From NCBI RefSeq assembly GCF_028330985.1, contig NZ_JAQMUE010000079.1, forward strand, positions 62,001 through 126,000: 64,000 bases of DNA. The letters are read 5' to 3'. The stretch comes from Roseofilum reptotaenium CS-1145. Lineage in GTDB: Bacteria > Cyanobacteriota > Cyanobacteriia > Cyanobacteriales > Desertifilaceae. Under the pieces are notes generated by a model. It was not told the origin of the DNA. It did not search any database and saw only the letters and a list, made by a program, of their open reading frames with translations. Both the position numbers and the translations under genes were made by a program. Position 1 is the stretch's first letter. Each line of letters starts with the position of its first letter. Of the stretch, positions 1-64,000 are shown in pieces.

Positions 1-1
1 T

Positions 2-55
2 CTCTCCGGCAATTGGGGCCAAGCCATTCAAGACTTAGAAACAAGCAAGAGATGA
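2..55 (+). CDS. Possible 3' end of a gene entering from the left
   Basis: An open frame enters from the left edge and ends at a TGA at 53-55. Its 17 visible codons (LSGNWGQAIQDLETSKR) look like the end of a helical repeat protein, but this is too short to assign. It could be chance reading in intergenic DNA. Confidence 0.25.
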   Translation, partial: LSGNWGQAIQDLETSKR

Positions 56-113
56 TAAGGATTTGATATTAAAATCCGAAAAAGAGAAAGAAAGTTCAAA
101 GCAAAAGAAAGGA

Positions 114-743
114 TTATTTCGGATTTTTCCTCGACTCCATAGCCCAATGAATGCGTGCGCGAATGCTTGGCTCTTCTTCCTGGTGGGTAAGCTGCTGGAG
201 GTGATGGAAGATTGGCTCGTGGAAGTTCGGATCGGCTGTTTCACTGAGAGAGCCTAACCCGACAACGGCGGCATAGCGCACGACCCATTCCGGATCTTCG
301 GTAACTTGAAATAGGGTGTCCATAACTTGCTGTTGAGCAGCAGCCACTTCAGCAGAAGGCATTTTTTGCCATTGGATCGTACCGAGTCCCCTGGCAGCTC
401 CACGACGGACACTCATCGAGAAGTCGTTCACAGCAGCATCGAGCAGGGTTTCTAAGGCTTGAGGATGACCAATTCCAGCCAGGGCACGAATGGCCCAAGC
501 TCGCCCTCCATAGTTATAGTCATCGAGAAGTTCCAACAGGTCATTGACGGCTAAATCTCCGAGGGCAATTAAGCCATCAACGGCAGCAACGGCGGCTCCA
601 GGGTTGTTGAAACTGAGAACTTGAATGAGGGTAGGGGCGGCTTCGGTGATTTGGGCGGCAGCTAACTGTTCTACAGCATCAACGAGGGTATCGGAAGAGT
701 CGGCTTGGTCAACGGCTTCTAGAAGGCTGGATAGGGGAGACAT
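114..743 (-). CDS. cpcF: Phycocyanobilin lyase beta subunit CpcF
   Basis: This 209-aa all-helical HEAT-repeat protein is the partner of CpcE. The CpcE/CpcF heterodimer attaches phycocyanobilin to Cys84 of the phycocyanin alpha subunit in the cytoplasm. HEAT-like helices run through the whole protein, with the family pattern of Ala/Arg-rich repeats (RAWAIRALAGIGHPQAL, then SVRRGAARGLGTI and WVVRYAAVVGLGSL). Length is normal for CpcF. It lies 39 bp downstream of cpcE on the same strand, at the end of cpcB-cpcA-cpcE-cpcF, and that order supports the assignment over other E/F-type lyase subunits. The short gap to cpcE holds a heptameric repeat. Confidence 0.88.
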   Translation of the reverse strand: MSPLSSLLEAVDQADSSDTLVDAVEQLAAAQITEAAPTLIQVLSFNNPGAAVAAVDGLIALGDLAVNDLLELLDDYNYGGRAWAIRALAGIGHPQALETLLDAAVNDFSMSVRRGAARGLGTIQWQKMPSAEVAAAQQQVMDTLFQVTEDPEWVVRYAAVVGLGSLSETADPNFHEPIFHHLQQLTHQEEEPSIRARIHWAMESRKNPK

Positions 744-782
744 TTCAAATTGAACGCTTCGTGCTAGGGAATAGGGAATGGG
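744..782. repeat. Short copy of the heptameric intergenic repeat
   Basis: The cpcE-cpcF gap contains 'cgcttcgtgctagggaatag' followed by a second 'ggaat' unit. It matches one end of the dispersed repeat family at 39317, 43782, 49755 and 51652. Confidence 0.55.
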
Positions 783-1625
783 TTAGAGGAGTGAGTCCAT
801 GAGGGTCATGAGGTCGATTGCCGTTTGGCTCGGAGACTCTTGAGAATCGTTTGCTTGGAGATGATGCTCTAAGAGTCCTTTGAGGGAAATGAGTTTGAGA
901 CTATTTTCGGCTAGGGTTTGGGCGATCGCCTCAGCAGCGGGTAAATAGCCGATCGCACCTAGATCGGACAGAACTGCGCGGCGCAGTTGGAGTTTATCTC
1001 CTTGCAGGGCAGCCACCAGGCGATCGCCATATTTCCGGTCTCCCGTTAACTGATAGAGGGCACGGGCAGCTCCGTATTGTTCAATTTCTAAAGGATGATT
1101 GAGAAAGGGTTCAATGTAGGGAATGGCTGCTTTCACCCCTAAAATTCCCAGGGTTTCGATTGTGGCATTGTAGGGTTGAGCCAGATGGGGACAGCCGGGA
1201 ATGGGTTGAGCTGCCTCAAGTCCACCTTCGAGCAGGTTTAACAGTTCCGGAATAGCCGCTTCAAAGTGGCCCAGATCGAGAGGTTCTCCCAGTTCTCCTA
1301 GGGCTTGGGCTGCGGTTTCTCGAACATAGAAATCTGGACAACGGAGGCACTCTACCAATGCTGGAATGACCTTCGGTTCCGCCAGTTTACCCAGGGCACG
1401 GGCGGCATTGCGTCGTAGAGCATAGCCCCCTTCTGGAGTGCGATCGCTGTCATCTTCTAAAGCCGCCACGAGGGCATCAATGGCTTCTGGTTCTTTGACT
1501 CGAAACCGTCCCAGCCACCAAGCCGCATAATATCGTTCTCCTTGGTCTCCCTGGAGTAGATTGGTAATGGCCTGGTCTACCGTCAGTTGAGGTGCGCCAG
1601 AACTTGATGAGGGGGTGTTAATCAT
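783..1625 (-). CDS. cpcE: Phycocyanobilin lyase alpha subunit CpcE
   Basis: A 280-aa HEAT-repeat protein that forms the alpha-phycocyanin Cys84 lyase with CpcF. The N-terminal motif RYYAAWWLGRFRV and the repeated blocks RRNAARALGKLAEP and YVRETAAQALGELGEP are typical of CpcE. The frame is open back to a GTG at 1658, but the ATG at 1625 is preferred because it starts MINTPSSSSGAPQLTVDQAI and matches the usual size. It follows cpcA after an 18-bp-arm hairpin that probably limits transcript from the very abundant cpcBA message into the lyase genes. Confidence 0.88.
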   Translation of the reverse strand: MINTPSSSSGAPQLTVDQAITNLLQGDQGERYYAAWWLGRFRVKEPEAIDALVAALEDDSDRTPEGGYALRRNAARALGKLAEPKVIPALVECLRCPDFYVRETAAQALGELGEPLDLGHFEAAIPELLNLLEGGLEAAQPIPGCPHLAQPYNATIETLGILGVKAAIPYIEPFLNHPLEIEQYGAARALYQLTGDRKYGDRLVAALQGDKLQLRRAVLSDLGAIGYLPAAEAIAQTLAENSLKLISLKGLLEHHLQANDSQESPSQTAIDLMTLMDSLL

Positions 1626-1664
1626 GGCCAGGGGTAGAAACACAAGACATTTAAACACAACTGT

Positions 1665-1721
1665 GCCCGGAACTCTAAACAGATGTCAGCTTTCGACATT
1701 CACCTGTCTAAAGTTCCGGGC
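1665..1721 (-). terminator. Large hairpin between cpcA and cpcE (attenuator or processing site)
   Basis: Arms of about 18 nt begin and end in GCCCGGAACT/AGTTCCGGGC and pair with two G-U wobbles. The loop contains a second small stem (ATGTC/GACAT). There is no long T-run, so this is more likely a stabiliser of the cpcBA mRNA 3' end or a partial terminator than a full stop. Confidence 0.7.
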
Positions 1722-1740
1722 CCTATCGCTCAAGCAATAA

Positions 1741-2229
1741 TTAGCTTAAAGCATTGATGGCATAGTCAATGTAGCCGTTAGCAGCAGTAGCACCATTTCC
1801 GGTTAAACCGTGGTTAGCTTTGATGTATTTCAGAGCTTCGATGTACCAACTGGGGGACAATTCAAAAGTCCGGTTGATTTCATCGATACCAGCAATCAGA
1901 TACTCATCCATGGGGCCAGTACCATTAGCGATTAAGCAGTAAGTAATCATCCGCAGGTAGTAACCAATGTCACGGGCACACTTGTCTTTACCCCGTTGAT
2001 CGGCAGCATAATTAGGGCCTTGCATTTGGGTGGTATAAGGGAATTTGTTATACACCGCTTGAGCGGCTCCGTTGATGAGCTGATCTTTCTTTTGGGTTAA
2101 GGCTTTAGCAGCAGCAATGAAATCACCAGCTTTTTGGAAACTACCAAAGGCGGCTTGGATTTCGGTGTTGCTTAGAAAGCGACCTTGGGAGTCAGCAGCA
2201 GCAACTGCTTCAGTCAGAGGGGTTTTCAT
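1741..2229 (-). CDS. cpcA: Phycocyanin alpha chain
   Basis: The 162-aa alpha subunit of C-phycocyanin, the blue light-harvesting biliprotein of phycobilisome rods. It starts [20 protein letters not shown], a diagnostic CpcA N-terminus. The bilin-binding Cys84 lies in [19 protein letters not shown]. Length is exactly that of the family. It sits 105 bp downstream of cpcB in the standard cpcBA operon, and is followed by a stable hairpin and then cpcEF, whose products load its chromophore. No rod-linker genes (cpcC, cpcD) lie between cpcA and cpcE, which is a shortened arrangement. Confidence 0.97.
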
Positions 2230-2334
2230 GGTTGATGTATCTTCCTACGAGTTGTTTTGCAAAAGTTTCAAAAATAGAAATTTTGAAGCAGAATCAAGAC
2301 CGAATGGGAGCTATGAAATTCCCAATGGTGAAAT

Positions 2335-2853
2335 TTAGCCTACTGAACCAGCAGCTTTATCGAAGTATCCAGCAATTTCGGATACTAGGGCAGAGCAATC
2401 GCCAGGGGTGATTCCATTGCGGTCGTTAACAATAGCGATCGCAGCATCTTTCATTTTGCCTACGCCTACAGCTACGGAAGTACCAGGAGTTCCTAGAGCT
2501 TGGTAGGTTTCACGCAGACCATTGAGACAACGATCTTCGAGAACGCTGGCATCTCCAGTGAAGACAGCGTAGGTTACATAACGCAGGATGATTTCCATAT
2601 CGCGCAAGCAAGCAGCCATGCGACGGCTGGTGTAAGCGTTTCCACCAGGAGCGATGAGCTGGGGTTGTTCAGCAAATAAGGAACGAGCTGCACTAGCAAC
2701 AATCGTAGAAGCGTTTCCGGTAATCCGGTTAACGGCATCCATGCGTTTGTTACCATCAGCAACCATGGCGCTTAGGGCATCAAGTTGGCCATCGGTCAGG
2801 TATTCGCCTCTAGCATCAGCCTGAGAAACCACCTTTGTGAATGCATCGAACAT
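2335..2853 (-). CDS. cpcB: Phycocyanin beta chain
   Basis: The 172-aa beta subunit of C-phycocyanin. It starts [20 protein letters not shown]. The two bilin cysteines are visible, one in [20 protein letters not shown] (Cys82-84 region) and one in [18 protein letters not shown] (Cys153-155 region). The asparagine in APGGNAY is the residue that is gamma-N-methylated in the family. First gene of cpcBA-cpcEF. A good ribosome-binding site (TAGGAG) lies 7-12 nt before the ATG, as expected for one of the most abundant proteins in the cell. Confidence 0.97.
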
Positions 2854-3329
2854 TGACTAAATCTCCTATTTAAGTAGGTCTAGATTCTGGTTACAGAATC
2901 GGTTCAACAAGTGCAAGCTGGTCAAGCTACCCGGAAAGACTTGAACAACAGATCCAAAACCGCAATTTGGGATTCTCGCTTCCGTTTACCTGAGTTTAGG
3001 CTTCAGTCCACACTCTCAGACCTTTTTGAGTAATCTGAGAAGGTTTGGACGTTGGATGAGAAAGTCAAAAAGCACTGGAAACCTATGCTTGGGTTTTGGT
3101 TGGCCTGTTATTTTAGCCCTCCACTTAACTCTTATACAATGTTGTTGGGTCTTAATTTGTTACATATTATTAAGATTTTAATCTGGGCCATCAAACACAA
3201 AAAATTAGCACCCGATCCTTCGAGGAATGCCTGTACAATTGGGTTTCGCCCAATTCCTGGGGTCTCCATAGACAAACCTAATCGATCTGATGCTCCTGGC
3301 TGGGATTTTTATTCTTCTGAAATTGGGGG
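2854..3329 (-). promoter_or_regulatory. Upstream region of the cpcBA operon
   Basis: This 476-bp gap lies between cpcB and the 3' end of pebB and must hold the cpc promoter and a long 5' leader, both read on the minus strand. The leader next to cpcB is pyrimidine/purine patchy, with an AGGAG at the ribosome-binding position. A plus-strand 93-codon frame here (3052-3333) has no family features and is not called. I cannot place the start site from sequence alone. Confidence 0.5.
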
Positions 3330-4076
3330 TTAATGGGGTAAATTTCGTTCTAAATCAAACAAAAATCCATGGATATACTCCTCCGTCCACTCCGGGCCAT
3401 AAAACCGGGTAAACATTCCCCTGGCAGGATCTTTTTCTGCTCGATAGCGAATGTATCTCAACTGAGCCTGTTTAATTTTTAGCAAGTCTTCTTCTCTATC
3501 GATAGGTTTAGCCTCTTTCACAAAGGTCACGTAAGCAGCTAAGTAATCCTCAAATGCAGCCAATACTCGCTCTTCAACCACCTCTGTTTTTTGGGGACGA
3601 GTCCATAAAAAAGCGGGGGAGAAAAAGGGTTGTGCTTCTTCCGGAAAGTCTCCTCCCCAAGGTAGATGCGCTTGATGAGTTTTAAAGACGGGCAAAATGG
3701 GTTTAGTGTATTTTTCCTGATAGGAGGGGTCATCCCGAAATAGGGGCTGCATGTCCAGGGCAATCAGATGGCCTCCCGGTAAGGTGACTAAATCCGCCCC
3801 AAAAAACGGTAAGTCGTAGTTGAGATGGGGAAAAATGACAAAATTGAGAACCTGTAGAGCTTCTCCTCCTTGGACATGAGCGGCGCGAATTTGACGCAGT
3901 TTGTCCGTTTGAAAGGCCTTGCTGGTGGTCAGTACCTCGGATTGACGCTGCCCTTTACCCACCGTAGCTTGTTTGGATTTAAATCCTTGGGGAATGGGAT
4001 AGGGTTCTAGGTCTAGGTGTTCTTCGAGATAGGCGATCGCATGATCTAAAAATGGTTGATATAAAGTACTCACCAT
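3330..4076 (-). CDS. pebB: Phycoerythrobilin:ferredoxin oxidoreductase PebB
   Basis: A 248-aa ferredoxin-dependent bilin reductase. It reduces 15,16-dihydrobiliverdin to phycoerythrobilin, the chromophore of phycoerythrin. Fold signatures include [20 protein letters not shown], then a conserved Asp in [18 protein letters not shown], and a C-terminal [20 protein letters not shown]. It lies 47 bp downstream of pebA on the same strand, the normal pebAB order, and the two enzymes pass the intermediate between them. The gene shows that this organism makes phycoerythrobilin, although no cpeBA genes are in the window. Confidence 0.92.
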
Positions 4077-4123
4077 AGGAGTTTTCTCGATTTCATACTC
4101 TTTTGTTTGGGTTGCCTATCTGC

Positions 4124-4876
4124 TTACTGGGCGCTTACGGCTAAAGGCTTTGGTTTTGCTTCAGAGAACAAAAACTCATACAAAAACTGCTCTGACCATT
4201 CATGGCCAAAGTAGCTACTAAATAAGCCTGATGCAGGGTCGCGATCGGCGCTATACTGATCGTAATCCCGTTGGGCGCTGCGAATTCTTTCGATTTCTGT
4301 CGGATCGGTTGCCGGTTTAGCCTTGCCGAGTAACTCCCAATAGAGATTTAAGTAATCTTTATAGGCTTCAAACACCTCAGTTTTTACCGTTTCAGTATCC
4401 GTTTTAGCAAACAAGAGATATTGGGAGAAATATTGATTAGCATCATAAAACTTCATCTCTAAATTTTGTGCTAAATCACTGTAGCGATCGCGCACTTCTT
4501 TCATCGGTTCAATATACTCTTTTAAGTAGTCCGGATTGCGAAAGAGGGGCTGAAAATCCATCACCACTAAATTTTTCTTAGATTTACCAAACGAGAGAAA
4601 ATCAATTCCTAGCAGCGGTAAATCATACTCGTAACTGGGATAAATTACACTATTAAAAACCTGAGACGCTTCACCCCCATCAATATAAGTGTAGCGAATT
4701 TTTCGCAGTTCCGGGCTTTGATAACACCAACTTTGAATCGTTGCCGGATGCTTGCCACGAGTACTCACCTGACGTTCTAGACCTGGGGGAATCGGTTGAC
4801 TTTGTAAATCAAACCGCTCAAATAACTCCTGTTCTAAAAAATCCATAAAAGGTTTATACATAAGATCCGGACTCAT
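4124..4876 (-). CDS. pebA: 15,16-dihydrobiliverdin:ferredoxin oxidoreductase PebA
   Basis: A 250-aa ferredoxin-dependent bilin reductase that carries out the first two-electron step, biliverdin IXalpha to 15,16-dihydrobiliverdin. Signatures include GGEASQVFNSVIYPSYEYDL, the conserved Asp in GIDFLSFG, and DPASGLFSSYFGHEWSEQFL. It is similar in layout to the PebB encoded just downstream but clearly diverged from it, as expected for the two-enzyme system. It is transcribed divergently from the mscS-type gene, so its promoter lies in 4877-5050. Confidence 0.92.
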   Translation of the reverse strand: MSPDLMYKPFMDFLEQELFERFDLQSQPIPPGLERQVSTRGKHPATIQSWCYQSPELRKIRYTYIDGGEASQVFNSVIYPSYEYDLPLLGIDFLSFGKSKKNLVVMDFQPLFRNPDYLKEYIEPMKEVRDRYSDLAQNLEMKFYDANQYFSQYLLFAKTDTETVKTEVFEAYKDYLNLYWELLGKAKPATDPTEIERIRSAQRDYDQYSADRDPASGLFSSYFGHEWSEQFLYEFLFSEAKPKPLAVSAQ

Positions 4877-5008
4877 TACACAACTGTTAAACCTTAAGCG
4901 TAAAACAAATTAACCAACTCTGTCTCCCCTACGATCCACAAAGACACAATCCTTAACACTTCTGAGTGTCTCAGGAGATACCTTGCCCCTCCAAAGCGAT
5001 CTATGTAC

Positions 5009-5053
5009 CATGATCAAAGTTATCTGTCGATCATCAATTGAGTTTTGATCATG
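5009..5053 (+). promoter_or_regulatory. Inverted repeat covering the channel gene's start codon
   Basis: CATGATCAAA (5009-5018) and TTTGATCATG (5044-5053) are perfect 10-nt inverted copies separated by 25 nt. The right arm contains the ATG at 5051. It could be a protein-binding site in the divergent pebA/mscS promoter region, or an mRNA stem masking the start codon. Confidence 0.4.
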
Positions 5054-7021
5054 CGCCCTATCCGGCTCTTCTCTCCCATTCAAACCTTTTTCAGAATCTG
5101 GAAGGGCATTCTAGGCGTTTGTCTTGTTGCCATTATTTTATCTGGACTCTTTAGTTCTCCAGCCTTGAGTCAGATCTCCATCTTCCCTACATCAGATCCC
5201 GAACAATCACCCTCTACTCTGGGCTGGAATATCAATCAAATGTATGACTGTGGTAATATTTTATGCAGTCCAGTATACTTGGACGGCGCATTCTTGTTTG
5301 CTGTAACCTCTTTACCAGAAAATCAGCTCAGGAGTGGAGATCAATATATTCTTTCAGCAGAAGAACGATCTAAAAATATTCAAAACACCCTCTATAAAAT
5401 CATTCGCTCTAAACAAGACTATAACCAACAACAGACCAAAGAAGATAGAAGCTATACTTCGTCTCCGATTAAAATAGAAGTCGGATTTTTGTTTGGTCAA
5501 ACTGTTGTTTTTCTACCCGATCAAGAAGGTTTGGTTTCTCGAAAAATCGTGACCATAACTGAACTCGATGCTCGCTACTCAGAGCAACAAATCTCTGACT
5601 TGGCAGAAGCATGGAAAAGTATTATTGAGCAACAACTCAAAAAATCGATATACGAACGTCAAAAATTATCACAAAACCCCTTTCAACCGGTCAAAAAAAT
5701 AGCTCAACGACTGCTGTGGATCATCTTTATCAGCATCTCTGTTTATGCCATCTATCGATTAGTGAAAGCTTGGGATCGCAAACTGCGGCGTACCCTTGAA
5801 GAACTCGACCATAGCCTCCAATTGAATTCAAAATCGGTCTCATCAGAACCGATCAACTCTGGGGCTACTGAGACCGATAGAACCGCTCAGAAATCACCGT
5901 TCTCTGAGCAATTAGAATGGATTTTAAAAGAGGATATGAAACTGCCTATCTTTTGGCAGCAAATCAATACCACCACGACCCAATTAGAATCCATGTTGTA
6001 CGCATTACCTCAATTATTGCTTCAGCGCCGCACATTACTCAAACAACAACGTAACTTCCTTAACTTAATTTTGCAATTACTCTTAGCCGCACAATTTCTG
6101 ATTTGGGCTTGGGGAGCAGCCGCCTTAGTCAATACCTATCCCCAAACTCGTAACTATCAACATTTCTTTGTGCAATTGAGTCTGAGTTTGCCCCTGGTAT
6201 GGGTTACAATCATTATCCTCAATAAACTGGGGGATTTTTTGATTGAATGGTCTCTCAGTCGATGGGCTAGATATTCGGCACGTCAGGAATCAAGTTCTTC
6301 TTCGCGGTATGCCTTAAGATCGAATACTTATGCAACAGCTCTCACCCAACTAACCACCTTTATGTTTGTGACGATTGGTTTGCTCATGACTTTGCGGATA
6401 TTAGGTTTTTCTCCGGCCATACTGGCTAGTTTTGGGGTGATTGCGGTAGCGCTGAGTTGGTTTTCGCAAAACACACTTCAAGATTTGCTCAATGGTGCGC
6501 TGATTCTCTGGAATGACCGTTATGCAGTTGGAGATGTGGTGGATATTAACGGAGTGGGTGGACTGGTAGAAAAGTTGAATTTGTATCTAACTCAGTTGCG
6601 GAATTTGGATGGAGAAGCGATTACGATTCCTAATGGCTCGGTGGGTATAGTCCGCAATATGACGAAGGATTGGTCGCGGGTCAATTTTAGTGTGGTGATT
6701 GCCTATGATGCAGATTTAAATCGGGCGATGGAATTAATTGAACAAACTGCCGCAGCGATGAGACAAGAACCGGGGTGGGATACTCTCATGACGGAGGATT
6801 TACAAATGCTGGGGGTGGATGAATTGTCTCACCAAGGGGTTTTGATCCGTGCCCTAATCCGAACTCAACCGATTAAACAATGGGATGTGGCTCGTGAGTT
6901 TCGTCGGCGACTGAAATTAGTTTTTGAACAAGAAGGAATTGGTATTGGAGTGCCTCAACACGTCTTTCGGGTTCAGAATCATTCGTCTTTGTTTTCTTTA
7001 GGGATGCAACCAAAGGAATAA
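5051..7021 (+). CDS. MscS-family mechanosensitive ion channel
   Basis: A 656-aa membrane protein of the small-conductance mechanosensitive channel family, which releases solutes on hypo-osmotic shock. It has an N-terminal signal/anchor segment ending near SSPALSQ, a periplasmic-type domain (to about residue 220), then several membrane helices. The core MscS pore helix and beta domain follow: ALSWFSQNTLQDLLNGAL, then GDVVDINGVGGLVEKLNL, and ITIPNGSVGIVRNMTKDW. It ends in the cytoplasmic cage domain. An in-frame TTG lies two codons upstream; ATG 5051 is preferred. Much longer than E. coli MscS because of the N-terminal extension, as in other large cyanobacterial homologues. Confidence 0.88.
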   Translation: MRPIRLFSPIQTFFRIWKGILGVCLVAIILSGLFSSPALSQISIFPTSDPEQSPSTLGWNINQMYDCGNILCSPVYLDGAFLFAVTSLPENQLRSGDQYILSAEERSKNIQNTLYKIIRSKQDYNQQQTKEDRSYTSSPIKIEVGFLFGQTVVFLPDQEGLVSRKIVTITELDARYSEQQISDLAEAWKSIIEQQLKKSIYERQKLSQNPFQPVKKIAQRLLWIIFISISVYAIYRLVKAWDRKLRRTLEELDHSLQLNSKSVSSEPINSGATETDRTAQKSPFSEQLEWILKEDMKLPIFWQQINTTTTQLESMLYALPQLLLQRRTLLKQQRNFLNLILQLLLAAQFLIWAWGAAALVNTYPQTRNYQHFFVQLSLSLPLVWVTIIILNKLGDFLIEWSLSRWARYSARQESSSSSRYALRSNTYATALTQLTTFMFVTIGLLMTLRILGFSPAILASFGVIAVALSWFSQNTLQDLLNGALILWNDRYAVGDVVDINGVGGLVEKLNLYLTQLRNLDGEAITIPNGSVGIVRNMTKDWSRVNFSVVIAYDADLNRAMELIEQTAAAMRQEPGWDTLMTEDLQMLGVDELSHQGVLIRALIRTQPIKQWDVAREFRRRLKLVFEQEGIGIGVPQHVFRVQNHSSLFSLGMQPKE

Positions 7022-7162
7022 TTGATCGGTCTGAAATGAGAACTGATTGAAACGATCGCTCGCTCAAGCAGGAGAGGCTTTAGTCTGCTCAAGAAAGCGA
7101 TCGCTCTGCTGAACCGGAGACCTTACTGATACATTACTCTCCGACTCTTTGAGCATCCTCGG

Positions 7163-7260
7163 TTGACATCCTCCCCTGGCTAAAGCCGAGGGGATTCCTA
7201 AACCTCACGATTTAGGTTTCTGTTTCTTTGCAGTTGCCTTCACAGATTTACTCTGCTCTG
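7163..7260 (-). ncRNA. TnpB right end / omega-RNA (approximate extent)
   Basis: Immediately after the tnpB stop, the minus strand reads GAATCCCCTCGGCTTTAGCC and then AGGGGAGGATGTCAA. This is the stem-loop right end characteristic of IS200/IS605-type tnpB elements, with CCCCTCGGCTTTAGCCAGGGG forming the hairpin. In characterised TnpB systems the 3' end of tnpB plus this right end forms the guide (omega) RNA, and the next flanking bases act as guide. The element edge is placed at 7163; the RNA 5' limit is a guess. Confidence 0.65.
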
Positions 7261-8377
7261 GTCTTACACTCGCTCCACAGACTGACACCGCAAGTCCTGC
7301 GGCCAAGATATTGCGACTGGCATTGATATCTCGGTCATGGTGTATTCCACACTTAGGGCATTCCCATTGCCGAACCTTCAACGGCATTTTTTCCACCACA
7401 TGCCCACAATTACTACACCGTTTTGAACTCGGAAACCACCGGTCTATCTCGATATAGTTCCTGCCATACCATTGGCATTTGTACTCCAATTGTCGGGTGA
7501 TCTCTCCCCAACTTGCATCAGATATCGCTTGTGCCAGCTTCCGGTTTTTGACCATATTCTTAACGGCTAAGTCCTCAACTACTACCGTTTGGTTTTCACG
7601 CACCAGTTGAGTGGTCAGCTTATGTAAATGGTCGCCTCGGGTATCGGTTATTTTCTGGTGAACTCTAGCCAGTTTTACTCTGGCCTTATATCTATTGTTA
7701 GAACCTTTCTGTTTTCTCGATAAGCTTTTTTGAAGTCTCCTTAACTTACGGTAGTGTTTCTTTAGAGGTTTAGGATTAGTCACCTTATTCCCATCACTGG
7801 TAATTAACAAGCTACTAATTCCTAAATCAATACCTATTGCTTTATCGTTGACAGGCAATGGTTTAATGGTGGGGTCATCAAATCTAATGGAAATATGCCA
7901 ACGTCCTGACCGATGGAGTTTTACTGTCACCGAACTGGGCACACAGCCCGATGGAATTTGACGAGACCAGCGAATGGCTAAGGGTTCTTTACATTTAGCT
8001 AAATAAACTTGACCTTCTTTGAACTTAAAGGCCGATTTGGTAAATTCAGCGCTACCCCCAAGGTGTTTTTTCTTGAAGTTGGGATACTTAGCACATCCGG
8101 CAAAAAAGTTGGTAAATGCGCTTTGTAGATGCCTCAACCCTTGTTGCAAGGGGACACTACTCACGTCATTTAAGAAATCTAACTCTTCTCGTTTTTTCCA
8201 GGCGGTCAACAATAAAGAGGTTTCTTCATATCCTACTCTTTCTTGCCGTTCATACCAAGCCTGAGTCCTTTCGTGGAGAGCTTTATTATAGACCAGCCTT
8301 ACGCAACCCAAAGTTCGCCGCAATAGCGACTCTTGCTCTGATGTTGGATAAAACCTATAGTTGAATGCTCTTTCCAT
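7205..8377 (-). CDS. tnpB: TnpB RNA-guided nuclease (IS200/IS605-type OrfB)
   Basis: A 390-aa TnpB, the RNA-guided DNA nuclease of IS200/IS605-like elements and ancestor of Cas12. An N-terminal helix-turn-helix region (RAFNYRFYPTSEQESLLRRT) is followed by a RuvC-like nuclease. Its three catalytic acids are all visible: Asp in AIGIDLGISSLLITSDG, Glu in VVVEDLAVKNM and Asp in HHDRDINASRNI. A zinc ribbon CSNCG...CPKCG lies between the last two. The protein looks intact. No tnpA (Y1 transposase) is adjacent, so this is a solo tnpB that would need TnpA in trans to move. Confidence 0.93.
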   Translation of the reverse strand: MERAFNYRFYPTSEQESLLRRTLGCVRLVYNKALHERTQAWYERQERVGYEETSLLLTAWKKREELDFLNDVSSVPLQQGLRHLQSAFTNFFAGCAKYPNFKKKHLGGSAEFTKSAFKFKEGQVYLAKCKEPLAIRWSRQIPSGCVPSSVTVKLHRSGRWHISIRFDDPTIKPLPVNDKAIGIDLGISSLLITSDGNKVTNPKPLKKHYRKLRRLQKSLSRKQKGSNNRYKARVKLARVHQKITDTRGDHLHKLTTQLVRENQTVVVEDLAVKNMVKNRKLAQAISDASWGEITRQLEYKCQWYGRNYIEIDRWFPSSKRCSNCGHVVEKMPLKVRQWECPKCGIHHDRDINASRNILAAGLAVSVCGASVRPEQSKSVKATAKKQKPKS

Positions 8378-8443
8378 AAAAGACTATTTGACTCTTGTTT
8401 ACATTATAGCCCCTTCAATGTAAGACCGGCAAGTTAAAACATG

Positions 8444-9103
8444 CTATAACCGATTTTCCAAAACAGCAGCCACCACGCGATGATCCTCATCTTGGGAGAG
8501 GGCTTGTAGGGCTTCCTGAGCTGCTTCTGAGTCAGCAAACTGTTGTAGCGCCCAAGCGACTTTGCGACGGATGCGCCATTCGGGTGAGGCGATCGCCGGT
8601 AATAGGGTTTCTAGGGCTGCTTGTTGTTTGTGGGTATTGACTAAGCAAGCGAGTCCTTCGATGGAAGCTTCAATAACCGTAATATCTTCGCCGTCTAAGC
8701 CACACAGACAAACTTCTAATAAGGCTTCTGGATGACCGAGGTCAGCAAGAGCAGCAATGATGCTGCGACGGAGCAACCAATGGTTATCTTGATGAAAGGC
8801 GATCACCAAATGGGAGATGGCGACTTGACCGGCGTAGGAGAGAGAGTTGGCAGCTTCCGATCGCACATTGGGGTCTGGGTCTCGTTTGAGCAGTTCCAGC
8901 AGGGCAGGAAAAGAGTCGGGGGATTGTTTGCGCCCTAGTCCCATGGCAACAAAGGAACGGACGAGAAAATCGGGGTCGTTGATTTTACTCATCAGCAAGG
9001 GGACTGCATCTTCACTGCTATAGTCTTTGAGGGCGGTGACGGCTTTGAGTCGGTCTTGGGAATTGGAGCTGTTGAGGGCAGTTTGGATTTGATGCAGTTC
9101 CAT
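8444..9103 (-). CDS. HEAT-repeat protein, possible phycobilin lyase or phycobilisome-associated factor
   Basis: A 219-aa protein built of about six HEAT-like helical pairs (DFLVRSFVAMGLGRKQ, DPNVRSEAANSLSYAGQ, WLLRRSIIAALADLGHPEAL, EWRIRRKVAWALQQFAD). The repeats are of the PBS-lyase HEAT type shared by CpcE/F and CpeY/Z. The location between the cpc/peb genes and the phycoerythrin accessory cluster makes an antenna role likely, for example lyase subunit, lyase chaperone or degradation factor. I cannot tell these apart from sequence alone. It is divergent from the 9224 gene. Confidence 0.72.
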   Translation of the reverse strand: MELHQIQTALNSSNSQDRLKAVTALKDYSSEDAVPLLMSKINDPDFLVRSFVAMGLGRKQSPDSFPALLELLKRDPDPNVRSEAANSLSYAGQVAISHLVIAFHQDNHWLLRRSIIAALADLGHPEALLEVCLCGLDGEDITVIEASIEGLACLVNTHKQQAALETLLPAIASPEWRIRRKVAWALQQFADSEAAQEALQALSQDEDHRVVAAVLENRL

Positions 9104-9223
9104 GGGGGTTGGCGAGGTCTTGTGTTACGTTTCTTAAAATTTTAACCACAGACTCCAATATTTGGGAAGATGATAGGTGTTACAAAATGCCAAATTGAGT
9201 GTTAATACCCTAATTGAATCCCT

Positions 9224-9439
9224 ATGTCTGAATCAAACTCTACTCAAGCCTCTCCTCAAGAAATTGAAGAAGTGATTCGTGAATTAGAGCAATATCGTGA
9301 ACGTCTGGTCAATGATTTCTTGGGCGCTTCTCGCAAGGCTAAGTTCTCTAAAAAGCAAGCTTTAGACGATTTGGCTAATCATCAGGAAATCCTTAAAATC
9401 GATCGGGCACTTCAGGAATTGCGTGGGAATCAAAATTAA
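9224..9439 (+). CDS. Small helical protein at the head of the phycoerythrin accessory cluster
   Basis: A 71-aa, highly charged, predicted all-alpha protein (SPQEIEEVIRELEQYRERLV, then KKQALDDLANHQEILKIDRA). I do not recognise a family. It has no cysteines, signal or membrane segment. It lies 72 bp upstream of a phycobiliprotein-like gene on the same strand and is probably the first gene of that transcription unit. The even codon use and good length between stop codons support it being real. A role as a small antenna assembly factor would be a guess from location. Confidence 0.6.
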   Translation: MSESNSTQASPQEIEEVIRELEQYRERLVNDFLGASRKAKFSKKQALDDLANHQEILKIDRALQELRGNQN

Positions 9440-9511
9440 TCGAATTTAGAGGGGATAAATAACGAAACTCCCCTCTTTAGTGTTTGCCCGTTTAATTGTC
9501 AGAAAGAGATC

Positions 9512-10093
9512 ATGTTAAGTCCTGCTGTTCAAGAATTAATTACTAAAGCCCAAATTGTTAGTTTTGAGAGTTGGATCTCGGCCGAAAAGCCGGATGTGAT
9601 TCAGGTGTTTGAACAGGCTAATCAAGAGCGCCAATATTTAACGGACGATCAGTTAAAGTATTTAGCCAGTCAAGCAGGGGAAAAGGGAGAATGGTTGGAT
9701 ATAGCCAAGGAATTGCGCGATCGCGCACCAGAGATTATCGATCGGGCTAGATCTGAGGTTTTAGAGCAGTTTCCCCAGATTACGGAACCAGGAGGGGCAT
9801 TATATCCGGAAAAGCGGGCGGAAAATTGCTGGCGGGATTTTTGGCATTTTTTGCGCTGTATTCATTATGGAATCGCTGGCCAATCGCCCCAGTATACTAA
9901 TCCAGAGGGATTGCACTATATGGATTTATTGTATCAGGAGTTAGCAGTTCCTTTAGATGCCATGGTGATGGGTTTGGAATCGATGAAACAAATTGGCATT
10001 GAACAGTGTGGTGGGGATAAGAAGACTGAGTTGTTGCCCTATTTCGATCATTTGATCGATCGGCTTAAAGGATTTGATGGTTATAGGAAGTAA
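9512..10093 (+). CDS. Phycobiliprotein-like globin of unknown role
   Basis: A 193-aa protein with the phycobiliprotein globin fold. The stretch ITEPGGALYPEKRAENCWRD aligns with the APGGN...RRMAACLRD region of phycocyanin beta and keeps the equivalent of the bilin cysteine (Cys84). The helix after it (FWHFLRCIHYGIAG) also matches. The C-terminal helices (ELAVPLDAMVMGLESMKQIG) resemble allophycocyanin-type subunits. It is longer than core subunits because of an N-terminal extension of about 25 residues, and it is very divergent. It overlaps the upstream part of the next lyase frame, suggesting a coupled pair. It may bind a bilin or act as an antenna assembly or regulatory paralogue, like allophycocyanin-like proteins. 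Confidence 0.75.
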   Translation: MLSPAVQELITKAQIVSFESWISAEKPDVIQVFEQANQERQYLTDDQLKYLASQAGEKGEWLDIAKELRDRAPEIIDRARSEVLEQFPQITEPGGALYPEKRAENCWRDFWHFLRCIHYGIAGQSPQYTNPEGLHYMDLLYQELAVPLDAMVMGLESMKQIGIEQCGGDKKTELLPYFDHLIDRLKGFDGYRK

Positions 10094-10106
10094 AGGAGGA
10101 AAGGCA

Positions 10107-10658
10107 GTGTCCATGGATCGATTTCGGTATTTCTTTGATTGTTGTGTGGGAGAATGGGTGACAGAGCGGACCTATCACTATTTAACGGTTCAGGAGGTGG
10201 AACGATCGCACACAGAATTCGCGATCGCTCCCCTATCAACCGCAGCTAAAACCCAAGTTCTCAAAGATAATCAACGTCCAGAACTGGATAATATCGAATC
10301 TTTATGTGGGTTTCATTTAGGATTTGATACGGTCTCGGAAAAAGGGGAACGGGTTTCCCAGAAACTTAATATGCTGTTTGTTCCCCAGGAAGAGACCTCT
10401 GGAGTGTTGACAGGGGATTATTTGCGCGATCGCGCCTATGAAGAAGCCGCACCCAAGGTCGCCCAATTCCGCTTTGATCCCCAAACCTTGGAATTATTAA
10501 TGACCACAAATTATACGCGTATAATTTCCGTAGATTCGATCGCCCTAATTAACCCCACTCTCAGAATTCGGCGCATTTTTAATTACCATCGCCCGGCAGA
10601 AGGACACCCCCTCGATCAATTGGCTCTTGTAGGGTTTGGAGTAGAACAAAAAAAATAG
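10107..10658 (+). CDS. CpeS/CpcS-family bilin lyase (divergent, CpeU/CpcV-like)
   Basis: A 183-aa member of the S-type phycobiliprotein lyase family, beta-barrel proteins that attach bilins to Cys84-type sites. It starts SMDRFRYFFDCCVGEWVTER, matching the family's FF...G.W.S.R motif, and has the DYLRDRAYEEAAPKVAQFRF block typical of the barrel. The ribosome-binding site AGGAGG (10094-10099) lies 7 nt before GTG 10107 and 13 nt before ATG 10113, which favours the GTG. It begins 13 bp after the phycobiliprotein-like gene, so it could be that protein's dedicated lyase. Confidence 0.78.
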   Translation: MSMDRFRYFFDCCVGEWVTERTYHYLTVQEVERSHTEFAIAPLSTAAKTQVLKDNQRPELDNIESLCGFHLGFDTVSEKGERVSQKLNMLFVPQEETSGVLTGDYLRDRAYEEAAPKVAQFRFDPQTLELLMTTNYTRIISVDSIALINPTLRIRRIFNYHRPAEGHPLDQLALVGFGVEQKK

Positions 10659-10955
10659 TGTCCTCCGAATAGGATAGTCAAATGACTCATATTCTGAGAA
10701 AATCAAACAGATTAGTCACATTAAGGGGCTGAAACTTTACAATTCTTCATAGTTTCCGGGCCGACCCTCAGGATATAAATGAGGAGATGGAAACCGGAAA
10801 GAAACTGGAAGAAATTGGCATAAAGTCAGAACATCAGCTTAGTCCGAGGAGTAAGCGTTTTCTGCACAGAAATGTTAAGTTTCTTAGCGTTTTTAAACGT
10901 CCTTCCCAGGAATTCACCCTTTTGTAGACCCTCTTTTGAAAGGAGATTAGAATAA
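10659..10955 (+). promoter_or_regulatory. Leader region of the linker/CpeS/CpeT operon
   Basis: A 297-bp gap before the linker gene. It contains a nested inverted repeat: TTTCCGG (10753-10759) pairs with CCGGAAA (10794-10800), and inside it CCTCA (10766-10770) pairs with TGAGG (10780-10784). The inner loop includes TATAAA. A strong ribosome-binding site (AAAGGAGAT) precedes the linker ATG. This is the natural place for control of the phycoerythrin linker operon. Confidence 0.5.
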
Positions 10956-11828
10956 ATGCCTTTTGGACCCGCGTCGGAATTAGGAGTTTCTTTATACGAA
11001 GAAACCGATCCCATTGAAGTCTGGCCAGGACGATCGGATGAGGAAGTAGAAGCCGTCATTTGCGCAGTCTACCGCCAAGTCTTAGGCAATGCCTATGTCA
11101 TGGAGAGCGAACGCTTGAGTATCGCTGAATCTCAATTCAAGCGGGGAGAACTCAGCGTTCGTGAATTCGTACGTCAAGTGGCAAAATCTGCCTTATATCG
11201 CACTCGTTTCTTCGAGTCTTGCCCTCGCTATCGTGCAACGGAGTTAAACTTCAAACATCTTTTAGGCCGCGCTCCTAATAGCTATGAAGAAATGAAAGCT
11301 CATAGTGATATTTTGGATCGCGAAGGTTTTGAAGCAGATATTGATTCCTACATTGATAGTGACGAATATCAAGATACATTTGGGGAAAATATTGTCCCCT
11401 ATGTGCGGGGCTACAAAACCCAAACCGGTAAAAACATGGTGGGCTTTACCCATATGTTCCAACTGATGCGCGGGCCCAGCAGCAGCGACTTCAAAGGTAG
11501 CTTGGCTGGCAATCGTCCTCGGTTGAATAAACTGGTGATTCAAGGAACACCAACCGCCGTTGTTCCTCCTTCGGGTGGTGTTGGAGGTTGGTCTTTCCAA
11601 GATTCTACTTCTAGCGCTCGGACTCGTCTGGGAGTAGGCGCGACTGAAGGTGGAAAAGTTTACCGGATTGAAGTCACGGGTTATGGTTCCCCAGGAGCAG
11701 TTAATCGGGTGTCTAAATTCCGTCGCAGCAACAAAGTGTTCTTGGTTTCCTTTGATGAACTCTCTAAGACCTATCAGCAAATCCACAAACAAGGAGGTAA
11801 GATTGCCAGCATTAGTGCTGTCAATTAA
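10956..11828 (+). CDS. cpeC: Phycoerythrin-associated rod linker polypeptide, CpeC type
   Basis: A 290-aa phycobilisome rod linker. The N-terminal linker domain (about residues 15-180) shows AVYRQVLGNAYVMESERLSI, then SVREFVRQVAKSALYRTRFF, and ELNFKHLLGRAPNSYEEM. The C-terminal CpcD-like domain (about 225-290) shows KVYRIEVTGYGSPGAVNRVS and ends in YQQIHKQGGKIASI. The MPFGPASELGVSLYEE start and the W-PGRS motif resemble phycoerythrin linkers (CpeC/CpeD) more than phycocyanin CpcC. Being followed by cpeS and cpeT agrees with cpeCDE-S-T order, but CpeD and CpeE are missing here. CpeD and CpcC remain alternatives. Confidence 0.72.
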   Translation: MPFGPASELGVSLYEETDPIEVWPGRSDEEVEAVICAVYRQVLGNAYVMESERLSIAESQFKRGELSVREFVRQVAKSALYRTRFFESCPRYRATELNFKHLLGRAPNSYEEMKAHSDILDREGFEADIDSYIDSDEYQDTFGENIVPYVRGYKTQTGKNMVGFTHMFQLMRGPSSSDFKGSLAGNRPRLNKLVIQGTPTAVVPPSGGVGGWSFQDSTSSARTRLGVGATEGGKVYRIEVTGYGSPGAVNRVSKFRRSNKVFLVSFDELSKTYQQIHKQGGKIASISAVN

Positions 11829-11853
11829 TCCTGTCTTTGTGTGATCGATAGGT

Positions 11854-11882
11854 GGCAGTAGGACAGAGACCGTTCTACTGCC
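11854..11882 (+). terminator. Hairpin after the linker gene
   Basis: GGCAGTAG (11854-11861) and CTACTGCC (11875-11882) form an 8-bp perfect stem 26 bp after the linker stop, followed by GGCTTTCT. The T-run is weak, so it may act as a partial terminator that lets some transcript pass to the lyase genes. Confidence 0.5.
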
Positions 11883-11992
11883 GGCTTTCTATGGAGTAGC
11901 CTAGGCAACGAAAATGCTTTCGACAATGTGCAAGGGTAGTAGATAGGGACAATAGGGCGATCGCCTAAAAAACGAAAAAATAATTGGATCTT

Positions 11993-12565
11993 ATGGGACT
12001 AGAGGGAAAAGCCTTACATGAACCAATGGTGCGCCTGCAAATTGAGGGAGGTAACTCCCCCCATCAGCGTCGCGTCCGGTCTGGGTTAACTGTGCGCCAA
12101 AGTCAATTATCTCAGGCGATACAGCGGATTCACCGTTCAGGAGGTAAAATCCTAGAGGTTCAACGGGTCACTCAAAAGCTAGAGAAGGCTGAGACCACAA
12201 CTGAGCATCAGGCGATCTCACAATCTTTCGAGTCCGTGAGGACAGAAGCATCATTAAGCGACCAGACAGATCGGATTTTAGATCGCGAAGCATCCCAAAA
12301 TCCTGAACCTGTGGAAGTCGAACTCGATCCTCCAATCGCTCAAACCTTTAACCCTCAAGCACGTGCAGTTGCAGAGCCGAAACCTTTCTCTCCCATTTAT
12401 TATTCCTTATTTCCGCAGCGAAAAGTTGACCGGTCGAGGATACCCCCTGTGCGTCGTCAGCGCATGAAAAATTCTCTAAAGCGTAAACAGCTATACCGAA
12501 CCTTATCTCCAGGAAAGCAAAGACGGCGATTTTTCCGCTGTCAACCTTTGAAAAGACGGCGGTGA
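11993..12565 (+). CDS. CpcD-domain protein with long basic tail
   Basis: A 190-aa protein. Residues about 10-55 match the CpcD capping-linker domain: MVRLQIEGGN, then VRSGLTVRQSQLSQAIQRIH followed by RSGGKILEV, the family's closing motif. The rest is unlike any linker I know: a Glu/Ser-rich stretch, then a strongly basic C-terminus rich in Arg/Lys (RIPPVRRQRMKNSLKRKQ, ending KRRR). An upstream in-frame TTG at 11984 is possible; ATG 11993 is preferred. It sits where cpeD/cpeE would be, between the CpeC-type linker and cpeS, so a rod-end or rod-membrane linker is a reasonable guess. Confidence 0.65.
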   Translation: MGLEGKALHEPMVRLQIEGGNSPHQRRVRSGLTVRQSQLSQAIQRIHRSGGKILEVQRVTQKLEKAETTTEHQAISQSFESVRTEASLSDQTDRILDREASQNPEPVEVELDPPIAQTFNPQARAVAEPKPFSPIYYSLFPQRKVDRSRIPPVRRQRMKNSLKRKQLYRTLSPGKQRRRFFRCQPLKRRR

Positions 12566-12594
12566 CGGTAAGGGTGATATTTTAAGTTGAGATT

Positions 12595-13158
12595 ATGGAT
12601 CTGAAACAATTTGTAAAACAGTCAATTGGGCGATGGAGATCGCAACGCAGTGCCCATCATTTAGCCTTCGCCCATTTTGAAAAAGTGCGATCGACCATAG
12701 ACATTATGGCCCTAGACCCCCAAGATCCGGGAGTCCTAGAGGTGTGTGAATTATATAAGATCGATCCAGCCAGCATGGAATCCCCATTTAGGATGACTTG
12801 GGAAGGAGAATCGGATTGGGATGAAGATGATTGGGATAAAGAAGAGGAAGAAGAAGAAGAACAGGAACTCAAGGGATCGTGTATTTTAGTCCCCATTCCT
12901 GACCCGGAGTCTCCCCAGAATGGCCAACTCCTGCGCGATCGCGGTTATGCCGAAACCATTCCAGCGATCGGTCACTATTCTCTCAATACTGAAGGTATCT
13001 TTACCTTAATCACTGAATACGATCGGGCAGCAGCCGAAGAGCGGATTTGGTTTGCTACCCCTAATTTACGTTTTCGGGTTTCCCAAATTAAAACCCGTGA
13101 TGGCCAAGGCGTAACCACTGCTTCTTTTTCTTCTGAAATCCGGTCTCTATCCTCCTAA
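12595..13158 (+). CDS. cpeS: Phycoerythrin bilin lyase CpeS
   Basis: A 187-aa S-type lyase. The N-terminal MDLKQFVKQSIGRWRSQRSA followed by HHLAF is the family hallmark. The barrel strands include SCILVPIPDPESPQNGQLLR, then RGYAETIPAIGHYSL and FTLITEYDRAAAEERIWF. It probably attaches phycoerythrobilin at Cys82/84-type sites of phycoerythrin. Directly followed by cpeT, as in known cpeST pairs. An unusual acidic block (WDEDDWDKEEEEEEEQE) sits in the loop after the first strands, where family members normally have a short turn. Confidence 0.75.
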   Translation: MDLKQFVKQSIGRWRSQRSAHHLAFAHFEKVRSTIDIMALDPQDPGVLEVCELYKIDPASMESPFRMTWEGESDWDEDDWDKEEEEEEEQELKGSCILVPIPDPESPQNGQLLRDRGYAETIPAIGHYSLNTEGIFTLITEYDRAAAEERIWFATPNLRFRVSQIKTRDGQGVTTASFSSEIRSLSS

Positions 13159-13347
13159 AGCTTGAGACTGTTGCGCAAACTGTCAATTTATCCGCGATCC
13201 CCATATAGATAAAAACCACAATTTAAGATATAATTTGGGGATCGTAAAAAACTTGTTATGGTCATCAATTGCCAGGTATACCCCTAGCCAATCACAATTT
13301 CTGTCCCTGGCTAATTGTCCCCAACCCCTAGAATAGCAAACTGTTCC

Positions 13348-13971
13348 ATGACCTCTAGTGTATCTGTATCCTCTTCTCAGGAACTGATTAGATTCGCTCA
13401 TTGGTTAGCTGGAGATTTTAGCAATCATCAGCAAGCCTATAACCACCCCACATTATATGCCCATATTCATGTCTTGTGGCGACCCCTGCCCTGGGAATTT
13501 TTTCAAGGTATTGGGTTTTATTCGGAGCAAGTCTATGACTATGATCTCTGGAGTCCATACCGTCAAGGCGTACATCGGTTAGTCGATCAAGGCGATCGCA
13601 TTTATATCGAAAACTATAGCTTACAAGACTCCATCCTTTATGCGGGTTCAGCACGAGAATTAAGCATTCTCCAGACCATTACCCCCCAGGTCATCCAACG
13701 GCGCTATAACTGCTCCATGGTTTTCCAATGGGATGGAACGTGCTATCGGGGATCGGTAGAACCCGGAAATCAATGTCTCATTCATCGCAAGGGACACCAA
13801 ACCTACTTGGTTAGTGAAGTAGAACTGACAGAAAACACGTGGAAAAGTCTGGATCGGGGGATGGATGTCAAGACCCATGAACAGATTTGGGGGTCAACAG
13901 AGGGAGCCTTGGAATTTGAAAAGATAACCAGTTTTGCCCAAGAAGTCCCCACCGAAAATTTAGGACTGTAA
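13348..13971 (+). CDS. cpeT: Phycobiliprotein lyase CpeT/CpcT family
   Basis: A 207-aa T-type lyase, the family that attaches bilins to the Cys153/155-type site of beta subunits. Features are the start ELIRFAHWLAGDFSNHQQAY and the conserved HVLWRPLPWEFFQGIGFYSE, followed by a beta-barrel including SIQ-type strands and CSMVFQWDGTCYRGSVEPGN. The ATG at 13348 is preferred to an in-frame TTG 33 bp upstream because the protein then starts close to the family's first conserved block. It follows cpeS by 189 bp and most likely serves phycoerythrin (CpeT) rather than phycocyanin (CpcT). Confidence 0.82.
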   Translation: MTSSVSVSSSQELIRFAHWLAGDFSNHQQAYNHPTLYAHIHVLWRPLPWEFFQGIGFYSEQVYDYDLWSPYRQGVHRLVDQGDRIYIENYSLQDSILYAGSARELSILQTITPQVIQRRYNCSMVFQWDGTCYRGSVEPGNQCLIHRKGHQTYLVSEVELTENTWKSLDRGMDVKTHEQIWGSTEGALEFEKITSFAQEVPTENLGL

Positions 13972-14039
13972 ACCTCTTGAAAATGATGAAGGATAAACGA
14001 GTGTAACAAAAAATAAACCTTAATCCAAAATTTGCTAAA

Positions 14040-15014
14040 ATGGCTAAAGATACATCAAACAATCGTACCCAATATTCAGAGTCAAAAATGAAGTTAGGAA
14101 TTTCTATTACCCCCACTGGAAAAGAGCTACTGAGCGAGATGGCTAAAACCACGAAACTATCCCGTTCGGAATTGGTAGAGCGGCTTTCTAGGGGGTATAT
14201 CAGCATTAAAAGTGAGCTGACGAATACGATTCTAACTTTAGACTTTGAGACTAAATCAGGGGATGCCAATGGTTCAAAAAACGAGTCCAAGTTTCCGGCA
14301 CTGAAAAATATTGCCGTTAGTCAAGTTTCATCAGCAGAAGCGCCTCCAACTTCAGCCGAAGTTGCCGAACTGAACCAAGCTTTGGCAGAAAAAGAGCAAA
14401 ACATTGCGACCCTACAGGAAAAGCTGACCGCTTATCAGAAACACAAATCTACGGAGTCCGTACTCAAGCAAACTATTGCTGAAAAAGAATACCAGATTTC
14501 TGAATTGCAAGCTCAAGTGAAACAGCTTCAGGATCAGGAGGCTCATCAAAGCAGGAGTGAAGAGGAAAATCAAGAAGCGATCGCCGCTTGGCAGCAAAAA
14601 ATAACTGAACAAGGACAAACGATTGCGCAGTTACAAGCTCAAGTTAACCAACTTCAGCAAACCCATGATGTCCTGAAAAATACTACGGTTCCCAAAGAGC
14701 ATTACGAAGCGATTCAAGCCCAGTTATTAGAAGCTCAACAACAGCAAGACCATCAGAGTCAGAATCAGTCTATCTCCGACCAAGAGTATGAAGCTCTAGA
14801 ATATAAACTGCAACAACAGTACCAGATTGTGGAGAGTCTACAGGCACAATTACAAAGTGTGAAAACGCCCCATGCAAAGGAAAGTCAATTGCGATCGCAA
14901 TTGCATCTCCAGCAGGAAACGATCCAATCCTTAGAGGAAAAAGTACATCGCTTGCAACAAGTTTCGGCGATCGGTGAATATCACCTAAACCGGTGGCGCA
15001 CTCATAGCTTTTAA
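14040..15014 (+). CDS. Coiled-coil protein with N-terminal ribbon-helix-helix-like segment
   Basis: A 324-aa protein. Residues about 14-55 (KLGISITPTGKELLSEMAKT, then TKLSRSELVERLSRGYI) resemble a ribbon-helix-helix DNA-binding motif. Residues about 105-310 are an almost unbroken Gln/Glu-rich coiled coil (QISELQAQVKQLQDQEA, repeated variants). No family is recognised. It follows cpeT on the same strand by 68 bp and ends just before a bidirectional terminator. A DNA-binding, dimeric or filament-forming regulator is possible from layout but unproven. Confidence 0.6.
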   Translation: MAKDTSNNRTQYSESKMKLGISITPTGKELLSEMAKTTKLSRSELVERLSRGYISIKSELTNTILTLDFETKSGDANGSKNESKFPALKNIAVSQVSSAEAPPTSAEVAELNQALAEKEQNIATLQEKLTAYQKHKSTESVLKQTIAEKEYQISELQAQVKQLQDQEAHQSRSEEENQEAIAAWQQKITEQGQTIAQLQAQVNQLQQTHDVLKNTTVPKEHYEAIQAQLLEAQQQQDHQSQNQSISDQEYEALEYKLQQQYQIVESLQAQLQSVKTPHAKESQLRSQLHLQQETIQSLEEKVHRLQQVSAIGEYHLNRWRTHSF

Positions 15015-15019
15015 GCCAG

Positions 15020-15045
15020 TAGGGGCGAAAAATTTTTCGCCCCTA
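15020..15045. terminator. Bidirectional terminator between converging genes
   Basis: A perfect palindrome 'taggggcgaaaaa' / 'tttttcgccccta' lies between two convergent genes (stops at 15014 and 15051). GC-rich stem ends and A/T tracts allow termination from both sides. Confidence 0.75.
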
Positions 15046-15050
15046 TTCTG

Positions 15051-15635
15051 CTAAATGATCGCTTGATATTTCTTGTCCATCTCTTCCAACTGGGTTGGAA
15101 GGACACACCGGCGTTCTGAGGCATAACTCATTAAATTGACCCCATTGAGCATTTTCACGGTACTCACACGCACGCGGAAATTATCCGTAATAAACCAAGC
15201 CCTTTCTTGTCCTTGATTGCGCTCATACTCCGTCTCAATGGTTAATACCCCATCCGTCGCAAAATGGTATCGTCCAATCACCGGGATACCCTCAACATAC
15301 CCTCGATTTCGCAAAAAATAGCCTTGGCGAGGATTATCTGAATTAGGAATATCCACCAAAACCGCAGCATAATTGGGATTAGGTTCTTGGTCAGTATCTA
15401 AGTTGTCTTGCCACATAAAACTTGCTCCCCCAGACGCTGTAGCCGGATCGGTCTTATTGATCTCACAAAGCTCTACCACTTTGGGATCATTGGGGCCAAA
15501 AACTTGGACAATGAGATTAGAAAGTCCAGACTCATTAATCGTAGAGTCAAAATGATGGACAGTGCGCTCCGAATACCAAACTCCTTCACTTTTGCGAAAG
15601 AAGTCCATCATCGTCATAGGATGCTGAAGTAACAT
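15051..15635 (-). CDS. CpcS/CpeS-family phycobiliprotein lyase
   Basis: A 194-aa S-type lyase, distinct from the two plus-strand paralogues. The family start motif is MMDFFRKSEGVWYSERTVHH, followed by IVQVFGPNDPKVVELCEINK. The barrel blocks NYAAVLVDIPNSDNPRQGYF, then RNRGYVEGIPVIGRYHF and LTIETEYERNQGQERAWF are all present, so it looks functional. It may be the general CpcS/CpcU or a second CpeS; substrate cannot be read from sequence. Methionines at codons 8 and 10 are alternative starts. Confidence 0.8.
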   Translation of the reverse strand: MLLQHPMTMMDFFRKSEGVWYSERTVHHFDSTINESGLSNLIVQVFGPNDPKVVELCEINKTDPATASGGASFMWQDNLDTDQEPNPNYAAVLVDIPNSDNPRQGYFLRNRGYVEGIPVIGRYHFATDGVLTIETEYERNQGQERAWFITDNFRVRVSTVKMLNGVNLMSYASERRCVLPTQLEEMDKKYQAII

Positions 15636-15767
15636 GAATAGTCAAACCTTCTGTTGTCAGATCAATCGGCAGATGTGGTTTTTAATTAAGAAAAGTTAAC
15701 AAAACTCTAAGTCATGTGCCCTAAAATTTTAGGATAAATCAAATTGGTTCATATTCGTTCATTCAAC

Positions 15768-16577
15768 ATGGTGTATACAGAAAATGGCGATCGCACTCCA
15801 GAGCAACTTGGACTGCATCCCGGAGCAGATCGACCTGGAATAGACGCTATGCAAATGGATTTATCCGGCATAGACTTAAATCAAGCTAATTTAGCCACCG
15901 CTAACTTGATTGGCACAAACCTGAGCAGAGCTTCCTTGAATGGAGTCAACCTAGAAGGGGCAGATCTACGAGGGGCAGATCTACGAGGAGCCAACTTACA
16001 GGGGGCGAACCTCAAAGGAGCATACTTAAATCGATCCCAACTGCAAAGTGCCAATTTAACCGCCGCAGTTTTAGAAGAGACTAGGCTAAAACTGTCTCTC
16101 TACAACAGTGAAACCCTTTGGCCAGAAGGTTTCGACTATCGGAAATCAGGAGCAGTCGGACCAAAAGCAAGTTTAGCTGGAGTATTTCTAAATACCGCTA
16201 ATCTTCGAGGAGCCGATCTACAGGGTGCTAATTTGCGCGGTGCTTATCTGAGTGGAACAGACCTAACCGAAGCCAATTTAGAAGATGCAGCCTTGAGTGG
16301 AGCCAATTTACAAAAAGCCTTTTTAACCGGCGCTAATTTGCGTAACGCTCGCTTGAATAATACAGAATTGCAAGGGGTAGACTTTCGCTGCGCCGATCTC
16401 ACGGGAGCCAGTTTTGACCAAGTACAGAATATTGCCGGAGCCGACTTTAGTCAGGTCAAAGGTTTAACCGAACAAGCTCAGAGCCTTCTGCGTGGACGAC
16501 AAGCTCAAGAATTAGGTACTTGGAACCCTTTTACACGCCGTAGTACGGCTGAGAGTTTAGGCATTACATTTGGATGA
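15768..16577 (+). CDS. Pentapeptide-repeat protein
   Basis: A 269-aa protein made largely of A(D/N)LXX pentapeptide repeats, which fold into a right-handed quadrilateral beta-helix. Two repeat blocks are seen, about residues 25-95 (GADLRGADLRGANLQGANLK) and about 140-225 (NLRGADLQGANLRGAYL). A non-repeat insert between them (about 96-135) contains LWPEGFDYRKSGAVGPKA. ATG 15768 is preferred to a TTG eight codons upstream. No signal peptide. Such proteins are very common in cyanobacteria and mostly of unknown role; nothing here shows a specific target. Confidence 0.85.
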   Translation: MVYTENGDRTPEQLGLHPGADRPGIDAMQMDLSGIDLNQANLATANLIGTNLSRASLNGVNLEGADLRGADLRGANLQGANLKGAYLNRSQLQSANLTAAVLEETRLKLSLYNSETLWPEGFDYRKSGAVGPKASLAGVFLNTANLRGADLQGANLRGAYLSGTDLTEANLEDAALSGANLQKAFLTGANLRNARLNNTELQGVDFRCADLTGASFDQVQNIAGADFSQVKGLTEQAQSLLRGRQAQELGTWNPFTRRSTAESLGITFG

Positions 16578-16706
16578 ATGGGGCATGTAGAGGTGGACGG
16601 CTGTTCGCCCCTACAGGTTTTTCCAGCACATGAGCGCAGAGTGCTATACCAGTAGTCCCTGAGTGCCCATTGCCCACGCCCTATTCCCTTGATAATGAAT
16701 GATTCT

Positions 16707-19493
16707 TTATGATTCGTTATTTTCCTCCTGACTCTCCTTGCCCGACTTAATCAGTTTTACGATCGCCAAATCATTAAACTCCTCAGCGAGAGTCAAAACT
16801 TTTTCGGCAAACACCTTGTATGTAGGATGCCGTTCCATTAAATGCTTTGCTTTTCGTTCCACTACTTCAATATCACCAATCCTTGCTGCTTTCAAGATCC
16901 CTTGTAACTCCTCTGAAGTAGGAAAGATCATTTCCTCATCTTCAGATTTTTTTCGCTCTGTTGTCCCTTGATACACCCACTCCAGTTGCAAATGATGCTG
17001 TAGTTGTTCCAACAACTGGGGTAATTGAATCGGTTGGGGTAGAAAATCATTACTGCCGAGTTTCATTGCGCGATCGCGATTTTGCTCATATACATTAGCT
17101 GAAGTAGCAATCACGATCATCTCTTGAAACTCGGGGTTTTGTCGCAACTGGGAAATGACCGCCCATCCATCTAGAATCGGCATCATTAAGTCAACAATCA
17201 TCACATCAGGATGTAGCTCACGGGCTTTTCTCAGAGCTGTTTCACCCTGTTGAGCTGCAAAGATCTTAAAGCCCAAAGGTTCGAGCAATTTCGTAAAAAT
17301 ATCCAGATTATCCAAGTGATCGTCAACAACCAAAATACTCACGGGTTGGTGATTAGAATAGCCAGTAATGTGGTCAGCCGAGGTTTTTGGCGTGAGTACA
17401 GTTCCTTCTCCTTCTCCTAAAAGCAGATCTAGGTCAAAGCAGAATGTACTTCCTTCCCCATATACCGATACGACTTGCAATTGAGACCCCATCATCTCTA
17501 CTAATTGTTGAGAAATAGCCAATCCTAGTCCGGTTCCTTTTGCCTTTCGTTTCGCTTCTCCAACTTGCTCAAAGGGTTGGAAAATCTTTTCCATTTGTTC
17601 AGGGGTCATTCCTGCACCCGTATCGATTACTTCAAAGCGGATAGTTGCTGTTGACTCAGATTGAGCGTTATTTTGAGTGTGGCTTTCTGCTTGCTTTTGG
17701 ACGGACAGGGTAACAGAGCCGCGATCGGTAAACTTAATGGCATTATTGAGCAGATTGAGCAAAACTTGGCGCAATCGCTTTTCATCAACCACAACTTCTT
17801 CTGGGAGATCGTTGGAGAAATTCCATTTAAACGGTAAATTCTTTTCTGTGGCTTTGATCTGGCAAATTTCGGTAACCCCAAAGAGTAGGGTGGAAAAATG
17901 AATCGGTTCGGGGAATAAGTCGAGTTTTCGAGCCTCAATTTTGGAAAGGTCAAGAATATCATTAATTAATTTCAGTAAGTGTTCTCCACTTTGTTGAATA
18001 ACAGAGACACTTTTTTTATCGAAGGAGTGGACAGTCGCAGAGCGCTTGAGAATTTGGGCATACCCCAAGATGCCATTGAGGGGAGTTCGCAACTCGTGAC
18101 TCATGTTGGCGAGGAATTCACTTTTGGCTTGATTGGCAACATCGGCCGCTTCTTTAGCCTGTACTAATTGTTGAGTGCGCTTCTCTACTTTAGCTTCTAG
18201 GTTTTTCGAGTAGTCGGAGAGATGTTGGTTGGCAATGAAGAGCTGTTGATTAGCGATCGCCAGTTTTTGCTGCTTATAAGTATTCGTCGTTATGATTGAA
18301 CTGAGTACAAAAGCGGCCAGGGGAGGCATCACCGGAATCAGGATGCCGACCAAGAAGGCCCCATAGGCTCCCACCAACAACCCTGCACTCCACAGAATGA
18401 CACTCCACAAGACATTCCCTCCAGGAAGAGTCCGGTTTTTCTGCTCACCCCAAACGATCACCAACCAGAGTCCCGCACTTCCCAACGAGGCCCAAAGTCC
18501 GATCCAAAGTGCTTGCATACTCCCTGTCCATCCCTTAATCGAGGGACGACCCTCTAAGGCGCTGCGAATGATTTGACTGATAATATTGGCATGAACCACC
18601 ACGCCTGGAGTCAGTTCTTTGGTTTCTAACCAACTGGTACTATAGGGCGTAGCAAAGAAATCATTGGTACTTGGAGCGGTTGATCCAATGAGAACAATGC
18701 GATCGTGCATTAAGTCAGGTGCCATCTGACCTTGGACCACATCCCGCAAGGTGATCGTCGGAAACATGGTCGTTGGTCCTCGCCAATTGAGTAAAATCTG
18801 ATAGCCACCGAGGGCTTTTTTGGAATAGCCGGCCTCTCGATTTTGCAGGGGAGTAAAGGTGGTAAAACCCAGTTGGAATTTGAGCTGTTCTGGATTAAGC
18901 ATATTTAAGGTAATGTCCCGTTGCTCCAGATATTGGATCGCAATATTGGCAGCCAACCCATCTTTAATTGCCCCTTCTTCTTGGTTATCAGTTGTAGAGA
19001 GTAACGCACGGCGGATGTTTCCATCTCCATCCAACATCAGATCGGCAAGGGCAACTCGATCTAGGGCTTGTAAAATTGGAGGGGGTTCGACGCGATCTCC
19101 AATAATTTTTTCCACTCCGATGAGGTTGGGAGTGCTACCAAAAACCTCTTTGAGTTCCGCATGTCCTGGTTCTTCGGGAATATTGCGATAGATATCCAAC
19201 CCAATCATCGCCGGTTCCTGGGAGCTAATTTGTTGGATGGCTTGGGCTAACAGGCGATCGGGAATCGGCCAGTTGCCCGCAAATTTAATATCTTCTTCAT
19301 CAATGGTGACAATAATAATAGTCTCCTCCATAGATTCCTGCGGCCGCAAGCGAAAAAACAGATCCCGTATGCCCCATTCCAACAGATTGAACATGCCTAA
19401 GAGATTAATCGCGATCGCACTCGCCGATACACTAGAAGCAATGATGATCAGGCAAAGGTAAGGTCTGATTGATGCTTGGAATCTTGGCAACAT
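16707..19493 (-). CDS. CHASE2-domain hybrid histidine kinase
   Basis: A 928-aa membrane sensor. An N-terminal membrane helix is followed by an extracytoplasmic CHASE2 sensing domain (about 35-320, with [24 protein letters not shown] and [20 protein letters not shown]). Two or three membrane helices follow (about 330-400), then a coiled coil, a HisKA box [20 protein letters not shown] (phospho-His near 461) and an HATPase domain with [12 protein letters not shown] and [14 protein letters not shown] receiver domain (about 718-835) carries Asp in [14 protein letters not shown] short helical tail follows. All catalytic residues are present. It is next to a DUF928 protein and a CHAT/TPR protein, a combination that suggests one signalling unit. 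Confidence 0.92.
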
Positions 19494-19767
19494 AGTTCAA
19501 TTCATTATTAATTAAGCAAAGGTTACCTGACCCTCACTGATTTTTTGGACAGTGCTTCCTTTAGTCGGCACTTTCCTCTGAGGATTTCTCCTTTGATTGC
19601 CAACTAATGCGCTTTTTTCTTGCTGCTGTAAATATTTAATTGTGGTGTTATAGACAAGAAAATATTTCTCAAACTGTCGCTTGAGTCTTGCTCTTTATTC
19701 AGGGTTTAGGAGCATTCAGATCTGGCGTAATCTTCTTACTGTAACTCCTGAATCTGGGCATTTAGAT

Positions 19768-20856
19768 TTAGTAAGCTGTTGGAATCAGAGAGGCTTTAGT
19801 TAGTTTGGATAAGTTTACTGAGTCTAACAACTCTGTCCATTCTGCCACCAATTCAGGATTCGTGGGATCAACCACTTGTAAAGCTGCGAGGATAGCAGCA
19901 CAGTCATACCAGACTCCATTCTCTGCGAGGATTGAGGACTGCTGTAAACGGGTTTTGCCTTCGAGCGATCGCGCCAACTGAGAACTTGGAGCAATTCTTT
20001 TCACCAAACCATCAACAAACGGAGTGTTGGGAGATAATCCTGGCTCCAACTTAAGGGCAAAATACCACTGATAGAGTTTACCCACTTCCAATCCAGGTGC
20101 ATCTTCAGGAAGTTGAATGGCAAGAATTCCACCTTTTCCAGAGACCGGAATTGACGTAGTGTACAGAAGAGTTTTGTCCTCATCTTTGAGAGAAAAGATT
20201 CCTTCTCCTCCTGGGGACTCAGGCACATAAACCAAAATCATAGGATGGCTTGATAGAGTCGTACCGTAGAAATTCTCGGGTAACACGGCCACCATAGCTG
20301 ATTGCTCAAGATAGTTCTGCTCACTGCGAGCTGCGCCCCCTGCTGCTTGACTGGGAGAACTATTATCTGAAGGAGGAATAAAACTACCTCTTGATGCACC
20401 CCCTGCTGCCTGGCTTGGAGCGCTATTATCTGAAGGAGGAGTAAAGCTCTGGCGAGATGCTCCTCCCGTGGATTGACTGGGTGCGCTATTGTCTGAAGGA
20501 GGTAAGAAACTACTCCTTGATGCTCCTCCCGTGGATTGACTGGGTGCGCTATTGTCTGAAGGAGGTAAAAAACTACTCCTCGATGCTCCTCCTGTGGATT
20601 GACTGGGCGCGCTATTGTCTGAAGGAGGTAAGAAATGGCTCCTTGATGCTCCTCCGGTTGATTGATTGGGTGCGCTATTGTCTGAAGGAGGTAGAAAACT
20701 GCTCCTCGATGCTCCTCCTGTGGATTGACTGGGCGCACTATTATCTGAAGGAGGGATAAACATAGCAGCTTGAACCGTTTCTATTTCTATCGAGAGCGTC
20801 ACGATCGTCACTAGAGACAAGCTTGCTGCTTGTATAGCGTGTTTCTTAAGTTTCAT
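19768..20856 (-). CDS. DUF928 secreted protein with seven 21-residue repeats
   Basis: A 362-aa protein with an N-terminal signal-like segment (KKHAIQAASLSLVTIVTLSI). It then carries seven tandem 21-residue repeats of the form FxPPSDNSAPSQSTGGASRS (about residues 32-178). A C-terminal DUF928 domain follows, with VAVLPENFYGTTLSSHPMIL and GILAIQLPEDAPGLEVGKLY. DUF928 proteins are cyanobacterial and of unknown biochemical function. It lies in the same direction as the CHASE2 kinase and is divergent from the CHAT gene. The repeats are low-complexity, hydrophilic and probably disordered; near identity at DNA level points to recent copy-number change. Confidence 0.82.
   Translation of the reverse strand: MKLKKHAIQAASLSLVTIVTLSIEIETVQAAMFIPPSDNSAPSQSTGGASRSSFLPPSDNSAPNQSTGGASRSHFLPPSDNSAPSQSTGGASRSSFLPPSDNSAPSQSTGGASRSSFLPPSDNSAPSQSTGGASRQSFTPPSDNSAPSQAAGGASRGSFIPPSDNSSPSQAAGGAARSEQNYLEQSAMVAVLPENFYGTTLSSHPMILVYVPESPGGEGIFSLKDEDKTLLYTTSIPVSGKGGILAIQLPEDAPGLEVGKLYQWYFALKLEPGLSPNTPFVDGLVKRIAPSSQLARSLEGKTRLQQSSILAENGVWYDCAAILAALQVVDPTNPELVAEWTELLDSVNLSKLTKASLIPTAY
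20322..20763 (-). repeat. Tandem 63-bp coding repeat (seven units)
   Basis: Seven in-frame 63-bp units inside the DUF928 gene. The middle units share long identical stretches such as 'gtggattgactgggtgcgct'. The two units nearest the DUF928 domain are more diverged (AAGGASRG instead of STGGASRS). Confidence 0.85.
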
Positions 20857-21346
20857 AGGTTTGGCCTCACGGATTTTGGATGATAGGGATAAGTTAAGTT
20901 GAGCAGACTTGAGAAATAAGAAATAAATTTTGATCGGAGATAGTTATAATCTAACGTTAACTTAAAGTTCCGTGGTGCTTCAACTTAGAGTGCCCTTACC
21001 GTTTCTTAGGGTTTCATTGTTGCAGTGCTGCGATGCTGCGATCGGGATCTTGGATTGAGCCTCTTTTACCCAACCCAATCGTTTTAGCATTTTTAGCTAT
21101 TTTATATAAAAGTATTTTAGTATACAAAGCTTACCTTCCGCAACCTCATTTTAAAACAATTGCAGAGAGGATACAAGGCGATCGCCAATTATTTCTGATT
21201 GTTTTGATTCTCTTTCAACTTCCCACTCCCGACTTCCCCAATCTAGAAACTTCCCTGACTTGAGGCTCTAACTCCTGTAAAGAAAGTCAGAGCCAAGTAG
21301 TCAGCAGGGCTTTTTGTCCGAATCGGGAAAAGGTGCAGGTGAAGCG
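20857..21346. other. Divergent intergenic region between DUF928 and CHAT genes
   Basis: This 490-bp gap must carry both promoters. A 76-codon frame at 21033-21263 has no family features and its hydrophobic stretch is only T-rich DNA. An imperfect stem (ctctaactcctg...gtcagag) lies near 21265-21295. I see no RNA gene or repeat. Confidence 0.4.
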
Positions 21347-23695
21347 GTGACTCAAGAATTTCATTTGTCCGTCACGCCAGTGGGTTATGTCAGGGAAAGT
21401 GCCAGTGGGAATCTCCCCTTGCGTAAAACTTACTTAGTGCGAACCGAATTAGTCGCTCCTGGAGTTCCTCTAGCGGAAGAACAGGTGGAATGGCCGATCG
21501 CCGATTGGCTAGAATTAACAGAATATCTGATCGGCGATCCTCTATTTCCGACTCCCCTTTCCTCCGAATCTGTAGATTTAGTCAGTTTTGGCAAAAGCTT
21601 GTATAGCTCCCTCTTTCAAGGAATGATCGCCCAAAGTTGGCATACTGCCCAAGGAATTGCCCATAACCGCACCGAACCCCTACGGTTGCGCTTACACTTG
21701 AAAGATCCCCTAGTCGCCCAACTTCCTTGGGAGATTCTTCATGCTGGAGATCGCCCTCTCACCACAAATACGGAAATTCTCTTTTCTCGCTACCATCTCA
21801 ATCCCAGAGTCCGACCTTTAAACTCCGATCCAATTGTAGAACCGTTGAACATCTTGATGGTGCTTTCAGCGCCCAGCGATCAACAAGGATTAGCTCTCGA
21901 TCAAGAAATGTATCGCTTACAAGGGGAACTGCAAAATCACGAAAGCAGAGGTTTAGATGTCCATCTGGATATTCTCACCTTTCCCGATCGCGAACAATTA
22001 ACCCGAACCCTAGAACAAGGACAATATCACATTTTCCATTATTCCGGTCACAGTCAAGCCAATGCCTTGGGAGGCGAAATCTATCTCAAAAATCGACACA
22101 CGGGCTTAACTGAACAACTTCATGGAGAAGATTTAGCCGGTTTATTAGTCAATAATGGGATTTTAATGGCCCTGTTTAATTCCTGTTCCAGTGCCGGAAC
22201 CGGAGATACCAGTTTAGCCGAAAGTTTGCTCAAACGAGGGATTCCTAGTGTTTTGGCAATGGGCGATCGCATCCCCGATCAAGTAGCCATCACCTTTAGT
22301 CAATTATTCTATCGCAACCTGAAGCGAGAATATGCCATTGATTTAAGCTTAAATCGGACTCGTCAAGGTCTGATTGCTGCCTATGGTTCCGATGCTCTCT
22401 ATTTTGCCTTGCCCATTCTCTATTTACAACCTGGATTTGAGCAATTTTTGCCTCCAGAGAAGCGCCCCCATTCTGTCTCTCGTCCTGTGCCTGCTGTTGC
22501 GTCTCCACAAGTTCCTCAGCTTTCTATCAAGAAGGATAAAACCTACTATCAGCAACGGATTCAAGAAAATGCCCAGGATGTAGAAGCCTACGATCGCTTA
22601 GGAGTCATTTTTTATCAAGAAGGTCAAATTGAAGATGCTATTTCTGCCCATCAGATGGCTTTATTAACTGATGCCCATTATACCGACGCTTATTACCATT
22701 TAGGCTGTATTTTATATGAACAAGGCCGAGTCCAAGAAGCCATTGATCTCTATCGTCAATTGCTCGATCTCGATCCAGAACATCCCCAAGGGAATATCGC
22801 CTTGAATCAAGCTTTGGCGCACACTCAAGCGATTTCCTCTTTACCTGTAGAGAGACGCGAAGACAAGGCATTACCGGACAAGAGGCGATCGCCTAAGCGA
22901 TGGGTGAAACTCTCGTCTTTTCCCTTAGATCTTAGGCGTTTTGGGATGATAGGGACGAGTCTTTTGGGGGGAGTTGTTCTATTAATATTTAGTATTTCCC
23001 AGGGATATATTACGTTTGTCAATCCTTGGGAAGATTCTGTTGTCGTGCGTCCTTCTCCTCTGCCTACAGATCAGCCCAATACAGAAAATGCCAATCAGAA
23101 TTTGGTCATTCAGGCGATCGCTGAGTTTAATCAAGGTAATGTGGAGCAAGGAATTATCCATGTAGAAGATTTGCTTGACAGTGGAGTTATTTCCTATGCA
23201 AAGCAAGCCTTAGAAACCGCTCCCCGTGAGTTGAACAATGAGCCAGAGTTGAGTTATATTTGGGGACGCTTAGTTTGGCAAGCTCTACAACAGGGAAATC
23301 GCAATTATAGTGTGGATGATGCCATCCGCTATTGGGGAATTCCGATAAAAAAAGGGTTTCAACAAGCAAAATATTACAATGCTTTAGGATTTGCTTATTA
23401 TTCCTACAAGGATTTAGATCAAGCCAAGAAGAATTTTGAGCTGGCAACTCAGCATACTGAGAGTGAGACTTCCCCAGAATTATTAACGGCTTATGCTGGA
23501 TTAGCCTTAGTTTTTGCCCAGGAAAATCAAGAGCAAAAAGCCTTTGAATTTTATGAGGCTGTAATGGATCGCGCTCCCTTGGCGTTTCAACCTCTATCTC
23601 TAGGAAAAGACGATTGGTTATGGACCAATGAGGCAATCGCTCAATGGAGTTTTTTAGGCGATCGTTTACCTAGAGTTGCAGAGAAAAACAATTAG
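21347..23695 (+). CDS. CHAT-domain (caspase-like) protein with TPR repeats and a membrane helix
   Basis: A 782-aa protein. The N-terminal CHAT domain is a caspase/separase-type cysteine protease fold. Its candidate catalytic His is in HIFHYSGHSQANALGGEI (about residue 230) and its Cys in MALFNSCSSAGTGDTSLAES (about 279). TPR-like repeats follow (YDRLGVIFYQEGQIEDAISA and YYHLGCILYEQGRVQEAIDL). One membrane helix (about 530-556) and a second TPR-like region (about 670-760) complete it. GTG 21347 after AGGTG is preferred to TTG 21314, because it gives the start (V)TQEFHLSVTPVG. It neighbours DUF928 and CHASE2 genes. Protein substrate unknown. Confidence 0.85.
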   Translation: MTQEFHLSVTPVGYVRESASGNLPLRKTYLVRTELVAPGVPLAEEQVEWPIADWLELTEYLIGDPLFPTPLSSESVDLVSFGKSLYSSLFQGMIAQSWHTAQGIAHNRTEPLRLRLHLKDPLVAQLPWEILHAGDRPLTTNTEILFSRYHLNPRVRPLNSDPIVEPLNILMVLSAPSDQQGLALDQEMYRLQGELQNHESRGLDVHLDILTFPDREQLTRTLEQGQYHIFHYSGHSQANALGGEIYLKNRHTGLTEQLHGEDLAGLLVNNGILMALFNSCSSAGTGDTSLAESLLKRGIPSVLAMGDRIPDQVAITFSQLFYRNLKREYAIDLSLNRTRQGLIAAYGSDALYFALPILYLQPGFEQFLPPEKRPHSVSRPVPAVASPQVPQLSIKKDKTYYQQRIQENAQDVEAYDRLGVIFYQEGQIEDAISAHQMALLTDAHYTDAYYHLGCILYEQGRVQEAIDLYRQLLDLDPEHPQGNIALNQALAHTQAISSLPVERREDKALPDKRRSPKRWVKLSSFPLDLRRFGMIGTSLLGGVVLLIFSISQGYITFVNPWEDSVVVRPSPLPTDQPNTENANQNLVIQAIAEFNQGNVEQGIIHVEDLLDSGVISYAKQALETAPRELNNEPELSYIWGRLVWQALQQGNRNYSVDDAIRYWGIPIKKGFQQAKYYNALGFAYYSYKDLDQAKKNFELATQHTESETSPELLTAYAGLALVFAQENQEQKAFEFYEAVMDRAPLAFQPLSLGKDDWLWTNEAIAQWSFLGDRLPRVAEKNN

Positions 23696-23807
23696 GGAAG
23701 GCAATAGGCAATAGGCAACAGGTAATAGAGAAAACCGAGTTTTCTCGACTGTCTACTTCCTACTTTTTGAGAAAGTGACAGAAGAAGTCTAATTATTAGA
23801 CCTCTTG

Positions 23808-23902
23808 CATACAGTACTTTGTGCTGTTACGGAGTACACTATTGAATCCCCAAAGCCATGTACCACAATCCTATTCCCTATTCCCTATTCCCTATTCTCT
23901 AA
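23808..23902. repeat. Dispersed repeat (MITE-like), copy missing one end
   Basis: The sequence shares 'gagtacactattgaatcccc' and 'gtaccacaatcctattccct' with the elements at 43782 and (inverted) 39317. It carries several CCCTATT heptamers. The terminal 'aagcgctata' of the other copies is absent. Confidence 0.65.
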
Positions 23903-23929
23903 CGTCTACCAGAAGTCTACTAATGAATA

Positions 23930-24553
23930 CTAATACTCAATTCCGGGTTGTGCTTTGACTCCTTGCTCGCGGAAAGGATGTTTAAGTAACTTCATTTCAG
24001 TAACCAAATCTGCCGCTTCAATTAGGGCTTCTGGCGCACCTCTGCCCGTGAGGATGACGTGGGAATCTTGGGGTTTTGTGCTTAAACCGGCAATAATGTC
24101 TTCAACCTGCAAATATCCCAATTTAAGCGCCACATTAATTTCATCGAGTAATACGAGGCGAAATTCCGGGTTTTGCAAATAGGCTAATCCCTGTTGCCAA
24201 GCTTCTGTGGCTTTGGCGATGTCGCGATCGCGATCTTGAGTATCCCAAGTAAAGCCTTCTCCCATAGCCTTAAATTCCAGTTGTTGGGGAACCCAAGGTT
24301 GTAAAACGGCTTTCTCTGCTGGTTCCCATGCGCCTTTGATAAATTGCACGATCGCCACTTTATAGCCCTGACCGAGCGATCGCAATACTATCCCTAACGC
24401 GGCTGTAGTTTTGCCTTTCCCATTTCCCGTATGGACAATAATCAAACCCTTTTCCTTATCGGCTTTGCTAACGCGCTCTTTTTGCACCTCTTGGCGACGT
24501 TTCATTTTTTTCTGGTGTTGCTCGGCGCTCAGAGATGAAGATTGGGTATGCAT
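23930..24553 (-). CDS. cobO: Cob(I)alamin adenosyltransferase, CobA/CobO/BtuR type
   Basis: A 207-aa corrinoid adenosyltransferase that makes adenosylcobalamin from cob(I)alamin and ATP. The P-loop variant is HTGNGKGKTTAALGIVLRSL. Other family blocks are KVAIVQFIKGAWEPAEKAVL, GEGFTWDTQDRDRD and LVLLDEINVALKLGYLQVED. The frame is open to 24634, but the ATG at 24553 (MHTQSSSLSAEQHQKKMKRR) gives the usual length; the 27 residues upstream are unconvincing. Monocistronic, flanked by the dispersed repeat and the flavodiiron gene. Confidence 0.9.
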   Translation of the reverse strand: MHTQSSSLSAEQHQKKMKRRQEVQKERVSKADKEKGLIIVHTGNGKGKTTAALGIVLRSLGQGYKVAIVQFIKGAWEPAEKAVLQPWVPQQLEFKAMGEGFTWDTQDRDRDIAKATEAWQQGLAYLQNPEFRLVLLDEINVALKLGYLQVEDIIAGLSTKPQDSHVILTGRGAPEALIEAADLVTEMKLLKHPFREQGVKAQPGIEY

Positions 24554-24768
24554 AGCAGAAACACGGTTAACATTCTGTTTACAGTTTATCAGGGAGTGGG
24601 GAGTCGGCAGACATGATAAAAACCTGCTCTCCATGGGGTATATCCGTAATTAACCCGTTTGATTAATTCTTCTTACTGCACTGACCTTCCCGAAATCCCA
24701 GGATTTTGTAACAATATAGATAACGACGATCGCCGTCGTCCCTCACCTCCCATACAGGACAGAAAACT

Positions 24769-26496
24769 ATGGTAGCACTGACCGATCGCCCTCAAAAAAG
24801 ACTAACAATAGAAACCGCTTCGATCGCCGAAAATACAACAACGATCCGCTCCCTCGACTGGGATCGCGATCGCTTTGACATCGAGTTCGGACTACAAAAT
24901 GGCACCACCTACAACTCCTTCATTATCCAAGGTGAAAAAACCGCTCTGGTCGATACGTCCCATCGTAAATTTGAGCAACTCTATCTCGACACCCTCAAAG
25001 GACAAATCGACCCCGCCACCATTGACTACATTATTATCAGTCATACAGAACCCGATCATAGTGCCTTGGTCAAAGATGTCCTCGAACTCGCGCCTCATGC
25101 AGTCGTGGTTGGGGCTAAAATTGCCGTTCAATTTCTCCAAAACCTAATTCATAAACCCTTTGAAAGCCAATTGGTGAAAAATGGCGATACCCTAGATTTG
25201 GGTCAAGGCCATATTTTAGAATTCGTTAGCGCTCCGAATCTCCATTGGCCCGATACCATCTTTACCTACGACCATAAAACTTCTGTTCTGTATACCTGCG
25301 ATGCCTTCGGAATGCACTATTGCTCCGATCGCACCTATGATGAAAACTTAAGCGATATCGAAGCAGACTTTCGCTTTTACTATGAATGCTTAATGGCTCC
25401 CAATGCCCGCTCTGTTGTTAACGCCATGAAACGGATGGCCAAACTCCAAGAGATTAACCTGATTGCCACCGGCCATGGCCCCCTATTGTGGCATAACTTA
25501 GAGGAACTCACGGGCCGTTACGATCGCTGGAGTAAGGAGAAAACCAAAGCTGAAAAAACCGTTGCCGTTTTCTATACTTCAGATTATGGCTATAGCGATC
25601 GCCTCTCGCAAGCAATTTCCCACGGAATCACCAAAACCGGGATCGCTGTAGAAATGATGGACTTGCGAGCGTCCGATCCCCAGGAAGTCCGGGAACTGGT
25701 GGAAATGGCATCAGCCCTCGTCATTGGAGCGACTCCCCAGTCCGGAGATGTCGGCAAAGAAGCAGAAGCGGCCTTGAGTACCATTTTAGTCGCTGCCAAC
25801 GATAAACAGGCGATCGGTCTGTTTGAGTCTGGTGGAGGGGACGATCTCTCCATATATCCCCTGCGGAACCAATTCCAAGAACTGGGACTTAAAGAAGCCT
25901 TTCCCGCTATTTTGATCAAAGAAGCTCCCACAGAAGCCACCTATCAAGTCTGTGAAGAAGCGGGAACCGATATGGGGCAACTTTTGGGACTCAAAGATGC
26001 CATTAAACAGATGAAGTCCCTGGATAATGATCTAGACCGAGCCTTGGGTCGCTTAAGTGGCGGACTTTATATCATTACCGCCCAAAAAGGTGAACTCAAA
26101 AGCGCTATGCTCGCGTCTTGGGTCACTCAAGCAAGTTTTAAGCCCCTAGGGATTACCATTGCTGTAGCCAAAGATCGGGCGATCGAATCCCTGATGCATG
26201 TAGGCGATACTTTTGTTCTCAATATCCTCAGTGAAGATAACTATCAAGGCTTAATGCGCCACTTCCTCAAGCGCTTTGGCCCTGGTGCAGACCGCTTTGA
26301 AGGGGTAAAAACCCAAACAGCCGCCAATGGCAGCCCCATTTTGACAGATGCTCTTGCTTATCTGGAATGTGAAGTGGCTAGTCGGATGGAGCTTTCCGAT
26401 CATTGGTTAGTCTATTCCACCATTGATACTGGACGAGTGAGTAATGTAGATGCTCTAACCGCTGTTCACCATCGAAAGGTGGGCAACCATTATTAA
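24769..26496 (+). CDS. flv3: Flavodiiron protein Flv3
   Basis: A 575-aa cyanobacterial flavodiiron protein, which with Flv1 reduces O2 to water downstream of photosystem I (a Mehler-like reaction protecting PSI in changing light). An N-terminal metallo-beta-lactamase-like diiron domain (about 30-250) keeps canonical iron ligands (SHTEPDHS and ATGHGPLL), as Flv3 and Flv4 do and Flv1/Flv2 do not. A flavodoxin domain (about 264-405, VFYTSDYGYSDRLSQAI) and a C-terminal flavin reductase domain (about 430-575, LGRLSGGLYIITAQKG) follow. The start QKRLTIETASIAENTTTIRS matches Flv3 best. No flv1 partner is adjacent. Confidence 0.88.
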   Translation: MVALTDRPQKRLTIETASIAENTTTIRSLDWDRDRFDIEFGLQNGTTYNSFIIQGEKTALVDTSHRKFEQLYLDTLKGQIDPATIDYIIISHTEPDHSALVKDVLELAPHAVVVGAKIAVQFLQNLIHKPFESQLVKNGDTLDLGQGHILEFVSAPNLHWPDTIFTYDHKTSVLYTCDAFGMHYCSDRTYDENLSDIEADFRFYYECLMAPNARSVVNAMKRMAKLQEINLIATGHGPLLWHNLEELTGRYDRWSKEKTKAEKTVAVFYTSDYGYSDRLSQAISHGITKTGIAVEMMDLRASDPQEVRELVEMASALVIGATPQSGDVGKEAEAALSTILVAANDKQAIGLFESGGGDDLSIYPLRNQFQELGLKEAFPAILIKEAPTEATYQVCEEAGTDMGQLLGLKDAIKQMKSLDNDLDRALGRLSGGLYIITAQKGELKSAMLASWVTQASFKPLGITIAVAKDRAIESLMHVGDTFVLNILSEDNYQGLMRHFLKRFGPGADRFEGVKTQTAANGSPILTDALAYLECEVASRMELSDHWLVYSTIDTGRVSNVDALTAVHHRKVGNHY

Positions 26497-26622
26497 AGAG
26501 GGAGGCAATGGGCAACAGGCAATAGGGAAAACCAGGTTTTCCCTTTGTCCTTGAGAATTATAATTCAGAACAATCCTGTAGGGGTTAACAGCACTTAACC
26601 CCCACGGAACCTCCCAGCAATT

Positions 26623-27270
26623 TTAGACCCTTTGGGTGAATACACTAGCCAGATGCTTGAGAATTTGCAGCACGGGATATAAACCATTCTGGCGGTTACG
26701 AAGATTGAACTCATCTGAGAGATCATAAATAAACCCGTTCACATCAGGTATAAGTTTCACAAAGGTAAAATTAGCTCCATTGGTGAGGAGTCCATAGGTG
26801 GCAGATGTGGCTGCATGAGGACTAGCAAGGAGATAAGAAAGTAGTTGAGATCTGCCGACTTCTAGGGAAAAAGCCGCTTGCTTAGACTCGATCGCCAATA
26901 CCCAAAACTTCTCACCCAAAACCAATACATCTAAGTTGCCCGTAACTTTCAATTCTCCATCTTGGTCAGTGATTTCTGTAGAGACTTCCGAGCGAATGCG
27001 GAAGGGAGGTAAAAAGAAACCTGCCATATCGAACAGAGGAGAAAGAACGACCATTTTTACCGTGTTTTCCAGCAGTGGAGGATAGCGCAGGAGATAAGTA
27101 TAGCTGGTTTTAATGCGATCGCAGCGATCTTTCTCTGTATCGGTCAACTCAGGTAGCGCTGTGTGCCATTCTGAGAAAGCATCAGGGTCATCGGTCAAGT
27201 GCAGTTGAAAACGATCTTCGAGTTCACTTAGGGAAACGGTTCTAGCAGTCAGCGTTGGCATGGAGGGCAA
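26623..27270 (-). CDS. Restriction-endonuclease-like hypothetical protein
   Basis: A 215-aa protein resembling the nuclease-fold domain of type I restriction subunit R-like cyanobacterial proteins. The core is a candidate PD-(D/E)XK site: GNLDVLVLGEKFWVLAIESK has the Asp and E-x-K spacing. It ends with LASPHAATSATYGLLTNGAN, typical of this group. No methylase or specificity subunit is adjacent, so this is an orphan, not a restriction system. The start is uncertain because a second Met lies three codons in. It is divergent from the lasso-type operon and marks its left boundary. Confidence 0.65.
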   Translation of the reverse strand: MPSMPTLTARTVSLSELEDRFQLHLTDDPDAFSEWHTALPELTDTEKDRCDRIKTSYTYLLRYPPLLENTVKMVVLSPLFDMAGFFLPPFRIRSEVSTEITDQDGELKVTGNLDVLVLGEKFWVLAIESKQAAFSLEVGRSQLLSYLLASPHAATSATYGLLTNGANFTFVKLIPDVNGFIYDLSDEFNLRNRQNGLYPVLQILKHLASVFTQRV

Positions 27271-27351
27271 GTGTGGAGATCGGATTAATTTGAGTGTATG
27301 CTTTCAGTGTAACCCTTAAAGGCAAGATACATAAGCCGAGATAAATAGGCC

Positions 27352-27379
27352 TTGCTAAGTTTTACGGAATCGCTATACT
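27352..27379 (+). promoter_or_regulatory. Candidate promoter of the lasso-type operon
   Basis: TTGCTA (27352-27357), a 16-nt spacer and TATACT (27374-27379) fit a sigma-70 type promoter. They lie 67 bp before the first gene of the cluster. Confidence 0.45.
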
Positions 27380-27446
27380 ATGAGCTGAATCCAATTCGCA
27401 CGATAGCTCAATTAAACCATCACTCATTAATTAACCCAAAACTAAG

Positions 27447-27737
27447 GTGGAAATCTCTATTTCTAATCAACAAAACATTACTCTAGCTCCAGATGTCCTA
27501 GTTCAGGAACTCTCTGGAGAATCAGTATTACTAAACCTAAACAGTGAGGAATACTTCGGCTTGGATGAGGTGGGTTCACGGATGTTATCCCTGTTGACGG
27601 ATTCTACTTCAATTCAAGAAGCGAGCGATCGCCTATTGGAAGAGTATGAGGTAGAGCCGGAAAAACTACACCAAGATTTAATTGAACTGATTGAAAATAT
27701 GGTCGATCATGACCTGGTTACTGTGAGTCCAGCGTAA
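27447..27737 (+). CDS. PqqD-like RiPP recognition protein (lasso B1)
   Basis: A 96-aa PqqD-family protein, the RiPP recognition element that binds the leader of the precursor and presents it to the modifying enzymes. Family features are LAPDVLVQELSGESVLLNLN, then the SEEYFGLDEVGSRMLSLL motif, and a helical C-terminus (LHQDLIELIENMVDHDLV). It begins at GTG with no clear ribosome-binding site. It opens the cluster that continues with the cyclase and precursor, which identifies it as the B1 protein. The leader motif it should bind (Y..P.L...G.....T) is present in the 29832 peptide. Confidence 0.85.
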   Translation: MEISISNQQNITLAPDVLVQELSGESVLLNLNSEEYFGLDEVGSRMLSLLTDSTSIQEASDRLLEEYEVEPEKLHQDLIELIENMVDHDLVTVSPA

Positions 27738-27854
27738 AAGTGGCTTCAGGGATCGGGGGCGATCGCCAATTTCTTTTCAATGTGTCATAAGAAGAATTCC
27801 GGAAAATCCTTCAGTTGTGCTATAGTACACTCTGGAAAAATCAAGGCAGATCGG

Positions 27855-27884
27855 TTTACAGTTCAGGCATAGGTGGAGTATAAT
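27855..27884 (+). promoter_or_regulatory. Candidate second promoter, upstream of cyclase and precursor
   Basis: TTTACA (27855-27860), an 18-nt spacer and a perfect TATAAT (27879-27884) lie in the 224-bp gap between the B1 gene and the cyclase. A small stem CTGATTT/AAATCAG follows at about 27909-27924. This could drive the cyclase-precursor part separately from B1. Confidence 0.5.
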
Positions 27885-27961
27885 CAGCTCATTTTAAGTG
27901 GCCAGACTGATTTAAAAATCAGCTAATTACTCCATCTAAACACCATATAGAGGTGAAGAGA

Positions 27962-29848
27962 GTGAGCGGAATCGTAGGAATCGTCAATGCCGATCAGTCT
28001 CCCGTTGACCGGGAGCAATTGGCACAGATGACAGGATATATGACCTTCCGGGGGCCGGATGTCCAGAGAATCTGGGCAGAGGGTTCTGTCGGTTTTGGGC
28101 ATACCCTGCTGAGGACAACTGACGAATCTGCGAATGAAACCCAGCCTCTAACAGTGGATCAGCGGGTATGGATTGTAGCGGATGCACGGGTGGATGGTCG
28201 CAGAGAGTTGATCCGAAGTCTTCAAGACCGAGGAGAATCGGTTAACTTAGATACTCCCGATCCCAATCTAATCCTCCATGCCTATCAGATTTGGGGTATA
28301 GATTGTTTGGATCGCCTGACTGGGGATTTTGCCTTCGCTATCTGGGATAGCCGAGAACAGCGTTTGTTTTGCGCCAGAGATCATTTTGGGGTAAAACCGT
28401 TTTTCTACGCTCATTTGGGCAAAGAATTTGTGTTTAGCAATACGCTCAATTGTGTGAGACTGTATCCGTCTGTATCGGAAAAGCTTAATGATTTGGCGAT
28501 CGCCGATTTTCTCCTATCTGGGTACAACCAAGAAATCGATACCAGCGCCTTTGCGGATATCCAACGGCTACCTGCCGCTCATCGGTTAATCTGGACTCCA
28601 GAGAACTTTAAAGTTGAGAGATACTGGACATTGCCAACCGATGGCTATATCCGGTATAAACGAGACGAAGAGTATGTAGAGCAGTTTTTGGACTTAATGC
28701 GGTTGGCAGTTGGCGATCGACTGAGAACCAATAAAGTTGCAGTTTATATGAGTGGAGGATTAGATTCTACCAGTGCAGTGGCGATCGCCAAAGAACTCCT
28801 CTCTCAAACTTACCCCTCCTACGACCTCAGAGCATACACCACCGTCTTCGATCGTCTCCTCCCCGACGAAGAGCGCTACTACTCCGGTTTAGTTGCCGAA
28901 CATCTGGATATTCCCATCCACTACCAAGTCGCTGATGACCTAGAGTTGTGTAAAGGATGGGAAGATATAGAAGGATGTGCGCCAGAACCGACCTTAATTC
29001 CTTTAGTAAAAAGCAATAAAGAATACTACCAAGCAATGACCTCCCATAGTAGGGTGACTCTCAGTGGTGAAGGTGGAGATGGAGTATTTCACTCAGAAGG
29101 GTCTTATTATTATGGCGTATCTATGATTAGAAAGGGGAAAATCGGAACACTGATACTAGAGATATGGAAATATTGGCAATCTCATAAACATATTCCTCAG
29201 CCCGGTATACGCGCTCGATTGAAAGAGGCTTTAGGAATATCATCATGGACCCCTTCCTATCCGGCATGGCTGAATCCAAGTCTAGAGAAACAGCTAAACT
29301 TAAAAGCAAGATGGAAAAATGTTTACCATCAAGGAAAACTTAAGCCCATAGTTAGTTTTCGTCCTGAAGCCTATGCCATGTTAGTAGAGCCATTTGGCTC
29401 TTATCTATTTGAGAGTTATGACTCAAGTGTGACAGGGTTCCCCACTGAAGTTAGATATCCATATTTTGATCTACGATTAATAGAGTTTTTATTTTCGATC
29501 CCAGTGATTTCATGGATTTTGTTCAAAGAAATATTAAGGGTGTCTATGGTGGGAAAACTACCGGAACCTGTAAGGTGTCGTCCAAAAGCTCCTGCAATGG
29601 GTAATTCTATTAAACTAAGACTCCAACAATTAGAGGACCAATGGGTTGATGAGTTTGATGAAACTCCTCGACTGTCTAACTATGTAAATAAGGCGGTTAT
29701 CCCACGCCTTTGCGGAATGACAGCTCAGAACGGTGAAGCTCTGATCGACCTTCGTCCAATAAGCTTGAACTACTGGCTGCATCAGCTATCATCAATTAAA
29801 ATTGATTCAAAATCAACTCAGGAGGCTCGCTATGTACTCGGAAAATAA
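27962..29848 (+). CDS. Asparagine-synthetase-like lasso peptide cyclase (C protein)
   Basis: A 628-aa Asn-synthetase B homologue. In lasso biosynthesis it adenylates an Asp/Glu side chain and joins it to the N-terminal amine to form the macrolactam ring. An N-terminal glutaminase-like domain starts SGIVGIVNADQSPVDREQLA and lacks the Cys2 needed for glutamine hydrolysis, as is usual in lasso cyclases. The synthetase domain has the ATP-binding motif VYMSGGLDSTSAVAIAKEL and LSGEGGDGVFHSEG. GTG 27962, 6 nt after GAGGTG, is chosen over GTG 27953. Its 3' end overlaps the precursor gene by 17 bp. Confidence 0.88.
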   Translation: MSGIVGIVNADQSPVDREQLAQMTGYMTFRGPDVQRIWAEGSVGFGHTLLRTTDESANETQPLTVDQRVWIVADARVDGRRELIRSLQDRGESVNLDTPDPNLILHAYQIWGIDCLDRLTGDFAFAIWDSREQRLFCARDHFGVKPFFYAHLGKEFVFSNTLNCVRLYPSVSEKLNDLAIADFLLSGYNQEIDTSAFADIQRLPAAHRLIWTPENFKVERYWTLPTDGYIRYKRDEEYVEQFLDLMRLAVGDRLRTNKVAVYMSGGLDSTSAVAIAKELLSQTYPSYDLRAYTTVFDRLLPDEERYYSGLVAEHLDIPIHYQVADDLELCKGWEDIEGCAPEPTLIPLVKSNKEYYQAMTSHSRVTLSGEGGDGVFHSEGSYYYGVSMIRKGKIGTLILEIWKYWQSHKHIPQPGIRARLKEALGISSWTPSYPAWLNPSLEKQLNLKARWKNVYHQGKLKPIVSFRPEAYAMLVEPFGSYLFESYDSSVTGFPTEVRYPYFDLRLIEFLFSIPVISWILFKEILRVSMVGKLPEPVRCRPKAPAMGNSIKLRLQQLEDQWVDEFDETPRLSNYVNKAVIPRLCGMTAQNGEALIDLRPISLNYWLHQLSSIKIDSKSTQEARYVLGK

Positions 29849-29996
29849 GAAAACTATCAAAAGAAACTATCACAGTCCAAATCTGATCAGGTACGGTGAT
29901 GTCAGTCAGTTAACCAAGGCCTCAAGTATTAACTCCAATGTTTTAGACAACTATACTGGTATGCCGGCGGCCCCAAACAATAAAACTGGATTTTAG
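29832..29996 (+). CDS. Lasso-type RiPP precursor peptide
   Basis: A 54-aa peptide with a clear lasso leader: YHSPNLIRYGDVSQLTK fits YxxPxLxxxGxxxxxTx exactly, and SQLTK is the same leader end as in microcin J25 precursor. Cutting after K29 gives a 25-residue core beginning ASSINSNVLD and ending NNKTGF. The only acidic residue in the core is Asp10. Known lasso rings use Asp/Glu at 7, 8 or 9. A ribosome-binding site (GGAGG) lies 9 nt before the ATG. It overlaps the cyclase end by 17 bp and is followed by a 15-bp stem-loop. Confidence 0.85.
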   Translation: MYSENKKTIKRNYHSPNLIRYGDVSQLTKASSINSNVLDNYTGMPAAPNNKTGF

Positions 29997-30032
29997 ATTC
30001 AGTTGGCAAGACTCTCCTCTTGCTAACTGAAT
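29997..30032 (+). promoter_or_regulatory. Stem-loop between precursor and kinase genes
   Basis: ATTCAGTTGGCAAGA and TCTTGCTAACTGAAT (29997-30011 and 30018-30032) form a 15-bp stem with one G-U pair and a 6-nt loop. It starts directly after the precursor stop and its 3' arm includes the first two bases of the kinase ATG. It could stabilise the precursor mRNA and reduce kinase translation. Confidence 0.65.
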
Positions 30033-31050
30033 GGATCGATCAAGACTAAAAAAATCCCGACTTGTGGCATTTTGTTCTTCTGCATTTGGTCTTTTACTAA
30101 ACTGTAACTGTCCCATATCTGGTTTAGTTCCTTTACCTTCCCCAGCAAAAAGTTGTGACGTAGAAGTAAGGCTGGGAATCGAACCCCTATGGTTAAGCCA
30201 AGCCTTACTCAACGTTTCATCAACTCAAAGTGTGAGTTCGATCGCCACTAATACGGGAGAACCCTTGTGGACAGTTCAGCAGCTTCTTAATGGTTCTTAC
30301 TTAAGATTGGTCTATGCCGATCGCACTCAGTTTATCCTAGACTGCAAGGGTACAGAGGTATGGGGAACTTGGCCGGACGAGTTAACATTGGAGGATACAG
30401 CGACCTATTTGCTCGGCCCAGTGATGGGATTGATTTTGCGTTTGCGGGGAGTAACCTGTCTTCATGCCAGTGCGATCGCCGTCGGTAATTGCGCGATCGC
30501 ACTGGTCGGTCGTTCTGGTGCAGGAAAATCCACCACTGCAGCAGCATTTGCCGAACTTGGATATCCTATCCTTTCTGACGATATCGTAGCTTTAGTAGAC
30601 CAAGACCATCAGATTCTAGTTCAGCCAGCTTATCCCCGACTCAGACTTTGGCCCTCTTCTGTAGAAATTCTCTATAACAATCCTGATGCACTTCCTCGCC
30701 TTGTTCCCACTAACCCCAGTTGGGATAAAACCTATTTAGACCTCAATCAAGACCAGTACAAGTTCCAAGATACTCCTCTACCTCTCGTTGGTATTTATAT
30801 ATTAGGCGATCGCACCAGTTCTTCTCCCATGCCTGAGTTAACACAACTCCCCAAAAATAAAGCTCTAATTGATCTGATTGCCAATACCTATGCTAACTTA
30901 CTCCTTGATAAGACCATGCGCGAACAGGAGTTTCACTTTCTCAGCCATACGGTTAATCAAATCCCCGTGTATCAACTGAATGCTCACCCTAATTCTGAGC
31001 ATTTATTCAACATTCCACCTGTGATTTTAGAGAACTTATCCCATGTATAG
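30031..31050 (+). CDS. HprK-like kinase of the lasso cluster
   Basis: A 339-aa HPr-kinase-type protein. Related kinases in paeninodin-type lasso clusters phosphorylate the precursor's C-terminal serine. It has the family N-terminus (SAFGLLLNCNCPISGLVPLP, then VEVRLG). The P-loop is VGRSGAGKSTTAAAFAELGY and the HprK acidic motif is ILSDDIVALV, preceded by HASAIAVG. The ATG lies inside a stem-loop and has no clear ribosome-binding site, so translation is probably weak or coupled. The precursor here ends in Phe, so the phosphate acceptor must differ (core Ser/Thr candidates exist). It overlaps the methyltransferase gene by 8 bp. Confidence 0.82.
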   Translation: MDRSRLKKSRLVAFCSSAFGLLLNCNCPISGLVPLPSPAKSCDVEVRLGIEPLWLSQALLNVSSTQSVSSIATNTGEPLWTVQQLLNGSYLRLVYADRTQFILDCKGTEVWGTWPDELTLEDTATYLLGPVMGLILRLRGVTCLHASAIAVGNCAIALVGRSGAGKSTTAAAFAELGYPILSDDIVALVDQDHQILVQPAYPRLRLWPSSVEILYNNPDALPRLVPTNPSWDKTYLDLNQDQYKFQDTPLPLVGIYILGDRTSSSPMPELTQLPKNKALIDLIANTYANLLLDKTMREQEFHFLSHTVNQIPVYQLNAHPNSEHLFNIPPVILENLSHV

Positions 31051-32191
31051 TATATCGAGTTATGGCTCCATGATTGGCGATCGCACTCGCATGGAAGCTT
31101 ATAATCGAGCTATGAAACAATCGGTTACTCCGGATTCAGTAGTTCTCGATATAGGAACGGGAACCGGAATCTTTGCCCTCCTTGCGTGTCAGCTAGGCGC
31201 AAAAAAAGTTTACGCCATTGAAACGAATCCAGCAATTGAAGTCGGCAAACAGGCCGCAGTTGCTAATGGCTATAGGGATAAAATTGAGTTCATCCAAGAC
31301 CTATCGACTAACGTTAAATTACCCGAATTAGCTGATGTCATTATCTCTGACTTGCGGGGAGTTTTACCTTTATTTCAGCAACATATTGGCTCATTAGCTG
31401 ATGCGAGAACGCGGTTGTTGCGTCCCGGAGGTGTGTTAATTCCCCAACAGGATAACATTTGGGTGAGTGTGGTAGAAGCACCCAATTGGTGGAACACAAT
31501 TAACGATCCTTGGGATAAATATTGTTATAGTTTCAACATGGATGCAGCGAAAAAAAACGTCAATAATATTTGGGGGAAAGGCTGGGTTATGCCTTCTCAA
31601 TTATTGGTACAACCGCAACTTTGGGCAACGTTAGATTATAGAACCATTGAAAATCCTAATGTGGGCAATCAAATGATTTTTGAACCCTCTCGGAGTGGGA
31701 CAGCCCACGGATTGAGTGTATGGTTTGATGCAACGTTGATTGAGGGAGTTGGATTTTCGACGGCTCCAGGAATGCCAGAATTGATTTATGGGACAGGGTT
31801 TTTCCCATTTTTAGAGCCGGTTGAAATTCGTTTAGGCGATACAATTTCCGTTAATTTACAAGCCAATTTAGTAAACAATAGCTATATCTTCCGTTGGGAT
31901 ACCCAGGTATGGGAACAAGGAAAGGAAAGCCAGTGTAAGGCTCAGTTTAAGCAATCTACCTTTTTTGCCCAATCCCTTTCTCCTCAGCAGTTACGGAAGC
32001 AGGCAGGGACTTTTGTCCCCCAGTTGAATCAAGAGGGTAAGATAGTGCAATTGGTTTTAGAGTCTATGGGGCAAGGAAAATCGGTGAGCGAGATTGCACA
32101 AATGTTAATGGAGCAGTTTCCAGGAGCATTTTCTACGCCGAAAGAGGCTCTAACGCGGGTAGGGCAATTATCAACAGTGTACAGTGAATAG
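31043..32191 (+). CDS. PRMT-like SAM methyltransferase with C-terminal winged-helix/PqqD-like region
   Basis: A 382-aa protein related to arginine N-methyltransferases. The SAM site is VLDIGTGTGIFALLACQLGA, and the PRMT-like core shows ADVIISDLRGVLPLFQQH and LRPGGVLIPQQDNIWV. The classical PRMT 'double-E' loop is not obvious (an Asp-Leu-Arg occupies the first position), so the substrate may not be arginine. The tail (about 320-380, KIVQLVLESMGQGKSVSEIA, then LMEQFPG) looks like a PqqD-type helical domain. Position inside the operon, overlapping the genes on both sides, says it modifies the peptide. Confidence 0.75.
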   Translation: MYSISSYGSMIGDRTRMEAYNRAMKQSVTPDSVVLDIGTGTGIFALLACQLGAKKVYAIETNPAIEVGKQAAVANGYRDKIEFIQDLSTNVKLPELADVIISDLRGVLPLFQQHIGSLADARTRLLRPGGVLIPQQDNIWVSVVEAPNWWNTINDPWDKYCYSFNMDAAKKNVNNIWGKGWVMPSQLLVQPQLWATLDYRTIENPNVGNQMIFEPSRSGTAHGLSVWFDATLIEGVGFSTAPGMPELIYGTGFFPFLEPVEIRLGDTISVNLQANLVNNSYIFRWDTQVWEQGKESQCKAQFKQSTFFAQSLSPQQLRKQAGTFVPQLNQEGKIVQLVLESMGQGKSVSEIAQMLMEQFPGAFSTPKEALTRVGQLSTVYSE

Positions 32192-34010
32192 AATAATGGC
32201 GATTATCGCTGCGATCGCCTCCCGCTTTCAACGGTTACTCTATCTCAGAAAAGCGGTACAGTTGGTTTGGGAGAGTACTCCCAAGTTAACACTAACGAAT
32301 ATCGCCTTAGTTGGTCTCCAATCCGTTTTACCCCTCATTTCCCTATACCTCACCAAACTAATTATCGATCGCATCACCGAAGGCATTTCCACTCCCCAAA
32401 CCTCGCTAAAACCGGTATTTGTGCTAATTGCCATTGCTGCATTGGTGGCGATTCTTGCTGACGGACTGAGATCCTTAGCCGGATGGGTAAGTGAAGCGCA
32501 ATCTCAAATCGTTACTGACTACGTGCAGAATCTGCTTCATGCCAAGTCCATTGAAGTAGATTTGGAATACTACGAAAATGCCCAATATTATGATGTACTT
32601 CATCAGGCACAGACCGAGGCATCTTACCGTCCACCTTTAATTTTAAACCGACTCATCCAATTAGGCAATAGTAGTTTATCTCTGGTAGGTATCGGCATTC
32701 TACTGTTTTCTTTGGATTGGGCGATCGCCCTTATCCTCGTAATAGCTGCTATCCCCGTTTTTCTGGTTCGGCTAAAATTTTCCCAACAGCTTTATTATCA
32801 ATGGCAACAATGGACTCCCCAAGAACGCATGGCGTATTATTATAGTACACTAATCACCCAAGTCGATCATGCCAAAGAACTTCGCTTATTTGACTTAGGA
32901 AAACTATTTCAACGACGTTTTAACACGCTCCGTCAAGGCATTCGTCAGCAACGTATTTCCCTATCTGCGCGTCGTTCATTTGCCGAAAGTATCACCCAAA
33001 GTAGTGCAACCCTAGCCGTTTTTACCGCCTTTGCCCTGATGGCAGATCGGGCATTAACGGGTGCAATTACCATTGGCTCTTTAGTAATGTACTATCAAGC
33101 GTTTCAGCGAGGACAAACCTTACTGAGGGAGAGCTTAAGTTATTTAGCTTCTTTGTATGAGAATAGTCTATTTCTCTCCACGTTTTATCAATTTCTTGAC
33201 TTAACAACAACTATTAGAGAGCCATCTCATCCCGTTCGACTGCCGGCTATGATTGAAGGCAAAATAGAATTTGAGCAGGTCAGTTTTTCCTATCCCCGGA
33301 GTCAACGCTCCGTTCTAGAAGATGTTCACTTTACGATTGAACCCGGAGAAACGATCGCTATTGTGGGGGAAAATGGGGCAGGAAAAACCACGCTGATTAA
33401 ACTGTTGTGTCGCCTGTACGATCCGACTGCTGGCACAATTCGCTTAGATGGGGTTGATCTGCGCGATTTATCCCCCACACAGGTAAGAAAGCAGATTAGT
33501 ATTGTCTTTCAAGATTATGCCCATTACCATTTAACGGTGCAAGAGAATATTGGTGTTGGAGATATTCAGCACTGGGATAATTTAGCCCTAATTAAGCGAG
33601 CGGCTGAATTAGCTAAGATTCAGGATGTTATTATGCAATTGCCCCAAGGATATGATACGATTTTAGGCAAGCAATTGATTAATGGAGAAGAACTGAGTAT
33701 TGGTGAATGGCAGAAAGTGGCGATCGCGCGGTCTTTCCTGCGTCAAAATCACCCCATTTTAATCTTAGATGAACCCACTAGCGCCTTAGATCCGCAAGCA
33801 GAAGCAGAAATCTTAGAACAGTTGAATCAATTGACGCAAAAACGAACGTCTATTATCATTAGTCATCGTCTCTCAACCGTAAAATTTGCTGACCGAATTC
33901 TAGTTTTAAAAGAGGGTAAAATTGTGGAGACAGGAAATCACAGGCAATTAATGGAAAAATCTGGGATTTATGCAACACTTTTTAATACTCAAGCTCACTA
34001 TTATCGATAA
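32184..34010 (+). CDS. ABC transporter of the lasso cluster (D protein)
   Basis: A 608-aa half-transporter with a fused membrane domain and ATPase, expected to export the mature peptide. Five to six membrane helices occupy residues about 25-330. The nucleotide-binding domain has Walker A IVGENGAGKTTLIKLLCRLY, signature LSIGEWQKVAIARSFL, Walker B HPILILDEPTSALDPQ and the H-loop IIISHRLSTVKFADRI. There is no N-terminal C39 peptidase, so it does not remove the leader. GTG 32184 overlaps the upstream stop; ATG 32196 is an equally plausible start. Confidence 0.88.
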   Translation: MNRIMAIIAAIASRFQRLLYLRKAVQLVWESTPKLTLTNIALVGLQSVLPLISLYLTKLIIDRITEGISTPQTSLKPVFVLIAIAALVAILADGLRSLAGWVSEAQSQIVTDYVQNLLHAKSIEVDLEYYENAQYYDVLHQAQTEASYRPPLILNRLIQLGNSSLSLVGIGILLFSLDWAIALILVIAAIPVFLVRLKFSQQLYYQWQQWTPQERMAYYYSTLITQVDHAKELRLFDLGKLFQRRFNTLRQGIRQQRISLSARRSFAESITQSSATLAVFTAFALMADRALTGAITIGSLVMYYQAFQRGQTLLRESLSYLASLYENSLFLSTFYQFLDLTTTIREPSHPVRLPAMIEGKIEFEQVSFSYPRSQRSVLEDVHFTIEPGETIAIVGENGAGKTTLIKLLCRLYDPTAGTIRLDGVDLRDLSPTQVRKQISIVFQDYAHYHLTVQENIGVGDIQHWDNLALIKRAAELAKIQDVIMQLPQGYDTILGKQLINGEELSIGEWQKVAIARSFLRQNHPILILDEPTSALDPQAEAEILEQLNQLTQKRTSIIISHRLSTVKFADRILVLKEGKIVETGNHRQLMEKSGIYATLFNTQAHYYR

Positions 34011-34028
34011 CGCTTCTTCTTCCTAAAC

Positions 34029-35195
34029 ATGCGTCTTGAACATGAACTCATCTTGAACTGCGCTCGCACGTATCATTCTGGCGAAAATCAAGAGAAAATT
34101 CTAGAGCTACTGTCAAGGAATTTAAATTGGGATGATATTCTCTATTTAGTTAGCTATCATGGATTAATCCCTCTATTTTACTGGACGATTAAAGAGTTTA
34201 AAGATCGAGTTGATATTGCTTTTTTTGAAGTCATCCATAGCGAGTTTAAGCAAAATGCCTGCCGCAACTTATCCCTAACACAAGAACTGATTAAAATCAT
34301 TCGACTTTTTGAGAGACAAAATATCCCAGTTTTGGCGTTTAAGGGGCCGGTTTTGGCTGAAATTGCTTATCAAAATTTGGGATTGAGGCAGTTTTTGGAT
34401 TTGGATATTCTAATTCCTGAAGAGGCGGTAGCTCAAGCCTCACAAACCCTGATTAAACAGGGGTATTTACCCCAATTTGAGTTTAAGGGATGGCAAGAAC
34501 ATCAGTATACCCAAATTCGCCCAGAGCATAATTTCTATTCCCCCCAAAAAGAGGTGCATCTGGATTTGCATTGGTCTTTGATCTCTTCGGCGCTCTCATT
34601 TCATGAAAATCCCCAATTGATTTGGGAAGATGAAAACTATCAAGATCGAGTGCAATTGGCGAATCAAACCCTTCTTACCCTCTCTCCAGAAGCCTTATTG
34701 TTATTTTTATGTGTTCATGGGGCTAAACATGATTGGTCTCATTTATCTTGGGTTTGTGATATTGCGGAACTCTTAAATCGATATCGGGATTTAGATTGGC
34801 AGTGGATCGATCGCCAAATGGGTCATTTGGGTACTCAAACCATGTTAGAGCTAGGCTTATGGTTAGCCTACCACTATTTAGATGCTCCAATTCCTGAACA
34901 GTGGAGGACTCACTTAGCCAATAATCGCAAGATTCAGGACATAGCCAGATTAGTAGAGGAACAATGGTTTAACCTCAGATCTGATACAGATAGTTTCAAG
35001 TTAATGGGACAGATTTATGTGCAAACTATGGATTCATGGCGCGATCGCCTCTGGTATTGGTTTGACTATGTAGCAACCCCTACCCCTCTAGAGTGGGAAA
35101 TACTCCCCTTACCCTCCGGGTTGTTTTTCTTTTATTATCCTTTTCGCCTGCTACGTTTGCTCTGGAAATATCGGCCTCAGTCGCGGAAGGATTAA
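34029..35195 (+). CDS. Nucleotidyltransferase-family protein of the lasso cluster (N protein)
   Basis: A 388-aa protein of the uncharacterised nucleotidyltransferase family often found in RiPP and lasso clusters. The nucleotidyltransferase core is PVLAFKGPVLAEIAYQNLGL, then RQFLDLDILIPEE, with the paired acids in DLDI and a further motif VHLDLHWSLIS. A helical C-terminal half contains LLLFLCVHGAKHDWSHLSWV. It lies 18 bp after the ABC transporter and is the last gene of the operon, overlapping the next (convergent) gene by 4 bp. Its role in the pathway is not established in the family. Confidence 0.8.
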   Translation: MRLEHELILNCARTYHSGENQEKILELLSRNLNWDDILYLVSYHGLIPLFYWTIKEFKDRVDIAFFEVIHSEFKQNACRNLSLTQELIKIIRLFERQNIPVLAFKGPVLAEIAYQNLGLRQFLDLDILIPEEAVAQASQTLIKQGYLPQFEFKGWQEHQYTQIRPEHNFYSPQKEVHLDLHWSLISSALSFHENPQLIWEDENYQDRVQLANQTLLTLSPEALLLFLCVHGAKHDWSHLSWVCDIAELLNRYRDLDWQWIDRQMGHLGTQTMLELGLWLAYHYLDAPIPEQWRTHLANNRKIQDIARLVEEQWFNLRSDTDSFKLMGQIYVQTMDSWRDRLWYWFDYVATPTPLEWEILPLPSGLFFFYYPFRLLRLLWKYRPQSRKD

Positions 35196-38062
35196 TCTTG
35201 ACTCGATTCAACGGGTAACAATAACTGGAACATAATCTGATTATTTTCCAGAGAGTAAGTATTAAAATATCCCCCAACACTTTGAATCAGAGATTGGCAA
35301 ATGAGCAAATGTAAACCGGGGGGTTTATCCAGCAAAGATGGAGCAAGGAGATCGGGCGATCGCCCTTGCTGGAGTTCAATGATTAAACTCGGTTCTAATA
35401 ACGTGGCACAAACAATGGAGACATCAAATAATAAAAGAGGCTCAAATTGACTCGACGGATTGGGGTTCTGGCGCAAGCACTGGGCAAGTTTCTCCTGAGC
35501 AGGGGGGAGTTCTGTTTTCGAGAGGCCATTACACCAAATATCCACTTGTGCTTTCGACTGGGCCATCTTACAGGCAATGCCTAAAATTTCATGGAAAATC
35601 AGCTCCAACTTCATCACATCACCCACCAAATTCATAGCTCCCGGTTGTCCTTGGACACGGATAAAGAGTTCTCGCTTTTTCACCAATACATCCACCCGTT
35701 CGATCGCCCGTTTAATTAAACTGACTAAAGGCAAGTGCATCTGATACCATTGCAATTCCCATTGCTCATCTTTGAGCATTTGCGCCAGATGACCCAAGGT
35801 AGAATTCATCGATCGCAATCCTTGCTGATAACGGGTAACCGTCAGAGCATCCTTGGGAGTCCCCAAATTACTCAATTTTTTCAGTTCCATTGTCAGCTTA
35901 CGATAGGCCATCTCACTCCGACGTTGCTTATACCAATTCAACTTTTGCGCCCGATCCTGCTGGAGTTCAAAGTAACTTTGCACCTTCGTCATCCGCTCAG
36001 ACCAAGCCAGTTGTCGAACCATAATTCCTAAAGCCGTCAGGTACGGATCGGCCCATAACCGTCCTGGAGCATCGGCTAAGACAATGATTCCCGTCGCCGT
36101 TGCCTGTTCATCGGCCCGAAAGGCGATCGCCACAATTTCCCCAATTCCAGATCCAGTCAACCATTGGCGCGTCAGTGGAGAAAGGTGTTCGCTCGAGAGC
36201 TGATAAACCCCTGAGCTAGCCAAAACCCCTTCTATCAAGGGATCGTGGGCCACATCAATCTTGCCTTTCGTCTGTATATTAAACTCAGGGCTAGTGACCT
36301 GGGCACTGGTAATATAACCGACCTCTGGTTTCTCCAAAGACCAACTGATGTTCAACGCTAAAGGAACCTTAAATACCTGGACAATTTGCTTGAGGGTTTC
36401 CTCTTCTAGGATGTCCGAATTGTTGATCGCCGATTGAATGGCCGTTTGTCCCCATTGAATCAAAGATTGGAGCTTTTCCTGTTGTTGTTGCTGGCTATGC
36501 AGTTGCCATTGGTGGAGAATTAACCCCAACTGTTGCGCCACTACCCGTACCAATTCTAATTCCGTACCCTCCCAAGTGCGAGCCACATCATGGGCAACCA
36601 TGAGCAGCCCTTCCATCTCATGGCCAATTGCCGTATTACAGAGTAAAACACTCTTAATTCCCACCTGAGTAAATAGGGAGCGCCAACTGGTTAGTTCCTG
36701 ATCTTGCTCCCAATTTTCAATCGGGATTGCCGCTCTCGACTGTTCAAGCTGCTGCCATTCGTCATCCGCAGGAACCGGTAGGAGGGAAGGAAGGGGACGG
36801 CGATTCGCGGGTTGACTTTGACAAACTACCTCAAAATGATTCTTATCGCGATCGTAGAGTAAGACCAAAAACCGCTCTACCCCTAGGCGATCGCACACCA
36901 AATGGGCACAATGATCTAAGGTCTGTCGCCAATCATCCTCAGAATAGATCGATCGCACCAAATCAGCCGTCAATGCCTGGTCTTTTTTGGTGCGCTCCAC
37001 CGCTTCCTCCATCTCTTCTAGGGGAGCCATCATGGCAATTAACTGAGCTACACCCCGCACATACTTCCGTTCTGCATCCTCCCAAATGCGCGGTCCATTC
37101 CCCTCAATCGCCAAAAAGCCCAGTAACTCATTTTGATAGATAATCGGAGCGGCTAACAGGGAACGAGCCTTAATTTGCTGCATGAGGCGACTGGTGGTAT
37201 CGGCTTTTAGGGAACTGCGAGCTTCTCCCACAGACACCACCTGATCGGCCACCAGGGCTTTATAAAAGCCAATCACCTCCTGCACCGTAATGCCAGAGGA
37301 GGCTTGGTTTCCCACCCCTTGAGCGGGGGTTTTCTGAAGATTGGTCGTTCTGCGCCAAAAATAGCGCCTCTCCCGCTCAAACCAATAAATATTGGTGCGA
37401 TCCGGGCCTAAAAACTCATGGGTTTTGGCCACGACTGCATCTAACCGCTGGCGAAAATCGGAGAGCGATCGCAACCGATCCAAAATATCTAATAACGGCT
37501 TATCCGGCCGTTTCTCCAAATTCCTGCGCCAATTGGCTTCCATCTCATTTAAACTGGCCGCCAATTCGCCAAAAATCATCGATAGACGAGCCTTTTCATC
37601 CGAGCGGGGCGAAATTCCCCACAATTTCGATCCCAAAATCACCACCCCAAAACACAGGGCCCGATAGCGCAGGGGAAATACAATTGTGCCTTGAATATTC
37701 AATTTTACGGCTAACTTCCGCCATTCCCCAGCTCGTCGCTCTTCCCGCAAGTCGGGAACCCCTGCCGGTTTTTGCTGAATCACCACTTGCTCGAACAAAT
37801 CTCCAGGACTCAAGGCAAACGTCTGTTTGAGGATGGAGCGATCGCCTCCCGAAGGTAGAATCCCCCCTTTGCCAAATAAGCGATGTTCTCGCCGGTCATA
37901 CAAACCGATCCAGATTAAATCATATTCAAATTCCGTTTCAATATATTCAATAGTCGTGTCAACCAACACATCTAGGCTTTCCTCTTCTCGTAAGGTTTGA
38001 AGAGTCCGACCTAGGGTAACCAGTTGTTTTTCGCTTTGTTTCGGTATTGACTGCTGAGGCAT
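35192..38062 (-). CDS. Multi-GAF sensor protein with degenerate histidine-kinase end
   Basis: A 956-aa soluble protein with four GAF-like domains (about 10-165, 190-345, 365-515 and 530-690). Signs are EFEYDLIWIGLYDRREHRLF, SLLAAPIIYQNELLGFLAIE and VLLCNTAIGHEMEGLLMVAH. A helical dimerisation region (about 715-775) and an ATPase-like end (about 805-955) follow. The HisKA His is absent: the helix reads RSMNSTLGHLAQMLKDEQ rather than HELRTPL. The ATPase N-box also lacks Asn (LIFHEILGIACKMAQSKA). It is therefore probably a pseudokinase or signalling scaffold. No bilin-binding motif stands out. Confidence 0.8.
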   Translation of the reverse strand: MPQQSIPKQSEKQLVTLGRTLQTLREEESLDVLVDTTIEYIETEFEYDLIWIGLYDRREHRLFGKGGILPSGGDRSILKQTFALSPGDLFEQVVIQQKPAGVPDLREERRAGEWRKLAVKLNIQGTIVFPLRYRALCFGVVILGSKLWGISPRSDEKARLSMIFGELAASLNEMEANWRRNLEKRPDKPLLDILDRLRSLSDFRQRLDAVVAKTHEFLGPDRTNIYWFERERRYFWRRTTNLQKTPAQGVGNQASSGITVQEVIGFYKALVADQVVSVGEARSSLKADTTSRLMQQIKARSLLAAPIIYQNELLGFLAIEGNGPRIWEDAERKYVRGVAQLIAMMAPLEEMEEAVERTKKDQALTADLVRSIYSEDDWRQTLDHCAHLVCDRLGVERFLVLLYDRDKNHFEVVCQSQPANRRPLPSLLPVPADDEWQQLEQSRAAIPIENWEQDQELTSWRSLFTQVGIKSVLLCNTAIGHEMEGLLMVAHDVARTWEGTELELVRVVAQQLGLILHQWQLHSQQQQQEKLQSLIQWGQTAIQSAINNSDILEEETLKQIVQVFKVPLALNISWSLEKPEVGYITSAQVTSPEFNIQTKGKIDVAHDPLIEGVLASSGVYQLSSEHLSPLTRQWLTGSGIGEIVAIAFRADEQATATGIIVLADAPGRLWADPYLTALGIMVRQLAWSERMTKVQSYFELQQDRAQKLNWYKQRRSEMAYRKLTMELKKLSNLGTPKDALTVTRYQQGLRSMNSTLGHLAQMLKDEQWELQWYQMHLPLVSLIKRAIERVDVLVKKRELFIRVQGQPGAMNLVGDVMKLELIFHEILGIACKMAQSKAQVDIWCNGLSKTELPPAQEKLAQCLRQNPNPSSQFEPLLLFDVSIVCATLLEPSLIIELQQGRSPDLLAPSLLDKPPGLHLLICQSLIQSVGGYFNTYSLENNQIMFQLLLPVESSQD

Positions 38063-38140
38063 AGACCGAGGCTTCTAGGGATAATAAATAAGGGCGAATG
38101 ACGAATCAATAATAGACAAGCTTAGTGTCGATCGGGAATA

Positions 38141-39316
38141 ATGGGTAACTTGAATCTGGACAAACACCGATTAAATATCCATTATTCACCCGTTCAATTG
38201 GAACTGTTCCCCATGCTTGAGCAATTTATCTTTGCAGGACTTAAAGTCGATCCAGAAGATCTCCATCACTGGGTTATGGGCGCTTTAGGCTGGTTAAGTC
38301 ACCAACGGATCGTCAGCTATGCCACCTTTATCGATCGGACGTTAGGATTAACGGACGATCGCCTCGGACAAACTCTCTGGGGATTAACCTTCCCCAATCC
38401 AGTGGGATTAGCTGCCGGATATGATAAAGATGGCCTGGCGGTGGGCATGTGGGATCGTTTAGGCTTTGGAGCAGTGGAACTCGGTACAGTCACCTTCTAT
38501 CCGCAACCCGGTAATCCCCGTCCCCGTTTATTTCGCTTAACTCAAGATCGAGCGGTTTTAAACCGTATGGGATTTAATAACGAGGGCGCTGAAGCTATGG
38601 CAGAACGGTTGAAAGATGGCCAGCATTGCCCTACCCCCCATCGAATTCCGATTGGAATTAATTTGGGTAAGTCAAAGATAACACCCCTAGAAAATGCGGC
38701 GGCCGATTATGGCCAGAGCTTCCGTATACTCAGGGATTGGGGAGATTATTTTGTGGTCAATGTCTCTTCACCCAATACTCCTGGCTTGCGATCGCTCCAA
38801 GATGCCAGCCAACTGAGTATTATTTTAGAGGCTATTCAACAGGAAAACCAAGGGCACAAACCCCTCTTGGTGAAAATTGCTCCGGATCTGGAGGATGGGG
38901 CGATCGCTGATGTGGTGAATTTGGCACAGACCTACCAGTTATCTGGGATTATTGCCACTAATACTACGATTAACAAACGCTCCCTGAAAACTAAAGTGAA
39001 TCCCAAAACTGGCGCTCTGATGGAGGAAGAGCAGGGGGGAATTAGTGGGGTTCCCTTGGGCGATCGATCTACGGAAGTGATCCGCTTAATTTGGCAACAC
39101 ACCCAAGGTCAATTACCCATTATTGGCGTAGGAGGGATTTTCACTCCAGAGGATGCTTGGGAGAAAATCACCGCTGGCGCGAGTTTAATTCAAGTCTATA
39201 CGGGTTGGGTTTATGAAGGGCCCTGGATGGTGAAGCGGATTTTACAGGGGTTGTTGGACAAGTTGGAGGAGGAAGGTTTGGATACTTTGGCCGATGCGAT
39301 CGGGCGAAATAATTAA
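38141..39316 (+). CDS. pyrD: Dihydroorotate dehydrogenase (quinone), class 2
   Basis: A 391-aa membrane-associated FMN enzyme that oxidises dihydroorotate to orotate in pyrimidine synthesis using quinone. The N-terminal amphipathic helices typical of class 2 are present. The core includes [54 protein letters not shown], the active-site Ser in [17 protein letters not shown], and FMN-binding [20 protein letters not shown]. Complete, with the usual length plus about 20 residues at the N-terminus; the Met at codon 25 is an alternative start. Confidence 0.94.
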
Positions 39317-39417
39317 TATAGCGCTTTGTGCTAGGGAATAGGGAATAGGGAATAGGATTGTGGTACATGGAGAGAGAGGATTCAAGCTTGTGTTTCATAA
39401 CAGCACTTTGTTCTGTA
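39317..39417. repeat. Dispersed repeat (MITE-like), inverted relative to the 43782 copy
   Basis: It starts TATAGCGCTTTGTGCTAGGG with three GGGAATA heptamers, then 'aggattgtggtacatgg', and ends near 'cagcactttgttctgta'. The reverse complement aligns along its length with the elements at 43782 and 23808. Confidence 0.65.
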
Positions 39418-39427
39418 ATTATTCTAT

Positions 39428-39639
39428 TCATTTATTGTTCGTCAGTTTTTCCTTTTTTGTTTCGCTAAAACCAAAATCCGCCCATTGAATTTTCTCCTGA
39501 ATATAATCAGCAGCAGTCATAGGCAATGTCAATTTTTGCTGACTTTGTTTAATGGTTATCTCCCAAGCACTTGCGATACAGATCGGCTTCTGATATTGAG
39601 AATCTTTACGCGATCGCTTAAATTAGCATTTCCGGTAAA
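39428..39639 (-). pseudogene. Remnant of a VapC-type PIN-domain toxin
   Basis: On the minus strand one frame reads ASAWEITIKQSQQKLTLPMT, then ADYIQEKIQWADFGF, the middle block of VapC-like PIN toxins. A second frame just upstream reads FTGNANLSDRVKILNI, the preceding block, so there is a frameshift between them. The catalytic N-terminus and the C-terminal half are missing. It lies next to a dispersed repeat that may have removed the rest. Confidence 0.55.
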
Positions 39640-39655
39640 AAAACAGAGTATGGGA

Positions 39656-41308
39656 TTAATTAAATGATAATGATGGAGAAGGAATGATTTGCGCTCGTTC
39701 GACTAATTCAGGAAAGAGGGCGCTAAATTCTTGTTCGGCTTGCTTTTGAGCGAGTAAGGTCATGAGAGTGGTATAGGAAAAGAAACAGATTCCGGCTAAG
39801 TTGCGATCGCGCACTTCTTGAGCTTCCTGTTTAATTTGCAGTAGAGATGTATTCTGAGTCGATAGACCGAGACTGACGGGAATTTTATGTTTCGCTAGGG
39901 CGATCGCCGGATGCTCTAAGGAAGGTTTAGAGTCTGAGTAAACAATGAGTTCTTCAATAACCTTATCGGTTGCCCAAAGTTGGGGATCTTGGAGCGTATC
40001 GGTACGGTGAAGATCGGCGACAAAGCTGAGAATACAGTAGGGTTTTTGCGCTTTGATGCGGACAGAAATCTGTTTGAGGAAGTCTGTGAGGCAATCGCGT
40101 CTCCATTTCACCCAGGCTGGATCTTGGGGGTTAGAAGGGGGCTGTTTTCCGGAATGGTCTTGCTGATAGAGTTGCTTGGTAACGGCATCATAGCCTAATT
40201 CAACGGGCGGACAGAAGGAGGAGTCGAGTTGAATGCCTTCAATTTCATACTGACTGACCATTTCTCCCACTAAATTGAGGATAAAGGCTTGTACTTCGGG
40301 ATGGAAGGGGTTAAGCCAAACATAACTGGATTCTCCTGTGCCAAATTGGACTCCATCTTGACGGGTAGCGATCCAATGGCGACGGTTTTCGAGTAAGGGA
40401 GAGTTCGCGGGAAGTTTCAGCCCTCCTTGCCACCAGCCAATGATGCTGATCCGGTTGCGCCCAGAGGCTTTGAGTAATTCTGTTAGGGGATCGTCAGAGG
40501 GTTGAGCAACTCTTGTAAGCTGTTGCAGCAGGGGGCTGGGGTAGGGCGTTTGACCCTGATTCCATAGACTGGGATAGAAAGTATTGAAATTAAATTGGGA
40601 TAAATAGTCGATCGCCGTTTCCGTATTGTTGGGAAAGAAGTGCGAGTTGGGACTCAGTTGGGTTAACCAAAGTCCCCGCAGTTCTCCGGTAAGCTGAACT
40701 GGGGGCGCAAGGTTGACTTTAGCAATATATTGATCGGGAACTGGAGAGACACTATTCCCCGTTTGTAGGGCTTGGGCAATCATAGCGGCAATTTCGGCGC
40801 GGGTGGCGATCTCATCGGGACGCAGTTGGTTCACATCCGGATAGTTGATGACCAATTCATGTTCCGCAGCAGCGGCGATCGCCAATCTAGCATATTCGGG
40901 AATGCGATCGGCATCCTCAAAGGTTTCGTTTAAGGTCATCTCCACCAAGTTTTGTGGTTCATAGTTTAAGCCATTACTTAAAGCCAGTAAGGCTTGCAGA
41001 CGGGAGAGCCGATCCGTTGGCTGAAAGCGTTGATTGGGAAAACCGCGCAGAAATCCCGATGCATAGGCACGGCGAATTACCCCATATGCCCAATAGGAAG
41101 GAGGTACATCCCTGAATTCAACTCCAGTTTGTCCCGTTTTCGGATGATGGGGAAAGGCGCGGGAGAGTACAGCCGCAAATTCTGCCCGGTTCATGGGTGC
41201 ATCGGGCTTAAATTGACCATTGAGATAGCCGCTAAAAATCTTTTGATCCGCCAGTTGTTCAATGACCGCTTGGGCCCAATGGTTTGTAATATCAGTGAAT
41301 TTAGCCAT
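39656..41308 (-). CDS. SLH-domain protein with GHL10-type glycoside-hydrolase-like domain
   Basis: A 550-aa protein. It starts with three SLH modules (about 1-60, 66-125 and 130-185: FTDITNHWAQAVIEQLADQK, NRAEFAAVLSRAF and TRAEIAAMIAQAL). A TIM-barrel domain like GHL10/DUF187 hydrolases follows (from about 207), with ELRGLWLTQLSPNSHFFPNN, then SYVWLNPFHPEVQAFILNLV and IEGIQLDSSFCPPVELGYDA. SLH modules normally bind cell-wall polymers, but no signal peptide is visible at this start, which is odd. The first residues already belong to SLH 1. The upstream DNA is the twin small-RNA region. Confidence 0.82.
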   Translation of the reverse strand: MAKFTDITNHWAQAVIEQLADQKIFSGYLNGQFKPDAPMNRAEFAAVLSRAFPHHPKTGQTGVEFRDVPPSYWAYGVIRRAYASGFLRGFPNQRFQPTDRLSRLQALLALSNGLNYEPQNLVEMTLNETFEDADRIPEYARLAIAAAAEHELVINYPDVNQLRPDEIATRAEIAAMIAQALQTGNSVSPVPDQYIAKVNLAPPVQLTGELRGLWLTQLSPNSHFFPNNTETAIDYLSQFNFNTFYPSLWNQGQTPYPSPLLQQLTRVAQPSDDPLTELLKASGRNRISIIGWWQGGLKLPANSPLLENRRHWIATRQDGVQFGTGESSYVWLNPFHPEVQAFILNLVGEMVSQYEIEGIQLDSSFCPPVELGYDAVTKQLYQQDHSGKQPPSNPQDPAWVKWRRDCLTDFLKQISVRIKAQKPYCILSFVADLHRTDTLQDPQLWATDKVIEELIVYSDSKPSLEHPAIALAKHKIPVSLGLSTQNTSLLQIKQEAQEVRDRNLAGICFFSYTTLMTLLAQKQAEQEFSALFPELVERAQIIPSPSLSFN

Positions 41309-41401
41309 AAACGGTTGCCCTCAGATTGAGGTTGATGTAACAGTAAATCATTATATTTGTAATCAGATACTTTTTCTTGCGTAAAGTTTAGTTGCAATAG
41401 C

Positions 41402-41430
41402 TTGATCTGACCCCAACAAATGTTTATAGT
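41402..41430 (+). promoter_or_regulatory. Promoter of twin unit copy 1
   Basis: TTGATC (41402-41407), a 17-nt spacer, then TATAGT (41425-41430). Both boxes are identical in copy 2, while 7 of the 17 spacer bases differ. Confidence 0.7.
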
Positions 41431-41436
41431 AAAAAC

Positions 41437-41502
41437 ATGAAGCAAGTAAAGCTTCGCTGGCAGATTAACAGCCATTTTGTACACAACCCAATTAAAAGTT
41501 AA
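41437..41502 (+). CDS. Possible leaderless 21-residue peptide, copy 1
   Basis: An ATG lies 7 nt after the -10 box, about where transcription should begin, so an mRNA would be leaderless. The 21-codon frame encodes MKQVKLRWQINSHFVHNPIK plus S. Copy 2 differs by one base, giving a Lys-to-Arg change. No ribosome-binding site can exist. Conservation could equally be due to RNA structure. Confidence 0.4.
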   Translation: MKQVKLRWQINSHFVHNPIKS

Positions 41503-41764
41503 GAGGTAAATCGCTGATTAACTGTTGTCTGTCTCAAGATAGCACGGCAGCACCCCTACTGAAACTTGAAACTTCCTAAACTGAAATAGCAGGGAGAAAA
41601 ATCAACCGGTATTCACGCCCATTTTGGTGAAGAGAGTTGAACTCCAGATAGGCTCAAATAATGAAAGGAAGTTACTCAGGAAGTAAGTCATCCGGGTGCT
41701 GTTGTCGTTTTAAAGGAAATAGTTTTGAACGGGAATTTATTGAGTAAAGTTTAGTTACAATCAC

Positions 41765-41793
41765 TTGATCTGAGTTGAAGAAGTCTTTATAGT
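41765..41793 (+). promoter_or_regulatory. Promoter of twin unit copy 2
   Basis: TTGATC (41765-41770), a 17-nt spacer, then TATAGT (41788-41793), at the same relative position as in copy 1. Confidence 0.7.
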
Positions 41794-41799
41794 AAAAGC

Positions 41800-41865
41800 A
41801 TGAAGCAAGTAAAGCTTCGCTGGCAGATTAACAGCCATTTTGTACACAACCCAATTAGAAGTTAA
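41800..41865 (+). CDS. Possible leaderless 21-residue peptide, copy 2
   Basis: Same frame and distance from the -10 box as in copy 1, encoding MKQVKLRWQINSHFVHNPIR plus S. One base differs in 66. Confidence 0.4.
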   Translation: MKQVKLRWQINSHFVHNPIRS

Positions 41866-42108
41866 GAGGTAAATCGCTGACTAACTGTTATCTGTCTCAA
41901 GAGAGTACGGCAGCACCCCCACTAAAACTTGAAACTTCCTAAACTGAAGTAGCAGGGAGGGAAATCAACCGGTATTCACGCCCCTTTTAGTGAAGAAAGT
42001 TGGACTCCAAATAGGCTCAAATAATACAGGGAAGTCACTCAGGAAGTAAGTCATCCGGGTGCTGTTGTCGTTTTAAATGAATTCTTCAGAATAAATAACG
42101 TCTGCTCC

Positions 42109-42816
42109 CTACTCCCCACTCCCTTTTTTGGGCTTATTACGACTAGAAAACCGCTGTAATTGCTGAGATCCTTCTTGGAAATGGATCAGGGTCGTCACGA
42201 TCGCGATCGCCCCATAAACCCCGCGCAACAACCATCCTTGAACGGCAAAGACCCAATCGAGCCATTGGGCGCGATCGCCGAGGAAACCGGCTAAAAGCGA
42301 CTTTAAGCGGCTATCTTCGGCTTCTAATTGGTTAAGGCGATCGATTTGGGTGGGTAGAATGGGAAATTTAGCCGTATAGAGATAAAAGCCTAACATCCCT
42401 GTTTTTCCAGTTTTCTCTTCCAGAAACGCATCCGTTTTTTGCACAATTTCCCCAGACGATAACTGGGTATTTTCGGCAATATCATTGAGCCAGTTGTTAT
42501 AGCGAACTACTGTGGGAATGCTGAGAATAAAGGGAATAGTGGGAATGAGTAAGACTAGACTCACTTGTTTGCGAATACGAGGGGGTAAAAAAATGGTGGA
42601 GAGTCCAAAACCCAAGCCTAAAATGGCAAAGGAAATCAAGTTAGACAGTTCGCTCAAGTCTAACATGCGAAAAATATCGCCAATGATCGGTAGGGAATAG
42701 ATATGCTGATCGGCCAGAAAAATAAACAGTAATTTACTTAAGACGACTAAACTGATCACTAAAGGAACGATCAGGATATAAAGGACAATTCGGAAAAGAA
42801 GTTTTAACCGATCCAT
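42109..42816 (-). CDS. Integral membrane protein of unknown function
   Basis: A 235-aa protein with four or five membrane segments: KLLFRIVLYILIVPLVISLV, ISFAILGLGFGLSTIFLPPR, VSLVLLIPTIPFILSI and RGVYGAIAIVTTLIHF. A soluble helical loop lies between the third and last (about 115-195). I do not recognise the family. The frame extends upstream into tlyA, but the Met at 42816 begins just before the first helix; the 19 extra residues are not convincing. It lies directly after tlyA on the same strand (26-bp gap), so the two are probably cotranscribed. Confidence 0.65.
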   Translation of the reverse strand: MDRLKLLFRIVLYILIVPLVISLVVLSKLLFIFLADQHIYSLPIIGDIFRMLDLSELSNLISFAILGLGFGLSTIFLPPRIRKQVSLVLLIPTIPFILSIPTVVRYNNWLNDIAENTQLSSGEIVQKTDAFLEEKTGKTGMLGFYLYTAKFPILPTQIDRLNQLEAEDSRLKSLLAGFLGDRAQWLDWVFAVQGWLLRGVYGAIAIVTTLIHFQEGSQQLQRFSSRNKPKKGSGE

Positions 42817-42842
42817 GGGAGTGGGGGTAAGGAGTTCAAGAT

Positions 42843-43661
42843 TCAGAAAGCATTTTTTGCTGCTAGGGTGCATTGATCAATCATAGACAAATCTAGTCCC
42901 CCACAGCTATCGGGATCTTCTGAAGCCATGTGTAACCAGAGCAGATATTCAATGTTTCCCGCTGGCCCGGTGATGGGAGAATGAGTTAAGCCTCGATAGG
43001 ACCATCCCAGACTACACGCGCTTTGGTAAACTGTGGCGATCGCCTGACTATGGTCTTTGGGATCGCGGACGACTCCCTTTTTACCAACCCGCGATCGCCC
43101 AACTTCAAACTGGGGTTTGACCAATGCAACTAACTCCCTGGGAGGAGCTAACAATGCCCATAAGGCCGGTAACACTTTTGTTAAAGAAATAAAAGACACA
43201 TCAACTACTAATAGGGTTGCGGGGTCTTCCCCACTATATAACTCTTCGGGACTCAAATAGCGTAAATTGGTTCTCTCTTTCAAAATCACCCTCGGATCGG
43301 TGCGAATACGCCAATCTACTTGGCCATATCCCACATCCACCCCGTAAACCTGTTTTACGCCATTTTGCAGTAAACAGTCCGTAAACCCTCCGGTGGAAAT
43401 GCCGCCATCGAGGGCAATTCGTCCAGCAACATTTAAGTGAAAATAGTGAAGAGCATGGGCTAACTTTTCTCCTCCTCTAGAGACAAAGGGCGATCGCTCC
43501 TTAACCGTTAGGGTTGCCTCCGTAGAAACCAACGTCCCGGGTTTATCCATCACCACCCGATCCACCATCACCTCACCCGCACGGATCAAGCGTTGGGCTA
43601 GTTGTCGAGAGTCACACAGAGACTGTTCTACCAGTAAAATATCGAGTCGTTGTTTAGCCAA
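42843..43661 (-). CDS. tlyA: TlyA-family rRNA methyltransferase/hemolysin-like protein
   Basis: A 272-aa protein with an N-terminal S4 RNA-binding domain (QRLDILLVEQSLCDSRQLAQ, then RLIRAGEVMV) and an FtsJ-type methyltransferase. The SAM motif is IALDGGISTGGFTDCLLQNG, followed by VYGVDVGYGQVDWRIR, LLVVDVSFISLTKVLPAL and LVKPQFEVGRSRVGKKG. TlyA proteins 2'-O-methylate ribosomal RNA; the hemolysin name is historical. The Gly-rich site reads GGISTGG where many relatives have GASTGG, a tolerated change. Normal length and complete. Confidence 0.9.
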   Translation of the reverse strand: MAKQRLDILLVEQSLCDSRQLAQRLIRAGEVMVDRVVMDKPGTLVSTEATLTVKERSPFVSRGGEKLAHALHYFHLNVAGRIALDGGISTGGFTDCLLQNGVKQVYGVDVGYGQVDWRIRTDPRVILKERTNLRYLSPEELYSGEDPATLLVVDVSFISLTKVLPALWALLAPPRELVALVKPQFEVGRSRVGKKGVVRDPKDHSQAIATVYQSACSLGWSYRGLTHSPITGPAGNIEYLLWLHMASEDPDSCGGLDLSMIDQCTLAAKNAF

Positions 43662-43723
43662 TTTTATTCAACACCAAACCTTAAAAATGGATTTATTTTA
43701 ACACTAGAAACGCCCTTTTCCTG

Positions 43724-43769
43724 CCCTAATTCTCAGTACAGGACAAAAAAACTGTACTGAGAATTAGGG
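43724..43769. repeat. Perfect 18-bp inverted repeat
   Basis: CCCTAATTCTCAGTACAG (43724-43741) and CTGTACTGAGAATTAGGG (43752-43769) are perfect inverted copies around a 10-nt loop, GACAAAAAAA. It lies between the start of tlyA and a dispersed repeat. No T-run follows on either strand. It may be a transcription-unit boundary or a protein-binding palindrome. Confidence 0.8.
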
Positions 43770-43781
43770 TTTCTGATCCTT

Positions 43782-43883
43782 TATACAGCGCTTGGCGATG
43801 TTATGGAGTACAGTGTTGAATCCTCAAAGCCCTGTACGACAATCCTATTCCTTATTCCCTATTCCCTAGCGCGAAGCGCTATA
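43782..43883. repeat. Dispersed repeat (MITE-like), full-length copy
   Basis: It begins TATACAGCGCTTGGCGATG and ends CGCGAAGCGCTATA, giving short inverted ends (AGCGCTT/AAGCGCT). The interior contains 'gagtacagtgttgaatcc' and CCCTATT heptamers. Same family as 39317 (inverted) and 23808. Confidence 0.7.
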
Positions 43884-43891
43884 AATATGCT

Positions 43892-45553
43892 CTAACTTTT
43901 AACTCGCGTAATTTTCCCATAGGGAATGGATTGATTGGCTTCAATAATCACGCCTCCAATGTTTTTCTGGGCGAATATATAATCTTTATCAAACCAGAGG
44001 GGAATATAGGGGACTTCTTCTGCTAATCGCTCTTGAATTTCGACGAGGAGCAAGCGACGTTTTTCTGGATCTTGTTCTTGCCGTTGTTGGGCAATTAAGT
44101 CATTGACGCGGGGATTATAGTAAAAGGAGCCGTGATATTGACTTGCGCCAGCTTTACAGCCATCGGTTTCTGAGCCTTCAGTACATTCGAGAAAGGGTTG
44201 TATATAGTTATCTGGATCGAGGAAATCGGCGTACCAATCGAGCATAAATGTGGGATAAACGCCTTTATCTAGGTTTTGGAATGCGGTGGCGGATTCGACG
44301 GAGTTGGGTTGTATATCTAAAAGCCCTTCCAGTTGAGTATCGGCGATCGCCTTCAGGGTACTCGCAATTAATCCCCGTTTGGTGGAGCTGGAGGGATACC
44401 AAATCTCCACAACTGCCGGTTTATCGACGGAATAACCGGCTTCGGTTAACAGTTTTTTCGCCAGTTCCACGTTTCCATCGCCATAGAGAGTTTTAAAAAC
44501 CGGTTCTGAAGCGGCAAAGGTTTTGGGTATTAAGGTATACGCAATTTCTGCTTGCCCTTGCAAAACGCGATTGTTAATGGTGGGGCGATCGGTGATTGCG
44601 GCTAAGGCTTGGCGAACGGGAAGTTGATTGAGCGGATCGGATTGAACATTAACAATAATATAGTTCAATGTGTTCCCTTCAGCAGCAATTTCTTGCCATC
44701 CTTCTTTATCCATTTCTTTCTCTAAACTATCAATTTGATTGCTGTCTAATGCACCGAGACTTACGTCAATCGCTCCCGTACGAAAGGCGTTAAATAAGTT
44801 GGCGGGAGAAGAAAATACTTGAATGTCAATGCCTTCATTTTGTGCTACATCTCCCCAATAGTCAGCAAAGGGTTCTAATCGGAGGACATCGGGAGTGACT
44901 TCAGCTACTTTATAAGGGCCGGTTCCCACAAAGGTATCGGGCTGAAATTGACCACTACCGATCTGATAGGATTGGGGTGAAATGGGGCAAAGTCCTGCAA
45001 ATGCTAGAAGAGAGGTAAAGCCCGCAAAGGGTTGGTTGAGTTTGATAGCGATTTCATATTCTCCAGTCGCTTCAGTGGATTCCACGATATCGGAGAGTAA
45101 AAAAGAGGGTCTGCCCTGGTTTTCCATAAACCGCTTGAGGGAAAATACCATGGCTTCAGCATTGAAGGGTGTGCCATCGTGGAATATGACTCCTTGACGC
45201 AAGGGAATCGTGTAGGTGAGCCGATCGCCGCCTATAATCGGTAATTCGGTTGCCAACTGTGGGTTTAAGTCTGACGTGCCATCCTGGTAAGTATAAAGGC
45301 GATCGCCGATATTGTAGAGAACGTTGAGAGATGGAATTTCATAGGCATCGGCTGGATCGAGGGTACGGAGTTTGAGTGTAGTGCCTAGAATTACTGGTTC
45401 ATTTTCTCCCTTCGGAGTTTGGGTATTATTCGACTGGGGATTGCAGGCGATCGCTATGAAACAACAAACTAGCGCGATCGCCAAAAATTGACCGAAACGC
45501 TGCGATTGTTTTAACCAAGTAAATAGCAACTTCTCTCTTCCTTGCGTGACCAT
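43892..45553 (-). CDS. Peptide/nickel-type ABC transporter substrate-binding lipoprotein
   Basis: A 553-aa family 5 solute-binding protein, the extracytoplasmic receptor for an oligopeptide-type ABC importer. The signal segment LAIALVCCFIAIAC ends in a lipobox Cys. The family signature is LRQGVIFHDGTPFNAEAMVF, followed by GTGPYKVAEV and the late block MLDWYADFLDPDNYIQPFLE. The frame is open to 45625, but those extra residues are encoded by a dispersed repeat (gcgcacagcactgtact). The ATG at 45553, preceded by GAGAG, is preferred. No permease or ATPase genes are adjacent. Confidence 0.87.
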   Translation of the reverse strand: MVTQGREKLLFTWLKQSQRFGQFLAIALVCCFIAIACNPQSNNTQTPKGENEPVILGTTLKLRTLDPADAYEIPSLNVLYNIGDRLYTYQDGTSDLNPQLATELPIIGGDRLTYTIPLRQGVIFHDGTPFNAEAMVFSLKRFMENQGRPSFLLSDIVESTEATGEYEIAIKLNQPFAGFTSLLAFAGLCPISPQSYQIGSGQFQPDTFVGTGPYKVAEVTPDVLRLEPFADYWGDVAQNEGIDIQVFSSPANLFNAFRTGAIDVSLGALDSNQIDSLEKEMDKEGWQEIAAEGNTLNYIIVNVQSDPLNQLPVRQALAAITDRPTINNRVLQGQAEIAYTLIPKTFAASEPVFKTLYGDGNVELAKKLLTEAGYSVDKPAVVEIWYPSSSTKRGLIASTLKAIADTQLEGLLDIQPNSVESATAFQNLDKGVYPTFMLDWYADFLDPDNYIQPFLECTEGSETDGCKAGASQYHGSFYYNPRVNDLIAQQRQEQDPEKRRLLLVEIQERLAEEVPYIPLWFDKDYIFAQKNIGGVIIEANQSIPYGKITRVKS

Positions 45554-45716
45554 GGCTCTCATCATAGTACAGTGCTGTGCGCTAGAGGAAGGCAATAGGC
45601 ATTCTAGCAATCGGGAAAACCTCATTTTAGTCTACCGCTTTGGGGGTTGCTGTACAAGATAGCAATTCGGGCGATCGCTTGGCACATTTAACTCAAACGT
45701 TGCAATAATAAGAGGT

Positions 45717-46298
45717 TTACGAGAAAATAATTAACCTAAAATAAAATAAAAACCACAAAATCACATAGGCACTATTAACTAAAACCATCAGGATTTTACC
45801 GAGCCACGATTGGACAAAAGACCAGCAATACACGGTTCCTCCCATCACTAAAAGTATTTCTAGAGCTGAAACCCAAACTCCATAATGGGTAGGATTCCAA
45901 TAGGAAAAGGGACTAATGAAGCGATAATTGCTGAAGGGGAAGAAATGACGATGGGCATCGTCATGATGGACGGGTAAATCGAGGAGAGAATGACCGATTA
46001 AACCGAGGGCAAAGATTTCTAAGGGTTGCCAATTGAGCCAATAGCCTATGAGAAGAAGAATTGCTGCTAAGGGGATGGAATGGAAAAGGGCGATCGCCGT
46101 TTGCCACCCTTGAGCATAATAAGCTTCTGACCAAATGGTAGCTTCAGGGAGCTTTTGGATCAGTTTTGCCCAACCGTAAAATAGGAAAATTGGCACATCT
46201 GGCACAATTCCAGACAACAGGATTAAGAGATTGTACTCTGGGAAATTCGATTTTCCCAAAGCAGTCAAGTTTAAAATGGCGTGGCTGGGCGTATTCAT
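45717..46298 (-). CDS. Membrane protein, LexA-binding/metal-dependent-hydrolase-like (DUF457/YdjM-like)
   Basis: A 193-aa protein with four to five membrane helices and the His/Asp motifs of the YdjM-like group: MNTPSHAILNL at the start and ALGLIGHSLLDLPVHHDDAH followed by RHFFPFSNY in the middle. The clustered His and Asp suggest a metal site in the membrane. Related proteins are called putative metal-dependent hydrolases, but their reaction is not known. Stands alone between the lipoprotein gene and a small secreted protein, all on the minus strand. Confidence 0.65.
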   Translation of the reverse strand: MNTPSHAILNLTALGKSNFPEYNLLILLSGIVPDVPIFLFYGWAKLIQKLPEATIWSEAYYAQGWQTAIALFHSIPLAAILLLIGYWLNWQPLEIFALGLIGHSLLDLPVHHDDAHRHFFPFSNYRFISPFSYWNPTHYGVWVSALEILLVMGGTVYCWSFVQSWLGKILMVLVNSAYVILWFLFYFRLIIFS

Positions 46299-46315
46299 AA
46301 TCGCAAATCAGAATT

Positions 46316-46558
46316 TTAACGGATGGAAAATTCTAAAGACCGCACCTTCGAGTCTAAAGATCGTACCTTGGATTCTAGCTGACGGACTTGTTGATCGAGC
46401 AGACGCAGTTCTTGAGACAATATTTGTACCTCACTAGGACGGATATCTCGATTAAGGGGTTCGGGTGGATCGGACTGTCCGAAACTGGGCAATGAGAGTA
46501 GGCCTAAAATAACGGTCATCACGACCAATAAACTGATTAAAAAGGAGGAGGGTTTCAT
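46316..46558 (-). CDS. Small secreted coiled-coil protein
   Basis: An 80-aa protein with a clear signal peptide (FLISLLVVMTVILGLLSLPS, cleavage likely after SFG). A short coiled coil follows (LSQELRLLDQQVRQLESKV, then RSLDSKVRSLEF), in which RSLDSKV is repeated. No family recognised. It lies 17 bp upstream of the DUF457-like gene on the same strand and may be cotranscribed with it. Confidence 0.6.
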   Translation of the reverse strand: MKPSSFLISLLVVMTVILGLLSLPSFGQSDPPEPLNRDIRPSEVQILSQELRLLDQQVRQLESKVRSLDSKVRSLEFSIR

Positions 46559-46722
46559 GTGAGAGAATGGGGAATAGGGAAGAGTTAGGGGTGAGGGTGG
46601 ACAAGAGAAGGGACATCGGATTTGCTTCTACAACTCTTGCCCTGGATACCCTATAATTGCTATAATAAAATAGTGCAAGAAATTTTGATCTCTTTTGTCG
46701 ATCAGTTGGCAAATTAGGGTTT

Positions 46723-47049
46723 ATGCATCCGGTACTTTCGCCTCCGATTCGCAATATGGCAGCCGCTCCTACCCAGGCCCCTGAAAAGTCGGGCCAAGTT
46801 ATCCGTAAGCCTTATCCGAATTACAAAGTCATTGTTCTTAATGATGATTTCAATACGTTCCAGCATGTTCATGATTGCCTGGTGAAGTATATTCCTGGCA
46901 TGACAACCGATCTGGCTTGGGAGTTAACCAATCAAGTTCACTATGAAGGACAAGCCACGGTTTGGGTTGGCCCCCAAGAGCCGGCTGAACTATATCATCA
47001 ACAGTTAAGTCGGGCGGGTTTAACGATGGCTCCCCTGGAAAAGGCTTAA
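46723..47049 (+). CDS. clpS: ATP-dependent Clp protease adaptor ClpS
   Basis: A 108-aa adaptor that delivers N-degron substrates to the Clp protease. The core KPYPNYKVIVLNDDFNTFQH, then CLVKYIPGM and LTNQVHYEGQATVWVG matches cyanobacterial ClpS, including the Asn-Asp-Asp-Phe segment of the N-degron pocket. The ATG at 46723 follows AGGG by 4 nt; the ATG at 46756 would match shorter family members. A DUF2103 gene follows by 19 bp. Confidence 0.92.
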   Translation: MHPVLSPPIRNMAAAPTQAPEKSGQVIRKPYPNYKVIVLNDDFNTFQHVHDCLVKYIPGMTTDLAWELTNQVHYEGQATVWVGPQEPAELYHQQLSRAGLTMAPLEKA

Positions 47050-47068
47050 GGGGTAGGGAGCAACGAGC

Positions 47069-47404
47069 ATGGGCAAGAAGAAGAAAAAGAAGTCAGAATG
47101 CTCTGAGGCTCCATCAAAGTCTACTGAATCATCGGGTCGTTTGGTGTGGAATCATTCAACTCATTTGGAGGGGTTGATTCCAATTTTGGAGAAGTTGACG
47201 ACCTATGAAGGCATTTCTACGATTACGCCAGGGGTTATTGGTCGGGTGAAAAGCCATATGCCCCATATGAAGTTAAAGGTTTCGGTTCCTATTCGGGGAG
47301 GGTTTAAGCTGATTGCTCGCCAAGGGAAGACGGTGCAGGAGGTGTTTATTGTAACGACTTTATCTCAAGCAGACCTGGAAGAGGCGATCTCTACAATCTT
47401 ATAA
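47069..47404 (+). CDS. DUF2103 protein
   Basis: A 111-aa cyanobacterial protein that I place in DUF2103 (described only as predicted metal-binding). A Lys-rich N-terminus (GKKKKKKSE) with one Cys is followed by a compact domain: RLVWNHSTHLEGLIPILEKL, then GRVKSHMPHMKLKVSVPIRG and GFKLIARQGKTVQEVFIVT. The His residues (NHSTH and SHMPH) are the candidate metal ligands. Likely cotranscribed with clpS (19-bp gap). No experimental role known to me. Confidence 0.72.
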   Translation: MGKKKKKKSECSEAPSKSTESSGRLVWNHSTHLEGLIPILEKLTTYEGISTITPGVIGRVKSHMPHMKLKVSVPIRGGFKLIARQGKTVQEVFIVTTLSQADLEEAISTIL

Positions 47405-47553
47405 GGAATACGTTCTGAGCCAGAAGGTTCATTCCATCAGATCGAGCTATTCCCAGTGTCCTCATAATCTATCAAAATGGGGTTGACTTAAAATTCAATC
47501 CTGGTTATAGTGATGGTGTTGATGAAAATATCAAGTCTGTGAGGCCAGATGTA

Positions 47554-48534
47554 ATGACCCCTACACCATCGAGTAAAAGTCACTTAATGCAAGCGTTTGA
47601 GAAGATTGTCAATGAGAGGAAATCCCCGAATGCGCGGGTAGAAACGAAGGAACAAGAAGCGCAACGAGAACAGAATCAGCAGGTGTTGGCTAAGGTTTCG
47701 AGTTATAGCCGCGATCGCCTGATTACGGGACTCGCCACTCTCCACTTAGATTTAGGCAATACCATTGAGCAGTTAACCGAGAAGTTATCCACAGAAACCG
47801 ATAAGCTCAAGGAAATCAATCAAGCGATCGCCGTTAAACAGGAACAATTACAAGATCTCAAAAATGTCCGTATTGTTGCCGATGCTCTGCATCTTTTGAC
47901 TCAAGAACATAATGCCAAACTGAATACATTCGAGGCTCAAATTACCAGTCAGCAAGAAGCCTTACAAAAGCAACAGGAATCAGTGCGTAAATTCTGGTCA
48001 AAAGAGCAACAAGAATATGAGGGTGTTCTCTCGGAAAAAACTGAACAGATTAACCGCGATCGCCAGCATGAAGAAACCGATTTTCAATATGAATTAGAGC
48101 GCTTGCGGCAAATGGAATCAGACGACTATGAAGAGCGCAAACGGCAACTCGAACACGAACTTCGTCAGCGTCAACAACAACTCGATAAAGACTGGCAACA
48201 GCGCGAAAAAGTCCTCAACGATCAAGAAGCAGAATACACCAAATCTTGTCAAACAATTGCCGGTTACGAAGAAGAACTCAAACAAGCTTACACTACAGCC
48301 AAAGAAGAAGCCATTCAAGAGGCCAACCGTGAAGGCAAAGTCAAGTCCGATCTTTTAGAAAAAGAATGGACAGGCATTCAACAGGGATACGAATTGCAAG
48401 TTCAATCCCTAGAAACAACCATTGAACGGCAAACGGAACAAATCACCGCTCTTTCTGAACAACTACAAGCTGCCGTTAATCAAGCTAAAGAACTGGCGAT
48501 GCGAGCCTTTTCTAGTTCCGGCAATAATAATTAA
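47554..48534 (+). CDS. Coiled-coil protein, first of a paralogous pair
   Basis: A 326-aa, almost entirely coiled-coil protein (for example QLTEKLSTETDKLKEINQAI, then ERLRQMESDDYEERKRQL). It ends in a conserved segment TIERQTEQITALSEQLQAAV followed by NQAKELAMRAF, shared with the next gene. ATG 47554 is chosen over an in-frame GTG at 47539. Cytoplasmic, very rich in Gln/Glu. No family name recognised; such coiled-coil-rich proteins can form filaments or scaffolds in cyanobacteria, but that is only a possibility here. Confidence 0.7.
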   Translation: MTPTPSSKSHLMQAFEKIVNERKSPNARVETKEQEAQREQNQQVLAKVSSYSRDRLITGLATLHLDLGNTIEQLTEKLSTETDKLKEINQAIAVKQEQLQDLKNVRIVADALHLLTQEHNAKLNTFEAQITSQQEALQKQQESVRKFWSKEQQEYEGVLSEKTEQINRDRQHEETDFQYELERLRQMESDDYEERKRQLEHELRQRQQQLDKDWQQREKVLNDQEAEYTKSCQTIAGYEEELKQAYTTAKEEAIQEANREGKVKSDLLEKEWTGIQQGYELQVQSLETTIERQTEQITALSEQLQAAVNQAKELAMRAFSSSGNNN

Positions 48535-48567
48535 TTTCTCTGTCCCCACGATTGATGAATTTTAACC

Positions 48568-49647
48568 ATGGCTAAAAAACCGACAAGTCGCAATACAAAA
48601 TCAGAAATTCTTGCCTCTTATCAAGAATTGCTGCAAGAGAAAAAAGATCTAGAAAACAAAATCGCCCAAACCGCCGAGCCAAAACAAGCACAACCTTTGG
48701 TAAAACCGACTCCCGTGATTGAACATCCCAGCGCCCAGAACTCAGTACACCGAGTGACAGAACCTATGAAAAAAGTCTTGCAAGATTTAGAACAAATTCA
48801 AGCCACCTTTGGCGGAGCCTTAAATGAGCTTTCCGATCAACTTTTAAAAGAAGCGAGTGAACTCGAAGAAGTTGAGGAACAGGTGCGTTTAGAACAAGAA
48901 CAATTGCAACAGTTACATGATTTAGAAGTGGCTGAAACTACCTTAGACGAATTGATTGAACAATATCAAACCCAGGCAAAAACCTTTGAACTCGAATGGG
49001 AAGAGCAACGAGAAACCCTAGAGCAAAGTTTAGCGGAAGCCCAACAAGCTTGGGACAAAGCACGCCAAACCCATCAACGGGACATTGAAGAGCGCGATCG
49101 CGCCAGTCAGACACACCAAGACCGGGATGGACAAACCTATGACTATAATTTGCAACTCCAACGCAAGTTGAATACAGAAACCTATCAGCAAACGCGAGAG
49201 CAGCTAGAGCAAGAGCTTTTGGAGTTGCGGGAAACCCAAGAGCAAACCTGGCAAGAGCGAGAGAAGGCGATCGCCGAACGGGAAAAAGCCTATACTGAAG
49301 CAAAAGCCAAAGTAGAAGCCTTTCCGGAAGAATTACAAGAGAACACCAAACGCGGTAAGGACAACGGTCGCAATATTGGTCACTATCAAGTCAAAATTAA
49401 AGCCGATCTGCGCACTCAAGAAATGGAAAGCCAGAAGAAAATCTATGAGTTGCGCTTACAAGGCTTATCCGAAACCATTCAGAATCAAGAAAACCGGATT
49501 CAAAATCTCTCCCAACAATTGGATTCCGCCTTGAAACAGGTACAAGATTTAGCTGTCAAAGCCATTGAAGGAGCCTCAAATCTTAAATCTTCTGAGGCGC
49601 TCAAAGAAATTGCCCTGGAACAAGCGAAACAAATGAAAGGGAAATAA
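48568..49647 (+). CDS. Coiled-coil protein, second of a paralogous pair
   Basis: A 359-aa coiled-coil protein, 33 bp after its paralogue. Its C-terminus (TIQNQENRIQNLSQQLDSAL, then KQVQDLAVKAIEGASN) lines up with that of the first, and both have a conserved central segment preceded by a Gly or Lys-rich turn (here TKRGKDNGRNIGHYQVKIKA). The shared order and tail show an old tandem duplication; the pair may work as a heteromer. Function not known. Confidence 0.7.
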   Translation: MAKKPTSRNTKSEILASYQELLQEKKDLENKIAQTAEPKQAQPLVKPTPVIEHPSAQNSVHRVTEPMKKVLQDLEQIQATFGGALNELSDQLLKEASELEEVEEQVRLEQEQLQQLHDLEVAETTLDELIEQYQTQAKTFELEWEEQRETLEQSLAEAQQAWDKARQTHQRDIEERDRASQTHQDRDGQTYDYNLQLQRKLNTETYQQTREQLEQELLELRETQEQTWQEREKAIAEREKAYTEAKAKVEAFPEELQENTKRGKDNGRNIGHYQVKIKADLRTQEMESQKKIYELRLQGLSETIQNQENRIQNLSQQLDSALKQVQDLAVKAIEGASNLKSSEALKEIALEQAKQMKGK

Positions 49648-49754
49648 GTTTGATGGGGGTATTTACCCTCACGATTACAGATTTGGGAGTAGTTTGGGAA
49701 TTGCACAATTGCGGGTGGATGCAAAGCAATTCCCAATTTTTTGATTTCACATGA

Positions 49755-49790
49755 TATAGTGCTTCGCGCTAGGGAATAGGGAATGGCTGA
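49755..49790. repeat. Short copy of the heptameric intergenic repeat
   Basis: 'atagtgcttcgcgctaggga' followed by ATAGGGAAT lies in the gap before the DUF6391 gene, matching the end of the 39317 element. Confidence 0.55.
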
Positions 49791-49846
49791 GGTGATCACC
49801 TCCTCCCTCTAGCCCAACGCGCTACCATTCTAAATAGATCTTATCC

Positions 49847-50440
49847 ATGCAACCGGTAACCATGACACAAACAGCCTCTTCTTTTGACTTTGTGCCTCAA
49901 GCCACTCAAGATCGAGAAATCCTAGAACAATTGGGCTTTCTGCCTGGTGTCAAAGAATTCTTAATGGTGCGCCAAGTTCATGCCTTAGAACATGCAACCG
50001 TCTGGGTTTTGACGGAGTCCGATCGCAGGGGCGAACTGTTGGGTGGCATGTCTACAGAACAGGGATTTTACCTGTATGGTAGCGTTAACCCTCAAACCTT
50101 ACAGCAAGCCGTTTATAGCGCCCTAAACCGTATTACCAGCGGAGAATGGAACCTAGCGGTTCATCCTCGATGCGGAACCAATCTTTCTGTAGCGTTGCTA
50201 CTCACGGCTGGTTTTACCCTGGGTGTGAATTGGCTGATGCCCAAAGATCCCCTCGGACAATTGTTGGGGGTGGGAGTTGCTGCGATGAGTGCTTCCCAGT
50301 TGGCCCCTGATTTAGGGCCGATTGCTCAACGCTACGTGACTACAGCTATTCCCTTTAACCTGGAAATCGTCAGAATTGAGGAAAGTCAAGATATGTGGGG
50401 TAAACCCGCCCATTTTGTGCGCGTCCGATGGCAGGATTAG
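49847..50440 (+). CDS. DUF6391 protein
   Basis: A 197-aa cyanobacterial protein I place in DUF6391. Diagnostic stretches are FLMVRQVHALEHATVWVLTE and GEWNLAVHPRCGTNLSVALL. One or two hydrophobic helices (LLTAGFTLGVNWLM and GVGVAAMSASQLAPDLGPIA) suggest membrane association. The HALEHAT and HPRCGTN motifs look like a possible metal or active site. The ATG at 49862 is an alternative start five codons in. Function unknown. Confidence 0.7.
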   Translation: MQPVTMTQTASSFDFVPQATQDREILEQLGFLPGVKEFLMVRQVHALEHATVWVLTESDRRGELLGGMSTEQGFYLYGSVNPQTLQQAVYSALNRITSGEWNLAVHPRCGTNLSVALLLTAGFTLGVNWLMPKDPLGQLLGVGVAAMSASQLAPDLGPIAQRYVTTAIPFNLEIVRIEESQDMWGKPAHFVRVRWQD

Positions 50441-50537
50441 TAACAAAACTTAAAAAACTAAGCGTGCAGATGAGAACCGTTGAGTAGTACCCTGAGAGAC
50501 AATGCCCGTTAACAAATACTCAAAGGAAACAGTCATC

Positions 50538-50744
50538 ATGGTTAAGCGTGGTTCTAAAGTCCGTATTAAACGCAAAGAGTCCTATTGGTACAACGACGTT
50601 GGTACGGTAGCGAGTGTAGACAAAAGCGGAATCAAATACCCCGTTATTGTTCGCTTTGACAAAGTCAACTATACCGGTTTCAGCGGTAGCGCTTCTGGAG
50701 TCAATACCAATAACTTTGCAGAAAGCGAACTTGAAGAAGTGTAA
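50538..50744 (+). CDS. psaE: Photosystem I reaction centre subunit IV
   Basis: A 68-aa PsaE, a small SH3-like subunit on the cytoplasmic face of photosystem I that helps dock ferredoxin and supports cyclic electron flow. The sequence [20 protein letters not shown], then [20 protein letters not shown] and [17 protein letters not shown] is diagnostic. The frame is open 12 codons further up, but ATG 50538 gives the conserved [10 protein letters not shown] start. Monocistronic. Confidence 0.95.
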
Positions 50745-50782
50745 TCGTTTCTTGGCAAAGCTTATTGGGATGAGTAAGAGTT

Positions 50783-51685
50783 GTGCCTGAACTACCAGAG
50801 GTTGAGACTGTCCGGAAAGGACTCAATCAACTGACGCTAGAGCAGGAGATTGAGGGTGGGGAAGTGTTGTGCGATCGCCGGCCGTCAGGTTGGAGTCACA
50901 GCATTGCCCACCCTCCTTCTGTGGATCGGTTTTTGCAGGCGGTGCAAGGAGCGAAGATTAGGCAGTGGCACCGTCGCGGAAAGTATTTGTTAGCAGAGCT
51001 GATCAGGAAACGAAACTCTGCTGGATGGTTGGGGGTACATTTGCGGATGACGGGACAGTTGTTATGGGTTGCTCCTGGGGAACCTCTGGCGAAACATACG
51101 AGGATAAGATTGGAGTTTAGATCCCAGAAAGAGTTGCGTTTTGTCGATCAGCGGCGGTTTGGTCGGGTTTGGTGGGTTCCGCCTGATGTGGCTCCAGAGA
51201 AGATTATCACGGGATTGGGGAAATTGGGGCCAGAGCCGCTGTCTGAGGAGTTTTCGGTGGAATATTTGCGCCGCACCTTAGAGCGTCGAAAACGACCGAT
51301 TAAAACGGCTCTTCTGGATCAGAGTTTTATTGCTGGACTGGGTAATATTTATGCGGATGAGGCGTTGTTTCTCTGTGGGGTGCATCCGGAAACGCGCTGT
51401 TGCGATCTGTCGGTTTCCCAATGGGAGAGCTTAAAGAGCGCGGTGGTTCAAGTGCTCGAAGATAGCTTACAGAAGGGGGGAACGACATTTAGCCATTTTC
51501 TCAATGTGCAGGGGGTGAATGGCAATTATGCTGGGGTGGCGTGGGTCTATGGTCGCAGGGGACAGCTATGTCGCCGTTGTGACACGGTAATTGAGCGAGT
51601 GAAGTTGGGGGGGCGATCGAGTCATTTTTGTCCCCAATGCCAATCCATTACAGCGCCAAGCGCTGTAATGGGTAATAGGGAATAG
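50783..51685 (+). CDS. fpg: Formamidopyrimidine-DNA glycosylase
   Basis: A 300-aa DNA repair enzyme removing 8-oxoguanine and related lesions. The N-terminus PELPEVETVRKGL gives the catalytic Pro2/Glu3 after Met removal, encoded from a GTG start. The helix-two-turn-helix (TALLDQSFIAGLGNIYADEA) and the C-terminal zinc finger (CRRCDTVIERVKLGGRSSHF then CPQCQ) are complete. The last dozen residues (ITAPSAVMGNRE) lie beyond the zinc finger and are read from a dispersed repeat, so the natural stop was probably lost to an insertion. Confidence 0.93.
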   Translation: MPELPEVETVRKGLNQLTLEQEIEGGEVLCDRRPSGWSHSIAHPPSVDRFLQAVQGAKIRQWHRRGKYLLAELIRKRNSAGWLGVHLRMTGQLLWVAPGEPLAKHTRIRLEFRSQKELRFVDQRRFGRVWWVPPDVAPEKIITGLGKLGPEPLSEEFSVEYLRRTLERRKRPIKTALLDQSFIAGLGNIYADEALFLCGVHPETRCCDLSVSQWESLKSAVVQVLEDSLQKGGTTFSHFLNVQGVNGNYAGVAWVYGRRGQLCRRCDTVIERVKLGGRSSHFCPQCQSITAPSAVMGNRE

Positions 51686-51702
51686 GCAATAGGCAATAGA
51701 AA
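51646..51702. repeat. Dispersed repeat with palindromic end at the fpg 3' end
   Basis: 'ttacagcgccaagcgctgtaa' is a perfect palindromic stem around its centre, followed by TAATAGGGAATAGGCAATAG heptamers. It encodes the last residues of fpg and reaches almost to the stop of the giant minus-strand gene. Confidence 0.65.
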
Positions 51703-51707
51703 GTATC

Positions 51708-54700
51708 CTATTTTTTGTCTTCGGGATCGACGCGAACCGTGACAAAGAGGGTTTTAGGATCGCCTCCAGGTTTGATTTGAGTTTTAGCACTCAAGGTTTG
51801 TTGGGGGCCACCCTCATCGGTTTCTTGCCCAGAGCCTTTCATTTTGGTCGTTTTAGCTTTTTGCGATTTTACGGGTGCAGTGGTCGTTGGGGGTCTCTCT
51901 GAGGTCGTTCCTGAGGGACCTTCTTGAGTCTCTTGAGAGGATTTTTTCTTGGTTTTTGTCTTGTCAGGGGTGGGATCTGGGGCTGGGGTTTCTGTGGGAA
52001 TTTCTGTGGGGGTGTCTTGTTCAGTAACCGTTTCTTGCTGTTGTTTGGGGCCGCTCATTTTAGCCATTTTTTTGAGCATGTCTTCGATTTTTTTCTGGGC
52101 AACGGCTCTAGGATTTCCTTGGGCCAGGACTTTATATTCAAAGCTTTGACCAACGGCAGCGAAGCCAACAACTTTGACCAGATCGAGGTCAAATTTGAGG
52201 GTCACTTCGGCCAGTTTTTTCTGCACCACTTCGGGGCTGGGGTCTTGACGGACAATGGTTTCGATATGTTTGGCAATCAGGGTGCGGGTAAATTCGGGAA
52301 TGCCCGGTTCCTCGCCTGCTGCAACGGCTTGCATTTTCTGTTTTTTAGCTTTTATTGTAGTGCGTTTGACTCTCACAAATACTTCTAGGCGACCTTTCTT
52401 TTTGTCAATGTCTTTGTAAACATCAACATCAGTTTTAGTGCGAGAGCGAGCTTCGTGGAGCTTTATGGCTGTACCGACGGCAACCACTCCAACAGCGGTG
52501 GCTGTGCGTTGAAAGTCCGAGCTGCCTTCTTCACTCTCATCACTATCATCTTTTTTGCGCTGGATAAGGGTGAAGTTATTCCCATGACTGGCTAGGGGTT
52601 TGGGGGGTGGCCCGTCTCCTTGGCGCTGTACGAGGCGGTCGGGGAAGAAGGGAGTACGCTGGACTTGGGGTTTATCACCCGACTGTTGAACGACGTGGGT
52701 GAGTTCGTGGGCGAGTAAATGACCTCCAGAGGGGGTGTCGGGACGATACGTGTTTTTACGGAAATAGATGTCTTTTCCAGTGGTGAAGGCTTGGGCGTTG
52801 AGGGAGCGACTGAGTCGATCTCCTTCACTGTTGCGGTGAATTCTGACTCCACTAAAGTCTACCCCAAAGGCGTGTTCCATGGGTTGGCGCACGGGTTCGC
52901 TCAAGGGTTCGCCCCGACCTTGCGATCGCTGAATGGCCTGTTCCAGATTCCCCTGAATGGGCGCATTGAGGAGTTTTCCGGGGGCAGCTTTGCGACTCGC
53001 TTCCGTTTCTTCCTTGGGCACCTGGGCGACAATTTCATACTCTACCTCACGGGCGAGGCGATCGAAAATCCCCGTTTTATTATTCAATTCAATTGAGGTT
53101 AAATCATACTGTTGTTTCAACTTGGGTAAAACTGGCCTGATTTTGTCCGGGTCTTTATCTTTACGGGCCCTTTTCTCCAAGTCCCGACCCAAATTGGGTA
53201 AAACATCCGATTCATCCATCAATTTGGCTTTGAGAACAAACTCATTACTGACCGAATCATCTTCCACAATCAGCTTATTTTTCTTATCTTTCCACTTATC
53301 TGTCTTCCGTTGCACTGTACCACTGCTTGTGCTGGTCTTAGAAATTTTTTCTTTCTTGATCGTTCCAACCAGTTTATACTCATTCCAATCAAAGAACCCT
53401 TGTTTAACTTTGAGACTACCAACCGTGGCAAACTCTTTACCTTGTTCTATCGATTGTTCGAGTCCGCCTAGCCCTTGTTTGACCTCCTTGGGATTGCGTT
53501 CCGTTTTAATTAACCGTTCGCCGCTGGTTTCCCCCTCGGAAACCATGTCCTTGACTTCATCTTTTTGCTGCTCTAGTTTGCGCTTATATTCTGCTTCTTG
53601 GCGCTTGCGTTCCCGGTCTTCTTCTGTTTCCTCTTTATCGCTCTTAAACGCACTTTTGACTCTCTCTTTAGTCGATTCATACTTTTCTTTCACCTTAGCC
53701 TTGACTGACTCATACTTCTCTTTCACCTTGGCTTTAGCCGCCTCATATTTTTCCTTCGCCTTGGCTTTTAACTCATCAATTTTTTTCTTGATGGGAGCAA
53801 CCACAGTTTGGAATAGCTTCTCTAATTTTCTGCGGAAAAATCCGGTAATTTTTTCTAGAATACCACGAATCTTGTTAACAATACCTCCCAGACCAATCAG
53901 ACTTGCCATGAATCCCAAGGCAATGGGAATAATCCGAGCCAAAGCCATTTCCACGGACAGAGAGAAGGTTGCCGTGTCTCCATTGGCGATCGCCGTCATT
54001 CCCGCAAAAATCGTTTTAATTAACTCAACCACCTGTTCATAGTTCTGGGCAAACCAAATAATTACATCGACAATCGCTTTAATGATTTTCACAATTCCGG
54101 CGGCTGGATTCAAAATCCCAATCAACCAAGTGGTTGCCGCTTTAATTACTTCAATGCTTGCCATAATGGTCAGTTCTTTGATGAACTCCATTTTCATCTC
54201 ATTAAAGATATCTATCAGGAATGACCAGGCTTTGCCAATACCATCTTTAACCAAGGTATAAAACAACTGAACCACCATGCCCACTTTTTCATCTAAACCG
54301 GCAATTATTCCCTCAATATCGGCTCCTTCGATCGCGCTCCGAATTGCACCAATCAGGTCGCTGCCAAAAACGCCAGACGCTACGTCAAAAATCGAGTCAA
54401 CGGTTAGACCCATGATCTGCATGAAGATCTGGAAAAAGCCTTGAATATCAAATTTTTTCGGCAGTGTAATCGGGCCAAGATTACCAAATAGCCACTCAAC
54501 CATCCCATTGAGGAAGTGTTTGGGGAAATTCTTAGCGAAATTGAGAAAACCATCTTTGAGTCCGGTAAATAGATTTTTCATAAATCCACCGGGGTCTTCA
54601 ATAATGGCATCTAAAATCGAGGTATCAATGCCAAACTTGGATAGTATCCACTTGATGGGAGCCAATAGGGCTTTGATAATGGCGATCATTAAATCCCCAA

Positions 54701-57700
54701 TAAAAGCGAGGGCTTTCTTGACTAATCCTTCATTGGCAGCTTTGAGTGCTTCAATGCGGTCATCAATTTCTTGCAGACCTTGCTTGTAGTTCTCGGTGAT
54801 ATCATTAATTAAGTTGTCTTGATAAGCTTTAACGTTATTTTCTAAACCATCAAACTGTCCTTTAATATTCGCGATCGCACCTTCCGCCAGTTGCTTTTCT
54901 TCTGGCCCCAACTCATCCACGGCTGCCTGAAAATTAGTTTTTCCTTCATCAATGGCAGTTTTGGCTTCGATCATTTTCTTCTCCACAAACGGAGCAATGG
55001 GGTCGAGTTGGTCATACAACCCTTTGGTGATTTTCAGGACACTTTTAACTTCCTTCGTTTTTATGGTTGGGTTAAAGTCTCCTGTGCCACCAATGGATTG
55101 TCTTAAGAAACCGACATAGACTTCTCTGGCATCGCTATAGATCTCATTGACTTCATCAGGTAGACCGGTAAACAGTTTTTCTTTCGCCCAGAGAAAGATA
55201 TTGAAGATTTTGAATTTTTTCCAGAGAATTTTAATCTTAATACCGTGGCGATGATAGTAATAATTTTTCTGCCATTTTTTGAACGCAGCTTTTTGCACCC
55301 TTTCAAAGGCTCGACGAGCTAACTTTAAGCCGCTCTTCATGCGTGCTTGGACTCCGGCATCCATTTCCGCCAGGATACCATTTACTTTGGCTTGGGATTC
55401 TTCGTAAATCTTATTCAGTTTGGCGGTAATTTTGAGGCGAGCCGCTTCATTTGCACCCTTGGTTTCTTGTTTTTTGGTGGTCATATCGACCATGGTTTGG
55501 GTGCGAACGCCTTTTTGTTGCTCTTTGGTCTGTTGGGCTTTTTCCTTGTTCTTGGTTTTCGTCTGGGTGAGGGTTCCCTGTTCCTCTTCGCGAAACTTTT
55601 CGGGCCCTTTTTCGCTAAAGTCTTTGGACTCTTTCAAGCTATCGATCGCCTTATCGCCCCCCATATCCCCGAAGGTTTCCATGTTCTCGGTGGTCAGGGT
55701 AATCTCTCTATTGGGCTGCTCGATGGTTTGGGGTTCAACAGAATTTTTGCGCTGGATGATCCACTGGGGCGATCGCTGGATCATCTCAGCTAAGGATTTT
55801 GCCCGCATCACATGGGGATCGACGGTTCGCTCTAGTTTGGCCTGCTTTAACTTATTTCGTTTTGGCTCAACTTCCGGCTGCACTTTCGGCTGCGGATCGC
55901 TTTGGCGATCGCCCATTTGCATCACCCGATCCGCCATCGAGTCCGCTTCCTTCTCGTACTTATCTTGAGGCCCTCCAACCCTCAACTTCGGTTGAATGGG
56001 GCCAAAGGTATCTTCTAAATTCTCCGTTTGCTCCTTCAACGGCTCTTCAACATCCTTGTTAGAAGTCTTTGGTGGAACTGCGAGTTCTGGATTCACCGGC
56101 GGCTCATCAACCGCTATCTTGTCCTCGACAGGCGGCATTTCCTTAACGATTTTGGGCGTTTCCACCGTAGGATCGGGAGGCACTTGGGTAGACTCCGGCA
56201 TCCCTCCTCCCGCTTTTGTCGTCGCCCCTCCTACCTCATCTTTAACGGTTCCCTCAACTTCCGATCCGACTCCACCCCCACCTTCAACATCTTTCATGTT
56301 CTTGGGTTCTTCAATACCCAATGCGGCTAAAAGTTGTTGCACAAAGGCTTCGCGATCGAACGTTTCCGGGTCTAAACTCGATGAAGTGTCCGTTTTCTTC
56401 CCCTTCGCATCCCGGTCTTGTTTATTCGGGTCAACCACCGATTCCTGGGTTTCCACCACTTCCTTTTGCGGATCGTCATGGCTCGAAAACTGGTCGCCCT
56501 GTTGTTCAATTTGTTGCTTAACGGCATTAAAGGCCGGATTTTGCATCGGGTCGCTAAAATCACCCTGATCCGAAGAAACCTGTGGCACCATAATCGGCAT
56601 CGGAGGCCCTTGCACTGGAGGTTGCAGGCCCTGTTCTAGTTCATCTTTAATATCGGGTGTCGTTAACTCACTCTCATCCTTCGGGGTGACATCTTCTTGC
56701 TGATTTTCCTTATCCTTCCCTTCCTTGTCTCCCTCTTCCTTCCCTTGCTCGTCTTTCTTGCCTTTCTCTACATCTTTTTCTGTCTTTTCTGCCCTCTTAG
56801 CCAGTTTTTCCCGTTCATTTTCATCCATGTCCTCTTCAGTGATCTCAGTCTTCTGCTCTACTGGCGTTGTACTGGTATCTTTGTTTTCGGTTTCATCTTC
56901 CGTGTCTTGATCGTCTGCTTTCTGAACATCCGGCTGAGTTTTCACACTGGGGCCCGTTTGTTGAATGGTGTGGGTGAGTTCGTGGGCCAGTAAATGTTTC
57001 CCACTGGTAGAACCGGGGTTATATTGTCCAGAATTAAAATAAATATCTTTCTTGTGGGTAAAGGCTTTGGCTCCTAGGTCTTTGTTCATTTGCACCGCAT
57101 CGCTGTCGGTATGCACCCGAACCCCACTAAAGTCATTATTAAAGCGGGATTCCATGAAGCCTTTGGTCTCTGTGGGTAAGGAGGAACCGCCCCCTTCTTT
57201 ACTCTTGATTTTGCTTTCTATGCCACTACTGGCCTGAAATGACCCATCGCTATCGGCTTGCACAGTAGCGGGTGAATCATTGATTTCTACAGGGGATTCA
57301 ATGGCTGGGTTAGGTTCGGGTTTGAGAGTAATATTAACATTCTGTTCATCGGTATTCACTTGTGGAAATTGAGGCTCTGGGGGTGGTGCAGGAGACTCTT
57401 CTGCCTCCTCTTCCCGTTTCAGAGTGATATTAACGTTCTGTTCGTCTTCGCTTTCTTCTTGGTTACCTAATATGGCTGCATAGGGTATGGCTTTGGTGCG
57501 ACGACGGTTGGGGCGACCATTGATCCGTTGCAGGGTTTCCGGGGAAGATTGTAGGGTGGTGTTATCGGGTTGTTGTTCGGGTTCTTCGTCTCGCTGTACT
57601 GGAGTAGAAGCCTTCATGACTCGATCGGCCATGAGATCGGCTTCTTGTTCGTAGCGATCGCCTGGCGCACCGACTATCAGTTCAGGTTGGATCTTAATGC

Positions 57701-58775
57701 TCTTTCCTGGTGTTCGTTGAATTCTAGCTGCCAATGGTTTTAAGTTAACATCTATCCCACTGTATTCTTCCTTCGGTTGTACCTTAGGGGTGAGGGGTTT
57801 TAGGTTAACGTCAATTCCATTCCCCTCACTTTCTGGTTTCTGTTGAATTTGTTTCGGCAGCGGTTTGAGGTTAACATCGATACCACTGTACTCTTGTTTC
57901 GGTTGCACATTACTGCCCAGGGGTTTGAGGTTAACATCAATGCCACTCATGGATGTTTTACGCTGAATCTGACCCTCTAAAGGCTTTAAATTCACTTCAA
58001 TCCCCTTAGCTGTTTGTTTTCGTTGAATCTTTTGGGCTAAGGGTTTACGTTTAATTGGCTTCTCGGTTGTTGATTGGGCAGTTTCCGAAGAGATTTTATT
58101 CGATTTAGTCGTTTTTTGATCGACTTTTTTGGGCTTGAGTTTCGCCCCTTTTTGCTGAATAGTATGGGTTAATTCGTGGGCTAAAAGCCGTTTCCCACTC
58201 GTTGAACCTGGGTTATATTGCCCAGAATTAAAGTAAATATCGTGACCGTGGGTAAAGGCTTTGGCTTGCAGGTCTTGGCTTAACTGGACGGCTGTGCTAT
58301 CGGTATGGATTCGCACTTGGCCAAAATCATTGCCAAAGCGATCTTCCATAAACGATCGCGTCCCATTGGGTAAGGGTTGTCCTTTTCCCCGTTTGGCTTG
58401 AATCCGTTTTTCTACTGTTTGACTGGTCTCGAATGTTCCATCTTGCCGCAATTTATGTCGGTCTTCATCCTCGGTTTGAGATTGCAACAAAGCCGGATTA
58501 ATTTTCCTGGGAGCTACATCAATTTGACTAAATTGATACCCTAGGGGAGATAGCGTGGGGCGATCGCCTGTCCCCTGATAGTTTAGCACTGGACTTTTCC
58601 CCTGCTCGTTAGGAGGCGGCTCGCTCATCGCCGTCATTTGTACAGTCGCACTCTCAGTATCGGTTTCCAGTAAGGGAATATGCTCAGTAAAGGGTTTCGG
58701 TGTAGGGAGAGCATTTTTGGCCGGAACTGCGGGAGTGGGAGTGACCGGAACTTGGGTTTTTGTTTTAGTTGCCAT
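51708..58775 (-). CDS. Giant protein with three eCIS-core (DUF4157) domains
   Basis: A 2355-aa protein. Three DUF4157 (eCIS-core) domains each carry a zinc-protease-like HELTH motif: about residue 201 (GKRLLAHELTHTIQQ), 600 (GKHLLAHELTHTIQQ) and 2022 (GGHLLAHELTHVVQQ). Each follows the family block VRIHTDS/RNS...AKAFT...DIYF. DUF4157 is found in proteins linked to extracellular contractile injection systems and polymorphic toxins. Between domains 1 and 2 are repeats of GIDVNLKPL. Long acidic disordered regions and a coiled coil follow. A hydrophobic helical region (about 1340-1660, for example LMIAIIKALLAPIKWILSKF) lies before a Lys-rich coiled coil. No injection-system genes are in the window. 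It may be cargo, a secreted toxin or a scaffold. Confidence 0.85.
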   Translation of the reverse strand: MATKTKTQVPVTPTPAVPAKNALPTPKPFTEHIPLLETDTESATVQMTAMSEPPPNEQGKSPVLNYQGTGDRPTLSPLGYQFSQIDVAPRKINPALLQSQTEDEDRHKLRQDGTFETSQTVEKRIQAKRGKGQPLPNGTRSFMEDRFGNDFGQVRIHTDSTAVQLSQDLQAKAFTHGHDIYFNSGQYNPGSTSGKRLLAHELTHTIQQKGAKLKPKKVDQKTTKSNKISSETAQSTTEKPIKRKPLAQKIQRKQTAKGIEVNLKPLEGQIQRKTSMSGIDVNLKPLGSNVQPKQEYSGIDVNLKPLPKQIQQKPESEGNGIDVNLKPLTPKVQPKEEYSGIDVNLKPLAARIQRTPGKSIKIQPELIVGAPGDRYEQEADLMADRVMKASTPVQRDEEPEQQPDNTTLQSSPETLQRINGRPNRRRTKAIPYAAILGNQEESEDEQNVNITLKREEEAEESPAPPPEPQFPQVNTDEQNVNITLKPEPNPAIESPVEINDSPATVQADSDGSFQASSGIESKIKSKEGGGSSLPTETKGFMESRFNNDFSGVRVHTDSDAVQMNKDLGAKAFTHKKDIYFNSGQYNPGSTSGKHLLAHELTHTIQQTGPSVKTQPDVQKADDQDTEDETENKDTSTTPVEQKTEITEEDMDENEREKLAKRAEKTEKDVEKGKKDEQGKEEGDKEGKDKENQQEDVTPKDESELTTPDIKDELEQGLQPPVQGPPMPIMVPQVSSDQGDFSDPMQNPAFNAVKQQIEQQGDQFSSHDDPQKEVVETQESVVDPNKQDRDAKGKKTDTSSSLDPETFDREAFVQQLLAALGIEEPKNMKDVEGGGGVGSEVEGTVKDEVGGATTKAGGGMPESTQVPPDPTVETPKIVKEMPPVEDKIAVDEPPVNPELAVPPKTSNKDVEEPLKEQTENLEDTFGPIQPKLRVGGPQDKYEKEADSMADRVMQMGDRQSDPQPKVQPEVEPKRNKLKQAKLERTVDPHVMRAKSLAEMIQRSPQWIIQRKNSVEPQTIEQPNREITLTTENMETFGDMGGDKAIDSLKESKDFSEKGPEKFREEEQGTLTQTKTKNKEKAQQTKEQQKGVRTQTMVDMTTKKQETKGANEAARLKITAKLNKIYEESQAKVNGILAEMDAGVQARMKSGLKLARRAFERVQKAAFKKWQKNYYYHRHGIKIKILWKKFKIFNIFLWAKEKLFTGLPDEVNEIYSDAREVYVGFLRQSIGGTGDFNPTIKTKEVKSVLKITKGLYDQLDPIAPFVEKKMIEAKTAIDEGKTNFQAAVDELGPEEKQLAEGAIANIKGQFDGLENNVKAYQDNLINDITENYKQGLQEIDDRIEALKAANEGLVKKALAFIGDLMIAIIKALLAPIKWILSKFGIDTSILDAIIEDPGGFMKNLFTGLKDGFLNFAKNFPKHFLNGMVEWLFGNLGPITLPKKFDIQGFFQIFMQIMGLTVDSIFDVASGVFGSDLIGAIRSAIEGADIEGIIAGLDEKVGMVVQLFYTLVKDGIGKAWSFLIDIFNEMKMEFIKELTIMASIEVIKAATTWLIGILNPAAGIVKIIKAIVDVIIWFAQNYEQVVELIKTIFAGMTAIANGDTATFSLSVEMALARIIPIALGFMASLIGLGGIVNKIRGILEKITGFFRRKLEKLFQTVVAPIKKKIDELKAKAKEKYEAAKAKVKEKYESVKAKVKEKYESTKERVKSAFKSDKEETEEDRERKRQEAEYKRKLEQQKDEVKDMVSEGETSGERLIKTERNPKEVKQGLGGLEQSIEQGKEFATVGSLKVKQGFFDWNEYKLVGTIKKEKISKTSTSSGTVQRKTDKWKDKKNKLIVEDDSVSNEFVLKAKLMDESDVLPNLGRDLEKRARKDKDPDKIRPVLPKLKQQYDLTSIELNNKTGIFDRLAREVEYEIVAQVPKEETEASRKAAPGKLLNAPIQGNLEQAIQRSQGRGEPLSEPVRQPMEHAFGVDFSGVRIHRNSEGDRLSRSLNAQAFTTGKDIYFRKNTYRPDTPSGGHLLAHELTHVVQQSGDKPQVQRTPFFPDRLVQRQGDGPPPKPLASHGNNFTLIQRKKDDSDESEEGSSDFQRTATAVGVVAVGTAIKLHEARSRTKTDVDVYKDIDKKKGRLEVFVRVKRTTIKAKKQKMQAVAAGEEPGIPEFTRTLIAKHIETIVRQDPSPEVVQKKLAEVTLKFDLDLVKVVGFAAVGQSFEYKVLAQGNPRAVAQKKIEDMLKKMAKMSGPKQQQETVTEQDTPTEIPTETPAPDPTPDKTKTKKKSSQETQEGPSGTTSERPPTTTAPVKSQKAKTTKMKGSGQETDEGGPQQTLSAKTQIKPGGDPKTLFVTVRVDPEDKK
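57730..58035 (-). repeat. Coding repeats (GIDVNLKPL) within the giant gene
   Basis: Six units of the form GI(D/E)VNLKPL separated by 12-18 residue linkers rich in Gln/Pro/Lys lie between the first and second HELTH domains. A weaker echo (DEQNVNITLK) occurs twice further on, near 57330 and 57430. Confidence 0.8.
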
Positions 58776-58820
58776 AGCTGACGATCTCGCTTGTGGCCCC
58801 AGAAAGGAGAGAGTTGAGTT

Positions 58821-59516
58821 CTATGTTAACATGGCGATCGAGTTGGATGCCAATGAGTTGAGATCGTTGGAATTCTCCAAAAGTCGAATCTGTTGCCGAA
58901 ATTCCCGTAAGGCAGGACTTCGTCCTATCTCATAACTTCTTTTCAACCCCTCTTTCACCCAATCTGCTATTGGAAACTCTGGAAAACTTTTACTCTGTTC
59001 AATTGGCTTATACTCCCCATCTTCTAGAACATACATTTTTAGTTCATTTTCGCCATAAATCCACAATTCTGGAACCCCTAAGCGGAGATAAGCATCGGTC
59101 TGAGTTTTAGAGGTAACATCAACTTCAATCGCCGAATCAGGAGGCGGATCGATAGCTAAATCAATCCGATCTTTGCCAATCATTTGTTGATGATGGTCGA
59201 TATAGAAACAATCATCAGGCTCAAGTCCAAATCCCATTTTTTTACGTTTGAATGTAGTCGATCCAAAGCATTCAAAATCGATCTCAAGTTCTTCTAACAA
59301 AATCTTGACCATATCTCCAATGAAAGATTTAGCTCGTTCATGTTTTGCTAGGGGCATTCTGATTTCTAAAGTAGGGTGACTGTAAGCAATGCGACTGGCA
59401 CGTTTTTCTCCCAGTTCAATTAAAAACTGCTCAAATTCTTCCCAGTTTAGGTCATGAATGAGGAGTCTTTGACCCGGGGGAATATCGAGTTGTTGGAGCT
59501 GGAGCGTTAGAGGCAT
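58821..59516 (-). CDS. Uma2-family (DUF820) restriction-endonuclease-like protein
   Basis: A 231-aa Uma2 protein, an abundant cyanobacterial family with the PD-(D/E)XK nuclease fold. The putative active site spans RIDLAIDPPPDSAIEVDVTS, then KTQTDAYLRLGVPELWIYG. Normal length. The biological role of the family is unknown; many copies per genome are typical. It ends 46 bp before the giant eCIS-core gene, on the same strand. Confidence 0.85.
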   Translation of the reverse strand: MPLTLQLQQLDIPPGQRLLIHDLNWEEFEQFLIELGEKRASRIAYSHPTLEIRMPLAKHERAKSFIGDMVKILLEELEIDFECFGSTTFKRKKMGFGLEPDDCFYIDHHQQMIGKDRIDLAIDPPPDSAIEVDVTSKTQTDAYLRLGVPELWIYGENELKMYVLEDGEYKPIEQSKSFPEFPIADWVKEGLKRSYEIGRSPALREFRQQIRLLENSNDLNSLASNSIAMLT

Positions 59517-59665
59517 AGGAATCGGTTTGCAGTCAAGAATCTGAATTATATGGTAACATCAAGTCCCGATCAGCTCTGGCTGTTCTGAGGGAGTACTTTC
59601 TTGCTCTGATGAGGGATAAGGGCAAGATCTGCCATAATGCAAACAAGAAGAGTAAAATCACAGTT

Positions 59666-61225
59666 ATGGCCAAGTCTCGAACCCTCTACATTTGCAATCA
59701 ATGTGGGGCAGAATTTTCGCAATGGTTCGGTAAATGCTCTGCTTGCAACAGTTGGGATTCTCTGATTGAACAGGTGAGCGGCCCGGTGACCACCAATAAC
59801 CGTTTGGGGTTACTCAATCAGGAGTGGCGAAAGGATGGGGGGCGATCGCCGACCCAGAGCGGTCAGCCTCGTGCTGCCATTACCCTGGATGCGATTTCTG
59901 ACCAAGCGGTTTTACGCATGGATTCGGGATATTCGGAGTTAGATCGGGTACTCGGTGGTGGAATTGTGCAGGGGTCTTTGGTACTCATTGGGGGAGAACC
60001 AGGGATTGGGAAATCGACGCTCCTGTTGCAAATGGCTAATCAGCTCTCCCAACGTCATGCGGTGTTATATGTGTCTGCGGAAGAGTCGGGACAACAGGTG
60101 AAATTAAGGGCAGCACGGTTAGGAGTGGGAGAGGAAGAGGAAGAAGAGGAGACACCGAAACTGAAACATGGATTTGATGCCGTCATCGAACCGAAACCGA
60201 AGAGCAAAAAAGGGGAAAAGTCGGAAGAGCCACAATCGAAGTTTTTTCTGTTACCCGAAACCGATTTAGAGGAAATTTTACGGGAGTTGGAAGCGCTGAA
60301 ACCCCGTTTAGCGGTGATTGATAGTATTCAAACCATTTATTTTCCGTCTTTGTCCTCTGCTCCGGGTTCGGTTGCTCAGGTGCGCGAGTGTACTTCGGCA
60401 CTGATGCAGGTGGCGAAACGGGAAAATATTACCCTCTTTATTGTCGGTCATGTGACGAAGGATGGCTCTTTGGCGGGGCCGAGGGTGTTGGAGCATTTGG
60501 TGGATACGGTATTGTATTTTGAGGGCGATCGCTTTGCCTCCCATCGGTTGTTGCGATCGATGAAAAATCGCTTTGGCGCTACCCATGAAATTGGCGTGTT
60601 TGAAATGGTCGCTCAAGGGTTAGCAGAAGTACCGAATCCTTCGGAGTTGTTTTTGGGGAATCGGGATGAGAAGGTGTCGGGAACTTGTACCATTGTCGCC
60701 TGCGAGGGGACGCGTCCGATTGTGGTGGAGCTGCAAGCGCTGGTGAGTCCGACGAGCTACGGTTCTCCCCGTCGCGCGACGACTGGAGTGGATAATAATC
60801 GCTTATTGCAGATTTTGGCGGTGTTGGAGAAGCGGGTGGGTATTCCTTTATCCAAGCTCGATACTTATGTGGCTTCTGCTGGCGGGTTAGGGGTGGAGGA
60901 ACCGGCGGCAGATTTGGGAATTGCGGTGTCCGTGGTGGCTTCATTCCGCGATCGCCTCGTCGATCCGCGCACGGTGATTATTGGCGAGGTAGGATTGGGG
61001 GGGCAGGTGCGAGCCGTGTCGCAATTAGAACTGAGATTAAAAGAAGCGGCGAAGCTCGGCTTTAAACGGGCGATCGTTCCCAAAGGTCAGTCTTTACCCG
61101 ACTTAGGCGTAACCATTATCCCTGTCGGGCGGGTTTTGGATGCGATCGTCTCTGCTATTCCGGTACAACCTCCCTCCGAAGGTTCACCAGAGGCTGAGTT
61201 AGAATTGGACGAATTAGACCTTTAG
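59666..61225 (+). CDS. radA: DNA repair protein RadA
   Basis: A 519-aa RadA (Sms), a helicase-like ATPase that aids branch migration in homologous recombination. The N-terminal zinc finger is CNQCGAEFSQWFGKCSACNS. Walker A is GGEPGIGKSTLLLQMANQL. The RadA-specific KNRFG motif lies in MKNRFGATHEIGVFEMVA, and a C-terminal Lon-protease-like domain follows. An insertion of about 40 charged residues after the first ATPase strands (EEEEEETPKLKHGFDAVIEP) makes it longer than E. coli RadA. The start at ATG 59666 gives MAKSRTLYICNQCG. Its last 60 codons occur again as a fragment at 62038. Confidence 0.94.
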   Translation: MAKSRTLYICNQCGAEFSQWFGKCSACNSWDSLIEQVSGPVTTNNRLGLLNQEWRKDGGRSPTQSGQPRAAITLDAISDQAVLRMDSGYSELDRVLGGGIVQGSLVLIGGEPGIGKSTLLLQMANQLSQRHAVLYVSAEESGQQVKLRAARLGVGEEEEEEETPKLKHGFDAVIEPKPKSKKGEKSEEPQSKFFLLPETDLEEILRELEALKPRLAVIDSIQTIYFPSLSSAPGSVAQVRECTSALMQVAKRENITLFIVGHVTKDGSLAGPRVLEHLVDTVLYFEGDRFASHRLLRSMKNRFGATHEIGVFEMVAQGLAEVPNPSELFLGNRDEKVSGTCTIVACEGTRPIVVELQALVSPTSYGSPRRATTGVDNNRLLQILAVLEKRVGIPLSKLDTYVASAGGLGVEEPAADLGIAVSVVASFRDRLVDPRTVIIGEVGLGGQVRAVSQLELRLKEAAKLGFKRAIVPKGQSLPDLGVTIIPVGRVLDAIVSAIPVQPPSEGSPEAELELDELDL

Positions 61226-61319
61226 TTATATCATTTCCCTATATACATGCACTGGACAATTGGCTCTAAGCCCCTTGCCTCCCTGCGATTCATTGTCGCA
61301 AGCATTTAAGGATTTGATA

Positions 61320-61501
61320 TTACAATACTTTTTCCAGTCGTTCAGCAATCCACACTTTAATCAAAGACTGTCGGGTGATTCCCAACCGTTTTGCTTCGCG
61401 ATCGAGTGCTTGAATCATCGACTCTGGAAAATCAACATTTACCCTTGTCTGCGTCAACTCGCCCCGTCGTGCTTGGCTCAGATCCAGGTATTCGACAATA
61501 T
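61320..61501 (-). pseudogene. Remnant of a CopG/ribbon-helix-helix antitoxin
   Basis: The minus strand reads DIVEYLDLSQARRGELTQTR, then VNVDFPESMIQALDREAKRL and GITRQSLIKVWIAERLEKVL before a TAA at 61320-61322. This is the main body of CopG-type antitoxins common in cyanobacteria. A stop codon (TAA) occurs just upstream in frame and no ATG is available, so the normal N-terminus is lost. It overlaps the 3' end of the AbrB-type gene in another frame. A TTG inside could still start a 48-aa product. Confidence 0.6.
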
Positions 61502-61756
61502 CTTCTTCTCCTTAATTTGCTCCTGAATTCGTTCTTCTCGCAAATAATGGATAATGTCAAGATTATCCGTTCTTTCTGAGTTCACTACTAGCACACTCCC
61601 TTCATAAGAAAGGTTTGTTTCTTCGTGAATGGGCGTTAAGATAATTTTTCCATCTTGTACTTCTAAACTCAGAGAGGTAACAACCCCTAAACCGAGTTGT
61701 TCTTGTACTGCTTCGGGGAGTTGGATGCGTCCCCATTCATCAATCTGAACGGTCAT
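61478..61756 (-). CDS. AbrB/MazE-type small DNA-binding protein
   Basis: A 92-aa SpoVT/AbrB-type protein (MTVQIDEWGRIQLPEAVQEQ, then LGLGVVTSLSLEVQDGKIIL), the swapped-hairpin fold found in antitoxins and transition-state regulators. The C-terminal tail continues (SERTDNLDIIHYLREERIQE) as in cyanobacterial family members that accompany PIN-domain toxins. The last few residues run into the antitoxin remnant, so the 3' end may be altered. No intact toxin gene lies next to it. Confidence 0.68.
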   Translation of the reverse strand: MTVQIDEWGRIQLPEAVQEQLGLGVVTSLSLEVQDGKIILTPIHEETNLSYEGSVLVVNSERTDNLDIIHYLREERIQEQIKEKKILSNTWI

Positions 61757-61814
61757 AATACTTAATCTTTTTTAACGCTTCAACCTCATTCACTATTTTA
61801 GTTGACCGAATATA

Positions 61815-62039
61815 CTAGCGAATAACTACTTATTACTCGATGCTGGATGGGATCGCACTGGACGGGTTCATGCAGTGTTTTTTCATCTGAGGATTCTTGA
61901 TAATAAAATCTGGATTGAGGTCGATGGTACAGAAAAAGGAATTGCCTTAGAATTAATGGAGTTAGGCATTCCTCAAGAAGATATTGTTTTAGGATTTATT
62001 CGCCCCAAAAATCGCCATGTCACTAATTCTGTAGCGTAA
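61815..62039 (+). pseudogene. Truncated xisI (fdxN-element excision controlling factor)
   Basis: An open stretch reads NYLLLDAGWDRTGRVHAVFF, then HLRILDNKIWIEVDGTEKGI and ALELMELGIPQEDIVLGFIR, which is the C-terminal two-thirds of XisI. A TGA lies just upstream in frame and no start codon is available; about 40 N-terminal residues are missing. The stop lies exactly at the edge of the radA fragment, so the last residues may be junctional. No xisH is adjacent. Confidence 0.65.
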
Positions 62040-62219
62040 GCGGCGAAGCTCGGCTTTAAACGGGCGATCGTTCCCAAAGGGCAATCTTTACCTGACTTAG
62101 GGTTAATCATTCTCCTGGTGGGGCGAGTTTTAGATGCCATTGTCTCTGTCATTCCCGTACAACCCCCCTCCGAAAATTTACCAGAGTCCGAGTTGGAATT
62201 GGACGAATTAGACCTTTAG
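62038..62219 (+). pseudogene. Duplicated 3' end of radA
   Basis: This 182-bp stretch is a diverged copy of radA 61044-61225 at a constant offset of 994 bp with no indels. Both end ...GAATTAGACCTTTAG, and the first 45 bp are almost identical. It begins at the xisI stop and carries no start signal, so it is not a functional gene. Confidence 0.85.
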
Positions 62220-62326
62220 ATTTTATTGATACTTGTTTTTTGAGTATTAATTCGCAAGACAGTTGAATAATGCAAATGATATGATATCCCACGATCAAAT
62301 CAAAAAAATCATAAATCAATCATTAA

Positions 62327-63049
62327 ATGAATCAAAAACCAAGATATTTAATTGAAAATATAAACTTAGCTAGTAGTAATGGAATTGCGGCCAAAACACC
62401 TTTTAGTGAAGCCATGTGTCAAGGCATTGATCCTCAACAATACCAGTGTCTGTTAGATGTTGGGTGTGGAAGTGGTATTATTGGTATTTATAGTCTTTTA
62501 AATCATCTTCCTTTTGTCTATTTTAACGACATTCAGCCAGAAGCCATTCACTTGACGCAGTATAATCTCAATGAAGAGCAGATTTCCTCAGAACAATATC
62601 ATATCCTTCAAGGGACTTTTGAATCCATTGATTTATCAAAATATCCTATTGACTTAATTACGTTTAATCCTCCCCAACTACCAACAGATTGGGTAAATAT
62701 TGATATTTTCAAAGAAGAAGGAGAGAAAAAATTTAGAGATGGAGGCAAAGATGGAAAAGCGGTGATTAACCGTTTTTTTGAATGGTTATCAGGACAAGAT
62801 ACCTACAATATTAGTATTCAACTGGGGGTTTCTTCAGTATTAGCGATCGACTCTTTTTTGCAGACTATAGAGAAACAATTTGCTTTTTCAGGAACCAAAA
62901 AATATGAAAACATAGTTCCTGTGCGTCAAATATTGTATCCGGTAGTTACAGCCATGTCACAAAATGAAAAAGATGCTAGAGATATAACATTTCAAGATGG
63001 TATTCTCTACAAAAAAATATACATTTTGGAATTCAAATCAAAACGCTAA
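62327..63049 (+). CDS. HemK-like SAM-dependent methyltransferase
   Basis: A 240-aa class I methyltransferase. SAM motif I is CLLDVGCGSGIIGIYSLLNH, and the NPP(Y/Q) amino-methylating motif is DLITFNPPQLPTDW. It resembles the catalytic domain of glutamine/amine N-methyltransferases, but lacks the N-terminal recognition domain of PrmC, so the substrate is probably small. It is AT-richer than most genes in the window, as is the next gene 26 bp downstream; both may have come in together. The pair suggests a small amino-acid-modifying pathway. Confidence 0.7.
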   Translation: MNQKPRYLIENINLASSNGIAAKTPFSEAMCQGIDPQQYQCLLDVGCGSGIIGIYSLLNHLPFVYFNDIQPEAIHLTQYNLNEEQISSEQYHILQGTFESIDLSKYPIDLITFNPPQLPTDWVNIDIFKEEGEKKFRDGGKDGKAVINRFFEWLSGQDTYNISIQLGVSSVLAIDSFLQTIEKQFAFSGTKKYENIVPVRQILYPVVTAMSQNEKDARDITFQDGILYKKIYILEFKSKR

Positions 63050-63075
63050 TTTTTTAACTCAATTGTTGAACACAA

Positions 63076-64000
63076 ATGAATACAGTAAAATCCATAAAAT
63101 TCATTGATTCTATTGGCCATACTCCTTTAGTAGATTTGAGTGATTGCTGCCATCCTAATTCAGCAAAATTGTATGCAAAATGCGAATTTTTGAATCCAGG
63201 GTATAGCATGAAAGACCGCATTGCCCAATACATTCTCAACCAAGCTGAAGCCAATGAAAAGTTAACCAAGGGAGATACTATTGTTTGTGCTTCTAGTGGA
63301 AATACTGGATGTAGTTTTGCTCTGTTGGCAAGTTTGAAAGGATATAATATTATTGTTGTTACTTCTGAAAAATGCAGCCTAGAGAAGCAAAAGCATATTC
63401 GTTCTTTCAATGCTCAATTGATAGTGGTAGGTAAAGGAAATGATTATATGGAATATGCCCATCAATTAGCTGACAAAAATGGGTATTTTAAGGTCGATCA
63501 ATATAATAATCCCAACAACCCGGAAACTTATTATAAAACATTAGGGCCTGAAATTTGGGAACAAACGAATGGTAGAATTACTCATTTTGTAATGACTGGA
63601 TCTACTTTTGGTTGTATTACTGGTACAGCCAAGTTTCTAAAGAAAAAAAATAACCAAATCAAAGTTATTCTAGCCGATCCTTTACATTCCAATATTTATG
63701 AGTATTATTATCATGCATATTGTCAACATCAATCCGATTATATTGTGAATAAAAAGCAGCCTTATATTATAGAAGGAGCAGGCAAATATAAACCAACAAA
63801 ATGCTTGGATTTTTCTCTGATTGATAAAGTTATTCAAGTTTCCGATGAACAAGCAATTTCGATGTGTCATAAATGACTGCAAACCGAAGGCATTGTTGTT
63901 GGTGGGAGTAGCGGATTAAACGTTTTTGCGAGTAAATGTATCGCCGAACAACTGGATGAGGAATCTGTAGTCGTTACAGTTTTGTGTGATAGTGGTATTA
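63076..64000 (+). pseudogene. PLP-dependent cysteine synthase/CBS-like gene with in-frame TGA, running off the window
   Basis: A beta-family PLP enzyme like cysteine synthase or SbnA. It has the Schiff-base Lys in NPGYSMKDRIAQYIL, SSGNTGCSFALLASLKGYN, and a glycine-loop variant MTGSTFGCITGTAKFLKKK. The frame stops at TGA (63874-63876) after AISMCHK, but then continues in the same frame as LQTEGIVVGGSSGLNVFASK, the expected next block, to the window edge. So a single nonsense codon splits it. It may be a true pseudogene or a sequencing error. Confidence 0.75.

What the first reader, a model, noticed from the sequence alone, without database searches (positions are those of the whole stretch)
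41381..42077. Tandem twin transcription units of an unrecognised small RNA
Two 334-bp units repeat with an exact 363-bp period. In both, a -35 (TTGATC) and -10 (TATAGT) box stay identical at 17-nt spacing while 7 of 17 spacer bases have changed. That is the pattern of selection on a promoter. The downstream body has conserved stems and no long reading frame. I know of no cyanobacterial RNA family that fits.
Basis: partly seen in the sequence, partly recalled or inferred. Interest (0 to 1): 0.8.

Follow-up and report, generated by a model that had tools for sequence, protein, structure and literature searches.

The report
Twin genes for new cyanobacterial RNA
The repeat is a pair of genes for a roughly 277-letter RNA, apparently not made into protein, whose folded shape has been kept by evolution in hundreds of cyanobacteria, yet it matches no family in the main public RNA catalogue and its job is unknown.

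Summary
The window carries two tandem copies (period 363, 90% identical) of a structured RNA gene with its own promoter. No Rfam family matches. A covariance model of the 5' domain finds relatives in 150 of 388 genomes of the class, one match in 128 of those 150. Across 93 diverse copies a named structure pairs in 92.5% of cells and 36 of 52 pairs carry double changes (shuffles 19.9). The own genome has a third, diverged copy upstream of a gene for an uncharacterised 256-aa protein. That gene lies downstream of the RNA in 68 of 99 genomes checked, but 27 of 150 RNA-bearing genomes lack it and unlinked copies show no orientation preference. Best reading: a stand-alone, trans-acting structured RNA, duplicated in tandem in several lineages. 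Target and protein partner are unknown; transcription was not testable here.

The parts
41381..41397 (+). Copy 1 upstream promoter element GTAAAGTTTAGTTGCAA (about -56 to -40 from the RNA start)
   Evidence: TAAA[CG]TTT lies at -54 to -58 in 117 of 156 family upstream regions (one more at -63); background 0.023 per 110 nt. Exact matches to GTAAASTTTRNTTNCAA in the own genome only at the two window copies.
41402..41430 (+). Copy 1 -35 (TTGATC) and -10 (TATAGT), 17-nt spacer
   Evidence: the TTGAT of the -35 box is kept in the 12 congener copies but not family-wide
41437..41714 (+). Copy 1 RNA, about 277 nt (start and end inferred)
   Evidence: member of A5, 93 sequences; R1 match 129.6 bits
41439..41455 (+). 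Copy 1 hairpin P1 GAAGC/GCUUC
   Evidence: 98.9% of cells paired but no double change among 93; GGAGC/GCUCC in L203, read by eye
41459..41533 (+). Copy 1 P2 domain: GGCAGAU (41459-41465) pairs with GUCUGUC (41527-41533)
   Evidence: 99.5% of cells paired; 5 of 7 pairs never vary
41501..41510 (+). Copy 1 conserved unpaired loop AAGAGGUAAA
   Evidence: the eight bases AGAGGUAA (41502-41509) are each 90% or more conserved across 93 copies
41545..41704 (+). Copy 1 rod domain closed by P3 (41545-41557 with 41692-41704)
   Evidence: 13 of 13 P3 pairs carry double changes across the family
41708..41714 (+). Copy 1 3' tail TTTTAAA
   Evidence: T is 64-76% at each of the first four bases after P3 over 156 copies
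41744..41760 (+). Copy 2 upstream promoter element GTAAAGTTTAGTTACAA
41765..41793 (+). Copy 2 -35 (TTGATC) and -10 (TATAGT), 17-nt spacer
41800..42077 (+). Copy 2 RNA, about 277 nt (start and end inferred)
   Evidence: R1 match 126.9 bits; 363 bp downstream of copy 1

Best explanation
The region holds two tandem genes, each with its own promoter, of a structured non-coding RNA of about 277 nt, from a family spread through much of the window's bacterial class and absent from Rfam. Shown by sequence comparison: the family, its structure (5' hairpin P1; a sequence-invariant helix P2 whose loop shows AAGAGGUAAA; a rod closed by P3), its promoter element, its copy number, and its persistence without the neighbouring gene. 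Inferred: an unidentified activator at the element near -55 plus an extended -10 drives transcription; P3 and the U-rich tail end the transcript; the folded RNA acts in trans, its rod a stable scaffold and its invariant 5' domain the recognition surface for a protein or for target RNAs; tandem copies raise dosage. The third copy in this genome, upstream of the 256-aa protein gene, is probably the older locus, and that gene may be expressed by read-through.
For: R1 matches 150 of 388 class genomes, 81 of 160 genera, and 186 of 217 genomes, 53 of 56 genera, of one large family. Structure: 92.5% of cells paired; 36 of 52 pairs with double changes against 19.9 shuffled, 0 of 500 as high; slid controls, which keep relatedness, 39-47% paired. 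Fixed promoter element. No coding signal: longest stop-free frame averages 43.5 codons against 46.6 shuffled over 160 copies. Stand-alone: of 41 copies without the companion gene and with enough flank, the next downstream ORF is on the same strand in 22 and opposite in 19; in the window the next long ORF, 42109-42873, runs convergently. RNA is found without the protein in 27 of 150 genomes. Tandem copies at spacings of 350-593 in 8 of 104 locus-strands, repeats removed, and at 311 in L013.
Against: No transcript was seen; no expression data for this organism could be reached. P1 and P2 show no double change among the 93 aligned copies; their pairing rests on conservation and one outside case. 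The structure was derived with RNAalifold from the same alignment, and the shuffle control does not keep relatedness. Folding energy of copy 2 alone is unremarkable (z -1.21). In the P3 shuffle control 38 of 160 copies do not exceed the highest shuffled score. The linkage to one gene (68 of 99) is not explained by a purely independent RNA. No target or protein partner was identified.
Confidence: 0.78

Rival explanations
1. It is a cis-acting 5' leader (riboswitch or attenuator) of the 256-aa protein gene, and the window twins are displaced relics or decoys.
For: Gene downstream on the same strand within 2 kb in 68 of 99 genomes with both positions listed; gap from RNA 3' end to ATG 21-81 nt in 26 of 40 measured loci, 105-370 in the other 14, often leaving little room for a separate promoter; the own genome keeps this arrangement on contig C44.
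Against: 41 copies away from the gene show no orientation preference (22 against 19). Neighbour clustering found no other gene recurring next to the RNA; one broad cluster in 42 loci, median about 2.4 kb upstream and on both strands, was not followed up. RNA is found in 27 genomes without the protein, for example G333 at 89.7 bits. The window twins keep promoter and structure with no sense gene next to them.
Confidence: 0.1
2. It is the RNA partner of the 256-aa protein: an RNA that binds, inhibits or guides a DNPH1/TIR-like nucleotide-cleaving domain.
Confidence: 0.12
3. It is a mobile repeat without function as RNA.
For: Tandem and dispersed copies exist.
Against: Three copies in the own genome at E 0.001; no match in viral contigs by exact pattern or in plasmids by blastn; compensatory changes and fixed promoter spacing.
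Confidence: 0.01
4. It has already been recorded as an unnamed entry in a cyanobacterial start-site or sRNA list, such as one of the Northern-verified Nostoc sp. PCC 7120 sRNAs 268249f (340 nt) or 2462444f (258 nt).
For: Sizes and spread among heterocystous strains are in the right range (PMC4734099, parts 1, 3 and 4 of 6 read).
Against: No sequence link could be made; anchoring on the Yfr1 motif in four related genomes gave no consistent coordinate; the paper's table lists these two as found only in heterocystous strains, whereas this RNA is found in others too.
Confidence: 0.2

Closest known systems
Yfr2 family of cyanobacterial ncRNAs
   Same: Widely conserved cyanobacterial RNA, several copies per genome, some stand-alone and some just upstream of a gene with possible read-through (PMC2662882, passages)
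   Different: Yfr2a is about 80 nt with one long stem and a 12-nt loop; this RNA is about 277 nt with a two-domain fold; sequence motifs were not compared directly
6S RNA (RF00013)
   Same: Long rod-like domain with internal loops (recalled for 6S)
   Different: No Rfam match in the window; the genome's own 6S lies elsewhere (C83, 93.7 bits)
NsiR1 of heterocystous cyanobacteria
   Same: Tandemly repeated sRNA genes
   Different: Array of 12 short repeats upstream of hetF (PMC3610870, passage); here mostly 2-3 copies of a unit of about 360 bp
DNPH1 / MilB / TIR superfamily (companion protein only)
   Different: Extra N-terminal domain of about 97 residues; no Pfam or NCBIfam match above cut-off and no PDB sequence match at E 1; flavodoxin-like folds score equally

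Membership tests
Any Rfam 15 family | Score at or above the gathering threshold | tested here: not met
   0 matches in the window; best sub-threshold match in the region E 1
6S RNA | RF00013 covariance match | tested here: not met
   no match in the window; one match in the genome, on another contig
tmRNA | ARAGORN tmRNA call with tag peptide | tested here: not met
   0 genes in the window
Yfr2 | About 80 nt, single long stem with 12-nt loop | tested here: not met
   description
cis-regulatory leader | Copies lie upstream of, and in sense with, a regulated gene | tested here: not met
   22 same-strand against 19 opposite among 41 unlinked copies; met for the linked copies (68 of 99 genomes)
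Type III toxin-antitoxin RNA | Short internal tandem repeats (definition recalled), always with the toxin gene | tested here: not met
   no repeat of 12 nt or more within a unit reported; 27 of 150 RNA genomes lack the linked gene
Stand-alone structured ncRNA | Covarying secondary structure without coding potential | tested here: met
Stand-alone structured ncRNA | Discrete transcript | not testable with these tools
   no expression data
Nostoc 7120 sRNA 268249f or 2462444f | Same sequence | tested here: inconclusive

The most novel reading that the evidence does not exclude
A class-wide cyanobacterial RNA that forms an RNP, with its invariant 5' domain recognised by a dedicated protein, and that controls nucleotide or NAD metabolism through the linked DNPH1/TIR-like protein: an RNA-governed N-glycosidase system of a kind I know of no description of.
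Probability: 0.1. Interest if true: 0.92.

Novelty: new variant of a known kind. Interest (0 to 1): 0.74.

Why it matters
From general knowledge, structured bacterial RNAs of nearly 300 nt that are conserved over much of a class are few, and several have proved to have major roles. A promoter element with no visible wider regulon and a linked uncharacterised protein give two concrete handles on function.

Tried and rejected
Rejected: 6S, tmRNA, any Rfam family, a mobile repeat and a pure cis leader, on the evidence given above.

Led nowhere: plasmid blastn, no match. PADLOC, Pfam and NCBIfam on the companion protein gave only weak sub-cut-off matches (best E 0.0081). The own-genome scan for the promoter element with up to 2 mismatches gave 75 matches against 66 for the reversed control, so no wider regulon is visible. 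A resemblance of the element to HLR1/RpaB sites was considered from memory and is too weak to claim. Anchoring on the Yfr1 motif to place Nostoc 7120 coordinates gave no consistent result. The N-terminal domain of the companion protein was sent for folding, but the job had not finished when I stopped (accepted; asked for). Clustering of flanking genes found the companion gene in 50 loci, a broad cluster in 42 loci at a median of about 2.4 kb upstream on both strands, not followed up, and smaller clusters of 18 loci or fewer.

Rows dropped: L088 and L157 (chance pattern hits outside cyanobacteria), identical copies (160 left), L014 and L112 (P3 search failed), then 158 reduced to 93 by redundancy; 156 upstream regions were usable. 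The P3 shuffle control used 60 of 160 rows: 46 of 60 exceed the highest shuffled score, as do 122 of all 160.

Literature: the claim of absence in print rests on searches only (open-access full text; supplements not readable here). PMC4734099 parts 1, 3 and 4 of 6 read; PMC2662882, PMC6202907 and PMC3610870 seen as passages; all others as listings.

Full report
Observation. The window is G000:C79:62001-126000 of a cyanobacterial genome (no name is given; its congener G001 has a contig of the same length as one of 'Cyanobacteria bacterium UBA2566'). Two units of period 363 lie at 41373-42081, 90% identical without indels.

Family. By blastn 15 of 59 relatives match. An HMM of 12 strong copies extended this to other families. 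R1, a covariance model of the 5' domain built from 18 sequences, matched 150 of 388 genomes of the class and 81 of 160 genera, with one match in 128 of the 150; 186 of 217 genomes and 53 of 56 genera of one family; and 62 of 244 in a phylum-wide draw, all 62 of the same class or nearer, though how many of the 244 lie outside the class is not shown. These searches ran with strict filters that lose weak matches. The others seen are cyanobacteria, including Nostoc, Fischerella, Calothrix, Microcoleus, Spirulina subsalsa, Crocosphaera, Cyanothece, Microcystis and Acaryochloris. The viral scan with the same exact pattern was empty. Rfam has nothing at its thresholds and nothing better than E 1 below them.

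Structure. On 93 diverse copies (A5) I named 52 pairs in 8 helices, taken from an RNAalifold fold of the same alignment with P3 lengthened by one pair and a few isolated pairs left out. 92.5% of cells pair; 36 pairs have changes on both sides (shuffles 19.9, none of 500 as high); sliding the partners drops pairing to 39-47%. P3 covaries in 13 of 13 pairs and P4 (columns 219-226 with 376-383) in 8 of 8. The fold_alignment tool finds P1, P2, P3 and P4 with 21 of 33 pairs doubly changed. P1 and P2 are instead nearly invariant in sequence, with no double change; L203 shows GGAGC/GCUCC in P1, read by eye. The loop AGAGGUAA is at least 90% conserved at each base. There is no coding signal. Folded alone, copy 1 gives z -2.39 and copy 2 z -1.21.

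Promoter. In 118 of 156 upstream regions TAAA[CG]TTT occurs within 110 nt, in 117 of them at -54 to -58 from P1; the background is 0.023 per 110 nt. The consensus read from that table is GTAAASTTTRGTTRCAA, followed by an extended -10 (about TGnTAAnnT). In the own genome exact matches to the element occur only at the twins, and the third copy has one with two mismatches. T is 64-76% at each of the four bases after P3.

Copy number. The own genome has three copies: the twins and C44:69892-70003. Its congeners G001 to G005 have 3, 3, 1, 3 and 4. In the tree of window-type copies, G000 copy 1 groups with G001 copy 1 (support 88/94) and copy 2 with copy 2 (98/98), so the duplication predates that split; 6 of 9 inner forks are open. 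Tandem pairs recur in other lineages.

Mechanism. Shown by comparison: a conserved structured RNA with a dedicated promoter, not tied to one neighbour. Inferred: transcription by an unknown activator; trans action through the invariant 5' domain; dosage by tandem copies. Not shown: transcription in this organism, partner, target.

Verdict. It is a new RNA family by the database and paper searches made here, with the caution that unnamed entries in transcriptome supplements could not be checked.

Noticed in passing
L061:1498-2265 (G000:C44:68897-69661), outside the window: Uncharacterised 256-aa cyanobacterial protein family (starts MAIIALKAWYL), no Pfam or NCBIfam match above cut-off, C-terminal domain of the DNPH1/TIR/flavodoxin-like fold; N-terminal domain not resolved.
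   Followed up: partly
L046 (G226), L034 (G333), L042 (G375): Relatives where the companion gene matches in two frames (L046) or is not found at E 1e-20 (G333, G375) while the RNA is kept.
   Followed up: partly
window 20347-20760: 63-bp tandem repeats, 6.6 copies.
   Followed up: no
window 51708-58775: Very long minus-strand ORF, 2355 aa, with a 33-bp repeat at 53666-53768.
   Followed up: no
window 39656-41308: Divergent neighbour of copy 1 encodes a protein with SLH and GHL10 (glycosyl-hydrolase-like) domains.
   Followed up: no
loci L083-L199: A broad cluster of related ORFs in 42 loci, median about 2.4 kb upstream of the RNA and on both strands; may be a chained superfamily.
   Followed up: no
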